Assembly: GCA_021845905.1 (NCBI GenBank)
Contig: JAJZVA010000016.1
Coordinates: 1 to 51,522, forward strand
DNA from: Pseudomonadota bacterium
Lineage (GTDB): Bacteria; Pseudomonadota; Alphaproteobacteria; Micavibrionales; UBA2020
Direction: 5' to 3'
DNA length: 51,522 nt
In this document: positions 1 to 51,522 of the stretch, in pieces
How the letters are laid out: every line of letters begins with the position of its first letter
How positions within the stretch are numbered: the stretch's first letter is position 1
Position numbers and translations under genes: made by a program
Notes under the pieces: model-generated
What the model saw: the letters and a program-made list of their open reading frames with translations, nothing else
Databases searched by the model: none
What the model was told of the DNA's origin: nothing

Positions 1-1978
1 GCAGGCCGCTCGCGTTGTAAGACGTGATCTTCGACGTTTGCCCGAGCGCGTTGGTGATTGTCGCGAGGTTGTCGCCGTCGTAGGTATAGGTCGTGACGTT
101 GCCGCGCGGGTCGGTCATGGTCAGCATGTGCCCGTCCTGATCGTACGTATAAACCCACGTGCGCGTCGCACCGCCCGGCGTCGCGGTGTCCGTCTCCTGC
201 CGCGTCAGCACGTTGCCGTAGCGGTCGTAGGTGTAGTGCGTGGTGAGGTTCGGCGCGACGATCTCGCCCGGCAGCCGTCCGGTCGGCCCGCCGTAAGCGA
301 TCGTCGTCGTGCGCGCCAGCGCCGTGCCCGCCGCCTCGGTGATGCTGGTCGGGTCGCCGTGCGCGTCGTTGATATAGTCCGTGACGTTGCCGTTCCAGTC
401 CGTCTTGCTCGCCACGTAGCCGTTGGAATCGTAAGTGAAGCTCTCCGTGCCCGCCGGAACCGTGCCCGACGCCGCGCGCGCGATCTTCACCACCTTCGGC
501 ACGCCCTGCAAAGTTTGGAAGGTATAGACCGTCTGCTGCCCCAGCGGCCCCGTGACCGTGCGCTGCGTGTCGGAGTCATAGGAGATGGTGACTTTGCCTG
601 CGCCGCCCGCGTGCTGGCTCGACGTCGCGCGGTCCTTGTCGTCATACGTCCATTGCGCGTAAACGTTGCCGTCTTCATCGGTGATCGAGGCGAGATCGAA
701 GTTGTTGACATACGAATAGATGCGGTCCGTCGCGGGCGTGGTGTTGTAGGAGACCGACGTCAGACGGTCGAGCGTGCTGCCGTTCGCGCCGCTGGAATCA
801 TATCCGTAGGTCAGCACCAGATTGCCCGGCGTGGTGACCTGGCTCAGCAGCCCTGCGCTGTTGTAAGCGAAACCCAATTTGCGCCCGAAGCTGTCCGTCA
901 CCGATGCAAGCTGATTGTTCGCGTTATACGCAAGGTCGCGCTCGTAGCCGCCGCGCGTGACGATGCGCTGCAAATAAGCCGTATTCGAAGACGATGGCTG
1001 GTAATAAGTCTCCACCGTGTCGCTGTGATCCGTCAGGTACCACGACGCGCCGACGTTGGTCAGCGTCAGGTCCACGTCCGTGTCGCTCGTCCAGCTGTTG
1101 TCGGCGTTTTTAATGAAGGTCAGGATTTGACCGTCCGCGCGCTCCGCCGTCACCGTGCCTATCGACACGTCGAGATACCGGTCGTAATTGTCGCGCCATT
1201 TCGACCCCAGCTCCATAGCGTCCGTCTTATCCGCCGCCATGCTGTTGTAATACCGCACCAACCGCAACGGATTCCGCCCCGCAGTCGCGTAGTCCTCCAC
1301 CTGCTCGAACTTGTTGCCGATGCCGATATTGACCGGATTGCCAGCCGCAACCGTTCCGGTATTCGTGACAGGGGTATAAACACCCGCGCCGTTCTCTTTT
1401 GCGAGGCACGGAACGCAAATGCCAAGCCCTTTCGACGTATCCGTATTCAGGACTGCCGTGTAGGATTCGCCAAAGGAAACGCCGTACTGCGTGGAAAACC
1501 AGTGAATGCTGAAAGGGTCTTCGGTTCCCAGCGCCGCCGAGGCATCCGTCCATGTGTAGGCCGGCTGTGTGAACGTGCCCTGACGACCCGTGCAGATGCT
1601 CCCCGTGACCGTGCCCGATATGACGGTGAAGCCGAGCGTGCCATGTTGCGGAGCGCGCGTCACATTTTCATCCGCCGGACCCAAAGGCTGACAGCTCGGA
1701 ATGCTGAATATGCCCCACGCCTGCAAAGGAACGCGTTCTCCCATGTAAGCGCTGAAAAAGTTTCCGGATACGGCGCTCAACATCATCATCGATCTATGCC
1801 CGGAACCGACGGGCGGGGCCGTTGTAAAATTCGTTGCAGGACTCATCGGCGCGAGAATGTATTGCGTCTCGGCACGCGCGGGAACCGTCAATAAGCCGAG
1901 CGTCAGAATGATGCATGAAAACCGGGCTAGCTGCAGGTATCGACGGGAAAAAGAAATCGCAGACAGACACTTGCCCAT
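1..1978 (-). CDS. Secreted RHS/YD-repeat protein (N-terminal part, runs off the left edge)
   Basis: This reverse-strand frame stays open from an ATG at 1978 to the window edge, about 659 codons; the C-terminus lies outside. A purine-rich GGGGGA precedes the start by about 7 bases. Residues 1-38 form a signal peptide: a basic start, a hydrophobic stretch (IILTLGLLTV), then PARA before ET. Residues 39-210 have no family I recognise. From about 213 the string NPVNIGIGNKFEQVEDYA and then NPLRLVRYYNSM match the entry module (DUF6531-like) of RHS proteins. YD repeats follow, with units such as TYTYDGDNLATITNALGQT near the edge. RHS proteins form a beta-cage shell that often carries a variable C-terminal toxin. 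Whether a toxin tip and immunity gene exist here cannot be seen. The opposite strand also has a long open frame, which is only a compositional shadow. Confidence 0.9.
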   Translation of the reverse strand, partial: MGKCLSAISFSRRYLQLARFSCIILTLGLLTVPARAETQYILAPMSPATNFTTAPPVGSGHRSMMMLSAVSGNFFSAYMGERVPLQAWGIFSIPSCQPLGPADENVTRAPQHGTLGFTVISGTVTGSICTGRQGTFTQPAYTWTDASAALGTEDPFSIHWFSTQYGVSFGESYTAVLNTDTSKGLGICVPCLAKENGAGVYTPVTNTGTVAAGNPVNIGIGNKFEQVEDYATAGRNPLRLVRYYNSMAADKTDAMELGSKWRDNYDRYLDVSIGTVTAERADGQILTFIKNADNSWTSDTDVDLTLTNVGASWYLTDHSDTVETYYQPSSSNTAYLQRIVTRGGYERDLAYNANNQLASVTDSFGRKLGFAYNSAGLLSQVTTPGNLVLTYGYDSSGANGSTLDRLTSVSYNTTPATDRIYSYVNNFDLASITDEDGNVYAQWTYDDKDRATSSQHAGGAGKVTISYDSDTQRTVTGPLGQQTVYTFQTLQGVPKVVKIARAASGTVPAGTESFTYDSNGYVASKTDWNGNVTDYINDAHGDPTSITEAAGTALARTTTIAYGGPTGRLPGEIVAPNLTTHYTYDRYGNVLTRQETDTATPGGATRTWVYTYDQDGHMLTMTDPRGNVTTYTYDGDNLATITNALGQTSKITSYNASGL

Positions 1979-2123
1979 TAAAAATCCCCCAATAATGCAA
2001 ATTTTAAATATGGCGACGGCACTGAAACGCACCGTCATAAAATGATGCAGTTATTTCTCCAATTTTATGCCCTGATGGTTAAAATTTAATTTAAAACAGG
2101 AAAATCGGCGGAAAGCTTGGGGT

Positions 2124-2645
2124 TTGACCAGTAAAGCTTCCTCGGAATTTGGTAGGTCAGTATACAATAGTATGCAGTCGTGTATGCGAGCGCCGTTCCT
2201 ACAGCGAATCATTCAGAGTTCAACATGTGCAAAAACGTCTCCTTGTCACAAGCTTCAAGACGAAGATGTAACACCCTTCACGCGCATCCAATCGGCGGAC
2301 GGTTGGGCTGGGTTCCGAAGGGGCGGGCACGCTCTTTGGTCATGGTGGAGCTGGAGGAGCTTGAATGCTCTTCCGCATAGCACGGTGCGGCGGGAGTGGA
2401 AGAGCCGCGCCGCGCCCGTCGGACAGCAAAAGGTCATCGCGCAAATCATCGAGATCGACGGCGATTTTATCAAGCTCACCGTCCTGAAATCCGAACTCCT
2501 CGAAAACACCGTCGCCAAAGTGCTCGTGCCGCACAAGGTCGGCACCGTCATCACCAAAAAACGCTCCACCCTCCTGCGCGGCGAACCGCAACGGCTTCAT
2601 TGGTCGGAAGAGGATGTAAGAAAAGCGCTGCTGGAACAGTGTTAA
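2124..2645 (+). pseudogene. Possible degraded gene fragment, unrecognised
   Basis: A 173-codon frame is open here, but the two halves look different. The first 100 codons have low-quality composition (runs such as WSWWSWRSL) and no good ribosome site. The last 75 codons, from about QQKVIAQIIEIDGDFIKL to the stop, have balanced composition and codon use like the neighbouring core genes, so they look genuinely coding. A GTG at 2385 could start a shorter product of about 86 residues. The string GFRRGG near 2316, followed in a neighbouring frame by MVELEELE, faintly recalls small Mu-like prophage proteins of the HI1506 type; this is weak. I read it as the remnant of an accessory gene next to the RHS locus. 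It could instead be a short intact orphan protein. Confidence 0.3.
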
Positions 2646-2684
2646 ACCTGTAGACTTTTCAACGGCATAAGCCTATTCTGAAAA

Positions 2685-2715
2685 TATAATTGAAATATAC
2701 CATTAAATGGTATAT
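2685..2715 (+). promoter_or_regulatory. Promoter and palindromic operator of the toxin-antitoxin operon
   Basis: A consensus -10 box TATAAT lies at 2685-2690. Just downstream is a perfect inverted repeat: ATATACCATT (2695-2704), a single A, then AATGGTATAT (2706-2715). It covers the expected transcription start and ends 14 bases before the toxin ATG. No clear -35 box is visible. Position and symmetry suit autorepression by the HTH antitoxin encoded downstream; that role is inferred. Confidence 0.6.
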
Positions 2716-2729
2716 ATTAAGGATATGAA

Positions 2730-2999
2730 ATGAGTTGGATTGTTGGCTTTACCAGCAAGGCTGAAAAGCAGGTCGGCAAGTTGCCGAAAAAAGAGCGGGA
2801 TTTGCTCGCCCTTCTGGTGCGGGAGATGCAGTTGAGCGGACCCGCCCGGTCGAACTGGAAAAACTACTCCAAGCTCAGAAAAGAAGAATACCACTGCCAT
2901 CTCGGCTACAAATGGGTAGCCTGCTGGAGAGTAGAAGACCGGAACGTGAAATTGATCGAAGTTTATTATGCAGGGAGCCGTGAAAATGCGCCATATTGA
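2730..2999 (+). CDS. RelE/ParE-family toxin
   Basis: An 89-residue basic protein beginning MSWIVGFTSKAEKQVGKLPK, typical of RelE/ParE-fold toxins: an N-terminal strand, a helix with Lys-rich KLPKKERD, then strands ending in KLIEVYYAGSRE. The WxNxxKLRK segment (about 43-51) and the YKWVACWRVEDR strand (60-71) fit ribosome-dependent mRNA interferases of the HigB/RelE kind. The start follows AAGGAT at a spacing of 5. The toxin comes first and its end overlaps the antitoxin start by 14 bases, the reversed order seen in higBA-type modules. Cellular target is not deducible from sequence alone. Confidence 0.8.
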   Translation: MSWIVGFTSKAEKQVGKLPKKERDLLALLVREMQLSGPARSNWKNYSKLRKEEYHCHLGYKWVACWRVEDRNVKLIEVYYAGSRENAPY

Positions 3000-3342
3000 A
3001 GATGTAAAAGTGACCGTGGGGTCCCGCCGTTTTGCGCTTCCCGCTCGCTATGCGCGAGAAGTGGAGGCTTTCGTCGCCTCGCGCTTGCAGAAGGCCGCTC
3101 TTGAAAAATCTATCTCTGCCGAGAAAGTGTTGCCGGAACTGTCAGATGACACTTTGCGTCCGGCGGCTATGTTGCGCGGTGCGCGGCATAAGGCAGGACT
3201 TACCCAGAAGGTTCTGGCCGCTGAACTGGATATTCACCAGCATCATCTTTCCGAAATGGAGCACGGCAAGCGGCCTATCGGCAAGCAGATGGCAAAGCGT
3301 CTGGCGGAGGTGCTAGATAGCGATTACAGGCTTTTTCTGTAA
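2986..3342 (+). CDS. Antitoxin with C-terminal XRE-type helix-turn-helix
   Basis: A 118-residue protein. I chose ATG 2986 over the upstream ATG 2968 because AGGGAG (2972-2977) sits 8 bases ahead of it. Residues 1-58 (MRHIEDVKVTVGSRRFALPA onward) probably form the toxin-binding part. Residues 60-112 are an XRE/Cro-type HTH: LRGARHKAGLTQKVLAAEL, then HQHHLSEMEHGKRPIGKQMA. It should neutralise the upstream toxin and repress the operon through the palindrome at 2695-2715. Translation is coupled to the toxin by the overlap. The HTH family assignment is firm; the antitoxin role rests on gene pairing. Confidence 0.8.
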   Translation: MRHIEDVKVTVGSRRFALPARYAREVEAFVASRLQKAALEKSISAEKVLPELSDDTLRPAAMLRGARHKAGLTQKVLAAELDIHQHHLSEMEHGKRPIGKQMAKRLAEVLDSDYRLFL

Positions 3343-3459
3343 CCTTATTGCCCATCAAGAACACCTGTAAACTAGCCGTTCACCCGCAATCATAGTTTCG
3401 GTGTAATCCATGCCGAAGGTCTTCGGCTGTTTCGAGATACGGATTTTGGGGGAAAGTAG

Positions 3460-3544
3460 TGGTGCGGGCGGAGGGACTTGAACCCCCACGAGTTGCCTCA
3501 ACAGATCCTAAGTCTGCCGCGTCTACCAGTTCCGCCACGCCCGC
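3460..3544 (-). tRNA. tRNA-Leu(UAG)
   Basis: Read on the reverse strand the gene begins GCGGGCGTGG, has a D-arm GGTAGACGCG, an anticodon loop with TAG, a long variable arm (TTGAGGCAACTCG) typical of class II tRNAs, TTCAAGT in the T-loop and a 3' end CGCCCGCACCA, so CCA is encoded. The acceptor stem pairs fully. It is intact, unlike the half gene at 4027-4081. Confidence 0.95.
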
Positions 3545-3787
3545 GCGTGGACTTGAGAGAATATGAGATATTTCCTTTTTTCGCTATAGGTTAAACCGTT
3601 ATATTTTTTCAGAATCTTTATTTTCTGCGGTGCTTCGCGGCTTTGTATGTCTGGCGCGATGCGGTCTATTTTGAGGCCTTCTTCACGAAGAATCTGGTTA
3701 AAAAAGGCCACGTTTGAACTTGCGAAACACCTTGTTCGTCAGTTGAAGTTCTTTCGGAATTTCATTGTCTGAAGATTCTTTTTTCAT
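3523..3787 (-). pseudogene. Frameshifted small gene ending inside tRNA-Leu
   Basis: From an ATG at 3787, with GGAG just before it, the frame reads MKKESSDNEIPKELQLTN and stops at 3698. The neighbouring frame, open from 3711, continues coherently as FNQILREEGLKIDRIAPD and runs into the tRNA-Leu gene, stopping at 3523. The overlap lies on a run of T residues (GGCCTTTTTTAACC), a natural slip site. Joined, they give a protein of about 85 residues with no family I recognise. A programmed shift is possible, but since the C-terminus lies inside a tRNA, decay after insertion is more likely. Confidence 0.4.
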
Positions 3788-4026
3788 GCGCTCCTGCAAG
3801 CGCCGAAAAGGCTCTACGGCTCCAGGCACGCTTTTGCAAAAGCCGACGCTCGTTTTGTCACTCGGGTCTTACCCATGACCTTCCATCGAACATTTGATGT
3901 GTTGTCATGGCCTTGCTCCTGTGGCAAAAAGCGTGTCCAAAGTGTGTCCGGGGCTTATAACCCTATGATAACATGGAACTCGTTGTTTTTACGAAAAAAT
4001 CTTGCGAGTCCTTGATGATTCTAATA
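3788..4026. other. Decayed insertion scar between tRNA-Leu and the tRNA-Leu half gene
   Basis: No intact gene is seen. On the reverse strand an AGGAGC-preceded ATG opens a 16-codon frame (MTTHQMFDGRSWVRPE), and an overlapping frame starts MGKTRVTKRASAF, which resembles the start of tRNA-associated tyrosine integrases, but it ends after 20 codons. GTGTCC occurs twice, at 3933-3938 and 3944-3949, one helical turn apart. Together with the tRNA half gene this suggests the ruin of an integrated element. The integrase reading is tentative. Confidence 0.35.
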
Positions 4027-4081
4027 GATTTGGGTTCCGGTGCCGCAAGGCGTGTGGATTCAAGTCCCTCCGCCCGCACCA
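4027..4081 (+). pseudogene. 3' half of a second tRNA-Leu gene (integration scar or tRNA pseudogene)
   Basis: From GATTTGGGTTC the sequence follows the anticodon stem, the class II variable arm (TGCCGCAAGGCGTG), the T-arm (GATTCAAGTCC) and the acceptor end CGCCCGCACCA of a tRNA-Leu. Upstream of the anticodon there is no D-arm and no partner for the acceptor stem. The anticodon position reads TGG rather than a Leu anticodon. Its variable arm differs from the intact tRNA-Leu at 3460-3544, so it is not a copy of that gene. A tRNA truncated at the anticodon loop is the classic product of site-specific integration. It lies 40 bases before tig. Confidence 0.6.
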
Positions 4082-4121
4082 TGGAGAGATTGTTTTTAGA
4101 AAGAGGAAGAAGGCCCATCCG

Positions 4122-5477
4122 ATGCAGATCACACAGACCAAAAAAGAAGACCTCAAGCACGAATACACCGTTACCATGACGGGCGCGGAGATCGACGAGA
4201 AGATCAACGAGAAGTTGCAGGAAATCGGCAAGACCGTCAACCTGCCGGGCTTTCGTCCAGGCAAGGCGCCGCTCGCGCTTTTGAAATCGAAATACGGCAA
4301 GGCGGTGATGGGCGAAGTGCTGGAGCTGGCCGTCAACGACAGCACGCTCAAGGCGATCAACGAAAACGAACTGCGCCCGGCGATGCGCCCGAAAATCGAA
4401 GTGAAGACCTTCGACGAAAAAGACGGTCTCGAATACACGATGGCGATCGAGCTTCTGCCGGAAATCAAGCTGGCGGACTTCAAATCGATCAAGCTGGAAA
4501 AACTGACGGCCAAGCCGGAAGCGAAAGCCGTCAAGGAAACGCTGAACCGCATCGCGTCGAGCAACAAAGGCTCCGAAAAAGTCGAGGAAAACCGCGCGGC
4601 GAAGACCGGCGACATCGTCATCATCGACTTCGACGGCACGGTCGACGGCAAGCCGTTCCCCGGCATGAAGGGCGAGGGCTTTCCACTTGAACTCGGCTCC
4701 AAAAGCTTCATCGACACGTTCGAAGACCAGCTGGTCGGCGCGAAGGCCGGCGATCACAAAACCGTGAAGGTGACCTTCCCTGAAAATTACGGCGAGGAAA
4801 AGCTGCGCGGCGTCGCAGCCGTGTTCGAAGTTGATGTGAAGGAACTGCGCGTTCCGGCGGCGGCGAAAGTCGATGATGAATTCGCCAAGTCGATGGGTTT
4901 TGAAAATCTCGCAAAGCTTGAAGAAGTCATCGAGCAGCAGATGCAAAAGGAATACGATCAGGTCGCGCGCGTCAACGTCAAGCGCGCGCTCCTTGACGCG
5001 CTGGACGAGGCGCATGACTTCACCGTGCCCGCCGGCATGGTCGAGGCCGAGTTCGAAGGCATCTGGAATCAACTGATGCATGACCATGAGCACAATCACG
5101 CGCATGATCACGAACACGGTTCCGAAGAAGAAAAGCAGGAATACCGCGATATCGCCGGACGCCGCGTTAAGCTGGGGCTGGTTTTGGCCGAAGTCGGACG
5201 AATCAACAAAATCGAGGTGACGAACGAAGAAATTCAGCAGGCTGTCATCAACGAAGCCCGCCGTTATCCCGGAAAAGAACGTCAAGTGTTTGAATTTTAT
5301 CAGAAAAATGAGCAGGCGCTGGAAGGTTTGAGAGCGCCGATTTACGAAGATAAAGTTATTGACTTCGTTCTGGAAAGAATTAACATGGAAACTCGTCAGG
5401 TCGATATTGAAGAATTAACCAAGGCCGCTGAACAGGAGTCGCCGAAGAAAGCGAAATCTGCAAAAAAGGCCAAGTAA
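4122..5477 (+). CDS. tig: Trigger factor (ribosome-associated chaperone and prolyl isomerase)
   Basis: A 451-residue trigger factor that binds at the ribosome exit tunnel and shields nascent chains. The start at 4122 is chosen because AGGAAGAAGG lies about 8 bases upstream and translation begins MQITQTKKEDLKHEYTVTM; upstream in-frame codons run through the tRNA half gene. The N-terminal domain has the ribosome-docking signature GFRPGKAP (about residue 45). The FKBP-type PPIase domain spans about 150-240 (TGDIVIIDFDGTVDGKPF and VTFPENYG). The C-terminal arm domain follows. An unusual His/Asp/Glu-rich insert, MHDHEHNHAHDHEHG, lies near residue 320. The tail is Lys/Ala-rich. It heads the tig / clpP / lon / hup cluster. 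Confidence 0.96.
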   Translation: MQITQTKKEDLKHEYTVTMTGAEIDEKINEKLQEIGKTVNLPGFRPGKAPLALLKSKYGKAVMGEVLELAVNDSTLKAINENELRPAMRPKIEVKTFDEKDGLEYTMAIELLPEIKLADFKSIKLEKLTAKPEAKAVKETLNRIASSNKGSEKVEENRAAKTGDIVIIDFDGTVDGKPFPGMKGEGFPLELGSKSFIDTFEDQLVGAKAGDHKTVKVTFPENYGEEKLRGVAAVFEVDVKELRVPAAAKVDDEFAKSMGFENLAKLEEVIEQQMQKEYDQVARVNVKRALLDALDEAHDFTVPAGMVEAEFEGIWNQLMHDHEHNHAHDHEHGSEEEKQEYRDIAGRRVKLGLVLAEVGRINKIEVTNEEIQQAVINEARRYPGKERQVFEFYQKNEQALEGLRAPIYEDKVIDFVLERINMETRQVDIEELTKAAEQESPKKAKSAKKAK

Positions 5478-5600
5478 AAAAACTTCAAAAAGTCATGACG
5501 CAAAGAAAGAAACGTAAAAGAAACCTGTAATAAAAATTGGATTTATGACTTAAAACAAGCGAGAAGCAAAAAAACGACAAGCAAGAAAGGTTCCACGAAG

Positions 5601-6599
5601 ATGAAAAAAGCTTTTGACAAACAGCAAGAAAAAGACACCCTCATACGTCAAATGAAAGCGGTTTACACGCCCGAGATGATGGAACAGGCCAGAAGCGCGA
5701 TCGACGCTTCGGGCGTCATGGTTCCTTCCGTGCGCGGCAAGGACGGCACGGGTTATGATATTTTTTCTCTCCTGCTGAAAGATCGCATTATTGTGATCAA
5801 CAGTCAGGTCGAGCCGGCGATGGCTGCCGTGACGATCGCGCAGTTGCGCTATCTGAACGAGGTGGATTCTCAGAAGCCGATTGACGTGCTGATCAACACA
5901 CCGGGTGGCAGCGTCATCGCGGGTCGTGCGATTTACGACACGATGCGTTCGATCGAAGCGCCGGTGCGCACGGTCGGCCTGGGCATGCAGGCTTCCATGG
6001 GATCGATTCTGATGGCGGGCGGTGACGTGCGTTTGATGGCGAAGGGCGCAAGCCTGATGATCCACTCCATCGCAAGCGGCACGCAAGGCGAGCTTTCCGC
6101 ACAGGAAATCGACATGGAGCAAACCCGGCGTTTGTTCGATGATATGAAATCCATTTACATCCGTCACATCGGCCTTAACGAAAGGTTCTGGGATTTGATG
6201 TGCGCCAAGAACACCTGGCTCTCGGCTGAACAGGCCCTGAAAATCGGGTTCATAAACGATATTTACAAAGGGAGCGACAAGACGGCGCCCTTTGACTCGG
6301 CTGCCGATGCTTTCCTTAAGGCAAAGCAAGACAGACGCGAGGCCGATGTCGCCGGAAAGTCCACGATGGATCTTATTTTCATGTTCCTCGGCACGGCTGA
6401 TGATGACGGTATCGGCGAACGCCGCCGTGCGGAAGCGCTCGTCGAGCTTGCCCAGCGTCAGGAATTCTGGACGCCCGAGCTGGCGGCCATGAAAAAGACG
6501 CAGGCCGCGACATCGAAGGCAACCAACGACAACAAGCAACAGCAACAGCAGCAGCCCAGGGCGACGCGCAAGCCTCGCAATGCGCCGAAGCAAGGCTAA
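5601..6599 (+). CDS. Divergent ClpP-family (S14) protein with Ser-His-Asn triad and Gln-rich tail
   Basis: A 332-residue ClpP-fold protein, far longer than the usual 200. Residues 48-225 align with ClpP: INTPGGSVIAGRAIYDTM, the nucleophile in GMQASMGS (Ser132) and LMIHS (His155). Where ClpP has its Asp directly before the conserved F/W-L/M-S-A, this protein has Asn204 (AKNTWLSAEQA). Residues 1-47 lack the usual N-terminal loop. Residues 226-332 are an extra helical segment ending in a Gln run and a basic tail (PRATRKPRNAPKQG). It lies directly upstream of a canonical clpP but is separated from it by a terminator hairpin. Listeria ClpP1 also has Asn at this position and works with ClpP2, so a mixed ClpP complex is possible. 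A phage-like head protease origin is an alternative. Confidence 0.85.
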   Translation: MKKAFDKQQEKDTLIRQMKAVYTPEMMEQARSAIDASGVMVPSVRGKDGTGYDIFSLLLKDRIIVINSQVEPAMAAVTIAQLRYLNEVDSQKPIDVLINTPGGSVIAGRAIYDTMRSIEAPVRTVGLGMQASMGSILMAGGDVRLMAKGASLMIHSIASGTQGELSAQEIDMEQTRRLFDDMKSIYIRHIGLNERFWDLMCAKNTWLSAEQALKIGFINDIYKGSDKTAPFDSAADAFLKAKQDRREADVAGKSTMDLIFMFLGTADDDGIGERRRAEALVELAQRQEFWTPELAAMKKTQAATSKATNDNKQQQQQQPRATRKPRNAPKQG

Positions 6600-6640
6600 A
6601 AAAAGTCCTTTAAACTAGCCTTTCAAGCTTGCTAATATAG

Positions 6641-6680
6641 AATGGCCGGTCAGAAATGACTGGCCATTTTATTGTTTTAC
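6641..6680 (+). terminator. Rho-independent terminator after the divergent clpP paralogue
   Basis: The hairpin AATGGCCGGTCA / TGACTGGCCATT (with one G-T pair) has a short loop and is followed by TTTTATTGTTTT. It ends the transcript of the 5601-6599 gene, so the canonical clpP downstream probably has its own promoter or depends on read-through. Confidence 0.75.
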
Positions 6681-6696
6681 ACGCAGGGGGATATCT

Positions 6697-7332
6697 ATGA
6701 CGCACATTCCGGAACAGGCAAGCATGCTGATACCGATGGTTATCGAGCAAACAGCGCGCGGCGAGCGCTCCTACGATATCTATTCGCGCCTTCTGAAAGA
6801 GCGGATCATCTTCCTTTCAGGGCAGGTCGAAGACCATATGTCTGCGCTGATTTGTGCGCAGTTGCTATTTTTGGAGTCGGAAAACCCCAAGCGCGATATC
6901 TACCTTTACATCAATTCTCCGGGCGGTGTCGTGACCTCCGGTCTTGCCATGTACGACACGATGCAATACATCAAGCCGGACGTGGCCACGGTGTGCATCG
7001 GTCAGGCCTGCTCGATGGGGTCTTTGTTGCTGGCGGCAGGAGCTGCGGGCAAGCGTTACAGTCTTCCGAATTCCAGAATTATGGTACACCAGCCTTCCGG
7101 CGGCGCGCAAGGTCAGGCAACGGATATCGAAATTCAGGCCAAGGAAATTCTCAAATTGCGCGAACGCCTGAACGGAATCTATGTCAAGCACACAGGTCAG
7201 AAGATCAAGGCGATTGAAGAGGCGCTGGAGCGCGACAACTTCATGTCGGCTGAGGATGCCAAGGCTTTTGGACTGATCGACCAGATCGTGGAGCGTCAGC
7301 CGTTCGACCATAGCGACAAGAAAGCGGCATAA
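6697..7332 (+). CDS. clpP: ATP-dependent Clp protease proteolytic subunit ClpP
   Basis: A 211-residue canonical ClpP, the serine peptidase that forms the 14-mer barrel fed by ClpX or ClpA. The triad is complete: Ser106 (GQACSMGS), His131 (MVHQPSGG) and Asp180 ([11 protein letters not shown]). The N-terminal segment [20 protein letters not shown] is the usual processing and gating loop region; cleavage before it would remove about 10 residues. AGGGGG lies about 8 bases before the ATG. clpX normally follows clpP in this cluster in alphaproteobacteria, but here lon comes next. Confidence 0.97.
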
Positions 7333-7450
7333 GCTCTTCATAATAAATAAAAAATTTGTAAAATTTCCACGCCGTGCGGGGGATGGTTTATTTTTTATTT
7401 CGAAAAATAAATTTTTTCGAATTATAAAGGAATCTCGGCGCATAATGGCA

Positions 7451-7459
7451 TGGTATAAT
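7451..7459 (+). promoter_or_regulatory. Extended -10 promoter of lon
   Basis: TGGTATAAT is a perfect extended -10 element. Transcription would begin near 7466 and leave a leader of about 20 bases before the lon ATG at 7488. No consensus -35 is seen, as expected for extended -10 promoters. The AT-rich 7340-7440 stretch upstream may contribute. A heat-shock sigma-32 site was looked for and not recognised. Confidence 0.45.
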
Positions 7460-7487
7460 CGAAAGATAAGCCCAGAAAAGGAAGAAC

Positions 7488-9908
7488 ATGACAGAAACAC
7501 CAGAAACAGCAGCCAAGAAATATCCGGTATTGCCCTTGCGGGATATCGTGGTTTTTCCGCACATGATCGTGCCGCTGTTCGTCGGGCGGGATAAATCCGT
7601 GCGCGCGCTCGAAAGCGCGATGCAGATCGGCAAGCAGATCGTGCTGGTCACGCAAAAGTCCCCGCAACAGGACGATCCGACGCCGGGCGATCTTTACGAC
7701 GTCGGCACGCTCGGCGTGGTCTTGCAGTTGCTGAAATTGCCGGACGGCACGGTCAAGGTTCTGGTCGAGGGGCAGAGCCGCATCCGCATCACGACCTACA
7801 CCGACAAAACAGAATATTTTGAAGCCTATACGGAAGCAGTGCCCGAAGCGCCGGTCAGCGGCGATTCCACGGCGGTCCTGATGCGCACGTGCATCGCGCA
7901 GTTCGAGCAGTATGTGAAGCTGAACAAGAAAATCCCCCCGGAAATCATTTCATCGGTCAGCCAGATCGACAACGCCGAGAAGCTCGCCGACACGGTGGCG
8001 TCTTATCTTTCCCTGAAAATTCCCGAGCGCCAGAAATTGCTGGAAACGGCAGACGTTGCCCAGCGGCTGGAAAAGATTTTCGGCTACATGGAAGGCGAGA
8101 TCGGCGTGCTGGAAGTCGAAAAGCGCGTGCGCGGCCGCGTCAAGCGCCAGATGGAGAAGACGCAGCGCGAGTATTACCTCAACGAGCAGATGAAGGCGAT
8201 CCAGAAGGAACTCAACGAGGGCGAAGAGGGTGGCGACGAACTCACCGAACTCGAGGAGAAGATCAAAAAGGCCCGCATGAGCAAGGAAGCGCGCGCCAAG
8301 TGCGACGCCGAGATGAAGAAACTCCGCCAGATGGGGCCGATGTCGGCCGAGGCGACGGTGGTGCGCAACTATCTGGACTGGATGGTGAGCCTGCCGTGGA
8401 ACAAGCGCTCCAAAACGTCGAAAGACCTTAAAATCGCGGAGTCCATCCTCGAAAAAGACCATTACGGCCTGAAGAAGGTGAAAGAGCGCATTCTTGAATA
8501 TCTCGCGGTGCAACTGCGCGCCGGCAACAAGGTCAAGGGACCGATCTTGTGCCTCGTCGGCCCGCCGGGCGTCGGCAAGACGTCTCTTGGCAAATCCATC
8601 GCCAAGGCGACCAACCGCAACTTCGTGCGGATGTCGCTGGGCGGCGTGCGCGATGAATCCGAGATCCGCGGCCACCGCAAAACCTATATCGGTTCCATGC
8701 CGGGCAAGATCATCCACGGCATGAAGAAGGCCAAGACGACCAATCCGCTTTTCCTGCTCGACGAGATCGACAAAATGGGACAGGACTGGCGCGGCGATCC
8801 GTCGTCGGCGTTGCTCGAGGTGCTCGATCCGGAGCAGAACAACACCTTCAACGATCATTATCTTGAGGTCGATTACAACCTCTCCGACGTGATGTTCATC
8901 TGCACGGCGAACACGCTCGACCTGCCGCGTCCGTTGCTCGATCGCATGGAAGTGATCCGCATTCCCGGCTACACCGAAGACGAAAAAATCGAAATCGCCA
9001 AGCGTCACCTGCTCGACAAGCAGATGGAGGCGAACGGCCTCAGGAAAGGCGAGTTCTCGATCAATGACGCGGCGTTGCGCCACCTGATCCGCTATTACAC
9101 ACGGGAAGCGGGCGTGCGCAACCTCGAGCGCGAGATTTCCAATCTCGCGCGCAAGGCGATCCGCGAAATCATGCTCGGCAAGAAGAAGTCCATCGACGTC
9201 ACGCCGAAAAATGTCGGCAAATATGCGGGCGTGGAACGTTTCCGCTACGGCGTGGCGGACGAGCAGGACCGCGTCGGGTGCGTCACGGGGCTCGCCTGGA
9301 CGGAAGTCGGCGGCGAGTTGCTGCAGATCGAAGCCGTCACGGTGCCTGCGGGTTCCAAAGGCGGCGGCAAGGTCACCATGACCGGCAAACTCGGCGACGT
9401 GATGAAAGAGTCCATTCAGGTCGCGGAAATGCTGGTGCGCTCGCGCGCCAACGATCTCGGCCTCAAGTCGGACATCTTCGAATCGGTCGGCGTGCATATA
9501 CACGTGCCTGAAGGCGCGACGCCGAAAGACGGCCCGTCTGCGGGGTTGGCTATGGTAACTTCGATTGTCTCCGCGCTCACTGGTATTGCTATCCATAAAG
9601 ATATCGCCATGACCGGCGAGGTAGATCTGGTGGGCAATGCGCTGCCCATCGGCGGTTTGAAAGAGAAGCTGCTGGCCGCCTTGCGCGGAGGTATCGTTAA
9701 GGTGATGATTCCAAAGGATAACGTTAAAGATCTGGCGGAAATCCCCGACAACGTCAAAAAAGGCCTGGAAATCGTTCCGGTGCAGAACTTCAGCGAAGTT
9801 CTGGAACATGCCCTGCTCAAAATGCCAGAGCCGATTGATGAAAAAGTTGCCGTCGATGTTACGTCAAGAAGCGCGGAAAATAAGCAAAAAGACGTGATTC
9901 ATCATTGA
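7488..9908 (+). CDS. lon: ATP-dependent protease Lon
   Basis: An 806-residue Lon, a cytoplasmic AAA+ serine protease that removes damaged and regulatory proteins. The N-terminal substrate domain starts [21 protein letters not shown] charged coiled-coil region follows (about 200-290). Walker A is GPPGVGKT at 358-365; Walker B is in [10 protein letters not shown]. The peptidase domain has catalytic Ser684 (KDGPSAG) and Lys727 (GGLKEKL), 43 residues apart as in other Lon enzymes. AAGGAAG lies about 7 bases before the ATG. It is followed by hup with 60 bases between, the usual order, and has its own extended -10 promoter. Confidence 0.98.
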
Positions 9909-9968
9909 GAATCCCTGTATATGGGGCATTATATCCTTGTAGCAACCCCTTTAAGAGGAGAGTCCCCC

Positions 9969-10250
9969 ATGAACAAGAACGAACTCGTCGACTACATTGT
10001 CAGCAAGGTAAAAAGCGAAATTTCCAAGGCGCAGATCATCGAAGTCATCGATCTGGCGTTTGACGGTATTGGCACAGAGCTGAAAAACGGCGGCGAAGCC
10101 CGCTTCGCCGGTTTCGGCACCTTTAAGACTGCCCGCCGCGAAGCCAGCACCGGCCGCAACCCGCGTACCGGAGAGACCATCCAGATCGCCGCCGCGAACC
10201 GCGTCAAGTTCACGCCCGGCAAAGAGCTCAAAGAAGCTGTGAATAGCTAA
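9969..10250 (+). CDS. hupB: DNA-binding protein HU
   Basis: A 93-residue HU-family nucleoid protein. The start at 9969 is preferred to an in-frame codon 48 bases upstream because GAGGAG lies about 7 bases ahead and the product then begins MNKNELVDYIVSKV, as in other HU proteins. The family signature GFGTFKTARREASTGRNPRTGE with the DNA-intercalating proline of RNPRTGE is present, and the C-terminus is FTPGKELKEAV. It follows lon in the usual alphaproteobacterial arrangement and ends at a strong terminator. A second, divergent HU lies at 37926-38240. Confidence 0.97.
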   Translation: MNKNELVDYIVSKVKSEISKAQIIEVIDLAFDGIGTELKNGGEARFAGFGTFKTARREASTGRNPRTGETIQIAAANRVKFTPGKELKEAVNS

Positions 10251-10274
10251 TCCAGCCCGTTACTGTTTTAAAAA

Positions 10275-10306
10275 AGGCCAGCCTTTAAATGGGCTGGCTT
10301 TTTTTT
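10275..10306 (+). terminator. Rho-independent terminator after hupB
   Basis: GGCCAGCC and GGGCTGGC pair around an AT-rich loop (TTTAAAT), followed by eight T residues. Adenines upstream make it weakly bidirectional. Confidence 0.85.
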
Positions 10307-10372
10307 GACATAAATTAATTTCCGTATTATAAAATCATCTGAAGAAAACATTTAAATACAAGGAAACATGCA

Positions 10373-10825
10373 ATGAAAAGCCATTTAAAAGAAGATTTCA
10401 AAAAAGCTAACGACACACTGACGCTACTTGAGCTCGAAGCCTGTGCCGGTAGCAGGGCCTTCTTCGTATTTTCGATCAGAAAGCCTGAGGTAGACTCTTA
10501 TAGAGCGTTTACGGAGGCCGTTGATGCCTATGCAACAGTGATTGTTGAAAAACACGGCTCTTTTCAAAATTTCTTTACCGCGACGCAAAAGGAGCTTGTC
10601 GATTATGCGGCTTCCCGCGGCATAAAACTTAACTTTCATTTTCGTGTCGATCAGGACAGAATCGCGGCGCTGGACAGTAATTTCAAGCAGAAGGGTGCGT
10701 TTGCCGAGATATTCCTCCTTAAGCTGGCGCCTTTGAAAGAGAAGGTTATCGAACTTATAGACCAGCAACCGCAGGCGCCTTCTTTCCAACCGGATGCCTC
10801 CATAAAGCCGCCGTCGCCAAAATAA
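10373..10825 (+). CDS. Hypothetical protein, soluble, unrecognised
   Basis: A 150-residue protein that I do not recognise. It begins MKSHLKEDFKKANDTLTLLE and has no signal peptide or membrane segment. The middle (FFTATQKELVDYAASRGIKL, then NFHFRVDQDRIAAL) looks like alternating helices and strands. The C-terminus is proline-rich (QPQAPSFQPDASIKPPSPK) and probably disordered. An AAGGAA lies about 6 bases ahead of the ATG. It stands alone between the hup terminator and two tRNA-Val genes. Composition is somewhat more AT-rich than in its core neighbours, so it may be an accessory gene. Confidence 0.65.
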   Translation: MKSHLKEDFKKANDTLTLLELEACAGSRAFFVFSIRKPEVDSYRAFTEAVDAYATVIVEKHGSFQNFFTATQKELVDYAASRGIKLNFHFRVDQDRIAALDSNFKQKGAFAEIFLLKLAPLKEKVIELIDQQPQAPSFQPDASIKPPSPK

Positions 10826-10883
10826 GGCAAAAGCGCTTCTTGACAGAAAGCCGTATATTGAATAGCTTAAACTCCCTTTTATC

Positions 10884-10958
10884 GGGCGGTTAGCTCAGCG
10901 GTAGAGCATACCCTTCACACGGGTGGGGCCACAGGTTCGATCCCTGTACCGCCCACCA
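10884..10958 (+). tRNA. tRNA-Val(CAC)
   Basis: GGGCGGT pairs with ACCGCCC. D-arm TAGCTCAGCGGTAGAGCA, anticodon loop TTCACAC (anticodon CAC), T-loop TTCGATC and encoded CCA are all present. A tRNA-Val downstream of hup is the expected place in this group. Confidence 0.96.
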
Positions 10959-10995
10959 TCCTGCTTCTCCAAAGCTATGCAGGACAGGATTTTAA

Positions 10996-11071
10996 GGGCG
11001 CTTAGCTCAGTTGGTAGAGCGTCTCGTTTACACCGAGAATGTCGGGAGTTCGAGTCTCTCAGCGCCCACCA
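10996..11071 (+). tRNA. tRNA-Val(UAC)
   Basis: GGGCGCT pairs with AGCGCCC. The anticodon stem TCTCG/CGAGA closes the loop TTTACAC (anticodon TAC). T-arm GGGAGTTCGAGTCTCTC and encoded CCA follow. It is the second Val isoacceptor, 37 bases after the first, and probably co-transcribed. Confidence 0.96.
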
Positions 11072-11140
11072 GTTTTCTCTCAATAATTTCAGAGGGATAG
11101 GTTCAAGGTAAAGTTGCGGTACATCTTGGTAGATCAGTTT

Positions 11141-11158
11141 GGTCACAAATTGGTCACA
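11141..11158. repeat. Tandem GGTCACA pair downstream of tRNA-Val, probable integration scar
   Basis: GGTCACA occurs at 11141-11147 and again at 11152-11158, exactly 11 bases apart. It lies 70 bases past the tRNA-Val 3' end, where the accessory segment to 12.8 kb begins. Similar pairs occur beside other tRNA genes in this window. An integrase arm-site origin is inferred, not shown. Confidence 0.35.
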
Positions 11159-11229
11159 CTGAGGTTGATATGAGGGATCGCCCGGCAACAACGAGATATA
11201 TAAGGTTAAAACTATCTGTATTTAATTAG

Positions 11230-12201
11230 CTACCTAAATGACTTGTTACCGCTTAGGGCATAACGGATGCCCCATCCCACAGCAAAGAAACCACCCCCAA
11301 TCAGAAAATCAATGCCATCATCTGCATGAGTACCAAAAATTCCCAATAGCACAAGAAATAACGCAATAACCGCGCAAGGGTAATAAATGACGTTTCCTAT
11401 CCTTGCTAGCATAATGCGCCCCTTTCCTCCTTTTTTCTCATTATGATCCTCTGCATCAAGAGACATCCAAAAATCATCCTCGTAATATTGTTTCGGATCT
11501 TTTTGGGGCGCGGAAGAGACAGAAATATTTTCCGGCACGCAAAGCACGCTGTTTTTCCCAATAAAGAGAGTTCTGGAATGATACCATTCACGCAAAGCGT
11601 CATCGACTTCATAAGAAAATGAGTCGAGGGCGACCGTCATTGTAAGTTTTGGCGTGTCAGAGTTTTCTATGGCGTGGCACAGCCATTGCAAGTCGTAGGG
11701 TGGAACAGAACATTCTATCCAAAGATGATCTTCATTAAATTCAGATGCTGGAATTCCGGTACAAGAACCCGCATAAATGCCGTTTGGAAATTTCTCACTT
11801 TTGAATGGGGCATCTTCTCCGCTTTCTTCAATTCTAACAGCTATACCGTGAGAGGGGCGCTCAAACCTGTATAGTTGGCTGTCTTTGTTTTCTTCCACAG
11901 CACAGAAAATTTTATCTCGACAGATAGTGACATTGCCGAAAATGATTCTTTTTGTTTCAGCTTTTGGGGTTACAACGGACTTTTTCTTTCCGGTTGTATC
12001 TGCGGCTCGCAGGTTTCTTATAATATCGGGTGTAACTTCCTGTACATTTACACTGGTGACAATTCGCACATCGTCAAGCTCAAGAAATATGCTGTTAAAA
12101 CTCCTGCGCCATTCTAGCGGCTTATGTCTGTCTTTTGGCGGATCGGCTTCCTGAAAAACATCGTCACTGACTTTCTTCAAACGTGTTTCCGGCTTGAGCA
12201 T
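11230..12201 (-). CDS. Hypothetical membrane protein with two C-terminal transmembrane helices
   Basis: A 323-residue protein of unknown function. I start it at MLKPETRLKKVSDD (12201), where GGGGAT lies about 7 bases ahead; the frame is open for 10 more codons upstream. Residues 1-260 are soluble, with short repeated beta-like segments (RIIFGNVTICRDKIFCAVEE and LTMTVALDSFSYEV) and no motif I can name. Two hydrophobic helices at the C-terminus (YPCAVIALFLVLLGIFG and FLIGGGFFAVGWGIRYAL) should anchor it with the bulk in the cytoplasm. AT-richer than the core genes, it lies between tRNA-Val and tRNA-Pro with a lipoprotein gene 46 bases upstream in the same direction, so the pair may be one accessory operon. 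Confidence 0.65.
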   Translation of the reverse strand: MLKPETRLKKVSDDVFQEADPPKDRHKPLEWRRSFNSIFLELDDVRIVTSVNVQEVTPDIIRNLRAADTTGKKKSVVTPKAETKRIIFGNVTICRDKIFCAVEENKDSQLYRFERPSHGIAVRIEESGEDAPFKSEKFPNGIYAGSCTGIPASEFNEDHLWIECSVPPYDLQWLCHAIENSDTPKLTMTVALDSFSYEVDDALREWYHSRTLFIGKNSVLCVPENISVSSAPQKDPKQYYEDDFWMSLDAEDHNEKKGGKGRIMLARIGNVIYYPCAVIALFLVLLGIFGTHADDGIDFLIGGGFFAVGWGIRYALSGNKSFR

Positions 12202-12247
12202 TTTGATATCCCCGTAAATAAAGCGACACAAGCGATGTCTGCAAATT

Positions 12248-12790
12248 TCAATTTTTTAGTCTGGCGGCCTGTATAGAGGGGCGAATATTATATTTACAGG
12301 TTAATGACTGCTTTAATCCGACAAGATCGCTCTGCGCCTCGCCAGCTGGGACAGCATCAATCCTATAGCTGCCATTGTTTGGGTCTTGCTGTGTGGCAGC
12401 ACTGTAAGTAAAATCGCCCGCCAATCCGAATCCTGACGCAAAAGCTTTTTCTATGTTTGTGGATATTTTTATATATGTGCGCTTATTGCGGGCAATTCTG
12501 ATTTTTCTCTCTCCGGCGTTTATTCCGAACGATTTAATCAGGATATCAGCTACACTGGCTTTTATATCAATCGGGAAAAAAGAGCCGTTCGGCAGGTCGC
12601 ATGTTTCTTTGCCATTGATAATAATGGATGGGTCAGCAGCAGAGCCGCTGAAGCCGTTCATTTTATAGATTACCAGCTGAGCGGCCTGATGATTAACTGG
12701 TGGCAGAAGTGAGCTTGAATAGACTGGGCCGGATGCCGCGCAAGCTGATAATGATATGCACAAGGCCAGTATCAATAAGGGTTTTTTCAT
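12248..12790 (-). CDS. Lipoprotein, DUF2846-like
   Basis: A 180-residue lipoprotein. The first 20 residues, MKKPLLILALCISLSACAAS, give a lipoprotein signal with the lipobox LSAC and lipidated Cys17. The mature part has the pattern of the DUF2846 family: a strand (AQLVIYKMNGFSGSA), then SIIINGKETCDLPNGSFFPI, then a beta-sandwich strand rich in Lys/Arg (ERKIRIARNKRTYIKI). Function of that family is unknown. It lies upstream of the membrane protein gene in the same direction. The nearby hairpin at 12823-12846 ends any transcript entering from the right, so this gene probably has its own promoter in 12791-12822. Confidence 0.7.
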   Translation of the reverse strand: MKKPLLILALCISLSACAASGPVYSSSLLPPVNHQAAQLVIYKMNGFSGSAADPSIIINGKETCDLPNGSFFPIDIKASVADILIKSFGINAGERKIRIARNKRTYIKISTNIEKAFASGFGLAGDFTYSAATQQDPNNGSYRIDAVPAGEAQSDLVGLKQSLTCKYNIRPSIQAARLKN

Positions 12791-12818
12791 CGGTCTTACT
12801 CCCGTTGTTCTTCACAGT

Positions 12819-12846
12819 AAAACGGCACCAGATTTCTCTGGTGCCG
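12819..12846 (-). terminator. Terminator hairpin on the reverse strand, without an obvious gene to serve
   Basis: CGGCACCAG and CTGGTGCCG form a perfect 9-bp stem around a 6-base loop, followed on the reverse strand by TTTTAC. Nothing intact is transcribed into it from 12850-13212, so it is probably a relic of a lost gene or serves an undetected small RNA. Confidence 0.6.
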
Positions 12847-13212
12847 GGGAGTTTGTAGCCGTCCATCGAACGGCGCAGCGTATTCACGCAAGCGCTATTA
12901 TATTCCGCCGCCTCCCCGACATGGTCGAGAAAGCAGCATCATTGGTAACGGCCTGATGCTGGATTAGGCCGTATGTGAGGGGCTACAACACCCCAGCTTG
13001 CCTCAAGGACAAACCAAGGGCATTGTGGGCGATAACTGTCGGGGTTTCAATAAGGGAAAAGGCCAGAATCGCTGGCGAAGGCTGGCGGGTTTTTCGTGCC
13101 CCTATCCGCCCCATTGTTCGCCGACATTCGCATTTAAGTGGTGGGTAGGATGGTGGGTAGAAATATTTTAAAAAAATTAAGTGTATGATTTTATTAATAA
13201 ATATAGAAAGAA
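12847..13212. other. Intergenic stretch with gene remnants and tandem TGGTGGGTAG
   Basis: No gene is supported in these 366 bases. TGGTGGGTAG occurs at 13139-13148 and 13151-13160, 12 bases apart, just beyond the 3' end of tRNA-Pro. Reverse-strand open stretches are short and interrupted. The segment has the look of an eroded insertion end next to a tRNA. The frame reading out of tRNA-Pro to 12983 is not a credible protein. Confidence 0.4.
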
Positions 13213-13289
13213 TGGTCGGACTGAGAGGATTTGAACCTCCGACCCCTTGCACCCCATGCAAGTGCGCTACCAGGCTGCGCTACAGTCCG
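13213..13289 (-). tRNA. tRNA-Pro(GGG)
   Basis: The reverse strand reads CGGACTGTAGCGCAGCCTGG, an anticodon stem CTTGC/GCAAG around ATGGGGT (anticodon GGG), the T-arm TCGGAGGTTCAAATCCTC and the acceptor CAGTCCGACCA with encoded CCA. The acceptor stem pairs fully. Confidence 0.96.
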
Positions 13290-13464
13290 AAACGGGCATT
13301 CCTGCCGATATTCATGGTGATATATAAACATCGCTTTTGGAAAATGCAATCATATTTATAGGTTTTCAATAGTTACGGAAAATTTTAATGACTGTCTAAT
13401 ATTTAATTTATTAACCATTTTGATGTAACCTGTGGTTGAGTAAAAATACGCGGGGGAACGCTAC

Positions 13465-15165
13465 ATGAAAAAACTGATAGATAATCTTTCGATAGCCAAG
13501 AAAACAATGTTGCCTTTGGGCATCATGTCCATTGTGGCGATTTTTTTGTCTGTGTATTTGCTGAGCATGATGGGCTCTATCGATAAGGGTTATCAATATT
13601 TGCTGGATAACGAGGTGAGCGCAGAGCTTCTGGCCACGCAGATAAACGGCGACATGAATGACATTTCAGATTTCGGATATCGCTCCATTGCAGAAAACAG
13701 TCAGGACAATATTCTTTCCATGATCACGGCACTCGAAAAGAGCCGCGAAAATCTGGCCAAAAACTTTGCGGCGTTGAAAAAAATAGTCGATGTGACGAAT
13801 GCAAGCGCGTCAGGCTCTCTGGATCAAATAAAGATGGATATGTCGGCCTCGATAGATGCCGCTATATCGGCGGCGAAGCTGGGCCAATCCAGAAACAATG
13901 CCGGCGCGATCGCCCTCATGCATCAGCAGTTCGAGCCGGGCTATGTCAAGATGTCCGCGGCGATGGATAAAATACAGGAGGATTTGTCGCGCGACCAGTC
14001 ACGCGTATCCGCAAAATTGCGTCATGACAACAGCGTATCCCGGGACGCGGCTATTGTTATTCTTGTTCTGTCGATATTGGCGTCGATGATTGCCGGCGCA
14101 TGGATCAGCAAAGTGGGAATTGTCACGCCCATTAAGATACTGACGGCGGCGATGCGCAAGCTGGCGGACAGCGACTGGACGACCGACGTTCCCGGCACAA
14201 GCCGCGCCGATGAAGTCGGGCTCATGGCGAATACCGTCGAAATCTTCAAGAAAAACGGCATGGAAGCCGAACGTTTGCGCACCGAAGCCGAAAAAGAGCA
14301 GAAACGGCAGATCGCGCGCGGTAAAAAGATCGAAAAGAGCGTGGCAGATTTTGAAAGAATTATCGCGGATATCGTCAATACGGTGAGCGCGGCTTCGACC
14401 GAGTTGCAAACGACGGCGGAATCGATGTCCGCGACAGCGGAAGAGGCGTCGAAGCAGTCATCGACGGTCGCCGCCGCTTCGGAGCAGGCGACGGCCAACG
14501 TGCAGACCGTCGCATCCGCGACGGAAGAGCTTTCCGCATCCGTCAGCGAGATACAAACGCGCGTTTCCCAGTCGAACGAGATGGTGCGGCGTGTGTCCGT
14601 TCAGGCGGACGAGACCAACAAGCGCGTCAATGGGCTGACGGAAGCCGCGAGCAAGATCGGTGAAGTCATACAGCTCATCACTGACATTGCCGCGCAGACA
14701 AACCTGCTGGCCCTCAACGCGACGATCGAGGCGGCGCGCGCCGGTGAAGCGGGCAAGGGCTTCGCCGTCGTCGCTTCGGAAGTAAAAAACCTTGCGGCGC
14801 AGACGGCAAAGGCGACGGATGAAATATCCCTGCAGATCAAGAGCATTCAGCACGAGACGGTGAGCTCGGCGGAGGCGATCCAGGGTATCACGCAGGCCAT
14901 CGTCGAGGTCAACAAAACATCCGCGGCCATCGCCGCCGCGGTCGAAGAGCAAGGGTCGGCGACGCAGGAAATCGCCCGCAACGTCACGGAAGCGGCGCAG
15001 GGCACGAAAGAAGTGTCGTCGAACATCGTCAATGTCAGCGAAGCGGCGCAAAGGACGGGCGCGGCCGCGATGGAAGTCCTGGCGGCGTCCGGCGAACTGG
15101 CTAAAAACGGTGAGATATTGAAGGTCAAGGTCGACGGCTTCCTGCAGGAAGTGCGCTCCGCCTGA
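13465..15165 (+). CDS. Methyl-accepting chemotaxis protein
   Basis: A 566-residue chemoreceptor. Transmembrane helix 1 is at about 13-37. A short four-helix-bundle periplasmic sensor (about 38-190) follows and then helix 2 at about 194-214. The HAMP linker is near 215-270 ([17 protein letters not shown]). The cytoplasmic antiparallel coiled coil runs to the end, with the conserved hairpin [20 protein letters not shown] at about 408-427 that contacts CheA and CheW. Ala/Glu/Gln-rich methylation regions flank it. There is no C-terminal CheR-tethering pentapeptide. The ligand is unknown. It stands alone with no che genes in the window. The ATG is preceded by GGGGGAA at about 9 bases. Confidence 0.95.
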
Positions 15166-15186
15166 TGGTGATTTCAAGTGAAGAAA

Positions 15187-15216
15187 AGGGCCGCCGTCCC
15201 CCGACAGCGGCCCTTG
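15187..15216 (+). terminator. Hairpin between convergent genes
   Basis: AAGGGCCGC and GCGGCCCTT form a perfect 9-bp stem with a 12-base loop. The U-tract is poor (TTGTCG), so it may be a weak terminator for the chemoreceptor and, read the other way, for the metallopeptidase-like gene. Confidence 0.5.
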
Positions 15217-15250
15217 TCGTCAAGAAGGATCGAGAGGCGCCCAGAAACCC

Positions 15251-15700
15251 CTAACCGGCGCCCATGTCCGAAGCCGTCGCCCCGAACATATCCTCCTCAT
15301 ACATTTCGATTTCATCCGTGCTGAAACCGAAGTGGTGTCCAATTTCGTAGAGCATCACGCGGTTGATGACGCGCGCGAGGTCTTCGCCGTTCTCGATCCA
15401 GAAGTCGAGGATCGGGCGGCGGTAAAGGTAAAGCATATCCTGTTTTTTGGCATTGGCGCCAAGGTGGCCGACGATGGACGGTCCGGAGCTTTGGTAGCAG
15501 CCGAGCAGGTCGAACGGCGTTTCAAGTTCCATTTCCTGTTCGACGAAGGCGTCGGGGAAATCTTCGACCTGAATCTTGAGCTTCCCGGTATACTTTTGCA
15601 GGCCTTCGGGCAGATCGTCGAGGATCGTCTCGGCGATCTCGGCAACATCTTCAATAGACGGAGGCACGGTGAACCCCACAAATATTGACTTCGTTTCCAA
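15251..15700 (-). CDS. Metallopeptidase-family (MMP-like, PF06262 type) protein with altered zinc motif
   Basis: A 149-residue protein of the small minimal metallopeptidase family common in alphaproteobacteria. Family hallmarks are the N-terminal [20 protein letters not shown], the central [11 protein letters not shown], and a final helix [19 protein letters not shown]. In the family this helix carries HExxHH; here the first His is Tyr118 (codon TAC), leaving YEIGHH, so one zinc ligand is missing. Glu119, His122 and His123 remain. The start is a TTG at 15700 with GGGGGGA about 8 bases ahead; a GTG seven codons later is possible. The protein may be a catalytically dead relative or bind metal differently. 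Confidence 0.75.
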
Positions 15701-15783
15701 CTCGATTTCCCCCCGGATGTGGACGTCAGCGCGATTATTCAGTTAAGCTAGCTTCACTATATCGAATCGGAAGGAATCGCACA

Positions 15784-16074
15784 ATGAGAAAATTAAAGAA
15801 GAGTCAAGATGTCGAATCGTTCATTGAAAAAAATAAAGGCTGGAAGATGAAAAAAAACAGATCTGCTTTACAGAAGTCGTTTTCATTTTCCAGTTTCAAT
15901 GATGCGTTTGGATTCATGACGCGCGTCGCTTTGGTGGCGGAGCAAATGAATCATCACCCTGAATGGTTCAACGTGTATAACCGCGTCGACGTCGTGCTGT
16001 CAACGCACGATGCGGGCGGCGTCACGGAAAAAGATTTCAAGCTGGCGAAGTTCATGGATTCCGTCGCGGGATAA
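15784..16074 (+). CDS. phhB: Pterin-4a-carbinolamine dehydratase
   Basis: A 96-residue enzyme that dehydrates 4a-hydroxytetrahydrobiopterin and so recycles the pterin used by aromatic amino-acid hydroxylases; related proteins act with molybdopterin. The family signature is complete: [20 protein letters not shown], with His57-His58-Pro59 and Asn63, then [12 protein letters not shown]. The ATG at 15784 follows AAGGAA at about 7 bases. Its N-terminus is more Lys-rich than usual ([13 protein letters not shown]). No phenylalanine hydroxylase gene is nearby, so the partner is unknown. The phh symbol is by family only. Confidence 0.85.
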
Positions 16075-16082
16075 AAGAAACT

Positions 16083-16736
16083 TCAGAAAAATTTTCCATG
16101 CGCGAGGAAATGCGCCGTCTGATCGATGACGCTTTTTTTGGAAGGCATGAAAGTGTGCGAAACGCGCAACGTGATATGGTCTTTCATGCCGTCTATTTTC
16201 GTGCTTGCGACGGAAACTTTTCCGTCGTCTGCGCCGGGGATGAACCATGACATGACGGGATCGAAAGACCTGTCTCCGGCGATGACGCCAAGGTCGTAAT
16301 CGACGGCGCCGAAGATATGCCTGAACGCCGTCTGGTCTGTCACGAGCTGTTGTCCGGCGGGGCCATAGAGCATTTTATAGAGCGGGAAATCGGCGAAAAT
16401 ATCGGCGAGCTCGCTGCCATGGTTCGGAGTGCCGATCATGACCACCCGTCCGGCGCCGGCTGGTTTGAATTTGTGAAGATAGGCGCGGATGATAAGGCCG
16501 CCGAGGGAGTGTCCGACAAAGTGGAGCGCGTCCGTCTCGTCGTCGCGCCTTTGCAGGATTTCCGCATGCACGTCGCCTATCAGCTCTTCTATGGGCTTTT
16601 TGAGCGATGGATAGTCGATATTGAAGACTCTATAGCCTTTTTGCGCAAGGCCATGTTCCATGCCCTTCATGGAGCTCTTTCCGCGGAAGATCCCGTGGAG
16701 CAGGACGACGGTGTCGGCGGGCGGATTGCCCGTCAT
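16083..16736 (-). CDS. Alpha/beta-hydrolase, lipase-like
   Basis: A 217-residue alpha/beta-hydrolase. VVLLHGIF (10-17) supplies the oxyanion hole, GHSLGG holds the nucleophile Ser77, and TPNHGSELAD is the segment typical of cytoplasmic lipases and PGAP1-like acyl esterases. The catalytic Asp is probably in PGADDGKVSV and the His in RVSHTFMP. There is no signal peptide. The start overlaps the end of the upstream dehydrogenase gene by 4 bases, so the two are translationally coupled and may act in the same lipid or fatty-acid pathway. Substrate unknown. Confidence 0.85.
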   Translation of the reverse strand: MTGNPPADTVVLLHGIFRGKSSMKGMEHGLAQKGYRVFNIDYPSLKKPIEELIGDVHAEILQRRDDETDALHFVGHSLGGLIIRAYLHKFKPAGAGRVVMIGTPNHGSELADIFADFPLYKMLYGPAGQQLVTDQTAFRHIFGAVDYDLGVIAGDRSFDPVMSWFIPGADDGKVSVASTKIDGMKDHITLRVSHTFMPSKKSVIDQTAHFLAHGKFF

Positions 16737-17497
16737 TTGGGAGCGAGGCGGACGGCGCCGTCGAGGCGAATGGTTTCGCCGTTGATCAGTTCGTTCTCGC
16801 AGATGTGCAACACCAGCTTTGCATATTCCGCGGGTTTGCCGAGACGCTTGGGAAAAATAGTCGTGGCGATCAGGCTTTCCTGGACTTCGGGCGTCATCCC
16901 ACCGAGCATCGGCGTTTCGATCAGCCCCGGCGCGATGGTGACGACGCGAATACCAAAGCGTCCCAGTTCCCGCGCGGCGGGAAGCGTCAGGGCGACGATG
17001 CCGCCCTTTGACGCGGAATAGGCGGCCTGGCCGATCTGTCCCTCATAGGCGGCGACCGAGGCTGTGTTGACGACGAGGCCGCGCTCGCCTGTTTCATTCA
17101 AAGGTTCGAGCGTGGACATCTCCGCCGCGGCGAGGCGCATCATGTTGAAGGAGCCGACAAGGTTGACGTTCAGCACTTTCGAGAAGAGCCCGAGATCGTG
17201 CGGCGCCTCGCGGCCGACGATCCGCGATCCGGCGACGATGCCGGCGCAGGATATCAATATGCGGGCAGAGCCATGCGCCTTCTTCGCGGCGTCCAGCGCG
17301 GCTTTGGCTGAAGCCTCGCTCGATACATCACATTCGATGGCGAGACCGTTGATTTCCTTGGCGACGGCTTCGACGTTTGCTTTGTTGATGTCGAGCAATG
17401 CGACCTTTGCGCCCGCTGATGCGAGCGCGCGCGCCGTCTCCGCGCCCATGCCTGAGCCGCCGCCTGTAACAACCGCCGCCAAACCTTTAACATCCAT
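16733..17497 (-). CDS. Short-chain dehydrogenase, 3-hydroxyacyl-CoA dehydrogenase type-2 like
   Basis: A 254-residue SDR enzyme. The nucleotide-binding motif TGGGSGMG is at 11-18, Asp36 (LLDINK) points to NAD, and the catalytic set is Ser147, Tyr160 and Lys164 (YSASK). The overall pattern, with APGLIETPMLGGMTPEVQES and FPKRLGKPAEYAKL, matches the HSD17B10-type 3-hydroxyacyl-CoA dehydrogenases used in fatty-acid or isoleucine breakdown. AGGAGA lies about 7 bases before the ATG. A TATAAC box near 17533 on this strand, just beyond the terminator at 17558-17589, could be its promoter. Confidence 0.88.
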   Translation of the reverse strand: MDVKGLAAVVTGGGSGMGAETARALASAGAKVALLDINKANVEAVAKEINGLAIECDVSSEASAKAALDAAKKAHGSARILISCAGIVAGSRIVGREAPHDLGLFSKVLNVNLVGSFNMMRLAAAEMSTLEPLNETGERGLVVNTASVAAYEGQIGQAAYSASKGGIVALTLPAARELGRFGIRVVTIAPGLIETPMLGGMTPEVQESLIATTIFPKRLGKPAEYAKLVLHICENELINGETIRLDGAVRLAPK

Positions 17498-17551
17498 GTT
17501 CGTTCTCCTGTGAGCTGTGCCTTGTTCATGTGGTTATAGCTCTTATCTGGC

Positions 17552-17660
17552 CAAAGCAAAACCCCCGTGGCTTGCGCTACGGGGGTTTTAATTTTCGGGT
17601 AATCAAGTGGGGTTTGGGGGGTTCAGGGGAGTTTAGCTGCCTGCTTGATTACCCTGGCGG
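17552..17660 (-). ncRNA. Candidate small RNA with long-range stem, C-rich loop and strong terminator
   Basis: On the reverse strand GGGTAATCAAG (17654-17644) pairs perfectly with CTTGATTACCC (17607-17597) and encloses a 36-base loop containing ACTCCCC, ACCCCCC and ACCCC. A strong terminator hairpin follows at once (17589-17558). A C-rich loop held open by a stem, followed by a terminator, is the layout of alphaproteobacterial small RNAs that pair with ribosome sites. No protein frame crosses it. The promoter is not clear; a TTGATT lies on this strand near 17741. It could instead be the 3' end of the bcp transcript. Confidence 0.4.
17558..17589 (-). terminator. Strong bidirectional terminator
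   Basis: AAAACCCCCGT (17558-17568) and ACGGGGGTTTT (17579-17589) form a perfect 11-bp stem around GGCTTGCGCT. It separates bcp and the candidate small RNA from the dehydrogenase gene. The rest of 17661-17866 is AT-rich (runs such as TTATAAATATAATG) with no gene seen. Confidence 0.85.
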
Positions 17661-17866
17661 ATCCGTTAGGACCCGACCAATTCAAATTCCGGTTTAAATT
17701 AAGATGATCACAATTAACGCCTATCCCAAGAATAAATCAAGAAGAATTTAGTTAACATGCAAAAAAATATTGCATAATGCACGCATATGTATGCGGTAGA
17801 GTATATACAAGGGAATGTTATAAATATAATGTTTAAGTTTATAAACGTAATTTAAACATTTGATAT

Positions 17867-18328
17867 TTATAAATTTTTTATAGATTTAAGCACATCCTCG
17901 GCGTGGCCCGGAACCTTCACTTTTCGCCAAATGTTCCTGATGATGCCTGTCTTGTCTATTAAGTAAGTTGCCCGTTCTATCCCCATGTATTTTCTGCCGT
18001 ACATCGATTTTTCGACCCAGACTCCGAACGATTCGCAGATGCTGCCGTCTTCATCGCTGATGAGCGGAAAGGGAAGTTCATATTTCTTGGCGAATTTCTC
18101 GTGTTTGGCGAGGGAGTCTTTCGAAACGCCGAAAACCCTGGCATTCATTTTTTTAAAGCGCGGGAGCGTGTCGCGGAATGCGCAGGCTTCCATGGTGCAA
18201 CCGGGCGTATCGTCCTTGGGGTAGAAGTAAAGGACGATATTGGATCCCTTGAGGCTGTTCAGGCTTACGGGCCCTTCAGCCGTCTGGCCTTTGAAGGCGG
18301 GGGCTTTTTTGCCGATTTCAAGCGTCAT
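17867..18328 (-). CDS. bcp: Thioredoxin-dependent peroxiredoxin Bcp
   Basis: A 153-residue BCP/PrxQ peroxiredoxin that reduces peroxides with electrons from thioredoxin. The peroxidatic Cys44 and resolving Cys49 are in TPGCTMEACAFRD, with the supporting motif YFYPKDD before them. FGVSKDSLAKHEKFAKKY and IERATYLIDKTG are also typical of the family. AGGAGAA lies about 5 bases before the ATG. It sits 9 bases after the upstream membrane-anchored protein gene, in an operon with that gene and the AI-2E-type permease. Confidence 0.93.
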   Translation of the reverse strand: MTLEIGKKAPAFKGQTAEGPVSLNSLKGSNIVLYFYPKDDTPGCTMEACAFRDTLPRFKKMNARVFGVSKDSLAKHEKFAKKYELPFPLISDEDGSICESFGVWVEKSMYGRKYMGIERATYLIDKTGIIRNIWRKVKVPGHAEDVLKSIKNL

Positions 18329-18337
18329 GGTTTTCTC

Positions 18338-19132
18338 CTAAAGCTTCGGGAACAGGCCAACAGGGTCTTTTTTTACGAACAGCGGTTTGTGAGGGTCCAG
18401 TGTCAGCGTCACGCCGTTGAGTGCTTTCAGTTTGATGAGGTGCGGCATGTCGATATCCGCGACGTTTTTGCCTTCCGGAAATCGCAGAATGAATTGAAAT
18501 TCGAAATCCGCCAGCTGTTTGAAAAGCTTCTGCGGGATATGGGTTTCCGGAATGGACAAAACGGCAACGGTGCTGCTGTTCAGTTTTTCAAAGAAGCTGC
18601 TTTGCGCCGCCTCCATCCAGCGCAGGTTGAGCGTTGGATAGACGGCATAAGGGTTGGAGGTATATTCTTTGGTGAAATGGGCGTTCGTGGCGTTGATGAG
18701 GTTCGCGTAGGCCGTAAAATCCGGCTTTGCGCCATCGTAGTCGAATATGAGGATGTTGACGATGTCGCCTTTATGCGTCCAGCTCTTCAGAACGGTTTCC
18801 AGTTTCTGGATTGTTTTTGCAGGGGCTTGCGGCAGGCCGTCGAATCGGAATTGCAGGTTGATCTGGCGCTGGGAGATCGTCACGGCGGGCAAGTTCCCGG
18901 GCGTCCATGTCATCCTGCCATCTGGCGCGTAAGAGAACGTGCCGACGTCGACGGTGACCGGGTTGTTGTCTGCCGGGAAATCTGCGGGCGTGATGCCATC
19001 GCCGGCGTAATAGGAAATTGGCGCGGACGTGGGATGACCGGAAAGCGGTGGATGCATCGACCGCCAGCTCATGTAGCCGATGACGGCGACAAGGCAGAGG
19101 GTGGCCAGTATATTGAAGATTTTATCGCTCAT
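18338..19132 (-). CDS. Membrane-anchored protein of unknown function
   Basis: A 264-residue protein with one N-terminal transmembrane helix (FNILATLCLVAVIGYMSW, about 5-22) and a periplasmic body. The body has strand-helix segments such as INLQFRFDGLPQAP, DIVNILIFDYDGAKPDF and TVAVLSIPETHIP, suggesting an alpha/beta barrel. A relation to DUF3142 is possible but not certain. The start overlaps the stop of the upstream permease by 4 bases, and bcp follows after 9 bases, so the three are one operon. Confidence 0.7.
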   Translation of the reverse strand: MSDKIFNILATLCLVAVIGYMSWRSMHPPLSGHPTSAPISYYAGDGITPADFPADNNPVTVDVGTFSYAPDGRMTWTPGNLPAVTISQRQINLQFRFDGLPQAPAKTIQKLETVLKSWTHKGDIVNILIFDYDGAKPDFTAYANLINATNAHFTKEYTSNPYAVYPTLNLRWMEAAQSSFFEKLNSSTVAVLSIPETHIPQKLFKQLADFEFQFILRFPEGKNVADIDMPHLIKLKALNGVTLTLDPHKPLFVKKDPVGLFPKL

Positions 19133-20226
19133 TGTCCGCTTCTATGCAGGTGTGACGGGGATTTGCTGCTGCCGCTCCAGTCCATGATCAGGCTGTAGGC
19201 GATGGCCAGCGTCGTCGGGCCTATAAAGACGCCGATAAAACCGAAAGCCATGATCCCGCCCAGAACGCCGAGCAGGATCAGCAGGATGGGCATGTCGTCT
19301 CCGCGCTTGATGAACCTTTTGATGAAATAGGGCTTGAGGAAATTGTCGACCGAGCTGATGACCAGAACGCCCCACACGATCATAAAAAGGCACCAGGCCA
19401 TATGGCCTTGCGTGTAAAGCCATATCGCTGCGGGAACCCACACGACCGGCACGCCCATGGGGATGAAAGCAAGGAAGAAGGTCATAAGACCGAGGAACGT
19501 GGCGCCGGGCACGCCCGAAATCCACAGGCCGAAGGCGGCCAGCGCCGCCTGCAACAGGGCCGTTCCAAGAATACCGTAGACGACGCCGATCAGCGTGCTT
19601 TTGGTAACGCCGAGAACGCGCTCGCCGCGCGCGCCCGTGAAACGCTTGATCAGGTTGTCGAGCCGCACGGCGACGCGGGTGCCGTAGCGGAAGAAAAAGT
19701 ATGAGATGGCGACGCCAAGCGTGACGTCCAGCAGGCCGCGGCCGATCATGCCGCCCATATGGATCAGCTTTTGCGACGTGGGAGCCGCGTATTCCTGCAA
19801 GTCGGAACTGAGACGCATCGTGTCGCCGGAGAAGTACGTCCAGCCCTTTTCCAGCCAATGGCCGATATAGGCGATGCCACCGAGCATCCTTGCCGTATCT
19901 GACGTGTTGTTTTGCAGGATGTGCTGCAATGCGTCATAAACTTTCGTGAAGCTGTCGGCGAGGCTCGAGCCGATGATGATGAGGGGGAAAATAAAGCAGC
20001 AGGCAAGGAAAAGGGTCATCAGCGAGGCGCTTAATGCGGTGCGGCTGTGCAGTTTGCGGTTCAGCCAGGTGAAAGCGGGCCACGTGGCGAGCGTAAAGAT
20101 GGCGGCGAGTAACAGCGCGGGAACGAACGGCGCGATGACGATCAGGCAGAAGATGATAATGATTGTGAAGCCGGACACGCCCGCGATGAGTTGGTAAATC
20201 TGGTTCTGGTCTTTGAAGTCGATCAT
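19129..20226 (-). CDS. AI-2E/PerM-family permease
   Basis: A 365-residue inner-membrane protein of the AI-2E exporter (PerM, TqsA) family. It has the usual layout: two or three N-terminal helices (FTIIIIFCLIVIAPFVPALL and ASLMTLFLACCFIFPLIIIG), a soluble middle region (about 90-170), then five helices including FLGLMTFFLAFIPMGVPVVW and ILLILLGVLGGIMAFGFIGV, the most conserved motifs of the family. Members export autoinducer-2 or act as sodium/proton antiporters, so substrate is open. It heads the operon with the membrane-anchored protein and bcp and diverges from an amino-acid permease. Confidence 0.88.
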   Translation of the reverse strand: MIDFKDQNQIYQLIAGVSGFTIIIIFCLIVIAPFVPALLLAAIFTLATWPAFTWLNRKLHSRTALSASLMTLFLACCFIFPLIIIGSSLADSFTKVYDALQHILQNNTSDTARMLGGIAYIGHWLEKGWTYFSGDTMRLSSDLQEYAAPTSQKLIHMGGMIGRGLLDVTLGVAISYFFFRYGTRVAVRLDNLIKRFTGARGERVLGVTKSTLIGVVYGILGTALLQAALAAFGLWISGVPGATFLGLMTFFLAFIPMGVPVVWVPAAIWLYTQGHMAWCLFMIVWGVLVISSVDNFLKPYFIKRFIKRGDDMPILLILLGVLGGIMAFGFIGVFIGPTTLAIAYSLIMDWSGSSKSPSHLHRSGQ

Positions 20227-20334
20227 GATTTATGGCGCCATTTGTCGTTTGCCCGAAGGACAATATAGCACCTTTCTATCCTAGAACCACTATTCTATAA
20301 TGTGGCAAGTATATATGTACAGGGAGGTGACGCC

Positions 20335-21840
20335 ATGAGCCTGATGAAGCAGCTGTTCCGCAAGAAGTTTCCGTCCGAGCTGGTCACGGCGCATCTGACG
20401 AAATGCCTGACAGCCTGGGATCTTGGCCTGATGGGCGTCGGCGCAATTATCGGCACGGGGATTTTCGTCCTCACCGGCATTGCCGCCGCGACGCAGGCGG
20501 GGCCGGCGGTGATCATATCTTTTATCTTGTCGGGGCTGGCTTGCGGATTTGCCGCGCTGTCTTATGCGGAGCTGTCGGCAAGCGTCGGCGGAAGCGGTAG
20601 CGCTTATGGCTATTCTTATGCGGCCTTTGGCGAGTTCATTGCCTGGATTATCGGCTGGGACCTGATCCTTGAATACGCCGTAAGCGTCGAAGCCGTGGCC
20701 AACGGCTGGGCGGGCTATGTCAAAGATGCGCTCAAGACAATGGGCATCGGCTTGCCGCATCAGTTTACAAAGGGGCCGCTGGTTCTTCTGCATACCGACA
20801 AGATGACGGCCGTCCAAAAGCTTCTGCCAGCCAACACATGCAGCTTCACTTTTTTGCATGACTGCTACCATGCCACGGGCGATATCGTAAACCTTCCGGC
20901 CGTGCTGATCATTCTGGTATTGATGGCCTTGCTGGTCGTGGGGGTGAAGGAAAGCGTGCGCTTCAACGCGGCGATGGTTTTCATCAAACTGCTGACGATC
21001 GCGGTTTTCATAGGCGTGGCGCTGTTCCATGTCGATTTTGCCAACTGGAAGCATTTCATGCCGTTCGGCTGGTACGGCGTCGATGCCGATGGCGCGACCC
21101 ATGGCATACTGGCAGGGGCGTCAATGGTCTTTTTCGCTTACGTCGGGTTTGATGCCGTGTCGACGGCGGTCGGGGAGGCCAAAAACCCCCAGCGCGACGC
21201 GCCGATCGGCATTCTCGGATCTCTGCTTTTCTGCACGGTCATATATATCATCGTGTCCGGGCTGTTGACGCTGGTTGTGCCTTATGCGTCTTTGAATGTT
21301 TCGTCGCCTGTGGCGCATGCTCTGCAGCTTATCGGTGTGAGCTGGGCTTCCGCTCTCGTGGCGACGGGCGTCATTATCGGGCTGACCACGGTCATGCTGG
21401 TGCTGTATTACGGTCTGACGCGCATTCTGATGTCCATGGCTGGTGACGGCTTGTTGCCGAAATTTTTCTCCGAGGTGAACAAAGAGACGCATACGCCCAT
21501 CAAGAATACCGTCCTCTGCGGCATTATCATGGCGCTGATGGCCGGAGTGATTCCGCTCGATGTGCTGGCCGACCTTGTCAATATCGGCACGCTGGCGGCC
21601 TTCGTACTGGTATGCGCCGGCGTGATCGTCCTGCGCAAGACAAAGCCGGATATGGCACGGCCGTTCAAGACACCGTTCGGTGTCCTGTTGCCGTCTCTTG
21701 GCATTTTTTCCTGCGGCGCGCTTATTTTCTTCCTGCCGCGGATTACCCAGTTGCGTTTTATCATCTGGCTGATTGTCGGCCTGCTGATTTATTTTCTCTA
21801 TTCCGCCAAAAACAGCGCTCTGTCGGCGGAATCCCTATAA
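20335..21840 (+). CDS. APC-family cationic amino-acid permease
   Basis: A 501-residue inner-membrane amino-acid transporter of the CAT/YfnA branch of the APC superfamily. The start at 20335 is set by AGGGAGGTGA just upstream. The substrate-site helix 1 motif GVGAIIGTGIFVLTG is at about residue 35, followed by AGPAVIISFILSGLACG and the CAT-type SYAELSASVGGSGSAYGYSY. Helix 6 contains FFAYVGFDAVSTAVGEAKNP. About 12 helices are predicted. A TATAAT at 20296-20301 may be its -10 box. CAT members carry Lys, Arg or branched amino acids; the exact substrate is unknown. Confidence 0.92.
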   Translation: MSLMKQLFRKKFPSELVTAHLTKCLTAWDLGLMGVGAIIGTGIFVLTGIAAATQAGPAVIISFILSGLACGFAALSYAELSASVGGSGSAYGYSYAAFGEFIAWIIGWDLILEYAVSVEAVANGWAGYVKDALKTMGIGLPHQFTKGPLVLLHTDKMTAVQKLLPANTCSFTFLHDCYHATGDIVNLPAVLIILVLMALLVVGVKESVRFNAAMVFIKLLTIAVFIGVALFHVDFANWKHFMPFGWYGVDADGATHGILAGASMVFFAYVGFDAVSTAVGEAKNPQRDAPIGILGSLLFCTVIYIIVSGLLTLVVPYASLNVSSPVAHALQLIGVSWASALVATGVIIGLTTVMLVLYYGLTRILMSMAGDGLLPKFFSEVNKETHTPIKNTVLCGIIMALMAGVIPLDVLADLVNIGTLAAFVLVCAGVIVLRKTKPDMARPFKTPFGVLLPSLGIFSCGALIFFLPRITQLRFIIWLIVGLLIYFLYSAKNSALSAESL

Positions 21841-21936
21841 AACAGGCTTTTTTAGTTCTTATTTTGCCCTTTGTTAATGAGCTTTTAACGGAAACAGGGG
21901 CACAATAAGCGTATAGGAACAAGAGAGGCGGGTTGC

Positions 21937-22407
21937 ATGAAGCGGCGCATTTTCGTTATGGCGGTTGTTTTTCTGGCGATGGCGGCTGTCTGCTCTGCGT
22001 CGAATGCCTACGCGGGTGAAGGCATCGGAGGAAAGTCGCAATCAAACGCACGAGAGAGCGACAAGAACGGCGAGCACCCGAAATACGACTATGTCAGCGT
22101 TCCGCCTGTCATTCTTCCCGTGATTACGCAGGCCGGACTGACGCAACAGGTCAGCCTCAAGGTGCAGCTGGAAGTGGTATGGGGAGACAAGGATAAAGTC
22201 GCCGAATACAAACCGCGTCTTGTCGACGCTTATATACAGGACCTTTATGGCGCCTTGAGCGCGGGCAGCGGCCTCATGAAAAACAGTTTCGTCAACATCG
22301 CCGCGGTCAAAAAACGGCTGACGGAAGATACCAACAAAGTTTTGGGCAAAAACAGCGATAAAGTCCACGACGTATTGTTGCAGGTTTTGCAGCAACGCCC
22401 GATGTAG
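21937..22407 (+). CDS. Secreted protein with a FliL-like core
   Basis: A 156-residue protein with a signal peptide (hydrophobic FVMAVVFLAMAAVCSAS, then AYA before GEG). The mature part is first charged and flexible, then has VPPVILPVITQAGLTQQVSL, KVQLEVVWGDKDKVAEYKPR, and helices ending VHDVLLQVLQQRP. This resembles the periplasmic domain of FliL-like proteins (strand, long helix, final helix) but lacks the membrane anchor; the similarity is weak. AGAGAGGCGGG precedes the ATG. It converges with recG with no gap. No flagellar genes are in the window. Confidence 0.6.
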   Translation: MKRRIFVMAVVFLAMAAVCSASNAYAGEGIGGKSQSNARESDKNGEHPKYDYVSVPPVILPVITQAGLTQQVSLKVQLEVVWGDKDKVAEYKPRLVDAYIQDLYGALSAGSGLMKNSFVNIAAVKKRLTEDTNKVLGKNSDKVHDVLLQVLQQRPM

Positions 22408-24492
22408 TCAGCCTGATCTCAGATATTTGATCGCCATGTCGCGCTCGAACAAATAGAGCAGCGTGCGCAGGGCAGTGCCGCGCTCCGAGAGCAGGTGCGG
22501 GTCGCGGTCGAGAATGAGCCGCGCGTCGTCGAAGGCGGTTTTGATCAATTCTCCGTGAAACTCGGGATGGGCGAGGCGGAACTCCGGCAGGCCGCTTTGT
22601 TTCGTGCCGAGCACTTCGCCCGCGCCGCGCAGTTTCAGATCTTCTTCGGCGATGACGAAGCCGTCTTCTGTGTCGCGGATGGTGGCGAGGCGTTTTCTGG
22701 CGATCTCGCCGCATTTGGGATTGTAAAGCAGGATGCAGGTGGATTTTTCCGCGCCGCGGCCGATGCGTCCGCGCAGTTGATGGAGTTGAGCGAGGCCGAA
22801 GCGTTCCGCGTGTTCGATCACCATCACGGTCGCTTCCGGCACGTCGACACCGACTTCGATCACCGTCGTAGAAATGAGAATGTCGAGATCTCCGTTTGCG
22901 AAAGTCGCCATCACTGCGTCTTTCTCCTGCGGTTTCATGCGCCCATGCAAAAGGCCAGCGCGGTCGCCGAAATGTTGTTGCATGAGGGCGTATCTTTCTT
23001 CGGCGGCGGCGAGGTCGAGCTTTTCCGATTCCTCCACCAGCGGGCAGACCCAGTAAATGCGGGCTTTTTCCTCGATCTTGCGCTTGAGCGCCTCGATCAC
23101 TTCGGCAATGCGCTCGTTGGAGACAAGGCGCGTGTCGATCGGCTGTCGTCCCGCCGGTTTTTCGGTGAGGCGGCTCACGTCCATGTCGCCGTAGACCGTC
23201 AGCGTGAGCGTGCGCGGGATGGGCGTTGCCGTCATGACGAGAATGTCGCAAAATTCTCCTTTTTCGGAAAGCTTCAAGCGCTGGTGCACGCCGAAGCGGT
23301 GCTGCTCGTCGATGATGACGAGCGCGAGGTCTTTGAAAACGACGTCTTCCTGAAAAAGCGCGTGCGTGCCTATAACGATATGCGCTTCGCCGCTGGCGAT
23401 CATGGCGAGGATCTTTTCGCGGCTTTTTCCCTTGTCGCGTCCCGTGAGCGTGACGACCGTGAGGCCCATGCGGCCGGCGTACTGCGAGATATTTTTTTCG
23501 TGCTGGCGGGCGAGCAGTTCCGTCGGCGCCATGATGACGCCCTGGCCGTTTGACCCGATGGCATGGACGAGCGCCATGAATCCCGCCGCCGTCTTGCCGC
23601 TGCCGACGTCGCCCTGCAATAACCGCAACATCCGGGTGGGCTGGCGCATGTCGTTTTTAATCTCTTCGATTGCTTGTTTTTGCGAATTCGTAAGCTCGAA
23701 CGGCAGGGCGGCAAGCGCTCTTTTGTCGAACTCTTCGTTTCCTTCGAGAATGCGGCCTTTCATTTTCTTTTCCTGCAGGCGCATCAGCGCGATGGTCAGC
23801 TGGTTGGCGAGCAGTTCATCGTAGGCAAGGCGTTCCCGCGCCGGATGGTGCGGGGAAAGGTCTTGTTCATCCTGCGGGTTGTGCGCCCGGTGCAGCGCCT
23901 CGCGCCAGCGGGGCCAGTTTTGCCGCTTGATGTAGGCTTCGTCCTGCCATTCGTCGAGGTCGGGAATGCGCGCCAGCGCGCCGCGCATGATCTTGAGAGA
24001 GACTTTATGCGTCAGCCCCGCCGTGAGCGGATAGACCGGCTCGACCGTTTCGACGCCTGCGCGCTCGTTGATGAACGCGATGACGTCGGGATGCGGCATT
24101 TGCAGCGTGTGCTGGTAAAACTCGATCTTGCCGCTGACGATGCGCTGCGATTGCGGCGGAAGCTGTTGCGCCAGCCAGTCGCCCTTGGCGTTGAAAAACA
24201 CCAGATCGACAATCCCCGTATCGTCATGGCAGCGCACGCGGGTGGGCAGGCCGCGGCGCGAGGGGGCCACGTGTTCATCCACGGTCACGGTCAGCGTCGC
24301 CACCTGACCGGGTTGTGCTTCCGCGATTTTTGGCGCGTAGCGGCGGTCGATTACGCCTGTCGGCAACAACCAGAAAAGATCCACAATCCGCGCGCCAGCC
24401 ACTTTTTCGAACAGTTTGGTCAGGCGCGGGCCGACGCCGGAAATCGCCTTGGTCGACTGGAACAGCGGATCGAGGATAAAAGGGCGCGGCAC
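22408..24492 (-). CDS. recG: ATP-dependent DNA helicase RecG
   Basis: A 694-residue RecG, which reverses stalled replication forks and branch-migrates recombination intermediates. The N-terminal wedge/OB domain spans about 50-160 (VRCHDDTGIVDLVFFNA). The helicase core has Walker A GDVGSGKT (294-301), TAP-like MAPTELLARQH, the DEQH box (395-398), motif III TATPIPRTL, and the RecG-specific RLTEKPAGRQPIDTRLV and LRGRIGRG. The C-terminal TRG region is LRGAGEVLGTKQSGLPEFRL. Length is normal for the family. It diverges from sdhE with 43 bases between, as in many alphaproteobacteria. Confidence 0.98.
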   Translation of the reverse strand: MPRPFILDPLFQSTKAISGVGPRLTKLFEKVAGARIVDLFWLLPTGVIDRRYAPKIAEAQPGQVATLTVTVDEHVAPSRRGLPTRVRCHDDTGIVDLVFFNAKGDWLAQQLPPQSQRIVSGKIEFYQHTLQMPHPDVIAFINERAGVETVEPVYPLTAGLTHKVSLKIMRGALARIPDLDEWQDEAYIKRQNWPRWREALHRAHNPQDEQDLSPHHPARERLAYDELLANQLTIALMRLQEKKMKGRILEGNEEFDKRALAALPFELTNSQKQAIEEIKNDMRQPTRMLRLLQGDVGSGKTAAGFMALVHAIGSNGQGVIMAPTELLARQHEKNISQYAGRMGLTVVTLTGRDKGKSREKILAMIASGEAHIVIGTHALFQEDVVFKDLALVIIDEQHRFGVHQRLKLSEKGEFCDILVMTATPIPRTLTLTVYGDMDVSRLTEKPAGRQPIDTRLVSNERIAEVIEALKRKIEEKARIYWVCPLVEESEKLDLAAAEERYALMQQHFGDRAGLLHGRMKPQEKDAVMATFANGDLDILISTTVIEVGVDVPEATVMVIEHAERFGLAQLHQLRGRIGRGAEKSTCILLYNPKCGEIARKRLATIRDTEDGFVIAEEDLKLRGAGEVLGTKQSGLPEFRLAHPEFHGELIKTAFDDARLILDRDPHLLSERGTALRTLLYLFERDMAIKYLRSG

Positions 24493-24535
24493 TGATTTTC
24501 CTTGATGAATTTTACAGGTTCTTTATGGTTCAAAT

Positions 24536-24814
24536 ATGCCCGAAGAAACACCCGAGGACAACTTATCCATAAAAAGAAAACAGCTGATTTTTCGCAGCTG
24601 GCATCGCGGTACGCGCGAGATGGATCTCCTTCTCGGACGATTTGCGGAGGCGCACGTGCCGGCCTTTGGCGCTCCGCAGGCGGCTGACTATGAAAGGTTC
24701 CTCAAAAACAGCGATCCGGACATTTACAACTGGATCACGGGGCAGGAGCCCGTTCCTCCGTCGGAAGACGGAGAGGTTGTCGCGCTGATGTTGAAATTCT
24801 TCAAAACGGCCTGA
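24536..24814 (+). CDS. sdhE: FAD assembly factor SdhE (succinate dehydrogenase maturation)
   Basis: A 92-residue SdhE/SDHAF2 protein, which helps attach FAD covalently to the flavoprotein subunit of succinate dehydrogenase. The flavinylation signature is present as KQLIFRSWHRGTREMDLLLG, with the RGTxExD segment, and PDIYNWITGQEPVP further on. The longer N-terminus (MPEETPEDNLS) is common in alphaproteobacteria. It lies opposite recG. mfd, which often follows in this group, is not here. Confidence 0.93.
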   Translation: MPEETPEDNLSIKRKQLIFRSWHRGTREMDLLLGRFAEAHVPAFGAPQAADYERFLKNSDPDIYNWITGQEPVPPSEDGEVVALMLKFFKTA

Positions 24815-24825
24815 CGGCTTTGCCG

Positions 24826-25314
24826 TCAAAACGGCAATGTGAAGTTTCCGGACGTGCCGAGCATCCACAGAAACAGCAGCGCTATCGCGTTCAGCCCGAG
24901 ATAGGCTTTCATCACGATATTTCTTTCCGTGAAAATGGTCAGGTAGATGAGCGCAAGGCTGGCGATGACCAGCGGCGCGACATAAGCATAGCTGAAGCTG
25001 ATCCCGCTATTAAGGAAGGATGTTACCGCCGCGGCGATGGCGGAGATCAGAATGACGCCGCTCGCGCTCAACAGCGCGGACGGCGTGAGTCTCGAAAAAT
25101 CCTTGCGGTAGGGTTCGATCATGATGGCCGTGCCGAAGTTCACGGACATCACGATCAGGATCAGACATGAAAACAGAATGGGAAAATCCTGCGGCAACCT
25201 GCTGTCGCGCAACATCAGCATGGTTGCGAGACAAGGCGCGATAATGGCAAGGCTTGCGCTGAGAGACTTGAAAAGTTGCAGGGGTTTTTGGGCTGGGCGA
25301 ATCGTCGCGGTCAT
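24826..25314 (-). CDS. Hypothetical membrane protein, about four transmembrane helices
   Basis: A 162-residue inner-membrane protein I cannot place. Hydrophobic segments are SLSASLAIIAPCLATMLML, PILFSCLILIVMSVNFGTAI, LLSASGVILISAIAAAVTSF, then AYVAPLVIASLALIYLTIF and YLGLNAIALLFLWMLG, so four or five helices. Loops are short and there are no catalytic motifs. GGAG lies 8 bases before the ATG. It converges with sdhE, with only 11 bases between the two stop codons. Confidence 0.65.
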   Translation of the reverse strand: MTATIRPAQKPLQLFKSLSASLAIIAPCLATMLMLRDSRLPQDFPILFSCLILIVMSVNFGTAIMIEPYRKDFSRLTPSALLSASGVILISAIAAAVTSFLNSGISFSYAYVAPLVIASLALIYLTIFTERNIVMKAYLGLNAIALLFLWMLGTSGNFTLPF

Positions 25315-25420
25315 AGGTAATGCTCCATGTATGCAGGATACAATTTGATTGTAGCGCGACTGCCTGAAAAAACCGCTAATAAACGCCGCAAATTCAGCGA
25401 TATTCAGTGAAAATTTTAGC

Positions 25421-25999
25421 TTAATTCCGCAAGGATTTTACGTGATCGAGAATAGCGTCGGCAACCTGCGTGGCGGGGAGGTTTGTGACGTCGATGGTCA
25501 GCCCGTCGGGGTGGCCGGGGTCGAGAATCTGTTGGGCGGCATAGCGTTTTGGCGCTTCCGGATTGTTTTCTTTCATACGGACAGCCCTGTTTTTCGCCGT
25601 GATGCGTTTTATATGCTCATTCACATCCGAAAGCATAAGCCTGACCGGAACGAACAGGGCTTGCCGTTGACGGGCGGCGGCTTCTATTTTTCCGTAGTGA
25701 CGGAGATCGCCCGCGTCGTTTTCGACCAGGTGATTGGTGAGGATAAAGCTGTATTCCGCCGGGGAGATGTGCACCATCGTATCGAGAACAACGTCCCATA
25801 TTCTTGTCACGTTATCCCAGATATCTTCCGGCAGTTTTGTTTTGCCGTCCGCGTGGACAAGGCTGAAGACAGGGTTGTTGATGAGATGATTGTCAATCAG
25901 GCGAAAATCTGCTCTCCGTACAAGCTCTTGCGCAATCGTGTATTTTCCCGTACCCGGGAAACCGATCAGATAAACGATAACGTTTTGGACGTCATCCAT
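25421..25999 (-). CDS. P-loop nucleoside/shikimate-kinase-like ATPase
   Basis: A 192-residue P-loop protein. I start it at MDDVQNVIVYLIGFPG (25999), where AGGA lies just ahead; this overlaps the rlmB stop by 8 bases, so translation is coupled. Walker A is GFPGTGKYT (about 13-21). LIDNHLINNPVF and LTNHLVENDAGD resemble the substrate and lid regions of small kinases such as chloramphenicol-phosphotransferase and AAA_33 proteins. AKNRAVRMKENNPE holds lid arginines. The substrate is unknown. Pairing with an rRNA methyltransferase gives no functional hint beyond co-expression. Confidence 0.72.
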   Translation of the reverse strand: MDDVQNVIVYLIGFPGTGKYTIAQELVRRADFRLIDNHLINNPVFSLVHADGKTKLPEDIWDNVTRIWDVVLDTMVHISPAEYSFILTNHLVENDAGDLRHYGKIEAAARQRQALFVPVRLMLSDVNEHIKRITAKNRAVRMKENNPEAPKRYAAQQILDPGHPDGLTIDVTNLPATQVADAILDHVKSLRN

Positions 26000-27326
26000 T
26001 CCTGACCAACTCGTACAAAGCGACGGCGGCGGCATTGGAAACGTTGAGGCTGCCGATCGGCGGCCGCGTCGGCAGGTGCGCCAGCGCGTCGCAGTTTTGC
26101 GCGACGAGACGGCGGAGCCCTGCGCCTTCCGCGCCCATGACGAGCGCGGTTTTTCCGGTCAGGTTCATTTGCGCCAGCTTCTCCTTGCCTTCTTCGGCAA
26201 GGCCGATGCAGAAGAAGCCCGCTTCCTTGAGCTGCTCAAGCGTGCGGCTGAGGTTGACCTCGCGGATCAGCGGAACGTGCTCGACCGCGCCGGAGGCGGA
26301 TTTCGCCAGTGTGCCGGTCGTTTCCGGCGCATGGACTTTTTGCATGATGACGCCGATCGCCCCGAAGGCGGCGGCGGAGCGCAAAATCGCGCCGACGTTG
26401 TGCGGGTCGGTCACCTGATCAAGCAACATCACGACGGCATTGTCCGGCGCGCTGAGGAGAATGTCGGCAAGGAAGGTTTCTTCCAGCGGTTTGCAATCAA
26501 GCAGAACGTCTTGGTGCACGGCGTCGCGCGGCAACAGGCGTTCAAGGTCTTCTTTCTCGACGGTGACGACCTCCGGCAACGCGATATTGTTCATTTGCGC
26601 GTCCTGCCATGTTTCTTGCAGGCTTTCAAAACCGCCCGCGGTGCAGAGCAGACGCTGGTGCACGCGTTTCGGGTTGAGCAACGCCTGCGTCACGGCATGA
26701 ACGCCAAAGAGATAGGCCGAAGATGGCGCGCCGTAAGACGGACGGTCGGATTTCAGCTTGCGGCCCGTATCCTGCGGTGTGCGTGTGGGCCTTTCATCAT
26801 GACGCTCGAAGCTCTTTTGCGGGCGGTCGAAGCGCTTTTCTTTATTGAAAGGCTTTTTGTCGCCAAAGTTCGCGCGGCTTTTCGGCTTGAAGTCCCGTTG
26901 AGGCCTGTCGCCGGAATGGCGGCGGTCTCTGTCGTTGAATTCGCGTTTTTTATATGGTTTGTCGCCAAAGTCACGCTGGCGTGGGGGACGGGAATCGGGG
27001 CCATCGAAGCTGCGGCGCGGTTTGCCGCCAAAGCCGACTTTGTCGCCAAAAGTCTTTTTGCGCTCGCCACCGAATTTGGATTTTGTGTAGGCGCGTTCAC
27101 CGGCAGGCGCCCTGTCTCTTTCTTGGTCCCTGTCGCGACGCGGCGGGCGAGAATCCCGGTCATAGGGCTTTGAGCCTCTATCCCGTTCATTTCCTTTGCT
27201 AAAATTACGTGACGCCGGGCGGCCGTAGGGTTTATCCCTCTCACCATCGCGGCTTTTTGGGCGACTGCCAAATTTTTGTCCGCCGCGATGCGCTTTGGAC
27301 TGGAAATTTCTTTCTTTTTGTGACAT
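25992..27326 (-). CDS. rlmB: 23S rRNA 2'-O-methyltransferase of the RlmB/TrmH family with a long disordered N-terminus
   Basis: A 444-residue SPOUT methyltransferase; RlmB itself methylates G2251 of 23S rRNA and is about 245 residues. Residues 204-444 are the enzyme: AYLFGVHAVTQALLNPKRVH starts the L30e-like substrate domain, VMLLDQVTDPHNVGAILRSA is motif 1, ALVMGAEGAGLRR motif 2, and LPTRPPIGSLNVSNAAAVAL motif 3 with the knot. Residues 1-200 are a low-complexity tract of Arg, Lys, Asp, Gly and Phe (units such as RDFGDKPYKKREF and RPQKSFERHDERP), presumably an RNA-binding disordered head. Position on the rRNA is by family only. Confidence 0.88.
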   Translation of the reverse strand: MSQKERNFQSKAHRGGQKFGSRPKSRDGERDKPYGRPASRNFSKGNERDRGSKPYDRDSRPPRRDRDQERDRAPAGERAYTKSKFGGERKKTFGDKVGFGGKPRRSFDGPDSRPPRQRDFGDKPYKKREFNDRDRRHSGDRPQRDFKPKSRANFGDKKPFNKEKRFDRPQKSFERHDERPTRTPQDTGRKLKSDRPSYGAPSSAYLFGVHAVTQALLNPKRVHQRLLCTAGGFESLQETWQDAQMNNIALPEVVTVEKEDLERLLPRDAVHQDVLLDCKPLEETFLADILLSAPDNAVVMLLDQVTDPHNVGAILRSAAAFGAIGVIMQKVHAPETTGTLAKSASGAVEHVPLIREVNLSRTLEQLKEAGFFCIGLAEEGKEKLAQMNLTGKTALVMGAEGAGLRRLVAQNCDALAHLPTRPPIGSLNVSNAAAVALYELVRNG

Positions 27327-27398
27327 ATGTCGGATCTTTCTTGGACGGTTTTGGGGAATTTACCTTAATTACCGTCCAAAAGATAGTGTTTTGTTTGT

Positions 27399-27484
27399 GG
27401 AGGGGTGGCCGAGCGGTCAATGGCAGCAGACTGTAAATCTGCCCTCTTATGAGTTCGAAGGTTCAAATCCTTCCCCCTCCACCA
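27399..27484 (+). tRNA. tRNA-Tyr(GUA)
   Basis: GGAGGGG pairs with CCCCTCC. The anticodon loop reads CTGTAAA (anticodon GTA), the variable arm is long (CCTCTTATGAGTTCG), as expected for class II bacterial tRNA-Tyr, and AGGTTCAAATCCT and encoded CCA complete it. Confidence 0.96.
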
Positions 27485-27824
27485 CTATTTTTTCCTTTAT
27501 TTTCAAGTACTTATATAGTGTTGTTAATCCACGCCAAATCGGGCTTTTTGCACTCACATTTTGGGAACACTCGGAGACATTTCCATTTATGCCCAGATTC
27601 GGGCTTTTGTCTCAGTGGGGTGTGTCATTAGTGTCCCTGAGTTTTTCCGAGAGCGCCTGATTTAATACATAAATGCCTGCCTGATCTTCCGCAATGTATG
27701 CCTAATTTTTCTTATTTTGAAAGGTTTGCTACTGTGAACAGGGATTGGTTTTTTATGCCGGGCGTTGACTTTTTAACGTAAATATAGTGACAATGCTATT
27801 ATCTTTAAATTCATGGAGAAAATT
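27485..27824. other. Intergenic stretch after tRNA-Tyr, possible old insertion end
   Basis: No gene is supported in about 340 bases. GTGTCA (27622-27627) and GTGTCC (27631-27636) form a pair like those beside tRNA-Leu and tRNA-Val. Frames reading out of the tRNA are interrupted. The last 100 bases are AT-rich and must hold the promoter of the acyl-CoA dehydrogenase gene; no clear boxes are seen. Confidence 0.35.
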
Positions 27825-29609
27825 ATGGCCGATCACAAAAAACGGATGATTGAAAAGCCTGTTTTATATCCTGAAGAGACACGTTATTCCAATTTCTTTA
27901 ATTGCGATATTAATTTGCAGCGCCTCCTGGAAAAAATCGCACCGCAGATGTTGAAAGAAACATATGACAGTTTGCAGGATTTTGGCGCGTGGGCTGGAGG
28001 GCCGCTTGATGAAGAGGCCGCCTATAGCGACAAGTATGCGCCGCCGCAACTGCAAACGCACAATAAAAAAGGCGAAAAAGAAAGCCATGTGGTCTTCAAC
28101 CCGGACTACGCGCGTCTCCACCGCGAGATTTACCAACGCGGGATCATCGGCCTCGCTTTTCAGGATAAAGATCCTGCGCCGCATCTTTTGTCTTTCACGA
28201 TGGGCTATCTGGCATCGCAGACGGATATTTCCATTCACTGTCCCGTCACGATGACGGGAGCCGTCGCCTATGTGCTGAAGCATTTTGCGCCTGATGCGGT
28301 GCGCGAGGAATATCTGCCGCAGCTCACGCGCATGGATGGTGATGCAAAAACGGGCGGCACATGGTGCACGGAGCAGCATGGCGGCTCCGATATCGGCGCC
28401 ACGACGACGCGCGCCGTGAAAGACGGCGACAAGATCAGGCTCCACGGCCTGAAATGGTTTACCAGCAACGCCAATTCGGGGCTGGCGCTTGCGACCGCGC
28501 GGCCCGAAGGCGCGCAGGAAGGCGGCAAAGGGCTCGGGCTTTATCTGGTGCCGAGCCATTTGAAAGACGGTGCGGCCAATAAATATTCCATTCGTCGCCT
28601 GAAAGACAAGCTCGGAACGAAAGCGCTGGCTACTGGCGAAATCGATCTTGAAGGCGCGGAGGCCATTGAAATCGCGCCTCCGCCGATGGGGCTGAAAATC
28701 ATGATGGAGGCGCTTGCGTACAGCCGGATCCACAACGCGATGGCCGGCGCAGGCGTGCAGCGTCGGGCGTTTCTCGAGGCGGCTTCATGGGCGTCGCATC
28801 GCGTAGCCTTTGGCAAGCCGATCATCGAATATCCGATGGTGCAAAACGAATTGCTTGAATTGATGGTACGCGGCGAGGCGTCCACGGCGCTGGCTTTTGA
28901 AGCCGCGAAGACCTTTGATGAAGCGCTGAAGGATGACGGTAAAAAAGTATGGTTGCGCCTGACCACCGCGCTGGCGAAATACCGTACGGCGGAAGACGGC
29001 GTGCAGGCGGCCAAACGCACCGTCGAGATCATCGGCGGCAACGGCTATACGGAAGAGTATCCGTCCGCCCGCCAATACCGCGACGCTCTGGTCCTTGCCG
29101 TCTGGGAAGGGCCGGCGAATATTCAGGCGCTTGAACTGATGCGTATGGTGGTCGGAAAAGAGCCGGGAGACCGCGTTTTCATCGAGAAAATCAGGGAAGT
29201 CGCCGACGCTCTGCCCGCAACGATGGCGCATGAAAAGGTCTTGCTCGACAAAGGCCTGAAACAGGCGGAAAACGCGCTTTCCTACCTGCGCAAGAATCCT
29301 GCGGTCGCCGAGACGTTCGCGCGCAAACTGATGGATCATATGGCGGATGTTTTATCGGGTGCGCTGCTGGCGGACGAAGCGGCGCGGGATCTGACGCTTG
29401 GAGACGCGCGCAAGGCCATCATTGCGCGCCGCTATCTTGAAAAAGCGTTCGGCCTGCATGAATTTGAAATTACGAATGCCGCCGATCCGGCCTTTGTCCA
29501 TTTCAAGAAAATCGTCGGATATGGCGTCGTTCCTTTGGCGGAAGGCGGTTATGGCGCCTCTGCGCCAGCGCCGAATAAGTCCCTGCCGCCGGGGCGGCCA
29601 AAAATTTAG
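27825..29609 (+). CDS. Acyl-CoA dehydrogenase, AidB-like
   Basis: A 594-residue flavoprotein of the acyl-CoA dehydrogenase family. ATG 27825 is preferred to ATG 27813 because GGAG lies 8 bases before it. The FAD-binding middle domain has GGTWCTEQHGGSDIGATTTR and GLKWFTSNANSGLALATARP. The C-terminal helical domain carries ASHRVAFGKPIIEYPMVQNE and IIGGNGYTEEYPSARQYRDA, then VWEGPANIQALEL at the position of the usual YEGTNEIQ. This pattern and the extra N- and C-terminal parts place it in the AidB/isovaleryl-like branch rather than among short-chain enzymes. It may act in fatty-acid breakdown or, like AidB, in alkylation protection. Confidence 0.88.
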   Translation: MADHKKRMIEKPVLYPEETRYSNFFNCDINLQRLLEKIAPQMLKETYDSLQDFGAWAGGPLDEEAAYSDKYAPPQLQTHNKKGEKESHVVFNPDYARLHREIYQRGIIGLAFQDKDPAPHLLSFTMGYLASQTDISIHCPVTMTGAVAYVLKHFAPDAVREEYLPQLTRMDGDAKTGGTWCTEQHGGSDIGATTTRAVKDGDKIRLHGLKWFTSNANSGLALATARPEGAQEGGKGLGLYLVPSHLKDGAANKYSIRRLKDKLGTKALATGEIDLEGAEAIEIAPPPMGLKIMMEALAYSRIHNAMAGAGVQRRAFLEAASWASHRVAFGKPIIEYPMVQNELLELMVRGEASTALAFEAAKTFDEALKDDGKKVWLRLTTALAKYRTAEDGVQAAKRTVEIIGGNGYTEEYPSARQYRDALVLAVWEGPANIQALELMRMVVGKEPGDRVFIEKIREVADALPATMAHEKVLLDKGLKQAENALSYLRKNPAVAETFARKLMDHMADVLSGALLADEAARDLTLGDARKAIIARRYLEKAFGLHEFEITNAADPAFVHFKKIVGYGVVPLAEGGYGASAPAPNKSLPPGRPKI

Positions 29610-29660
29610 ATTGCCTGAGCGGGCAAGGCCTTAAGTCTTGGGTGTCAGAAGCTTAAATGC

Positions 29661-30899
29661 TTATTCCGTTATAACGACGAGCGCGTGCTTTTTTTTGCCT
29701 GCCGAGAGCTTGATGGTTTTGTCGGCTGAGAGGTGATCAAGCGTGACGACGACCTTGTCGTTGGCGACTTTTTGGTCGTTGATCTGAGCGCCGCCCTGCG
29801 CGATCAGTCGCCGCGCTTCGCTGCCAGATGAGGCCAGTCCGGCATCTTTGAACAAAATAAAGACCGGAATGCCTTCCGCGAGTTTCGCGCGGGAGATCGT
29901 GACGGTCGGCAGGCCTTTTGCGGATGCGCCTTCCTCAAAGGTTTGGCGCGCGGTTTCTGCGGCTTCGGTTGCTGCCTGTTCGCCGTGGCACATTTTCGCG
30001 GCTTCGAAGGCGAGGACTTTTTTCGCTTCGTTGATCTCGCTGCCCTGCAGCGCTTCCAGCTTTTCGATTTCAGGAATGGGCAGCTCGGTGAAGAGACGCA
30101 GGAAGCGGCCCACGTCGCCGTCTTCGGTGTTGCGCCAGTATTGGTAGTAATCATAAGGCGAGAGTTTGTCGGCGTTGAGCCAGACGGCGCCGCCTTCCGT
30201 CTTGCCCATTTTTTTGCCCGAGGCCGTGGTGAGTAGCGGCGCGGTGAGGCCGAAGAGCTCGACATGGTCGATGCGCCGAGCCAGTTCGACGCCCTGAATG
30301 ATGTTGCCCCATTGGTCGGCGCCGGCCATTTGCAGGCGGCAACTCTTTTTGCGGGAGAGTTCGAGATAGTCGTAGCCCTGCAAAATCATGTAGTTGAATT
30401 CGAGGAAGGTGAGCGAGCTTTCACGTTCGAGCCGCTGTTTCACGCTTTCCATCGCCAGCATGCGGTTGATGGAGAAGTGCACGCCATAATCGCGCAGGAA
30501 GTCGATGTAGTTGAGGTCGCGCAGCCAGTCGGCATTGTTGACCAGCACCAGCGGGTCGATGATTTTTTTGAAGAATTTGCTGATGGAAGCGACGTTGCGG
30601 TTGATATCGTCTTCGGACAAAAGTTGTCTGCTTTCGCCGTCGCCCTTGGGGTCGCCGATCATGCCGGTCACGCCGCCGACGAGGACGATCGGGTTGTGCC
30701 CGCATTTCTGGAACCAGCGCATCATGAGGTAGGGGATCATGTGACCGACATGGAGGCTGTCGCCGGTCGGATCCACGCCGCAATAGGCAGTGACTTTTTC
30801 CGTCGCCAGCAGATGATCCAGCCCTTCGAGGTTGGTGCATTGGTGCAGGAATCCGCGCTCCCGCATAATTTTCAGAAATTCAGATTTTACTGTGGTCAC
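29661..30899 (-). CDS. tyrS: Tyrosyl-tRNA synthetase
   Basis: A 412-residue class I synthetase that charges tRNA-Tyr. I start it at a GTG (30899), giving [20 protein letters not shown] with GAGG about 9 bases ahead; the open frame continues about 290 bases upstream, through anmK, which is not credible. The HIGH motif is HVGH (50-53, in GDSLHVGHM) and KMSKS is KMGKT (230-234). [15 protein letters not shown] and GADQWGNI line the tyrosine pocket. An S4 RNA-binding domain closes the protein ([18 protein letters not shown]). It diverges from anmK. tRNA-Tyr lies 2.2 kb away. Confidence 0.97.
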
Positions 30900-30903
30900 G
30901 GCT

Positions 30904-30937
30904 TTGCCTCGTTTATATAATGGGCATACTATATAAT
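30904..30937. promoter_or_regulatory. Divergent promoter region for tyrS and anmK
   Basis: Two TATAAT boxes occur on the + strand (30916-30921 and 30932-30937), and the AT-rich segment is nearly palindromic, so it can also give -10 boxes for tyrS. The second box overlaps an upstream ATG at 30936, which argues that anmK begins at 30957. -35 boxes are weak. Confidence 0.4.
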
Positions 30938-30956
30938 GAACCGGGGTAAATGCCAA

Positions 30957-32066
30957 ATGGAGATATACAGGGTCATAGGGCTGATGAGCGGCACGTCTCT
31001 CGATGGCGTGGACGTCGCCTTGCTGCAAACCGACGGCGAAGCCCGCATCGTGCGGGAGGCTTTTCTGACCGTGCCCTACGATGCGGAATTGCGTGAAGAA
31101 ATCCGCGCCTGTTTCGGCACGCCGCCGGACAAACTGGACGAAAAGGCAAGGGCAGCCGAGCGGCGCCTGACCGAAGCGCACGCGCAAGCGATCAACCGGC
31201 TTTTAAAAGAGCGCAGTGTTCAGCCGCAGGATATAGACATGATCGGCTTTCACGGCCAGACGATCTCCCATGCGCCGGACAAAGGCTATACCTGCCAGCT
31301 TGGCGACGGCGCTTTGCTGGCGGAGCTGACGGGCATTCCCGTCGTATGCGATTTTCGCACGGCGGATGTGAAAGCGGGCGGGCAGGGCGCGCCGCTTGCG
31401 CCTGTTTACCATCAGGCGCTGGCGGCAGCGGAAGAAAAGCCGCTGGTGTTTTTGAACATCGGCGGCGTCGCGAACGTGACGTATGTCGGCGAAAACGACG
31501 AACTGGTCGCGTTCGACACAGGCCCCGGCAACGCGTTGCTTGACGACTGGATGCTGAAGAAAACGGGACAGGCTTATGATACAGACGGCAAATCCGCGCG
31601 CTCCGGAAAGGCGGACGCGGTGGTGCTGCAAAAACTGCTCGCGCATCCTTTCTTCGCCATGAGACCGCCGAAGTCTCTGGATCGTGGGGATTTTGCGTCA
31701 AAGGACTGGGAGCATTTGAATCTCGAAGACGGCGCGGCGACGCTGGCGGACTTTACCGTGGAATCCATCGCGCAAGCAGCGCGGCATTTTCCGGCGCCGC
31801 CGAAACAGTGGATATTGACCGGCGGCGGGCGGCACAATGATTTTTTCGTCGAAAAGCTGAAGCAAAAGATCGGCGCGGCCGTGCGTCATATTGATGATAT
31901 CGGGATTGACGGCGACGCGACGGAGGCGGAGGCTTTCGGCTATCTCGCGGTCAGGAGTATGCGCGGCCTGCCCTTAAGTTTTCCGCTGACCACGGGCGTG
32001 CCGCAGCCGCTGACGGGCGGAAAATTATACGGCTTTGAACCCTGCAGGGAGAAAAAATGTCCCTGA
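30957..32066 (+). CDS. anmK: Anhydro-N-acetylmuramic acid kinase
   Basis: A 369-residue sugar kinase that converts 1,6-anhydro-MurNAc from cell-wall turnover into MurNAc 6-phosphate. The family start signature [20 protein letters not shown] supports ATG 30957. ATP and sugar-binding motifs follow: [55 protein letters not shown] and [11 protein letters not shown]. Length is normal. Its stop overlaps the next gene by 10 bases. Confidence 0.95.
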
Positions 32067-33058
32067 TTTTCGAAGCGACCGAAGAGAATATCGCCAAAGC
32101 CGCCGCGCGCATGAAAAACGGCGGTCTTGTCGCCCTGCCGACGGAAACGGTCTACGGCCTCGGCGCGGACGCGACCAACGACCACGCGGTCGCCAGCATC
32201 TTTGCGGCAAAAGGAAGACCGTCGTTCAATCCGGTGATCGTCCACTTCAGAAGCAAGGAGGAAGCGGCGGAGGCGGTCGTTTTCAACCACCATGCCGAGC
32301 TTTTGGCGGCGCTGTTCTGGCCGGGGCCGCTGACGATGATTTTGCCCCGCCGTGAGAATACTGACATTTCAAAACTCTGTAGCGCGGGATTGCCGACGCT
32401 TGCCGTGCGCTGCCCGTCGCATCCAGTGGCGCGGCAGTTGATCAAGGCTTTGCAAAGCCCTGTCGCCGCGCCGAGCGCCAACGCTTCCGGCAGTTTAAGC
32501 CCCACCACGCCGCAGCATGTTTTGCTCAGCCTTGGCGGCAACGCGGGAATGATTTTGGCGGGCGGCAAGGCAGCTGTCGGACTGGAATCGACGGTTGTCG
32601 ATCTCACGGGAGACGTTCCCGTGCTGCTCCGCCCCGGCGCGGTGACGCTGGAGGATTTGCAACAGCATCTCGGCGAGGTTCTGGTGGAATTTTCCGTCAC
32701 CAGCGAAAAACCGAAATCGCCGGGGCAACTTTTGAAGCATTACGCGCCGAAAACGCCGTTGCGGCTCAAGGCCGTCGACGTGAAGCCGGGCGAGGCGTTG
32801 CTGGCCTTCGGCTCCGCGAAGTTCATGGGCGTCGTCGGCGGCGGCGCGGCAAAGGATCTGCCGCAAGAGGCGTATCAGAATTTAAGTGAAAATGGCGATC
32901 TCGAAGAAGCGGCGGCGCACCTGTTCGCCATGTTGCATTATCTCGACGCGGGCGCGTTTGAAAGCATCGCCGTGATGAATATTCCCGATACCGGCCTCGG
33001 CGTTGCCATCAATGACCGCCTCCGCCGCGCCGCAGGCGCGCAGAAGCATCCGGAATAA
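32057..33058 (+). CDS. sua5: L-threonylcarbamoyladenylate synthase, Sua5 type
   Basis: A 333-residue enzyme that makes threonylcarbamoyl-AMP for the t6A37 modification of ANN-decoding tRNAs. The YrdC domain covers about 1-205, with KNGGLVALPTETVYGLGADA, AKGRPSFNPVIVHF, FWPGPLTMIL, VAAPSANASGSLSPT and the final ESTVVDLTGDVPVLLRPGAV. A linker (KPKSPGQLLKHYAPKTPLRL) leads to a Sua5-type C-terminal domain. The linker motif SPGxxxxHYAP is the mark of the long Sua5 form as opposed to TsaC. It overlaps anmK by 10 bases, with GGGAG before its ATG. Confidence 0.94.
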   Translation: MSLIFEATEENIAKAAARMKNGGLVALPTETVYGLGADATNDHAVASIFAAKGRPSFNPVIVHFRSKEEAAEAVVFNHHAELLAALFWPGPLTMILPRRENTDISKLCSAGLPTLAVRCPSHPVARQLIKALQSPVAAPSANASGSLSPTTPQHVLLSLGGNAGMILAGGKAAVGLESTVVDLTGDVPVLLRPGAVTLEDLQQHLGEVLVEFSVTSEKPKSPGQLLKHYAPKTPLRLKAVDVKPGEALLAFGSAKFMGVVGGGAAKDLPQEAYQNLSENGDLEEAAAHLFAMLHYLDAGAFESIAVMNIPDTGLGVAINDRLRRAAGAQKHPE

Positions 33059-33059
33059 A

Positions 33060-34286
33060 TCACCCGGTCATCTTCAGCCACATCACGCCGACAAGCAGAG
33101 TGAGGAGCGTCACGGGCAGGCCGACGCGCAGATAGTCGAAAAAGCCGATCTTTTCCTCTTTGCGCGCCTGTTCGATGACGATGATGTTGGCGACGGAGCC
33201 GGTGATAGTGAGGTTGCCCGCCAGCGTACTGGCCATGGCGAGAAAAAGCCAGCCCGTTTCAGGGTGCGCGAAGCCCGCCACCCACGGCCTGGCGAGCATC
33301 ACGGCGGGAACGTTGCTGATGACGTTCGACAGCAGGGCGATCGCGACCGTAAAAATCTCCGGCCTGTGCAGGTTCAGGTGTTTTGCGATGTCGAGAAGGT
33401 AGCGGTCAAGACCTGCTTTTTCCGCGCCGCCGACGATGATGAAAAGGCCGATGAAAAAAATCAACAGTCCCCAATCGATTTTTTCATACACGTTGCGCGG
33501 ATTTTGCATGCGGCTGATCAGCAGGACGGCTGCCCCGCTTGCCGCCGCCAGCGCGGGCGGTATGTCAAGCAGGAAACCTGCAAGAACGGCGGCAAGGATG
33601 ATCGCGGGCTTCAGCAGATGCTTGCGATTGATGGGGTGTGCGGGATCGAGCGTTTCGGCCGGAACCGCAGCGCCGCCCCATTTCACGCGCATATAATGGA
33701 TCACAGCCCAGTCGATAAAAAGCCCGATGACGGCGACAGGCCCGAGGGCGCACATGAATTTGACGTAGGAAATGCCGGAGGTCGAACCGATCAGGATATT
33801 CTGCGGGTTGCCGGTGATGGTGGCGACGCTGCCGATGTTCGCGGCGGTGGCGACGGCGAGCAGATAAGGCAACGGCTTCAGGTTCATGCGCTTCGTCGCG
33901 GCCAGCACCAGCGGTACCATCGCAAGGCAGACGATGTCGTTGACGAGAAACGCCGATAGGATGCCGCTGGTGAAGATCACTGTCGGCAACAGATGACGCG
34001 GTTTGAGTTTCGTCACGACCAGATGCGCGATCCAGTCGAAAAACCCCGCCAGATGCAGGCTGGCGACGATAAGCATCATGGAAAACAGCAACACGAGTGT
34101 CGGAAAATCGATGTAATGCAGGGCTTCCTGCGGGGCGAGAATGCCAAGCGCCACCATGAGCGTTGCGCCGACAATCGCCGCGCCCGGGCGGCCGATCTTG
34201 AGCCCCGGAAAGCGTCCGATGGCGAATACCAGATAGCAGACACCGAAAATCGCGTAGGCCAGGGCGGTATGGAGTGATGAAAGCAT
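33060..34286 (-). CDS. Anion permease of the ArsB/NhaD (ion transporter) superfamily
   Basis: A 408-residue inner-membrane transporter. The start at 34286 (MLSSLHTALAYAIFGVCYLV) is used; the frame extends upstream but into the next gene. About 11 hydrophobic segments are visible. Conserved signatures are TSGILSAFLVNDIVCLAMVP, the NIGSVATITGNPQNILIG re-entrant loop (an Asn-Pro-Gln-Asn motif typical of the SLC13/ArsB fold), and SNVISNVPAVMLARPWV and LAGNLTITGSVANIIVIE in the second half, which mirror the first. The substrate may be citrate, arsenite or sodium/proton exchange; the sequence does not decide. It may be co-transcribed with the EF-hand gene 4 bases upstream. Confidence 0.88.
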   Translation of the reverse strand: MLSSLHTALAYAIFGVCYLVFAIGRFPGLKIGRPGAAIVGATLMVALGILAPQEALHYIDFPTLVLLFSMMLIVASLHLAGFFDWIAHLVVTKLKPRHLLPTVIFTSGILSAFLVNDIVCLAMVPLVLAATKRMNLKPLPYLLAVATAANIGSVATITGNPQNILIGSTSGISYVKFMCALGPVAVIGLFIDWAVIHYMRVKWGGAAVPAETLDPAHPINRKHLLKPAIILAAVLAGFLLDIPPALAAASGAAVLLISRMQNPRNVYEKIDWGLLIFFIGLFIIVGGAEKAGLDRYLLDIAKHLNLHRPEIFTVAIALLSNVISNVPAVMLARPWVAGFAHPETGWLFLAMASTLAGNLTITGSVANIIVIEQARKEEKIGFFDYLRVGLPVTLLTLLVGVMWLKMTG

Positions 34287-34290
34287 CGCT

Positions 34291-35115
34291 TTAAGGCCTG
34301 AACCCAGGAATAAGCATGGCGATGGCGCGGAGCGCGGCGTCGAGGCGTTCGGACTGCGCTTTTTCAACGAACCTCTGGAAATCCGCATAAGTCATGCCGC
34401 CGCCCTTTGGCATGAAGCGTTTGGCGAGGCGTCCGGCTTCGCGCGCATTTGTTTTATCCGCCCGTGCGAGCGCGGCATTGCCGACGGTGCGTTTTTTAAC
34501 CAGCAATGCCATGTCGCCCAGCATCACGGCGGCGGATTGCATTTCCTGCGGGGATATCTTGCCGTCATGGTTTTCGTCGGCGATACCAAACAGCAGATGT
34601 TCGCAGTCCGCCGTCATGTTGGCATGGCAAACCGCGGCGATGCGGCCGATATGTTTCATGACGCGCACCAGCGGCGGTTGCAGGATCGTGGGGGTGATGG
34701 CGCAGGCCATGTATTCCTGCCGGTCATTGAGCGTCAGCCCCTTCCACCTTTGCGGCCAGCGGACTGGATTCCCGCCGTCGAGGATGCCACCCACAAGAAT
34801 ACCAATGGTGAGCTGGCCGTCGGCGGTCACCTTGACGGGGCGGACGACCCCTGCGACGGGGATAAGCCAGTAATCCTTCTTTGCGGCCAGGGGGGCGATC
34901 GGCCTGAACTGCGTGTTTTCATTGTCGGTTTGCAGGTAGAAACGGCGCGTGATAACGAGGGCTTTGTTATACGATCGGCAGTCCGGCATCGCCCAGTCGC
35001 CTTGCATCCGGGCGGGCATAACCCTCTCTTTTGAGACTTGTGCTTTTGCCGCAGACCCTGTAAAAAGGGCGGTGCAAAGAAGAATAATAGGTAAATGCCG
35101 CAACCCGCTTTTCAT
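34291..35115 (-). CDS. Secreted protein with an EF-hand motif
   Basis: A 274-residue protein. The start at 35115 (MKSGLRHLPIILLCTALFTG) gives a normal signal peptide cut after AKA. Residues 30-150 form a domain with a possible lipocalin-like shape (MQGDWAMPDCRSYNKALVIT). One canonical EF-hand loop lies at 180-191: DENHDGKISPQE, with Asp, Asn, Asp, Ser and Glu at the calcium positions. A degenerate second hand may be at GMTYADFQRFVEK. Probably a periplasmic calcium-binding protein of unknown role. Only 14 bases separate its start from the divergent lepA start. Confidence 0.75.
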   Translation of the reverse strand: MKSGLRHLPIILLCTALFTGSAAKAQVSKERVMPARMQGDWAMPDCRSYNKALVITRRFYLQTDNENTQFRPIAPLAAKKDYWLIPVAGVVRPVKVTADGQLTIGILVGGILDGGNPVRWPQRWKGLTLNDRQEYMACAITPTILQPPLVRVMKHIGRIAAVCHANMTADCEHLLFGIADENHDGKISPQEMQSAAVMLGDMALLVKKRTVGNAALARADKTNAREAGRLAKRFMPKGGGMTYADFQRFVEKAQSERLDAALRAIAMLIPGFRP

Positions 35116-35129
35116 GATCGCATCATAGC

Positions 35130-36938
35130 ATGACCGCAAAACAAAACCATATCCGGAATTTCGCCATCATCGCCCATATCGACCATGGCAAATCGACCCT
35201 GGCCGACCGGCTGATCCAGACCTGCGGCGGTCTGACCGACCGCGAGATGAAGGAGCAGGTGCTGGACAACATGGAGCTGGAGCGCGAGCGCGGCATCACC
35301 ATCAAGGCGCAGACCGTTCGCCTGACCTACAAAGCCAAAGACGGGCGAGAGTATACCCTGAACCTGATGGACACGCCGGGCCATGTGGACTTCGCCTATG
35401 AGGTCAGCCGTTCGCTCGCCGCCTGCGAAGGTGCGTTGCTGGTGGTGGACGCAAGCCAGGGCGTGGAGGCGCAGACGCTCGCCAACGTCTATCAGGCGCT
35501 CGACAACAACCTTGAAATCATCCCCGTCATCAACAAGATCGACCTGCCCGCCGCCGAGCCAGACCGCGTGAAGCAGCAGATCGAGGACGTGATCGGCCTT
35601 GACGCGTCGAACGCCGTTCTGGTTTCCGCCAAGTCCGGCATCGGGATCAATGACCTGCTGGAAGCGATCGTCGAACGTCTGCCGCCGCCGGAAGGCGAGC
35701 CGGACGGGCACTTGCAGGCGCTTCTGGTCGACAGCTGGTATGACGCCTATCTCGGCGTCGTGCTGCTGGTGCGCGTGGTTGAGGGCACGGTCAAAACCAA
35801 GGACAAGATCCGCTTCATGAGCACCGGAATCGCTTACGAGGCCGACCGCGTGGGCGTTTTCACGCCGAAGCACGTTTTGACCGGCAAGCTCGAACCCGGC
35901 GACATGGGCTTTATCACCTGCGGCATCAAAAGCATCACCGAGACCAAGATCGGCGACACCATCACGCTGGAGAGAAACCCTTCGCCCAAGCCGTTGCCTG
36001 GGTTCAAGCCGTCGGTGCCGATGGTGTTCTGCTCGCTCTTTCCCGTGGATGCCAGCGACTACGAAAAGCTGCGCGACAGCCTCGGCAAGCTTGCGCTCAA
36101 TGACGCCAGTCTGCATTACGAGCCGGAGAATTCCACCGCGCTCGGCATGGGCTTCCGCTGCGGGTTTTTGGGCTTGCTGCATCTCGAGATCATTCAGGAG
36201 CGGCTGGAGAGGGAATACAATCTCGATCTCATTCCCACGGCGCCGTCCGTGGTTTACAAGATTTATCTTACCAACGGCGAGGAGATGGAGCTTTACAACC
36301 CCGTCGACCTGCCGGACGTGGTGCGCATCGCCAAGATCGAGGAGCCGTGGATCAAGGCGACGATTTTCGTGCCGGACGAATATCTCGGCAGTATCCTGAC
36401 GCTGTGCCAGGAGCGGCGCGGCGTGCAGAAGGAGCTGACATGGGTCGGGCAGCGCGCCATGGCGGTCTATCGCCTGCCTTTGAACGAAGTTGTGTTCGAT
36501 TTTTACGATCGGCTGAAATCGATGAGCAGAGGCTACGCCAGCATGGACTACGTGCTGGACGGCTTCGACGAGGGCGACCTTGTGAAACTGCAAATCCTCG
36601 TCAATCAGGAACCATTGGATGCGCTCGCCATGATCGTCCACCGCTCGCAGTCCGAACGGCGCGGGCGCCAGCTTTGCGAGCGCCTGAAGGATTTGATCCC
36701 GCGCCAGATGTTCAAGGTCGCCATACAGGCGGCGATCGGCGGCAAGATCATCGCCCGCGAGGACGTCTCCGCCCTGCGCAAGGACGTGACGGCGAAATGC
36801 TACGGCGGCGACGTGACGCGCAAACGCAAACTGCTCGAAAAGCAAAAAGAAGGCAAAAAGAAGATGCGGCAGTACGGCAACGTTGAAATCCCGCAGTCGG
36901 CCTTTATCTCCGCGCTCCGGATGAACGACGACAAATAA
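35130..36938 (+). CDS. lepA: Elongation factor 4 (LepA)
   Basis: A 602-residue translational GTPase that back-translocates or remodels stalled ribosomes and affects initiation. G1 is AHIDHGKST (15-23), G2 RGITIKAQ, G3 DTPGHVDF, G4 NKIDLPAA and G5 SAKSG. The LepA-specific C-terminal domain ends with [20 protein letters not shown] and [11 protein letters not shown], and the length is normal. No clear ribosome site precedes the ATG, and the divergent gene starts only 14 bases away, so lepA expression signals must overlap that gene. Confidence 0.98.
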
Positions 36939-37523
36939 TCAGAAAAAGTCTTTGACGCCTTTTTGTTTTAAAAAACGATAGGCCGCGGCGATGGAGCGGA
37001 CATCGTGCAACGCGTTGTGTTCCTGTATGCTTTCGATCTGCACGCCCAGTGCGGCGGCGAGGTGGCCGGAATTGGTTTTTTCCTCTACGCCGAAGGGTTT
37101 GCCTTCGGATTTGAACCACGGACCGATGTTGGAACTGTCGAAGTTTTCCGGTGCGTCGGGCATGGCGTGCAAGGCGAGATTTTCACGCATCACTTTTGCA
37201 TCCCAGCCGTAGCAGCATGTTTTGTCCGCGCCGATAAAGGCCGTGAAGAGGCGGTAGGCGTCAGGGTAGGAAACGCCCTTTTCATCAACTTCTTTTTGGG
37301 TGATGCCGGTCAGTTCGGTGAAGAAATCAGAGAGGGCGGAGTTTTTGACCGGCCTGACGAGGATGTCGAATTCGTCTTCTTCCTCAAGCGTATTGAGATT
37401 GAAGCGTATCGCGCCGATCTGCACGATCTCGCGGTACTGTCCGGGCGCGCCCCAGTTGCTCTCCAGTGCGCCAGGCCATGTGGTGAATTCTGTATCGTAA
37501 AAAACGATGGTACGTTGTGCCAT
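36939..37523 (-). CDS. DEDDh-type 3'-5' exonuclease
   Basis: A 194-residue exonuclease of the DnaQ/RNase T superfamily. All four acidic residues and the His are visible: VFYDTEFTTW (Asp10, Glu12), GWDAKVMRENLAL (Asp in motif II), and EHNALHDVRSIA (His and Asp of motif III). A segment FFTELTGITQKEVDEKGVSY matches the ELTGIT motif of the family. It is not fused to a polymerase and is closest in style to stand-alone exonucleases such as the ExoX/KapD group. Substrate, DNA or RNA, is unknown. Its stop abuts the lepA stop. Confidence 0.85.
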   Translation of the reverse strand: MAQRTIVFYDTEFTTWPGALESNWGAPGQYREIVQIGAIRFNLNTLEEEDEFDILVRPVKNSALSDFFTELTGITQKEVDEKGVSYPDAYRLFTAFIGADKTCCYGWDAKVMRENLALHAMPDAPENFDSSNIGPWFKSEGKPFGVEEKTNSGHLAAALGVQIESIQEHNALHDVRSIAAAYRFLKQKGVKDFF

Positions 37524-37925
37524 TATGCTTCCTGACGTATTTTCCGAGATATTTATTTACTTAACAATGATATGTGCATCGTGAATTGTCAAGTTCCGGC
37601 GCGCCCCTGTTTCAGGAGCTTTAAAAGCGCCTGTCACAAGCGCGTAAAGTCGATTCTGTTGTTGCGCTGCCGCGCGCGTTTTATCACGCTGCGAAAAGCG
37701 GTTTGTCGTTGTTTCTGGCTATTGTTATCCCCAAATAAAGCAAAAAAACGCTAAAAACAGGCGTTTTAAGGCGGTTTTCTCAAAAATCTTGTTGGCGTGG
37801 CGCGGTTAATCTGTCATGAATCTTATATAGGAAAGCTGAAACATGATTCTGGGGAGTGCAGGTTTTAAAGCATAAACCGCATGTTTTGAGCGCCGACGTT
37901 TAACCTTAACAAGTGAGTCAAAACA
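37524..37925. other. 400-base intergenic region upstream of the second HU gene
   Basis: No gene is convincing here; a 60-codon basic frame at 37572-37754 lacks a start signal. AAAACGC (37745-37751) and GCGTTTT (37761-37767) form a hairpin followed by TTTT-like sequence, a possible terminator or leader element. CTTATATAGG near 37811 could be the -10 of the HU promoter, giving a leader of about 100 bases. Confidence 0.35.
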
Positions 37926-38240
37926 ATGGCTAAAGCAAAAGCGAAATCCACGACCGCTCCGACAGTGACACTGAAGCACATCGGTTCGGATCTTGCTGAA
38001 TCCCATGAACTGTCCAAGAAGGCCGTCAACGCCATCCTCGACGATCTGGTCGCCCATCTGGTCAAGAACCTGAAAAAAGGCAACCGCGTCCGTATGGCCG
38101 GCCTTGGCATCCTGCAAGTGCGCAAGCGCGCCGCCCGCATGGGTCGCAACCCTGCTACCGGCGAAGCGATCAAAATTCCAGCGAAGAAGAAGATCGCCTT
38201 CCGCGCCGCCAAGGAGCTGAAAGAAGCCGTTGGCAAGTAA
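37926..38240 (+). CDS. HU-family DNA-binding protein with a basic N-terminal tail
   Basis: A 104-residue HU/IHF-family protein. A Lys/Ala/Thr-rich tail (MAKAKAKSTTAPTVTLKH) precedes the HU fold, which begins at about 20 with DLAESHELSKKAVNAILDDL. The DNA-binding arm has RMGRNPATGEAIKIPAKKKI with the intercalating proline, and the end is FRAAKELKEAVGK. It differs from HupB at 9969-10250 and may be a second, specialised nucleoid protein. It stands alone between a long leader region and a strong terminator, as expected of a highly expressed gene. Confidence 0.92.
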   Translation: MAKAKAKSTTAPTVTLKHIGSDLAESHELSKKAVNAILDDLVAHLVKNLKKGNRVRMAGLGILQVRKRAARMGRNPATGEAIKIPAKKKIAFRAAKELKEAVGK

Positions 38241-38270
38241 TTTTAAGCCTTTTAAATAAGGCTTGAATGC

Positions 38271-38304
38271 AAAAGCCCGCTTCAGCGATGAAGCGGGCTT
38301 TTTG
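38271..38304 (+). terminator. Rho-independent terminator after the second HU gene
   Basis: AAAAGCCCGCTTCA pairs with TGAAGCGGGCTTTT around GCGA and is followed by T residues. The A-run on the other side also lets it end the ubiG transcript. Confidence 0.9.
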
Positions 38305-38321
38305 TCGCCTGCGCACTGCTT

Positions 38322-39092
38322 TCAAGCTTTGCGAGCGGCGAGAAAATAATTCACGTCCATGTCCGTTTCGCTCACGCTGAAGGAGTCCGTCAGCGGGTTG
38401 TAGACGAGGCCGCTGATATCCGCGATCTCGAATCCGTCGCGTTCCAGAGGCCGCGCAAGTTCCGACGGCTTGACGAATTTCTTCCAGTCATGGGTGCCGA
38501 CGGGTAGCCAGCGCAGGACGCGCTCCGCCGCAAGGATGCCAAGCAAGTAGGCTTTCGGCGTGCGGTTGAGCGTCGAGAAAATGATCAGCCCGTTCTTTTT
38601 GACCAGCCTGCCGCAGGCGGAGAGAAACAGCGGTAAGTCATCGACATGCTCGACGATTTCCAGCGCCGTCACGACGTCGAAAGTTTTTTTGGTATCGGCG
38701 AGGTCTTCCGCGGTCGTCGTCTGATAATCGATGACGAGGCCTTGTTGCTGCGCGTGGTCTTTGGCGGCCCGGATGTTTTTTGCGCCAGCGTCGATGCCGG
38801 TGACCTCCGCGCCCAGCCGCGCGAGCGGTTCCGCCACCACGCCGCCGCCGCATCCGATATCCAGTACCCTGAGGCCTTTGAAAGGGATGAATCCGCTATC
38901 TTTGCGGCCGTGCTGCGCGCAGATCTGCTTTCTGAGATATCCCAGCCTTGAAGGAGTCATTTGATGCAGGGGCTTCAGCGGGCCGTTTTCATTCCACCAC
39001 TCCGCAGCAAGAGAATCGAACTGTTCGATTTCAGCCGTATTTACCGTACTGCGATTCAATTTTTTTGAGGTGGTACGGGCTGTTTTGACCAT
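38322..39092 (-). CDS. ubiG: Ubiquinone biosynthesis O-methyltransferase UbiG
   Basis: A 256-residue SAM-dependent methyltransferase that carries out both O-methylations of ubiquinone biosynthesis. FDSLAAEWWNENGPLKPLHQ (about 25-44) is the UbiG signature. The SAM motif VLDIGCGGG is at 76-84, with TGIDAG as motif II and VTALEIVEHVDD as the post-motif. FSTLNRTPKAYLLGILAAER and GTHDWKKFVKPSEL are also UbiG-specific. Its presence implies an aerobic ubiquinone-using respiratory chain. Confidence 0.96.
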   Translation of the reverse strand: MVKTARTTSKKLNRSTVNTAEIEQFDSLAAEWWNENGPLKPLHQMTPSRLGYLRKQICAQHGRKDSGFIPFKGLRVLDIGCGGGVVAEPLARLGAEVTGIDAGAKNIRAAKDHAQQQGLVIDYQTTTAEDLADTKKTFDVVTALEIVEHVDDLPLFLSACGRLVKKNGLIIFSTLNRTPKAYLLGILAAERVLRWLPVGTHDWKKFVKPSELARPLERDGFEIADISGLVYNPLTDSFSVSETDMDVNYFLAARKA

Positions 39093-39256
39093 GATTCATT
39101 CCCTTGCAGATATCTGTTTTTAAACGATTTTCAGGCAAATGCAACGGCAGGTTAATAAACCGTTAAGAAGCCCATAAAATGCAACTAATTTTCCTTAACC
39201 TTTTTTTCATAGGATAAGAATATTCTTTGTATTGAGGAAAATATTCGGGGGATATT

Positions 39257-39886
39257 ATGAGCTCGGTTACAAGAAATACACATAAAACAGAAGCGGAAAC
39301 GGAAGTCCGCCGTAGCCAGCTTTCGCGTCGCCTGGCAGGGGTGCAGGCACGTCTGGGCCGCAAGGGCGTCGGTCAGGCCTTTATCCGTGCAGCGAAGCCG
39401 GATCCTATGGGCGATATGGGCTTCATGGGCAGCTTGATTTTCAACGCCATCGTCGCCGGACCTCTGGCGGGTTTCGTTTCCGCGCATGTGCCGTTCGCGC
39501 ATCATGAATTTTCCGCGCACTTCAATAGCACGATTATGACAGGCGCGTTCGAGGGGATATCGGCTTTGCAGGACATCGCCGACACCCGCGGATCGCGTGA
39601 GGAGTGTCCGTCGCCCCTCTATCCGCAAGGCCGCCGCAAGGCTGTCATCAAATGCAAGCAGGCGCTGAACCGCTTCAACCGCGTGGCCAATCAGAACGGC
39701 AAATTTTCCGCAGATGTGCAAATGGACCTGGCGGAAATGTTCAGCATCGCCGACATGCTGGGCAACCTGAAGAATGCGGAATTGAAAGAAAACGAAGATC
39801 AGGCCGACGTTTCCGAAAACACCAAACCGGAAACGCCTGTGTTCGGCAAGAAAGCGTCCGCGCGCGCCCTGCGGATGGCCGTATAA
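39257..39886 (+). CDS. Hypothetical protein, unrecognised
   Basis: A 209-residue protein that matches no family I know. The N-terminus is basic and helical (RRSQLSRRLAGVQARLGRKG). A mostly hydrophobic stretch follows (FMGSLIFNAIVAGPLAGFV, about 56-74), which might be a membrane-associated helix. Two Cys occur at CPSPLYPQGRRKAVIKC. The C-terminal third is helical and acidic, then disordered (NEDQADVSENTKPETPVFGK). The ATG is preceded by GGGGGAT at about 6 bases. Codon use resembles core genes, so it is probably resident, not recently acquired. The next gene, also unknown, follows after 96 bases in the same direction. Confidence 0.7.
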   Translation: MSSVTRNTHKTEAETEVRRSQLSRRLAGVQARLGRKGVGQAFIRAAKPDPMGDMGFMGSLIFNAIVAGPLAGFVSAHVPFAHHEFSAHFNSTIMTGAFEGISALQDIADTRGSREECPSPLYPQGRRKAVIKCKQALNRFNRVANQNGKFSADVQMDLAEMFSIADMLGNLKNAELKENEDQADVSENTKPETPVFGKKASARALRMAV

Positions 39887-39982
39887 TCCGCCAATTCCGG
39901 CAACGTTGCTCTTTCATGAGCGCTATGGCATTCTGCCATAGGGGTTATATGTATTTTTTAAAGGCGCCTGACGGATATCTGC

Positions 39983-40813
39983 ATGACTGATTTCAGCACA
40001 TCGCTGGTGCGCGAGAAGATCATTTTTACCGAAGGCGAGATCGGTGAAGGGGATAAAGAACCCGTTGTCATCCGCAGCAACCGGATATTTCTGAAGCTGG
40101 GCGCGGACAAGCTGGTGGCCCGCGCGCAGAACATGCATACAGCGTTGCGCATTGCCGCAAAGATACTTTCCGCCTATTACAAGGATGGCCCGCTGACCGG
40201 GCGGGATAAGCCGGTCGACTGGGAAGCGCAATGGCAGGAGACTTTGTCCGGCTACGAAAAAGAATACAATCCGCAAGTCTGGTGCGCGATCTATGCCAAC
40301 GGCCATTCGGTTTTCAAAACGATCACGTCGCCGTTCGTCGATGTCGTTGAAAAATGCGCGCTCCTTTCCCTCGACAATTACGATAACACGATGGAAGTGA
40401 CGGAAAGCGCCATGAAGCAGATCGGACACGCGGTGCGCATCAATCATTCCTCCAGCGTGGCGGCGGTCTTCACCGATAATGGCGAAAGCATGCGCTGCGG
40501 GATCATTCACCGCACCGACAAGCAGGACATGGCCTTCAACTTTACCGGACACGGCGGGCAGGAGCATATGCGCATCGTGCAATCGTTCGGCGCGGCTGCG
40601 GCCTATCTTGAGGCGTTCAACCTGCGTTTCGTGATCCATATGCTGCGTGACAAGATCAAAACGGGCGAGGCGAAGGCGATCTCGCCGGAGAACAACCAGA
40701 TCCGCGCCGCCATCATCCGGCAGGGGGCGATCAACCGTGCCATTCACGCCTTCGAGGATTTATACGAGGTCAAATACCGCCCCGCGAAACCGGACTTTTT
40801 CTCCGAGATATAG
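39983..40813 (+). CDS. Hypothetical protein, unrecognised
   Basis: A 276-residue soluble protein with no recognised family. It begins MTDFSTSLVREKIIFTEGEI. A stretch at about 45-65 (ARAQNMHTALRIAAKILSAY) is helical. The middle has a strand-rich region, VWCAIYANGHSVFKTITSPF and then VAAVFTDNGESMRCGIIHRT. HGGQEHMRIVQSFGAAAAYL is a distinctive glycine/histidine segment. The C-terminal third is helical (NRAIHAFEDLYEVKYRPAKP). No signal peptide or transmembrane segment. Coding quality is good throughout. It may share an operon with the preceding unknown gene. Confidence 0.75.
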   Translation: MTDFSTSLVREKIIFTEGEIGEGDKEPVVIRSNRIFLKLGADKLVARAQNMHTALRIAAKILSAYYKDGPLTGRDKPVDWEAQWQETLSGYEKEYNPQVWCAIYANGHSVFKTITSPFVDVVEKCALLSLDNYDNTMEVTESAMKQIGHAVRINHSSSVAAVFTDNGESMRCGIIHRTDKQDMAFNFTGHGGQEHMRIVQSFGAAAAYLEAFNLRFVIHMLRDKIKTGEAKAISPENNQIRAAIIRQGAINRAIHAFEDLYEVKYRPAKPDFFSEI

Positions 40814-40824
40814 ACAGGTTTTTT

Positions 40825-41163
40825 TTACAGCATTCTCAAAATATAAGTGTGCGCGAAATAGCCGAAAATCAGCAACGCCACGCCCGAGGCATAAAGCCCC
40901 CAGAACCCGAAATGCAATTTGTCGGCCAGCAGAAACGGCACGAAGAATAGCAAGGACAAGGGCACGGCGACGAAGATGCTCCTGGCAAAGCGCACGCTGG
41001 CGGCGGGGTCGTGATATTCCGTGTAGGAAAACAGCAAAACCAGCAACGTGCTGAGCGGCAGCGCGATGATGAAGCCTGCAAGGTCGGGCTTTTTGTCCGA
41101 GAGCCATGAGGCGAATGAAATAACCGCGGCGGCGACAAGCGTTTTGATGAGGGAAAGAAGCAT
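40825..41163 (-). CDS. Small membrane protein, DUF3147-like
   Basis: A 112-residue inner-membrane protein with four hydrophobic segments: LIKTLVAAAVISFASWLS, LAGFIIALPLSTLLVLLFSY, SIFVAVPLSLLFFVPFLLA, and FWGLYASGVALLIFGYFAHT. The pattern KKPDLAGFIIALPLSTLLVL fits the DUF3147 family, which has no known function. It converges with the preceding unknown gene with 11 bases between, and lies just downstream of rlmJ. Confidence 0.7.
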   Translation of the reverse strand: MLLSLIKTLVAAAVISFASWLSDKKPDLAGFIIALPLSTLLVLLFSYTEYHDPAASVRFARSIFVAVPLSLLFFVPFLLADKLHFGFWGLYASGVALLIFGYFAHTYILRML

Positions 41164-41180
41164 GAGGTGTCCTTTATTGA

Positions 41181-42056
41181 CTATATGCGGCTGAGGCGTC
41201 CCGTTTCGGGACTGATCTTGCGGTTGTCGAGCCAGAAAACGCTTGCCGTGCTCTTTGCGGCCAAGCGATCGGCGATATATTGCGTCAACGCGCGCAGGGT
41301 CTCTTCAAAGCCGAATGGCGGATTGACGATCATGACGCCGGAACCATACATGCCGAAGGTGTCTTGAGGAGGCGCGGTGAGCGCGATTTCGCTGACGAGC
41401 ATGTTCGTGATATCGGTTTTGCGCAACGCAAGCAGCATATTCTCATGTCCGCCTGCGGCGAGCAGGGGATACCAGACCATGAACTGCCCCTGCGGCCATT
41501 TTTTCAATGCGCGGACAAGTTGTTTTGGCAGTTCGGCATATTCGGATTTTATCTCGTAGCTGGGATCGACCAGCACGAGGCCGCGCCTTTCTGCAAAAGG
41601 TACTTTATCGACCAGATATTGAAAGCCGTCCGCCTGGACGGTTTCGGCGTTTTTCGCGGCGGCGAAGTTCTTTTGCAGTTCGGCGTATTCGCCCGGATGT
41701 TTTTCGACCAGCAACAGCCTGTCGGCAGGGCGCATGATGGCGCGCGCGATGGCGGCGGAGCCGGGATAGTTTTTTAACGCGCCGTCCGCATTAAAACTGG
41801 CGACGGTTTCCAAATAGTCGGCAAGCGGAGCTTGTGCGTCTCGGTTCTTCCAAAAAGGCAGGATGCCGTGGCGGAACTCGCCCGTCTTTTGCGCTTCATC
41901 CGTCGAGAGGTCGTAGGTTCCGCGTCCGGCGTGCGTGTCGAGATATGCGAAACTCTGCGGCTTTTGCGCCAGAACGCGCAGCAACTTCATAAGAACGGCG
42001 TGCTTTTGCACGTCTGCGAAGTTTCCGGCATGATAGATATGTTGATAGCTCAGCAT
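41181..42056 (-). CDS. rlmJ: 23S rRNA (adenine-2030-N6)-methyltransferase RlmJ
   Basis: A 291-residue RlmJ, which methylates A2030 in 23S rRNA. ATG 42056 is used; the frame extends 12 bases to a TTG, but MLSYQHIYHAGNFADVQKHA is the family's N-terminus. The SAM pocket includes YLDTHAGRGTYDL and LLLVEKHPGEYAEL. Motif IV is VLVDPSYE, a variant of DPPY. The C-terminal part has GSGVMIVNPPFGFEETLRAL. Length is close to the E. coli protein (280). Confidence 0.95.
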   Translation of the reverse strand: MLSYQHIYHAGNFADVQKHAVLMKLLRVLAQKPQSFAYLDTHAGRGTYDLSTDEAQKTGEFRHGILPFWKNRDAQAPLADYLETVASFNADGALKNYPGSAAIARAIMRPADRLLLVEKHPGEYAELQKNFAAAKNAETVQADGFQYLVDKVPFAERRGLVLVDPSYEIKSEYAELPKQLVRALKKWPQGQFMVWYPLLAAGGHENMLLALRKTDITNMLVSEIALTAPPQDTFGMYGSGVMIVNPPFGFEETLRALTQYIADRLAAKSTASVFWLDNRKISPETGRLSRI

Positions 42057-42070
42057 GATGTCTTTCAAAG

Positions 42071-42103
42071 AAAAAGCCCCCGGAAAAATTCCCAGGGGCT
42101 CTT
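42071..42103 (-). terminator. Terminator of the cold-shock gene
   Basis: On the reverse strand AGCCCCTGGGAA and TTCCGGGGGCT form a stem with one bulge, followed by TTTTTCTTT. It lies between the cold-shock gene and rlmJ, separating their transcription. Confidence 0.7.
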
Positions 42104-42120
42104 CTGGCAGCTACTCTGAC

Positions 42121-42327
42121 TTAAGCGGCTGTGAGGTTGACGGCTGTCATGCGGCCTTCGCGGTCAGGCGCGAGATCGTAGCCGACTTTCTGGCCTTCGT
42201 TCAGACCCTTCATGCCGGATTTCTCGACGGCGGAAATGTGCACGAAAACGTCGTTTCCACCTTCATCGGGAACGATGAATCCAAAACCCTTCTTGTTGTT
42301 AAACCATTTCACGGTACCGCTGGCCAT
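42121..42327 (-). CDS. cspA: Cold-shock protein, CspA family
   Basis: A 68-residue cold-shock domain protein, an RNA chaperone. RNP1 is KGFGFIVPD and RNP2 is DVFVHISAV, both intact. AGGAGA lies about 9 bases before the ATG. The 200 bases upstream to the divergent histidine kinase are AT-rich and may include a structured leader, as cold-shock mRNAs often have. The symbol is by family; paralogues cannot be told apart here. Confidence 0.95.
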   Translation of the reverse strand: MASGTVKWFNNKKGFGFIVPDEGGNDVFVHISAVEKSGMKGLNEGQKVGYDLAPDREGRMTAVNLTAA

Positions 42328-42533
42328 TGTGATCTATCTCCTGAGAATAAGTTATTAAAAGGTAACGATACCCAATTACTAGCCGATTTCGCCTTCCCTG
42401 GCAAGATGCGCGCGCCGTTGAAGACAATTTAAAATTGCAATATATAATTAAATACTCGTATAAGTATTATATTTTTAACTTTTTTGCCTTAAAATCACGG
42501 TAGCTATTTTGTTAAATACATGCAGGCGGGATT

Positions 42534-44666
42534 ATGGACACGCGATTTGATATCATCATTTTTCTGGCAGGATGCGGGTTTTTTATTGCCGCCATGGCGC
42601 TTTGGTATTACCGGGCGCAAATGAGCGCGCTGAGCGCGGCGAAGCACGGCGCGGAAGTGGCCAGCCGTGAACAGGCGGAATTTCTCGAAAGGATCATCGC
42701 CCATGCCGTGGACGGCATGATCACCATTGATGCATACGGGGTTGTGCAGATGTTCAATCCCGCCTGCGAAAAAATATTCGGCTACAGGGCGGAGGAAGTT
42801 GTCGGGAAAAACGTCAGCCTGCTGATGCCCGAGCCGCATAAGGGCGCGCATGATGCCTATCTCGCCCGCTACCGCGAAACGGGGGATGCGAAAATCATCG
42901 GCGTCGGGCGGGAGTTGCAGGGGCAGCACAAGGATGGCACGAAACTCTTTGTCGAGCTTTCGGTGAGCGAGATCAGCATGGGCGGAAAGCGCATATTCTA
43001 CGGAATCTTGCGCGATATCTCCACGCGCAAGAGCATGGACGAACAGTTGCAGACATACATGGTCGAGATGGAATGGCTGCGGTCGGAGGCTGAAAAAGCC
43101 ACGCGGCTGAAAAGCGAGTTTTTGGCCATGATGAGCCACGAGATACGCACGCCGATGAATGGCGTTCTCGGCATGACGGAACTGCTGCTTGAAACCGGGC
43201 TGGAGAAAAAGCAGGAACATTACGCCAAAACGGCATTGCGTTCCGCTTATGCCTTGCTCGACATCATCAACGATATACTCGATTTTTCAAAGATCGAAGC
43301 GGGCAAGATGACGCTGGAGCCTTTGCCGATGGATTTAAGGCAGGTTTCCGAGGACGTGATCGACTTGTTCAGTCTGAAGGCGGGCGAGAAAGGGCTGACG
43401 TTGTCTTTGCAATATGCGCAAGATGCGGCGCGATATGTGCGCGGCGACGCAGGGCGCATCCGCCAGATCATGGCCAACCTTCTCAGCAACGCGATCAAGT
43501 TCACCGCGCGGGGCGAAGTCAAAATGGTCGTCGAGCGGCGCGAACATCCTTATCGCGCGAAGATAAAAGTTTCCGTCATCGATAGCGGCATCGGCATTCC
43601 AAAAGACGTTCAGGCCGGGTTGTTCATCAAATTCACCCAGGCGGATGCCTCTACGACGCGCAAATACGGCGGCACAGGGCTTGGGCTCGCGATCTGCAAG
43701 CAACTCGCGTCGATGATGGATGGCGAAGTCGGTCTTGAAAGCACGGAGGGAAAAGGGTCGGTTTTCTGGTTCACGATGGTCTTGCCCGAAGTGGATGGAA
43801 AAACCGTTTCTTCCGCCCAGCCTGCGGTCGTCGCGCCGGAAAAGCTCGATCTGCTGAAAGGGCGCAAGGTTTTGCTGGTCGAGGACAATCCGATCAATCA
43901 GGAATTCGCCGTCGCGGCTCTCAACAGCTTCGGCTGCAGGACTTTTACCGCCTGCGACGGCAAGCAGGCCGTCGAGATGGTCGAGGCCAACAACGAATAT
44001 GACCTTATCCTGATGGATTGCCAGATGCCGGTGATGGACGGTTACGAGGCGACGCGCCGCATCCGCGATTATTTCCAGCGCTCCGGCATCCCTTATGTGC
44101 CTGTCATCGCCATGACCGCGCATGCCATGAAGGGCGAGCGGAAAAAATGCTTCGCCGCGGGAATGGATGATTATCTGGCCAAGCCGTTTTTGAAGAAGGA
44201 ACTGATGATCGTCCTGTTGCGCTGGGTGGGCGGCTTTTGCGAATTGGAGCCGAAGCCTCGGGAGAACCATGCTCCTGTTCAGGCGGAGCAGACGCTGCAG
44301 AGCGGAAACGGGATAAATCAATCCGCCTTGCGGGAAATACGCGATCTGATGGATGAAAAATACGCCGAAATCATCGGCAAATATATCGTCAACACGGATG
44401 CCATCATGACGCGCATGAAGCGCGCTTTTTCAGGGAATGGCGCTGTCGGAGACATTGTCCTCGACGCGCACGCCCTGAAATCATCCAGCGGTTATCTCGG
44501 TGCGACGGCGGTCAGCGAGGCGGCCAGCGCGCTCGAGTTTTCCGCGCGCGTGGCGGCAGATAAAGGCTTGTCCGTGGACGAGATGCGCTCCGATTTTCTC
44601 GTTTTGGAAGAGGCCTGGCAACGGACGCGGTCTTTTTACGAAGCTGAAACGGCGGGTCAGGGTTGA
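42534..44666 (+). CDS. Hybrid sensor histidine kinase with PAS, receiver and HPt domains
   Basis: A 710-residue hybrid kinase. One N-terminal membrane helix (FDIIIFLAGCGFFIAAMAL, 5-23) is followed by a PAS domain at about 50-165 (AVDGMITIDAYGVVQMFNPA). The HisKA domain holds His202 in SHEIRTPMNG, and the ATPase has N box NLLSNAIKFTARG, DSGIGIP and YGGTGLGLAICKQL. The receiver domain starts KVLLVEDNPINQ with phospho-acceptor Asp495 in LILMDCQMPVMDG. A C-terminal HPt domain has His646 in DAHALKSSSGYLGA. The PAS resembles FixL-type domains, so redox or oxygen sensing is possible, though no heme ligand can be asserted. No cognate output regulator is nearby. Confidence 0.95.
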   Translation: MDTRFDIIIFLAGCGFFIAAMALWYYRAQMSALSAAKHGAEVASREQAEFLERIIAHAVDGMITIDAYGVVQMFNPACEKIFGYRAEEVVGKNVSLLMPEPHKGAHDAYLARYRETGDAKIIGVGRELQGQHKDGTKLFVELSVSEISMGGKRIFYGILRDISTRKSMDEQLQTYMVEMEWLRSEAEKATRLKSEFLAMMSHEIRTPMNGVLGMTELLLETGLEKKQEHYAKTALRSAYALLDIINDILDFSKIEAGKMTLEPLPMDLRQVSEDVIDLFSLKAGEKGLTLSLQYAQDAARYVRGDAGRIRQIMANLLSNAIKFTARGEVKMVVERREHPYRAKIKVSVIDSGIGIPKDVQAGLFIKFTQADASTTRKYGGTGLGLAICKQLASMMDGEVGLESTEGKGSVFWFTMVLPEVDGKTVSSAQPAVVAPEKLDLLKGRKVLLVEDNPINQEFAVAALNSFGCRTFTACDGKQAVEMVEANNEYDLILMDCQMPVMDGYEATRRIRDYFQRSGIPYVPVIAMTAHAMKGERKKCFAAGMDDYLAKPFLKKELMIVLLRWVGGFCELEPKPRENHAPVQAEQTLQSGNGINQSALREIRDLMDEKYAEIIGKYIVNTDAIMTRMKRAFSGNGAVGDIVLDAHALKSSSGYLGATAVSEAASALEFSARVAADKGLSVDEMRSDFLVLEEAWQRTRSFYEAETAGQG

Positions 44667-45136
44667 TAGGCGCCGTCAGCCGCGCACCAGGGTCCGCGGT
44701 GCTTGCCGAAATAGGGGCGGGCGAGGCCTTTCGAAATCATATAGCGGCTGATGTCGAGCCCGCCGGTCGTTTCGACGTGGGCCAGCACTCGGCCTGCATA
44801 TTTGCCGAGGCGGATGTCGGAGATGATCATTCTGTTGTTTTTAAGAAGCCGGGAGACGGCGTTTTTCGCGTCGCGCGCGACGGCGCGTTCGCTGACGCAA
44901 CGGGCATGCATTTCCGGCGCATCCATCCCCGAGAAGCGCACGCTTGTATCGATGCTCTGGCCGATCCAGACATGGGCGCGCACGACGACTGTATCGCCGT
45001 CGATGACCCGCAGGACGCGCACGGTCATGGGGCCTTTTATAATATCATCACGCACCGGCGCGCCCGCTCGCGCCCGCGGCGCAAAGCCTGCCAGAAGCAG
45101 GCAAAGGATGGATATATGCGCTTGAAAATGTTTCAT
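44657..45136 (-). CDS. Secreted thermonuclease-family nuclease
   Basis: A 159-residue SNase-fold nuclease with a signal peptide (ISILCLLLAGFAPRARAG). The core is VRVLRVIDGDTVVVRAHV, then SVRFSGMDAPEMHARCVSER with Arg67, Asp72 and Glu75 as catalytic/calcium residues, and LGKYAGRVLAHVETTGGLDI with the second Arg. LARPYFGKHRGPWC ends the fold. It probably degrades nucleic acid in the periplasm or outside. It overlaps the kinase gene 3' ends by 10 bases on opposite strands. Confidence 0.86.
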   Translation of the reverse strand: MKHFQAHISILCLLLAGFAPRARAGAPVRDDIIKGPMTVRVLRVIDGDTVVVRAHVWIGQSIDTSVRFSGMDAPEMHARCVSERAVARDAKNAVSRLLKNNRMIISDIRLGKYAGRVLAHVETTGGLDISRYMISKGLARPYFGKHRGPWCAADGAYQP

Positions 45137-45233
45137 AGCGGCCTCCCATTGCGAAGAAAGGTATCATATACAATTATAGGTTGTAAATAATTAAAAATTC
45201 GTGTAATGGTTGTTCAACATGCCGGAGTACTCA

Positions 45234-45803
45234 ATGATGAAATGGGAACGGAAATTCAATATTCGCGCTCCATTGGAGCAGGCCGAGCGTTGCCTTGTCC
45301 AGTGGCTCAAGGAGGAAAGACGCGCCCTGCCTGTGGCGGAGCGCCGCCGCGCCGCCGGTTTGATGGCGCGGTATTTCTATCACGAGGAAGATGTGACGGA
45401 CCAGTTGATGCTCTCTTTTTTGCGGCATTATTCCAACGGCAATGTGCTCGACATGGAAGACCCGGCGTCCGTGCGCATGGAGATAAAATCGGTGCTGGAT
45501 CAGTCGCAGACTTGCGCTTCCGCGAGCGGGCGCTGGCGCATGACCTTGCTGTTCATCGTGTTCATCATGTCTCTGGCGGGATTGATCGGCCTTGATATCG
45601 CGGGCAGCCCCATCAATGATTCCGAACAGGCTGATTTGAAAACCCTGGTGCATGAAGTCGTCGCGCACGATCCGCGCCTTTCGAGCATGAAGGTATGGGA
45701 TATGATCAAGCGTCCGTTGCATATCCGCCGTTATGCGGACATGGACAGATGGGAGTATTTGCAAAGCAGGCTGATGCTTGAAAAATTATTGCAGCGGAAA
45801 TAG
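45234..45803 (+). CDS. Hypothetical protein with one central transmembrane helix
   Basis: A 189-residue protein without a recognised family. ATG 45234 is chosen because GGAG lies 6 bases ahead; ATG 45219 is also in frame. The N-terminal 90 residues are helical and charged (LVQWLKEERRALPVAERRRA). A transmembrane helix follows (MTLLFIVFIMSLAGLIGLDI, about 102-121). The C-terminal part (LVHEVVAHDPRLSSMKVWDM, MDRWEYLQSRLMLEKLLQRK) is helical. Its 3' end overlaps xerC on the other strand by 18 bases. Function unknown. Confidence 0.65.
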   Translation: MMKWERKFNIRAPLEQAERCLVQWLKEERRALPVAERRRAAGLMARYFYHEEDVTDQLMLSFLRHYSNGNVLDMEDPASVRMEIKSVLDQSQTCASASGRWRMTLLFIVFIMSLAGLIGLDIAGSPINDSEQADLKTLVHEVVAHDPRLSSMKVWDMIKRPLHIRRYADMDRWEYLQSRLMLEKLLQRK

Positions 45804-46781
45804 CCGCTTTTTCCGGAGGCGGAGCTGTTTCTCGGCGTCTTTTTTCGCCTTGTCGTAGATCTTGAGGAGTTGCGCGTTGTCGAGGTCGGTATAGCGCTGC
45901 GTCGTGGAGACGGAGGCGTGGCCAAGCAGTTCCTGTATCGCGCGCAAGTTCGCGCCGTTGACCAGCAGGTGCGTGGCGAAGCTGTGGCGCAGCGCGTGCG
46001 GCGTCAGGCTTTCCGGCAGGTCGAGCAGGCGGCGGATATGGCGCAGTTGCCGCTGCGCGACGCCCTGATTGAGTCGCCCTCCGCGGCTGCCGAGAAACAG
46101 CGGCGTCTCCTTGTCGAACGGGAAGGGGCATTGTGCGATATATTCTTCAATCGTTTTTTCAACGACGGGCAAAACGGGCACCAGCCGTTCTTTTGATCCT
46201 TTTCCCATCACGCGCACCTCTGCGTTTTGAGGGCGGTTGCCGAAGTTGAGTTGCAAGGCTTCGTCGATCCGCAGGCCGCAACCATAGAGAAGCGTGAACA
46301 GGGCGCGGTCACGTGTGGCGATCCATGCGTCCTGATGTCCGAGTGTTTCAAGGTTTTTTACCAGTTTTTTCGCCTGCTTCGGCGGCAGGGCGCGGAGCAG
46401 TTTTTTAGGTTTCTTCGGTGTGCGGATGCCGCTGATGTAAGGGTTGTGCAAAAAGCCGTTCTTATCCATCCATTTTAAAAAGCTGCGGACGCTGGAAAGC
46501 TGCCGCGCGCGGGTGGAGTTGCCCGCGCCCTCCGCCGCCCGCTGCGTAAGCCAGCTTCGAAAATCGCGCAAACCCGCGTCGCCGAGGTCGTTCAGCGACG
46601 GCGGATGTCCGATATGCCGTGTCAGGAAATCGAAAAAATAAAAAATGTCGCGCGTATAGGCGCGGAGCGTGTGGCGCGAGAAATGCTTTTCATTTTGAAG
46701 ATATGCGACCCACGCATGATAGCGCTCCGCAAGATCCGCGGCGGCGGAGGGGATGTCGCCGTCTAGCCCTGTACCAGCCAT
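45786..46781 (-). CDS. xerC: Tyrosine recombinase XerC
   Basis: A 331-residue XerC, which with XerD resolves chromosome dimers at dif. The start at 46781 (MAGTGLDGDIPSAAADLAER) overlaps the end of the DUF484 gene; a GTG 12 bases earlier is possible. The N-terminal SAM-like domain is YLQNEKHFSRHTLRAYTRDI. The catalytic set is visible: Arg in YGCGLRIDEAL, Lys in GKGSKERLVPVL, His-x-x-Arg in TPHALRHSFATHLL, His in ELLGHASVSTT and the nucleophilic Tyr in TQRYTDLD. Location beside DUF484, fsa and priA marks it as the chromosomal XerC rather than a phage integrase. Confidence 0.93.
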   Translation of the reverse strand: MAGTGLDGDIPSAAADLAERYHAWVAYLQNEKHFSRHTLRAYTRDIFYFFDFLTRHIGHPPSLNDLGDAGLRDFRSWLTQRAAEGAGNSTRARQLSSVRSFLKWMDKNGFLHNPYISGIRTPKKPKKLLRALPPKQAKKLVKNLETLGHQDAWIATRDRALFTLLYGCGLRIDEALQLNFGNRPQNAEVRVMGKGSKERLVPVLPVVEKTIEEYIAQCPFPFDKETPLFLGSRGGRLNQGVAQRQLRHIRRLLDLPESLTPHALRHSFATHLLVNGANLRAIQELLGHASVSTTQRYTDLDNAQLLKIYDKAKKDAEKQLRLRKKRLFPLQ

Positions 46782-47443
46782 ATGCGAAAGCACCGTTCGA
46801 TGACCTGCGCGAGAAAGCCGATCTGGTCCACGGCGTGGTTCGGCATGAATGCCTCGGGATCGCGCGAACCGAAGGCGATGATGCCGGCGGGCGTGTCGTC
46901 GCTGATTTCAAGCCGCACCAGCGCATGGCTGCGCACCAGCCCCGCGCCGGGGCCGAAGAGTTCCTCGTTGCCGGTGATGTTGTCTTGCAACAGGGCGTCG
47001 CCGGTGGACAACCACTTTTCCACCGTATCTTTCTTTGCGAAGCGGATGCCTGCCTGATTGATGAAGGGCACTTCCTTCGAGGCGGATTCGATGATGAGGT
47101 TTATGGTGTCGACATCCAGGATGACGGGCAGGTGCTGCGTCACCAGCTCGACGAACTCCTCGAAGCTGTCGGCTTCGAGCACGGTCAAAACCGCGGTCTG
47201 GATGCGGGTCTGGTTGTTCATGTTGGCGCGGACGTTCTCGATGAGTTCACGTTGCAACTGCTGCGCCTTCGACTTGTCGTTTTTCAGTTTTCCGAGCATC
47301 TTCTGCTGAAAATCGACGACGCCCGCGCCTTGGGTTGCGGCGGGCAGGGCGTCGGGGTGCGTGTCGAAAAAGTCGGGGTTGGATTTTAGATAGGCGAGGA
47401 CGGCTTGCTCGTCCAGCTTGTCTTTCATGGCTGTATTTCCCAT
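46763..47443 (-). CDS. DUF484 family protein
   Basis: A 226-residue DUF484 protein, a GAF-like fold commonly encoded just before xerC. The signature is LAYLKSNPDFFDTHPDALPA near the N-terminus, a coiled coil (KLKNDKSKAQQLQRELIENV), and a GAF-like part with LIIESASKEVPF and GIIAFGSRDPEAF. Two ATGs (47443 and 47428) are both plausible starts, with GGAG and GGGAAA ahead of them. Function unknown. It overlaps xerC and follows fsa by 30 bases. Confidence 0.88.
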   Translation of the reverse strand: MGNTAMKDKLDEQAVLAYLKSNPDFFDTHPDALPAATQGAGVVDFQQKMLGKLKNDKSKAQQLQRELIENVRANMNNQTRIQTAVLTVLEADSFEEFVELVTQHLPVILDVDTINLIIESASKEVPFINQAGIRFAKKDTVEKWLSTGDALLQDNITGNEELFGPGAGLVRSHALVRLEISDDTPAGIIAFGSRDPEAFMPNHAVDQIGFLAQVIERCFRIWLVQG

Positions 47444-47473
47444 TTCAGGCGATCTCCGGTATGTCCCGCGGCT

Positions 47474-48145
47474 TTAAGCCGCATCAAGTATGGATTGCCC
47501 GGTCTTCGCCCAGTCGGCGACGAAGGCGGCGAGACCCTTGTCGGTCAGCGGGTGGGCGTAAAGCTGGCGGATGACTTTTGGCGGGATGGTGGCGACGTGC
47601 GCGCCCATCTTTGCGGCTTCGACGAGGTGAACGGGGTGGCGTACCGAGGCGACCAGCACTTCGGTTTTGATCGCGGGATACTGCTTGTAAATCTGCACGA
47701 TGTCGCGGATAAGCTGCATGCCGTCCTGCCCGATGTCGTCGAGGCGTCCGACGAAGGGAGAGATGAACGTCGCGCCCGCCTTGGCGGCGAGGATCGCCTG
47801 CGCGGCGGAGAAGCAAAGCGTGACGTTGACCATCGTGCCCGCATCGCTCAAGGCTTTGCAGACTTTGAGGCCGTCGGGCGTCAGCGGCACTTTCACCGCG
47901 ACGTTTTTGGCGATTTTGGCAAGGTGCTGGCCTTCTTTGAGCATCGTCGCGTAATCCGTCGCCGCGACTTCGGCGCTGACCGGGCCGTCCGGCACGACCT
48001 TGCAGATCTGCCCGATCAGGTCGATAAAGCTCTTCGCGCCCGAAGCCGCGACCAGCGAGGGGTTGGTGGTCACGCCGTCCAGCAAGCCGGTGGAGGCGAG
48101 GTCTTTAATTTCATTGATATCCGCGGTGTCGACAAAAAACTTCAT
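47474..48145 (-). CDS. fsa: Fructose-6-phosphate aldolase / transaldolase-like protein
   Basis: A 223-residue small transaldolase-family enzyme (FSA/TalC group). The Schiff-base Lys85 is in [12 protein letters not shown], the N-terminus is [20 protein letters not shown], and GVTTNPSL and [19 protein letters not shown] are family hallmarks. [15 protein letters not shown] and [20 protein letters not shown] follow. Many alphaproteobacterial members annotated as transaldolase belong here; whether the main reaction is transaldol transfer or F6P cleavage cannot be read from sequence. Operon with DUF484 and xerC. Confidence 0.92.
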
Positions 48146-48204
48146 GCAAAAAGCCCCTTTCGCTTTGAAACTCGTGAAAGTTTAGCGAAAAGGGGCCTGT
48201 GAAG

Positions 48205-48438
48205 CTATAGAGGTTTGGGAAAATTTTTGTAGTTCTGCAGGCCTATTGCGATTTTTCCTTCAACTCCCTCTACCTCTTTTAAATTAAAAATTCTAGTGAT
48301 GGAGTAAGCGGGCAGATTTGCAATTGCTGTTTCTTCTACGCAAGCAATGTCCTGTCCTGCTACTTTTGCTTCGGTGGCAGCTTGAAGGAGGAGCATAGCA
48401 AGGTTAACTGCGGTACTCTCATTATCAAGGCCAAACAC
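48205..48438 (-). CDS. Small hypothetical protein, start uncertain
   Basis: A 77-codon frame from a GTG at 48438 ends at 48205. The product (MFGLDNESTAVNLAMLLLQA, then ACVEETAIANLPAYSITRIF) has no family I recognise. The frame continues upstream without ATG, GTG or TTG through a plausible peptide (ITALNLNDFTDKDQKRLKDA) to an ATT at 48504 that has ACAGG 6 bases ahead, so a rare ATT start and a 99-residue protein are possible. It is strongly AT-rich compared with fsa and priA on either side. The stretch 48439-48629 has nothing else I can support. Confidence 0.45.
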   Translation of the reverse strand: MFGLDNESTAVNLAMLLLQAATEAKVAGQDIACVEETAIANLPAYSITRIFNLKEVEGVEGKIAIGLQNYKNFPKPL

Positions 48439-48629
48439 TTTTGTCGCGTCTTTAAGTCTTTTTTGATCTTTATCGGTAAAATCATTTAAATTTAATGCCG
48501 TAATTTTATACCTGTGCTTGTTGTTACTTAAATATCATTTTATGATGCCTTTAGAAATTAATAGGTATTTACAAATATGTCAAATAGAAAATATTACGTT
48601 GAATTATTAATAATTTCAATAAGTTAATG

Positions 48630-49022
48630 TTAAACATTAATTTTGGGCTGTGCAGGCTGTTTTTTACGTTTGATCAATTCCGCAGGTTTGCCATCTGAAA
48701 ACATTTTTGCCCAGGCCTCCGGATTGACGTTTTTCTGCAAGCCTCGAACCAACATGCCGGAAACTTGCTGTTGTTTGTAATGCGGATTCAGAGGGTGTGG
48801 CTTGAGGCGACGTTTGTATTCAAGATCGACAACGCCTTCAAAAATGACTTTTTTGCGTGAAGCGTCATTGAAAACACGTAAAAAATCTCCTCTTTTAAGG
48901 CTGTTCAGGCTTTCCAGCCCTTTTTTTCCGTCTTCCAAAAAAGTCCAGGCAACGCTGGTCATACCTGCTTCCCAATAGGCTTCCAAAGTTCCTTTGAGAG
49001 TTGGCTGTTGTTTTTGTGCCAT
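48630..49022 (-). CDS. Hypothetical protein, unrecognised
   Basis: A 130-residue basic protein. MAQKQQPTLKGTLEAYWEAG (49022) is the likely start, with AAGGA about 11 bases ahead; the frame is open for 20 more codons. The body has WTFLEDGKKGLESLNSLKRG and ASRKKVIFEGVVDLEYKRRL, and ends in a Lys/Pro-rich tail (LIKRKKQPAQPKINV). No signal or membrane segment. The FLRVFNDASRKKVIFEGVV pattern suggests a small beta-barrel, which is a guess. It diverges from priA and is AT-rich, like its neighbour at 48205-48438, so both may be acquired. Confidence 0.6.
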   Translation of the reverse strand: MAQKQQPTLKGTLEAYWEAGMTSVAWTFLEDGKKGLESLNSLKRGDFLRVFNDASRKKVIFEGVVDLEYKRRLKPHPLNPHYKQQQVSGMLVRGLQKNVNPEAWAKMFSDGKPAELIKRKKQPAQPKINV

Positions 49023-49139
49023 GATTCTTGCGTCCTTTCCGACTTTGAGTGCCAAAATAGACATATTTTCAAGTCTAGTCAATATGGATAATTAGTAACT
49101 TCATCTGGCTTAAAAAACGTCCATCGGGTAAATAGAGGC

Positions 49140-51347
49140 ATGTCTTCATCCAACCCAAAACAGGGGCTTTTGCTGCCTGAAACCGGCGCGCGTGCGCAAG
49201 TGCTGACGCCGTTTCCCGTAGGCCGCGCTTACGACTATCGCCTGCCCGAAGGCATGACTGTGGAATCCGGAGATTACGTAAGGGTGCCGCTCGGCAAAAA
49301 AGAAACCGTCGGCGTCGTCTGGGGCGAAGGCGGCGATGCGGCGCTGGACCCCGGCAAGGTCAAATATATCCTGCAAAAATACGATGCGCAGCCGATGCCC
49401 GCCGTGCACCGCAAGTTCATCGAGTGGGTAGCGCGTTATACGATGTCCGACGTCGGCACGGTATTGAAAATGTCCCTCAGCGTGCCTGAGGCGCTCCAGT
49501 CGCTGAAGACGGCGCAAGCCTATGCGTTGCCGGAAAAAATGCCGCAAAAGCTTTCGTCGCACCGTAAAAAGGTGCTGGATTTTCTTTTCGACGGCGTTCC
49601 GCAAAGAGCGGCGGATATCGCCAGGGCGGTCGGCTGCAGCACGACGATGATCCGCGCGATGGCGGACGCGGGGCAGCTGCGCGCCGTGGCTGTTTCCACG
49701 CCCGCGCCGTGCGCGATCAGGGCGGTGACGGAGAACAGGCTGACCTTTTCGCCGTCGCAGCAACAGGTCGCCGACGCCTTGCGCGCGCAGGCCGCCGGTA
49801 AAAAATACGGCGTGACATTGCTGGACGGCGTCACCGGCGCGGGGAAAACCGAAGTTTATTTCGAGGCCGTGGCCGAGGCCTTGCGGCAAGGCCGACAGGT
49901 TTTGATTTTATTGCCGGAGATTTCTCTTTCCGCGCAGTTTCTCGAGCGGTTCGAGCGCCGTTTCGGCGTGCCGCCGGCGATCTGGCATTCCGAAGTTTCC
50001 CCCGCGCAGCGGCGCACGGCATGGGCGGGCGTAGCCTCTGACGAGACGAAAGTCGTCGTCGGCGCGCGCTCGGCGCTGTTTTTGCCGTTCTCAGATCTCG
50101 GGCTCATCATCGTCGATGAAGAGCACGACGCCTCCTACAAGCAGGAGGAGGGCGTGATGTATCACGCGCGCGACATGGCCGTCGTCCGCGCACATCTCGG
50201 CGATATTGCGGCAGTTCTGGTTTCGGCGACGCCTTCGCTGGAGACGATGCACAACGTGCATGAAGGGAAATACGCTTATCTGCATCTTGCCGCGCGCCAT
50301 GCGGGCGCGAAACTGCCGGAAATGCATGCGGTGAATTTGAAGGCGACGCCGCCGGGCAGGGGGCAATTCATCGCCGCGCCGCTGCAACAGGCCTTGCGCG
50401 AGACGTTCGCGGCGCAAGAGCAATCATTGCTGTTTCTCAACCGCCGCGGCTATGCGCCGTTGCGGCTTTGCCGCACATGCGGATACCGCTTTCAATGCCC
50501 GTCCTGCGCGGCATGGCTTGTGGAACACCGCTATCATACCAAAATGCAATGCCACCATTGCGGCTACGTTCAGCCGGTGCCGGATATTTGCCCCGAATGC
50601 GGAGCTGAAGAGAGCCTTGCGGCATGCGGCCCCGGCGTCGAGCGCATTCAGGAGGAAGTGCAGGCGTTGCTACCCGAGGCGCGGACGCTTGTCCTTGCCA
50701 GCGACGTCGTGACAAGTTCGAAAGCGGTCAATGACGCCGTGCGGCAGATCGAAAACCATCGCGTGGATGTTATCATCGGCACGCAGATCGTCGCCAAGGG
50801 GCATCATTTTCCCTCCTTGACCTGCGTCGGCGTGGTCGATGCGGATCTCGGGCTGGCGGGCGGCGATCTGCGTGCCGGCGAGCGCACGTTCCAGCTTCTG
50901 CATCAGGTGGCCGGGCGCGCCGGACGCGGCGAGAAGCCGGGGCGCGTTTATATCCAGACGTATATGCCGGAGCAGTCCGTGATGCAGGCGCTGATCGCCA
51001 ATGACCGCGACATGTTCCTCGCCGCCGAAACGCAGGAGCGCGAACGCGCGGGCATGCCGCCGTTTGGTCGTCTCGCCGCGTTGATCTTGTCAAGCCCTGA
51101 CGAAATGAAGCTCGATCTTTTTTGCCGCAAGCTGGCGCAGGCGGCGCCGCGATATGACGATATCCGCATTCTCGGCCCCGCGCCCGCGCCGCTGGCGATT
51201 TTGCGCGGCAAGCACCGGCGGCGTTTTCTTGTGAAAGCGGGCAGGGATATCGCGTTGCAGAAGTTTCTGTCGGAATGGCTAAGTACCGTGAAGCTACTCA
51301 GTTCCGTGCAACTCAAAATCGATATTGATCCGCAGAGCTTCTTCTAA
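49140..51347 (+). CDS. priA: Primosomal protein N' (PriA helicase)
   Basis: A 735-residue PriA, which reloads the replicative helicase at repaired forks. The N-terminal 3'-DNA-end domain is VLTPFPVGRAYDYRLPEG and a winged-helix domain follows. Walker A is GVTGAGKT (230-237), Walker B/DEEH is at 326-329, and motif III is VSATPSLET. The zinc module has the expected eight Cys (CRTCGYRFQCPSCAAW, CHHCGYVQPVPDICPECG). GTQIVAKGHHFP and VAGRAGRGEKPG are motifs V and VI. GAGG sits almost directly at the ATG, which is unusual, so translation may use a weaker site. No dnaT is seen. Confidence 0.97.
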   Translation: MSSSNPKQGLLLPETGARAQVLTPFPVGRAYDYRLPEGMTVESGDYVRVPLGKKETVGVVWGEGGDAALDPGKVKYILQKYDAQPMPAVHRKFIEWVARYTMSDVGTVLKMSLSVPEALQSLKTAQAYALPEKMPQKLSSHRKKVLDFLFDGVPQRAADIARAVGCSTTMIRAMADAGQLRAVAVSTPAPCAIRAVTENRLTFSPSQQQVADALRAQAAGKKYGVTLLDGVTGAGKTEVYFEAVAEALRQGRQVLILLPEISLSAQFLERFERRFGVPPAIWHSEVSPAQRRTAWAGVASDETKVVVGARSALFLPFSDLGLIIVDEEHDASYKQEEGVMYHARDMAVVRAHLGDIAAVLVSATPSLETMHNVHEGKYAYLHLAARHAGAKLPEMHAVNLKATPPGRGQFIAAPLQQALRETFAAQEQSLLFLNRRGYAPLRLCRTCGYRFQCPSCAAWLVEHRYHTKMQCHHCGYVQPVPDICPECGAEESLAACGPGVERIQEEVQALLPEARTLVLASDVVTSSKAVNDAVRQIENHRVDVIIGTQIVAKGHHFPSLTCVGVVDADLGLAGGDLRAGERTFQLLHQVAGRAGRGEKPGRVYIQTYMPEQSVMQALIANDRDMFLAAETQERERAGMPPFGRLAALILSSPDEMKLDLFCRKLAQAAPRYDDIRILGPAPAPLAILRGKHRRRFLVKAGRDIALQKFLSEWLSTVKLLSSVQLKIDIDPQSFF

Positions 51348-51397
51348 GGATGATGCCGGTGCCCATAATCAAGCGGTCATCAAGCGATTTTTCTTCT

Positions 51398-51522
51398 AGC
51401 AGTCTGCTGAAAAACCCAGATTTTCGACTATTTTTTGGTTTTCACCGGAAGGAGTCGTGGGTGGCGGGTATTTTCTACGCCTGCCTCCGGCGTTTTTTTG
51501 TTTCCGGACGGCGTTCAAGCCG
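51398..51522. mobile_element. Possible end of an insertion sequence at the right edge
   Basis: Starting at about 51398 the sequence reads CTAGCAGTCTGCTGAAAAAC, which resembles the terminal inverted repeats of IS1182-like elements. A GGAAGGAG at about 51448 is followed by a frame open to the edge. Only 125 bases are visible, so neither the partner repeat nor a transposase can be confirmed. The alternative is ordinary intergenic sequence after priA. Confidence 0.3.

Follow-up and report, generated by a model that had tools for sequence, protein, structure and literature searches.

What lies on the minus strand between a peroxiredoxin gene and a dehydrogenase gene in this contig of an alphaproteobacterium of the order Micavibrionales (JAJZVA010000016.1; the whole stretch of 51,522 nucleotides that was analyzed is referred to as the window)? 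From the letters alone, an earlier note had proposed a small RNA of about 100 bases whose C-rich loop pairs with Shine–Dalgarno sites, had raised the possibility of a G-quadruplex on the opposite strand, and had called for a covariance search in relatives and a target prediction for the loop. The features of the locus are as follows.

16733..17497, minus strand: downstream dehydrogenase (SDR by reading), which adjoins the RNA within the genus only
17532..17538, minus strand: TATAACC box between the terminator and the dehydrogenase, found in G005 too
17553..17706, minus strand: predicted small RNA gene of about 150 nt, its 5′ end placed by a promoter-like box, with homologues in 16 of 142 genomes of the order
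17558..17589, minus strand: terminator hairpin H3, followed by GCTTT, with perfect 11-bp arms at 17579–17589 and 17558–17568
17597..17607, minus strand: 3′ arm of hairpin H2, CTTGATTACCC, forming a perfect 11-bp stem with the 5′ arm
17608..17643, minus strand: C-rich loop of H2, 36 bases, with 31 of 36 columns invariant in 14 sequences
17622..17633, minus strand: loop core, AACTCCCCTGAA, of which AACTCCCCT is common to both families
17644..17654, minus strand: 5′ arm of H2, GGGTAATCAAG; H2 cells are 100% paired in both alignments
17655..17679, minus strand: hairpin H1, variable in sequence, with compensatory changes
17713..17718, minus strand: candidate −10 box GTTAAT, 17 nt downstream of the −35 box
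17736..17741, minus strand: candidate −35 box CTTGAT, part of a CTTGMT block conserved upstream of H1 in most family members
17867..18328, minus strand: bcp, an AhpC/TSA peroxiredoxin (PF00578, E 1.2e-40), the upstream neighbor

The perfect 11-bp stem, the 36-base C-rich loop and the 11-bp terminator that had been described were all recovered on the minus strand. The whole H2 hairpin covers 17597–17654, and its loop contains CTCCCC, CCCCCC and CCCC as read on that strand. Folded as RNA, positions 17552–17660 have an energy of −40.7 kcal/mol (z −5.5), and none of 200 dinucleotide shuffles was as stable. The predicted fold has CAGG paired with CCUG, so that the loop core is partly hidden. Directly 5′ of the H2 stem lies a further hairpin, H1, which is absent from the earlier note.

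A DNA search of 55 genomes, comprising that of the window and its relatives, returned strong matches within the window's own genus and family, plus a weaker one in G021, which belongs to another family. A covariance model of H1 and H2, built on 14 sequences, matched 16 of the 142 genomes of the order, namely 14 of 18 in the window's own family and 2 of 7 in family f5; the stem and the loop are thus conserved in relatives. A second model, to which f5 members had been added, retrieved the same 16 genomes, with E values of 3.2e-13 for G021 and 1.8e-10 for G027, both of which belong to its training set; a partial match in G061 (E 0.46) was taken as chance. With either model, the window's own genome was the sole match in a class-wide sample of 385 genomes (none in the 384 others), in large scans whose stricter filters might overlook diverged copies. 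On this sampling, the RNA appears to be confined to two families.

The pattern CTNAACTCCCCTGAA, with one mismatch allowed, matched 51 of the 142 genomes of the order; we treated these matches as chance, since they are mostly single-mismatch and in model-negative genomes, and since a reversed control pattern also matches many. The one in G028 falls in coding DNA as read by eye, and the stretches around four others (L130–L133) gave no covariance-model match. Run on 33 of the 80 dehydrogenase-relative loci (L022–L054 of L022–L101), the model matched only L022, taken as the contig of G005. A search of viral contigs for CAGCTNAACTCCCCTGAA returned none. Rfam 15 at gathering thresholds found only five tRNAs across the whole window; with E values up to 5, its matches at the locus were all far below gathering scores. 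A search of the literature found no published report of the RNA.

Single-sequence folds gave three hairpins in all 16 members, G021 and G027 among them; in these two, the sequences of H1 and of the terminator look unlike those of the remaining members. In the model-fitted alignment of the 16 sequences, 98.7% of cells pair and two-sided changes occur in 8 of 20 pairs, values reached by none of 500 shuffles; sliding the partners lowers pairing to 17.6–53.8%. Because such an alignment leans toward the model, a MAFFT alignment and the single-sequence folds matter as checks. The MAFFT alignment (14 sequences) gave a weaker result, with two-sided changes in 3 pairs, a count reached by 55 of 500 shuffles; its covariation score and percentage paired were reached by none of the 500. 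For H1, two-sided changes were found in 7 of 9 pairs in the model-fitted alignment versus 2 of 9 with MAFFT. Mean identity is 95.7% in the H2 loop (14 sequences), compared with 73.6% in bcp coding DNA (13 genomes) and 52% in the leader. The C tracts beyond the loop core differ between the families, and the first C tract alone is kept in both. As judged from these alignments, H1 is constrained in structure and free in sequence, and H2 with its loop is constrained in sequence, a pattern that fits a recognition loop. A protein-coding reading was ruled out, the conserved part differing in length by non-multiples of three. These length differences, together with the compensatory changes in H1 and the near-frozen H2 and loop, argue for a structured non-coding RNA.

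Upstream of H1, most family members carry CTTGMT, then a GAATCG-like block, and an AT-rich hexamer 17 nt after CTTGMT. These conserved boxes suggest a start near 17706 and an RNA of about 150 nt, with a gene reaching further 5′ than had been proposed, through H1 and a leader. The small RNA with a C-rich loop is strongly supported, by its homologues, the compensatory changes, the near-invariant loop and a terminator in each; its predicted length exceeds the proposed 100 bases. A consensus promoter scan found no site for the RNA. In G009 and G014 there is a single promoter-like block only, of the CTTGCCGAATCG type. Further upstream, many relatives (L138–L147) carry another promoter-like block, in which CTTGCCGAATCG precedes TTATGTAAT; it is conserved among them but degenerate in the window (about 17765–17800), and may be an additional promoter or the site of a regulator.

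In 15 of the 16 RNA loci, from both families, the bcp gene precedes the RNA on the same strand; its stop is 135–272 nt from the loop core, and no obvious terminator was seen by eye in the gap. Such an arrangement would suit an RNA derived from the bcp 3′ UTR, in which the bcp transcript reads into the element, is processed, and reports bcp expression. We consider this origin unlikely. The promoter-like block near H1 is conserved in most members, and G001 has no bcp at the locus, yet retains both the RNA and a promoter-like upstream box, which argues that the RNA is a gene of its own. Indeed, no AhpC-TSA (PF00578) match was found anywhere in the G001 assembly (L145; 93% complete, 460 contigs), versus 4 to 10 per genome in all six others in the same search. 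The RNA and a bcp match (E 1e-30) are both missing from four family genomes (G002, G004, G012 and G016, two of which are only 88% complete) and from the f5 genomes G030 and G039; bcp is present but the RNA absent in the remaining three f5 genomes and in each of the 16 genomes sampled from other families. This pattern across genomes indicates that bcp is the ancestral neighbor, but that the RNA can outlive it.

The dehydrogenase adjoins the RNA in 4 of the 16 loci, namely those of the window, G007, G006 and G005, all in one genus. The TATAAC box noted earlier after the terminator is present, as TATAACC. Separate transcription of the dehydrogenase is plausible in view of this box, its counterpart in G005 and the terminator, but the consensus promoter scan gave no site. 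On the other side of the locus, at 18338–20226, an AI-2E-like transporter gene (by reading) and a fast-diverging gene are closely packed with bcp on one strand; the genus preserves the order transporter, fast-diverging gene, bcp, although identity in relatives is only 22–61% for the middle gene.

We consider it probable that the locus is a stand-alone gene for a trans-acting regulatory RNA, whose C-rich loop, by analogy with known regulators, would pair with mRNAs, probably with Hfq. The analysis directly shows the conservation of the RNA, its structure, its persistence without bcp, and an hfq gene in the genome. Transcription would start at the RNA's own promoter in the bcp–dehydrogenase gap and end at the H3 terminator; H1 would fold the 5′ end, and H2 would display the fixed C-rich loop with its core, AACUCCCCU. 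This core may then pair in trans with G-rich ribosome-binding sites or mRNA leaders, probably assisted by Hfq, and the translation or stability of the target mRNAs would be altered, both the targets and the sign of the regulation being putative. Hfq is encoded in all six genomes checked, the window's own included, and with the intrinsic terminator in the homologues this makes the RNA, on genomic grounds, a candidate member of the class of Hfq-dependent trans-acting sRNAs.

Both families retain the core AACUCCCCU, whose complement, AGGGGAGUU, looks like a ribosome-binding site. With one mismatch, TTCAGGGGAGTT was found at 23 places in three genomes, three of which are the RNA genes themselves; of the other 20, some immediately precede start codons: several of these are in G011, two are in G005, and a single one is in the window's own genome, at G000 C11:207456, ahead of a small protein whose N-terminus looks exported. 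The G011 genes that have near-complements of the core at their starts (L175, L178, L181 and L186) also encode N-termini that, as judged by eye, appear to be exported. In six genomes, CAGGGGAG occurs close to an ATG at 49 places, one of them in the window's own genome; among the 29 of these that were examined, no orthologous target set emerged, and the only resemblance was a distant one between two response regulators. When duplex energies were computed for 46 crude ORF starts of the window, whose positions are uncertain, no target was convincing. The target prediction for the loop, which consisted of these limited searches, thus produced no conserved target. Matches at start sites do not prove pairing, because such sites are ribosome-binding sites anyway, and the mode of action therefore rests on the analogy with GsrN and PmaR (see below); in that light, the proposed pairing of the loop with Shine–Dalgarno sites is plausible. 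The lasting link with bcp hints at a role in stress, which is a guess.

The repeated C tracts, the near-fully frozen loop, and the lack of a conserved mRNA target in these searches would also be compatible with a loop that binds a protein, or acts as a decoy that captures 16S-like or G-rich RNA, instead of controlling selected mRNAs. This is distinctly unlikely in our judgment, given that Hfq is present, that the C-rich loops of GsrN and PmaR are described as pairing with mRNAs, and that the families share no C tract but the first. It is an improbable speculation that the multi-tract C loop might act as a general competitor, mimicking the 3′ end of 16S rRNA or sponging G-rich RNA or protein and so damping the translation of a class of mRNAs under peroxide stress, having stood beside bcp since before the two families split.

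The G tracts reported on the plus strand are present, but the G-quadruplex pattern read into them did not hold: the standard motif (four runs of at least three G, loops of 1–7) has no match on the plus strand of 17551–17700, and one match appears if loops of up to 9 are allowed, a 9-base loop being needed. Opposite the G021 loop, two GGGG tracts are left. The G-quadruplex idea is weak, and the conserved element is the RNA on the opposite strand. A mere terminator with a chance hairpin, or a plus-strand G-quadruplex element controlling the dehydrogenase, would draw on the G tracts and on the dehydrogenase just downstream in the window, but is highly improbable and largely refuted by the comparative data, namely the conservation and covariation and the adjacency of the dehydrogenase in only four loci of 16, as well as by the missing standard motif.

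How, then, does the preferred reading, a trans-acting RNA with a pairing loop, compare with known systems? GsrN of Caulobacter is described as a stress-linked RNA of roughly 100 nt whose C-rich loop, its most conserved part, base-pairs with a run of G in the leader of katG (PMC5869019). The RNA studied here is likewise an sRNA whose C-rich loop is its most conserved part; compared by description, however, GsrN carries this loop in its 5′ part, whereas here H1 precedes the C-rich hairpin, and the RNA belongs to a different order. The GsrN homologues found by BLASTn are reported from Caulobacteraceae only and near general-stress genes (PMC5869019); GsrN is characterized by a place near general stress regulators and a sigma-EcfG promoter, and the neighbors here are bcp and the dehydrogenase. 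PmaR of Agrobacterium is reported to engage its targets through a single-stranded C-rich loop, four changes in which abolish regulation (PMC6234868), and mutation is described as showing that the C-rich loops of GsrN and PmaR are both needed for action on targets (PMC5869019, PMC6234868). PmaR shares with the present RNA the C-rich loop and the narrow lineage, but by its description belongs to Agrobacterium and close Rhizobium and occupies a different genomic place.

Members of the Hfq-linked alphaR8 family (SisA–D of Caulobacter) are described as pairing with mRNAs through a C-rich single-stranded core (PMC12559287). That core, UUUCCUCCCU, lies downstream of a weak hairpin, whereas here a strong 11-bp stem closes the loop that contains AACUCCCCU; UUUCCUCCCU is absent from the minus strand of 17552–17706. 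SmelA075 and SmelA099 of the Rhizobiales, as reported, form three or four hairpins, each with CCUCCUCCC, on variable stems (PMC3927594). Anti-Shine–Dalgarno-like loop motifs on stems are common to these RNAs and ours, but here a single C-rich loop with another motif sits on a near-invariant stem, and CCUCCUCCC is absent from the RNA. The motifs that define the alphaR8 and CCUCCUCCC-loop RNAs are thus absent, and, compared by description, the RNA differs from GsrN and PmaR in genomic place. A well-supported family without an Rfam match is added from a poorly studied bacterial order, together with a covariance model that works, a defined core for the loop, and a persistent association with a peroxiredoxin gene. 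It further suggests that regulators of the C-rich-loop type have appeared repeatedly across the class in sequences unrelated to one another, a point relevant to the origin of such sRNAs; the locus represents a real and lineage-specific sRNA family, probably a new one, of an already familiar type of regulator.
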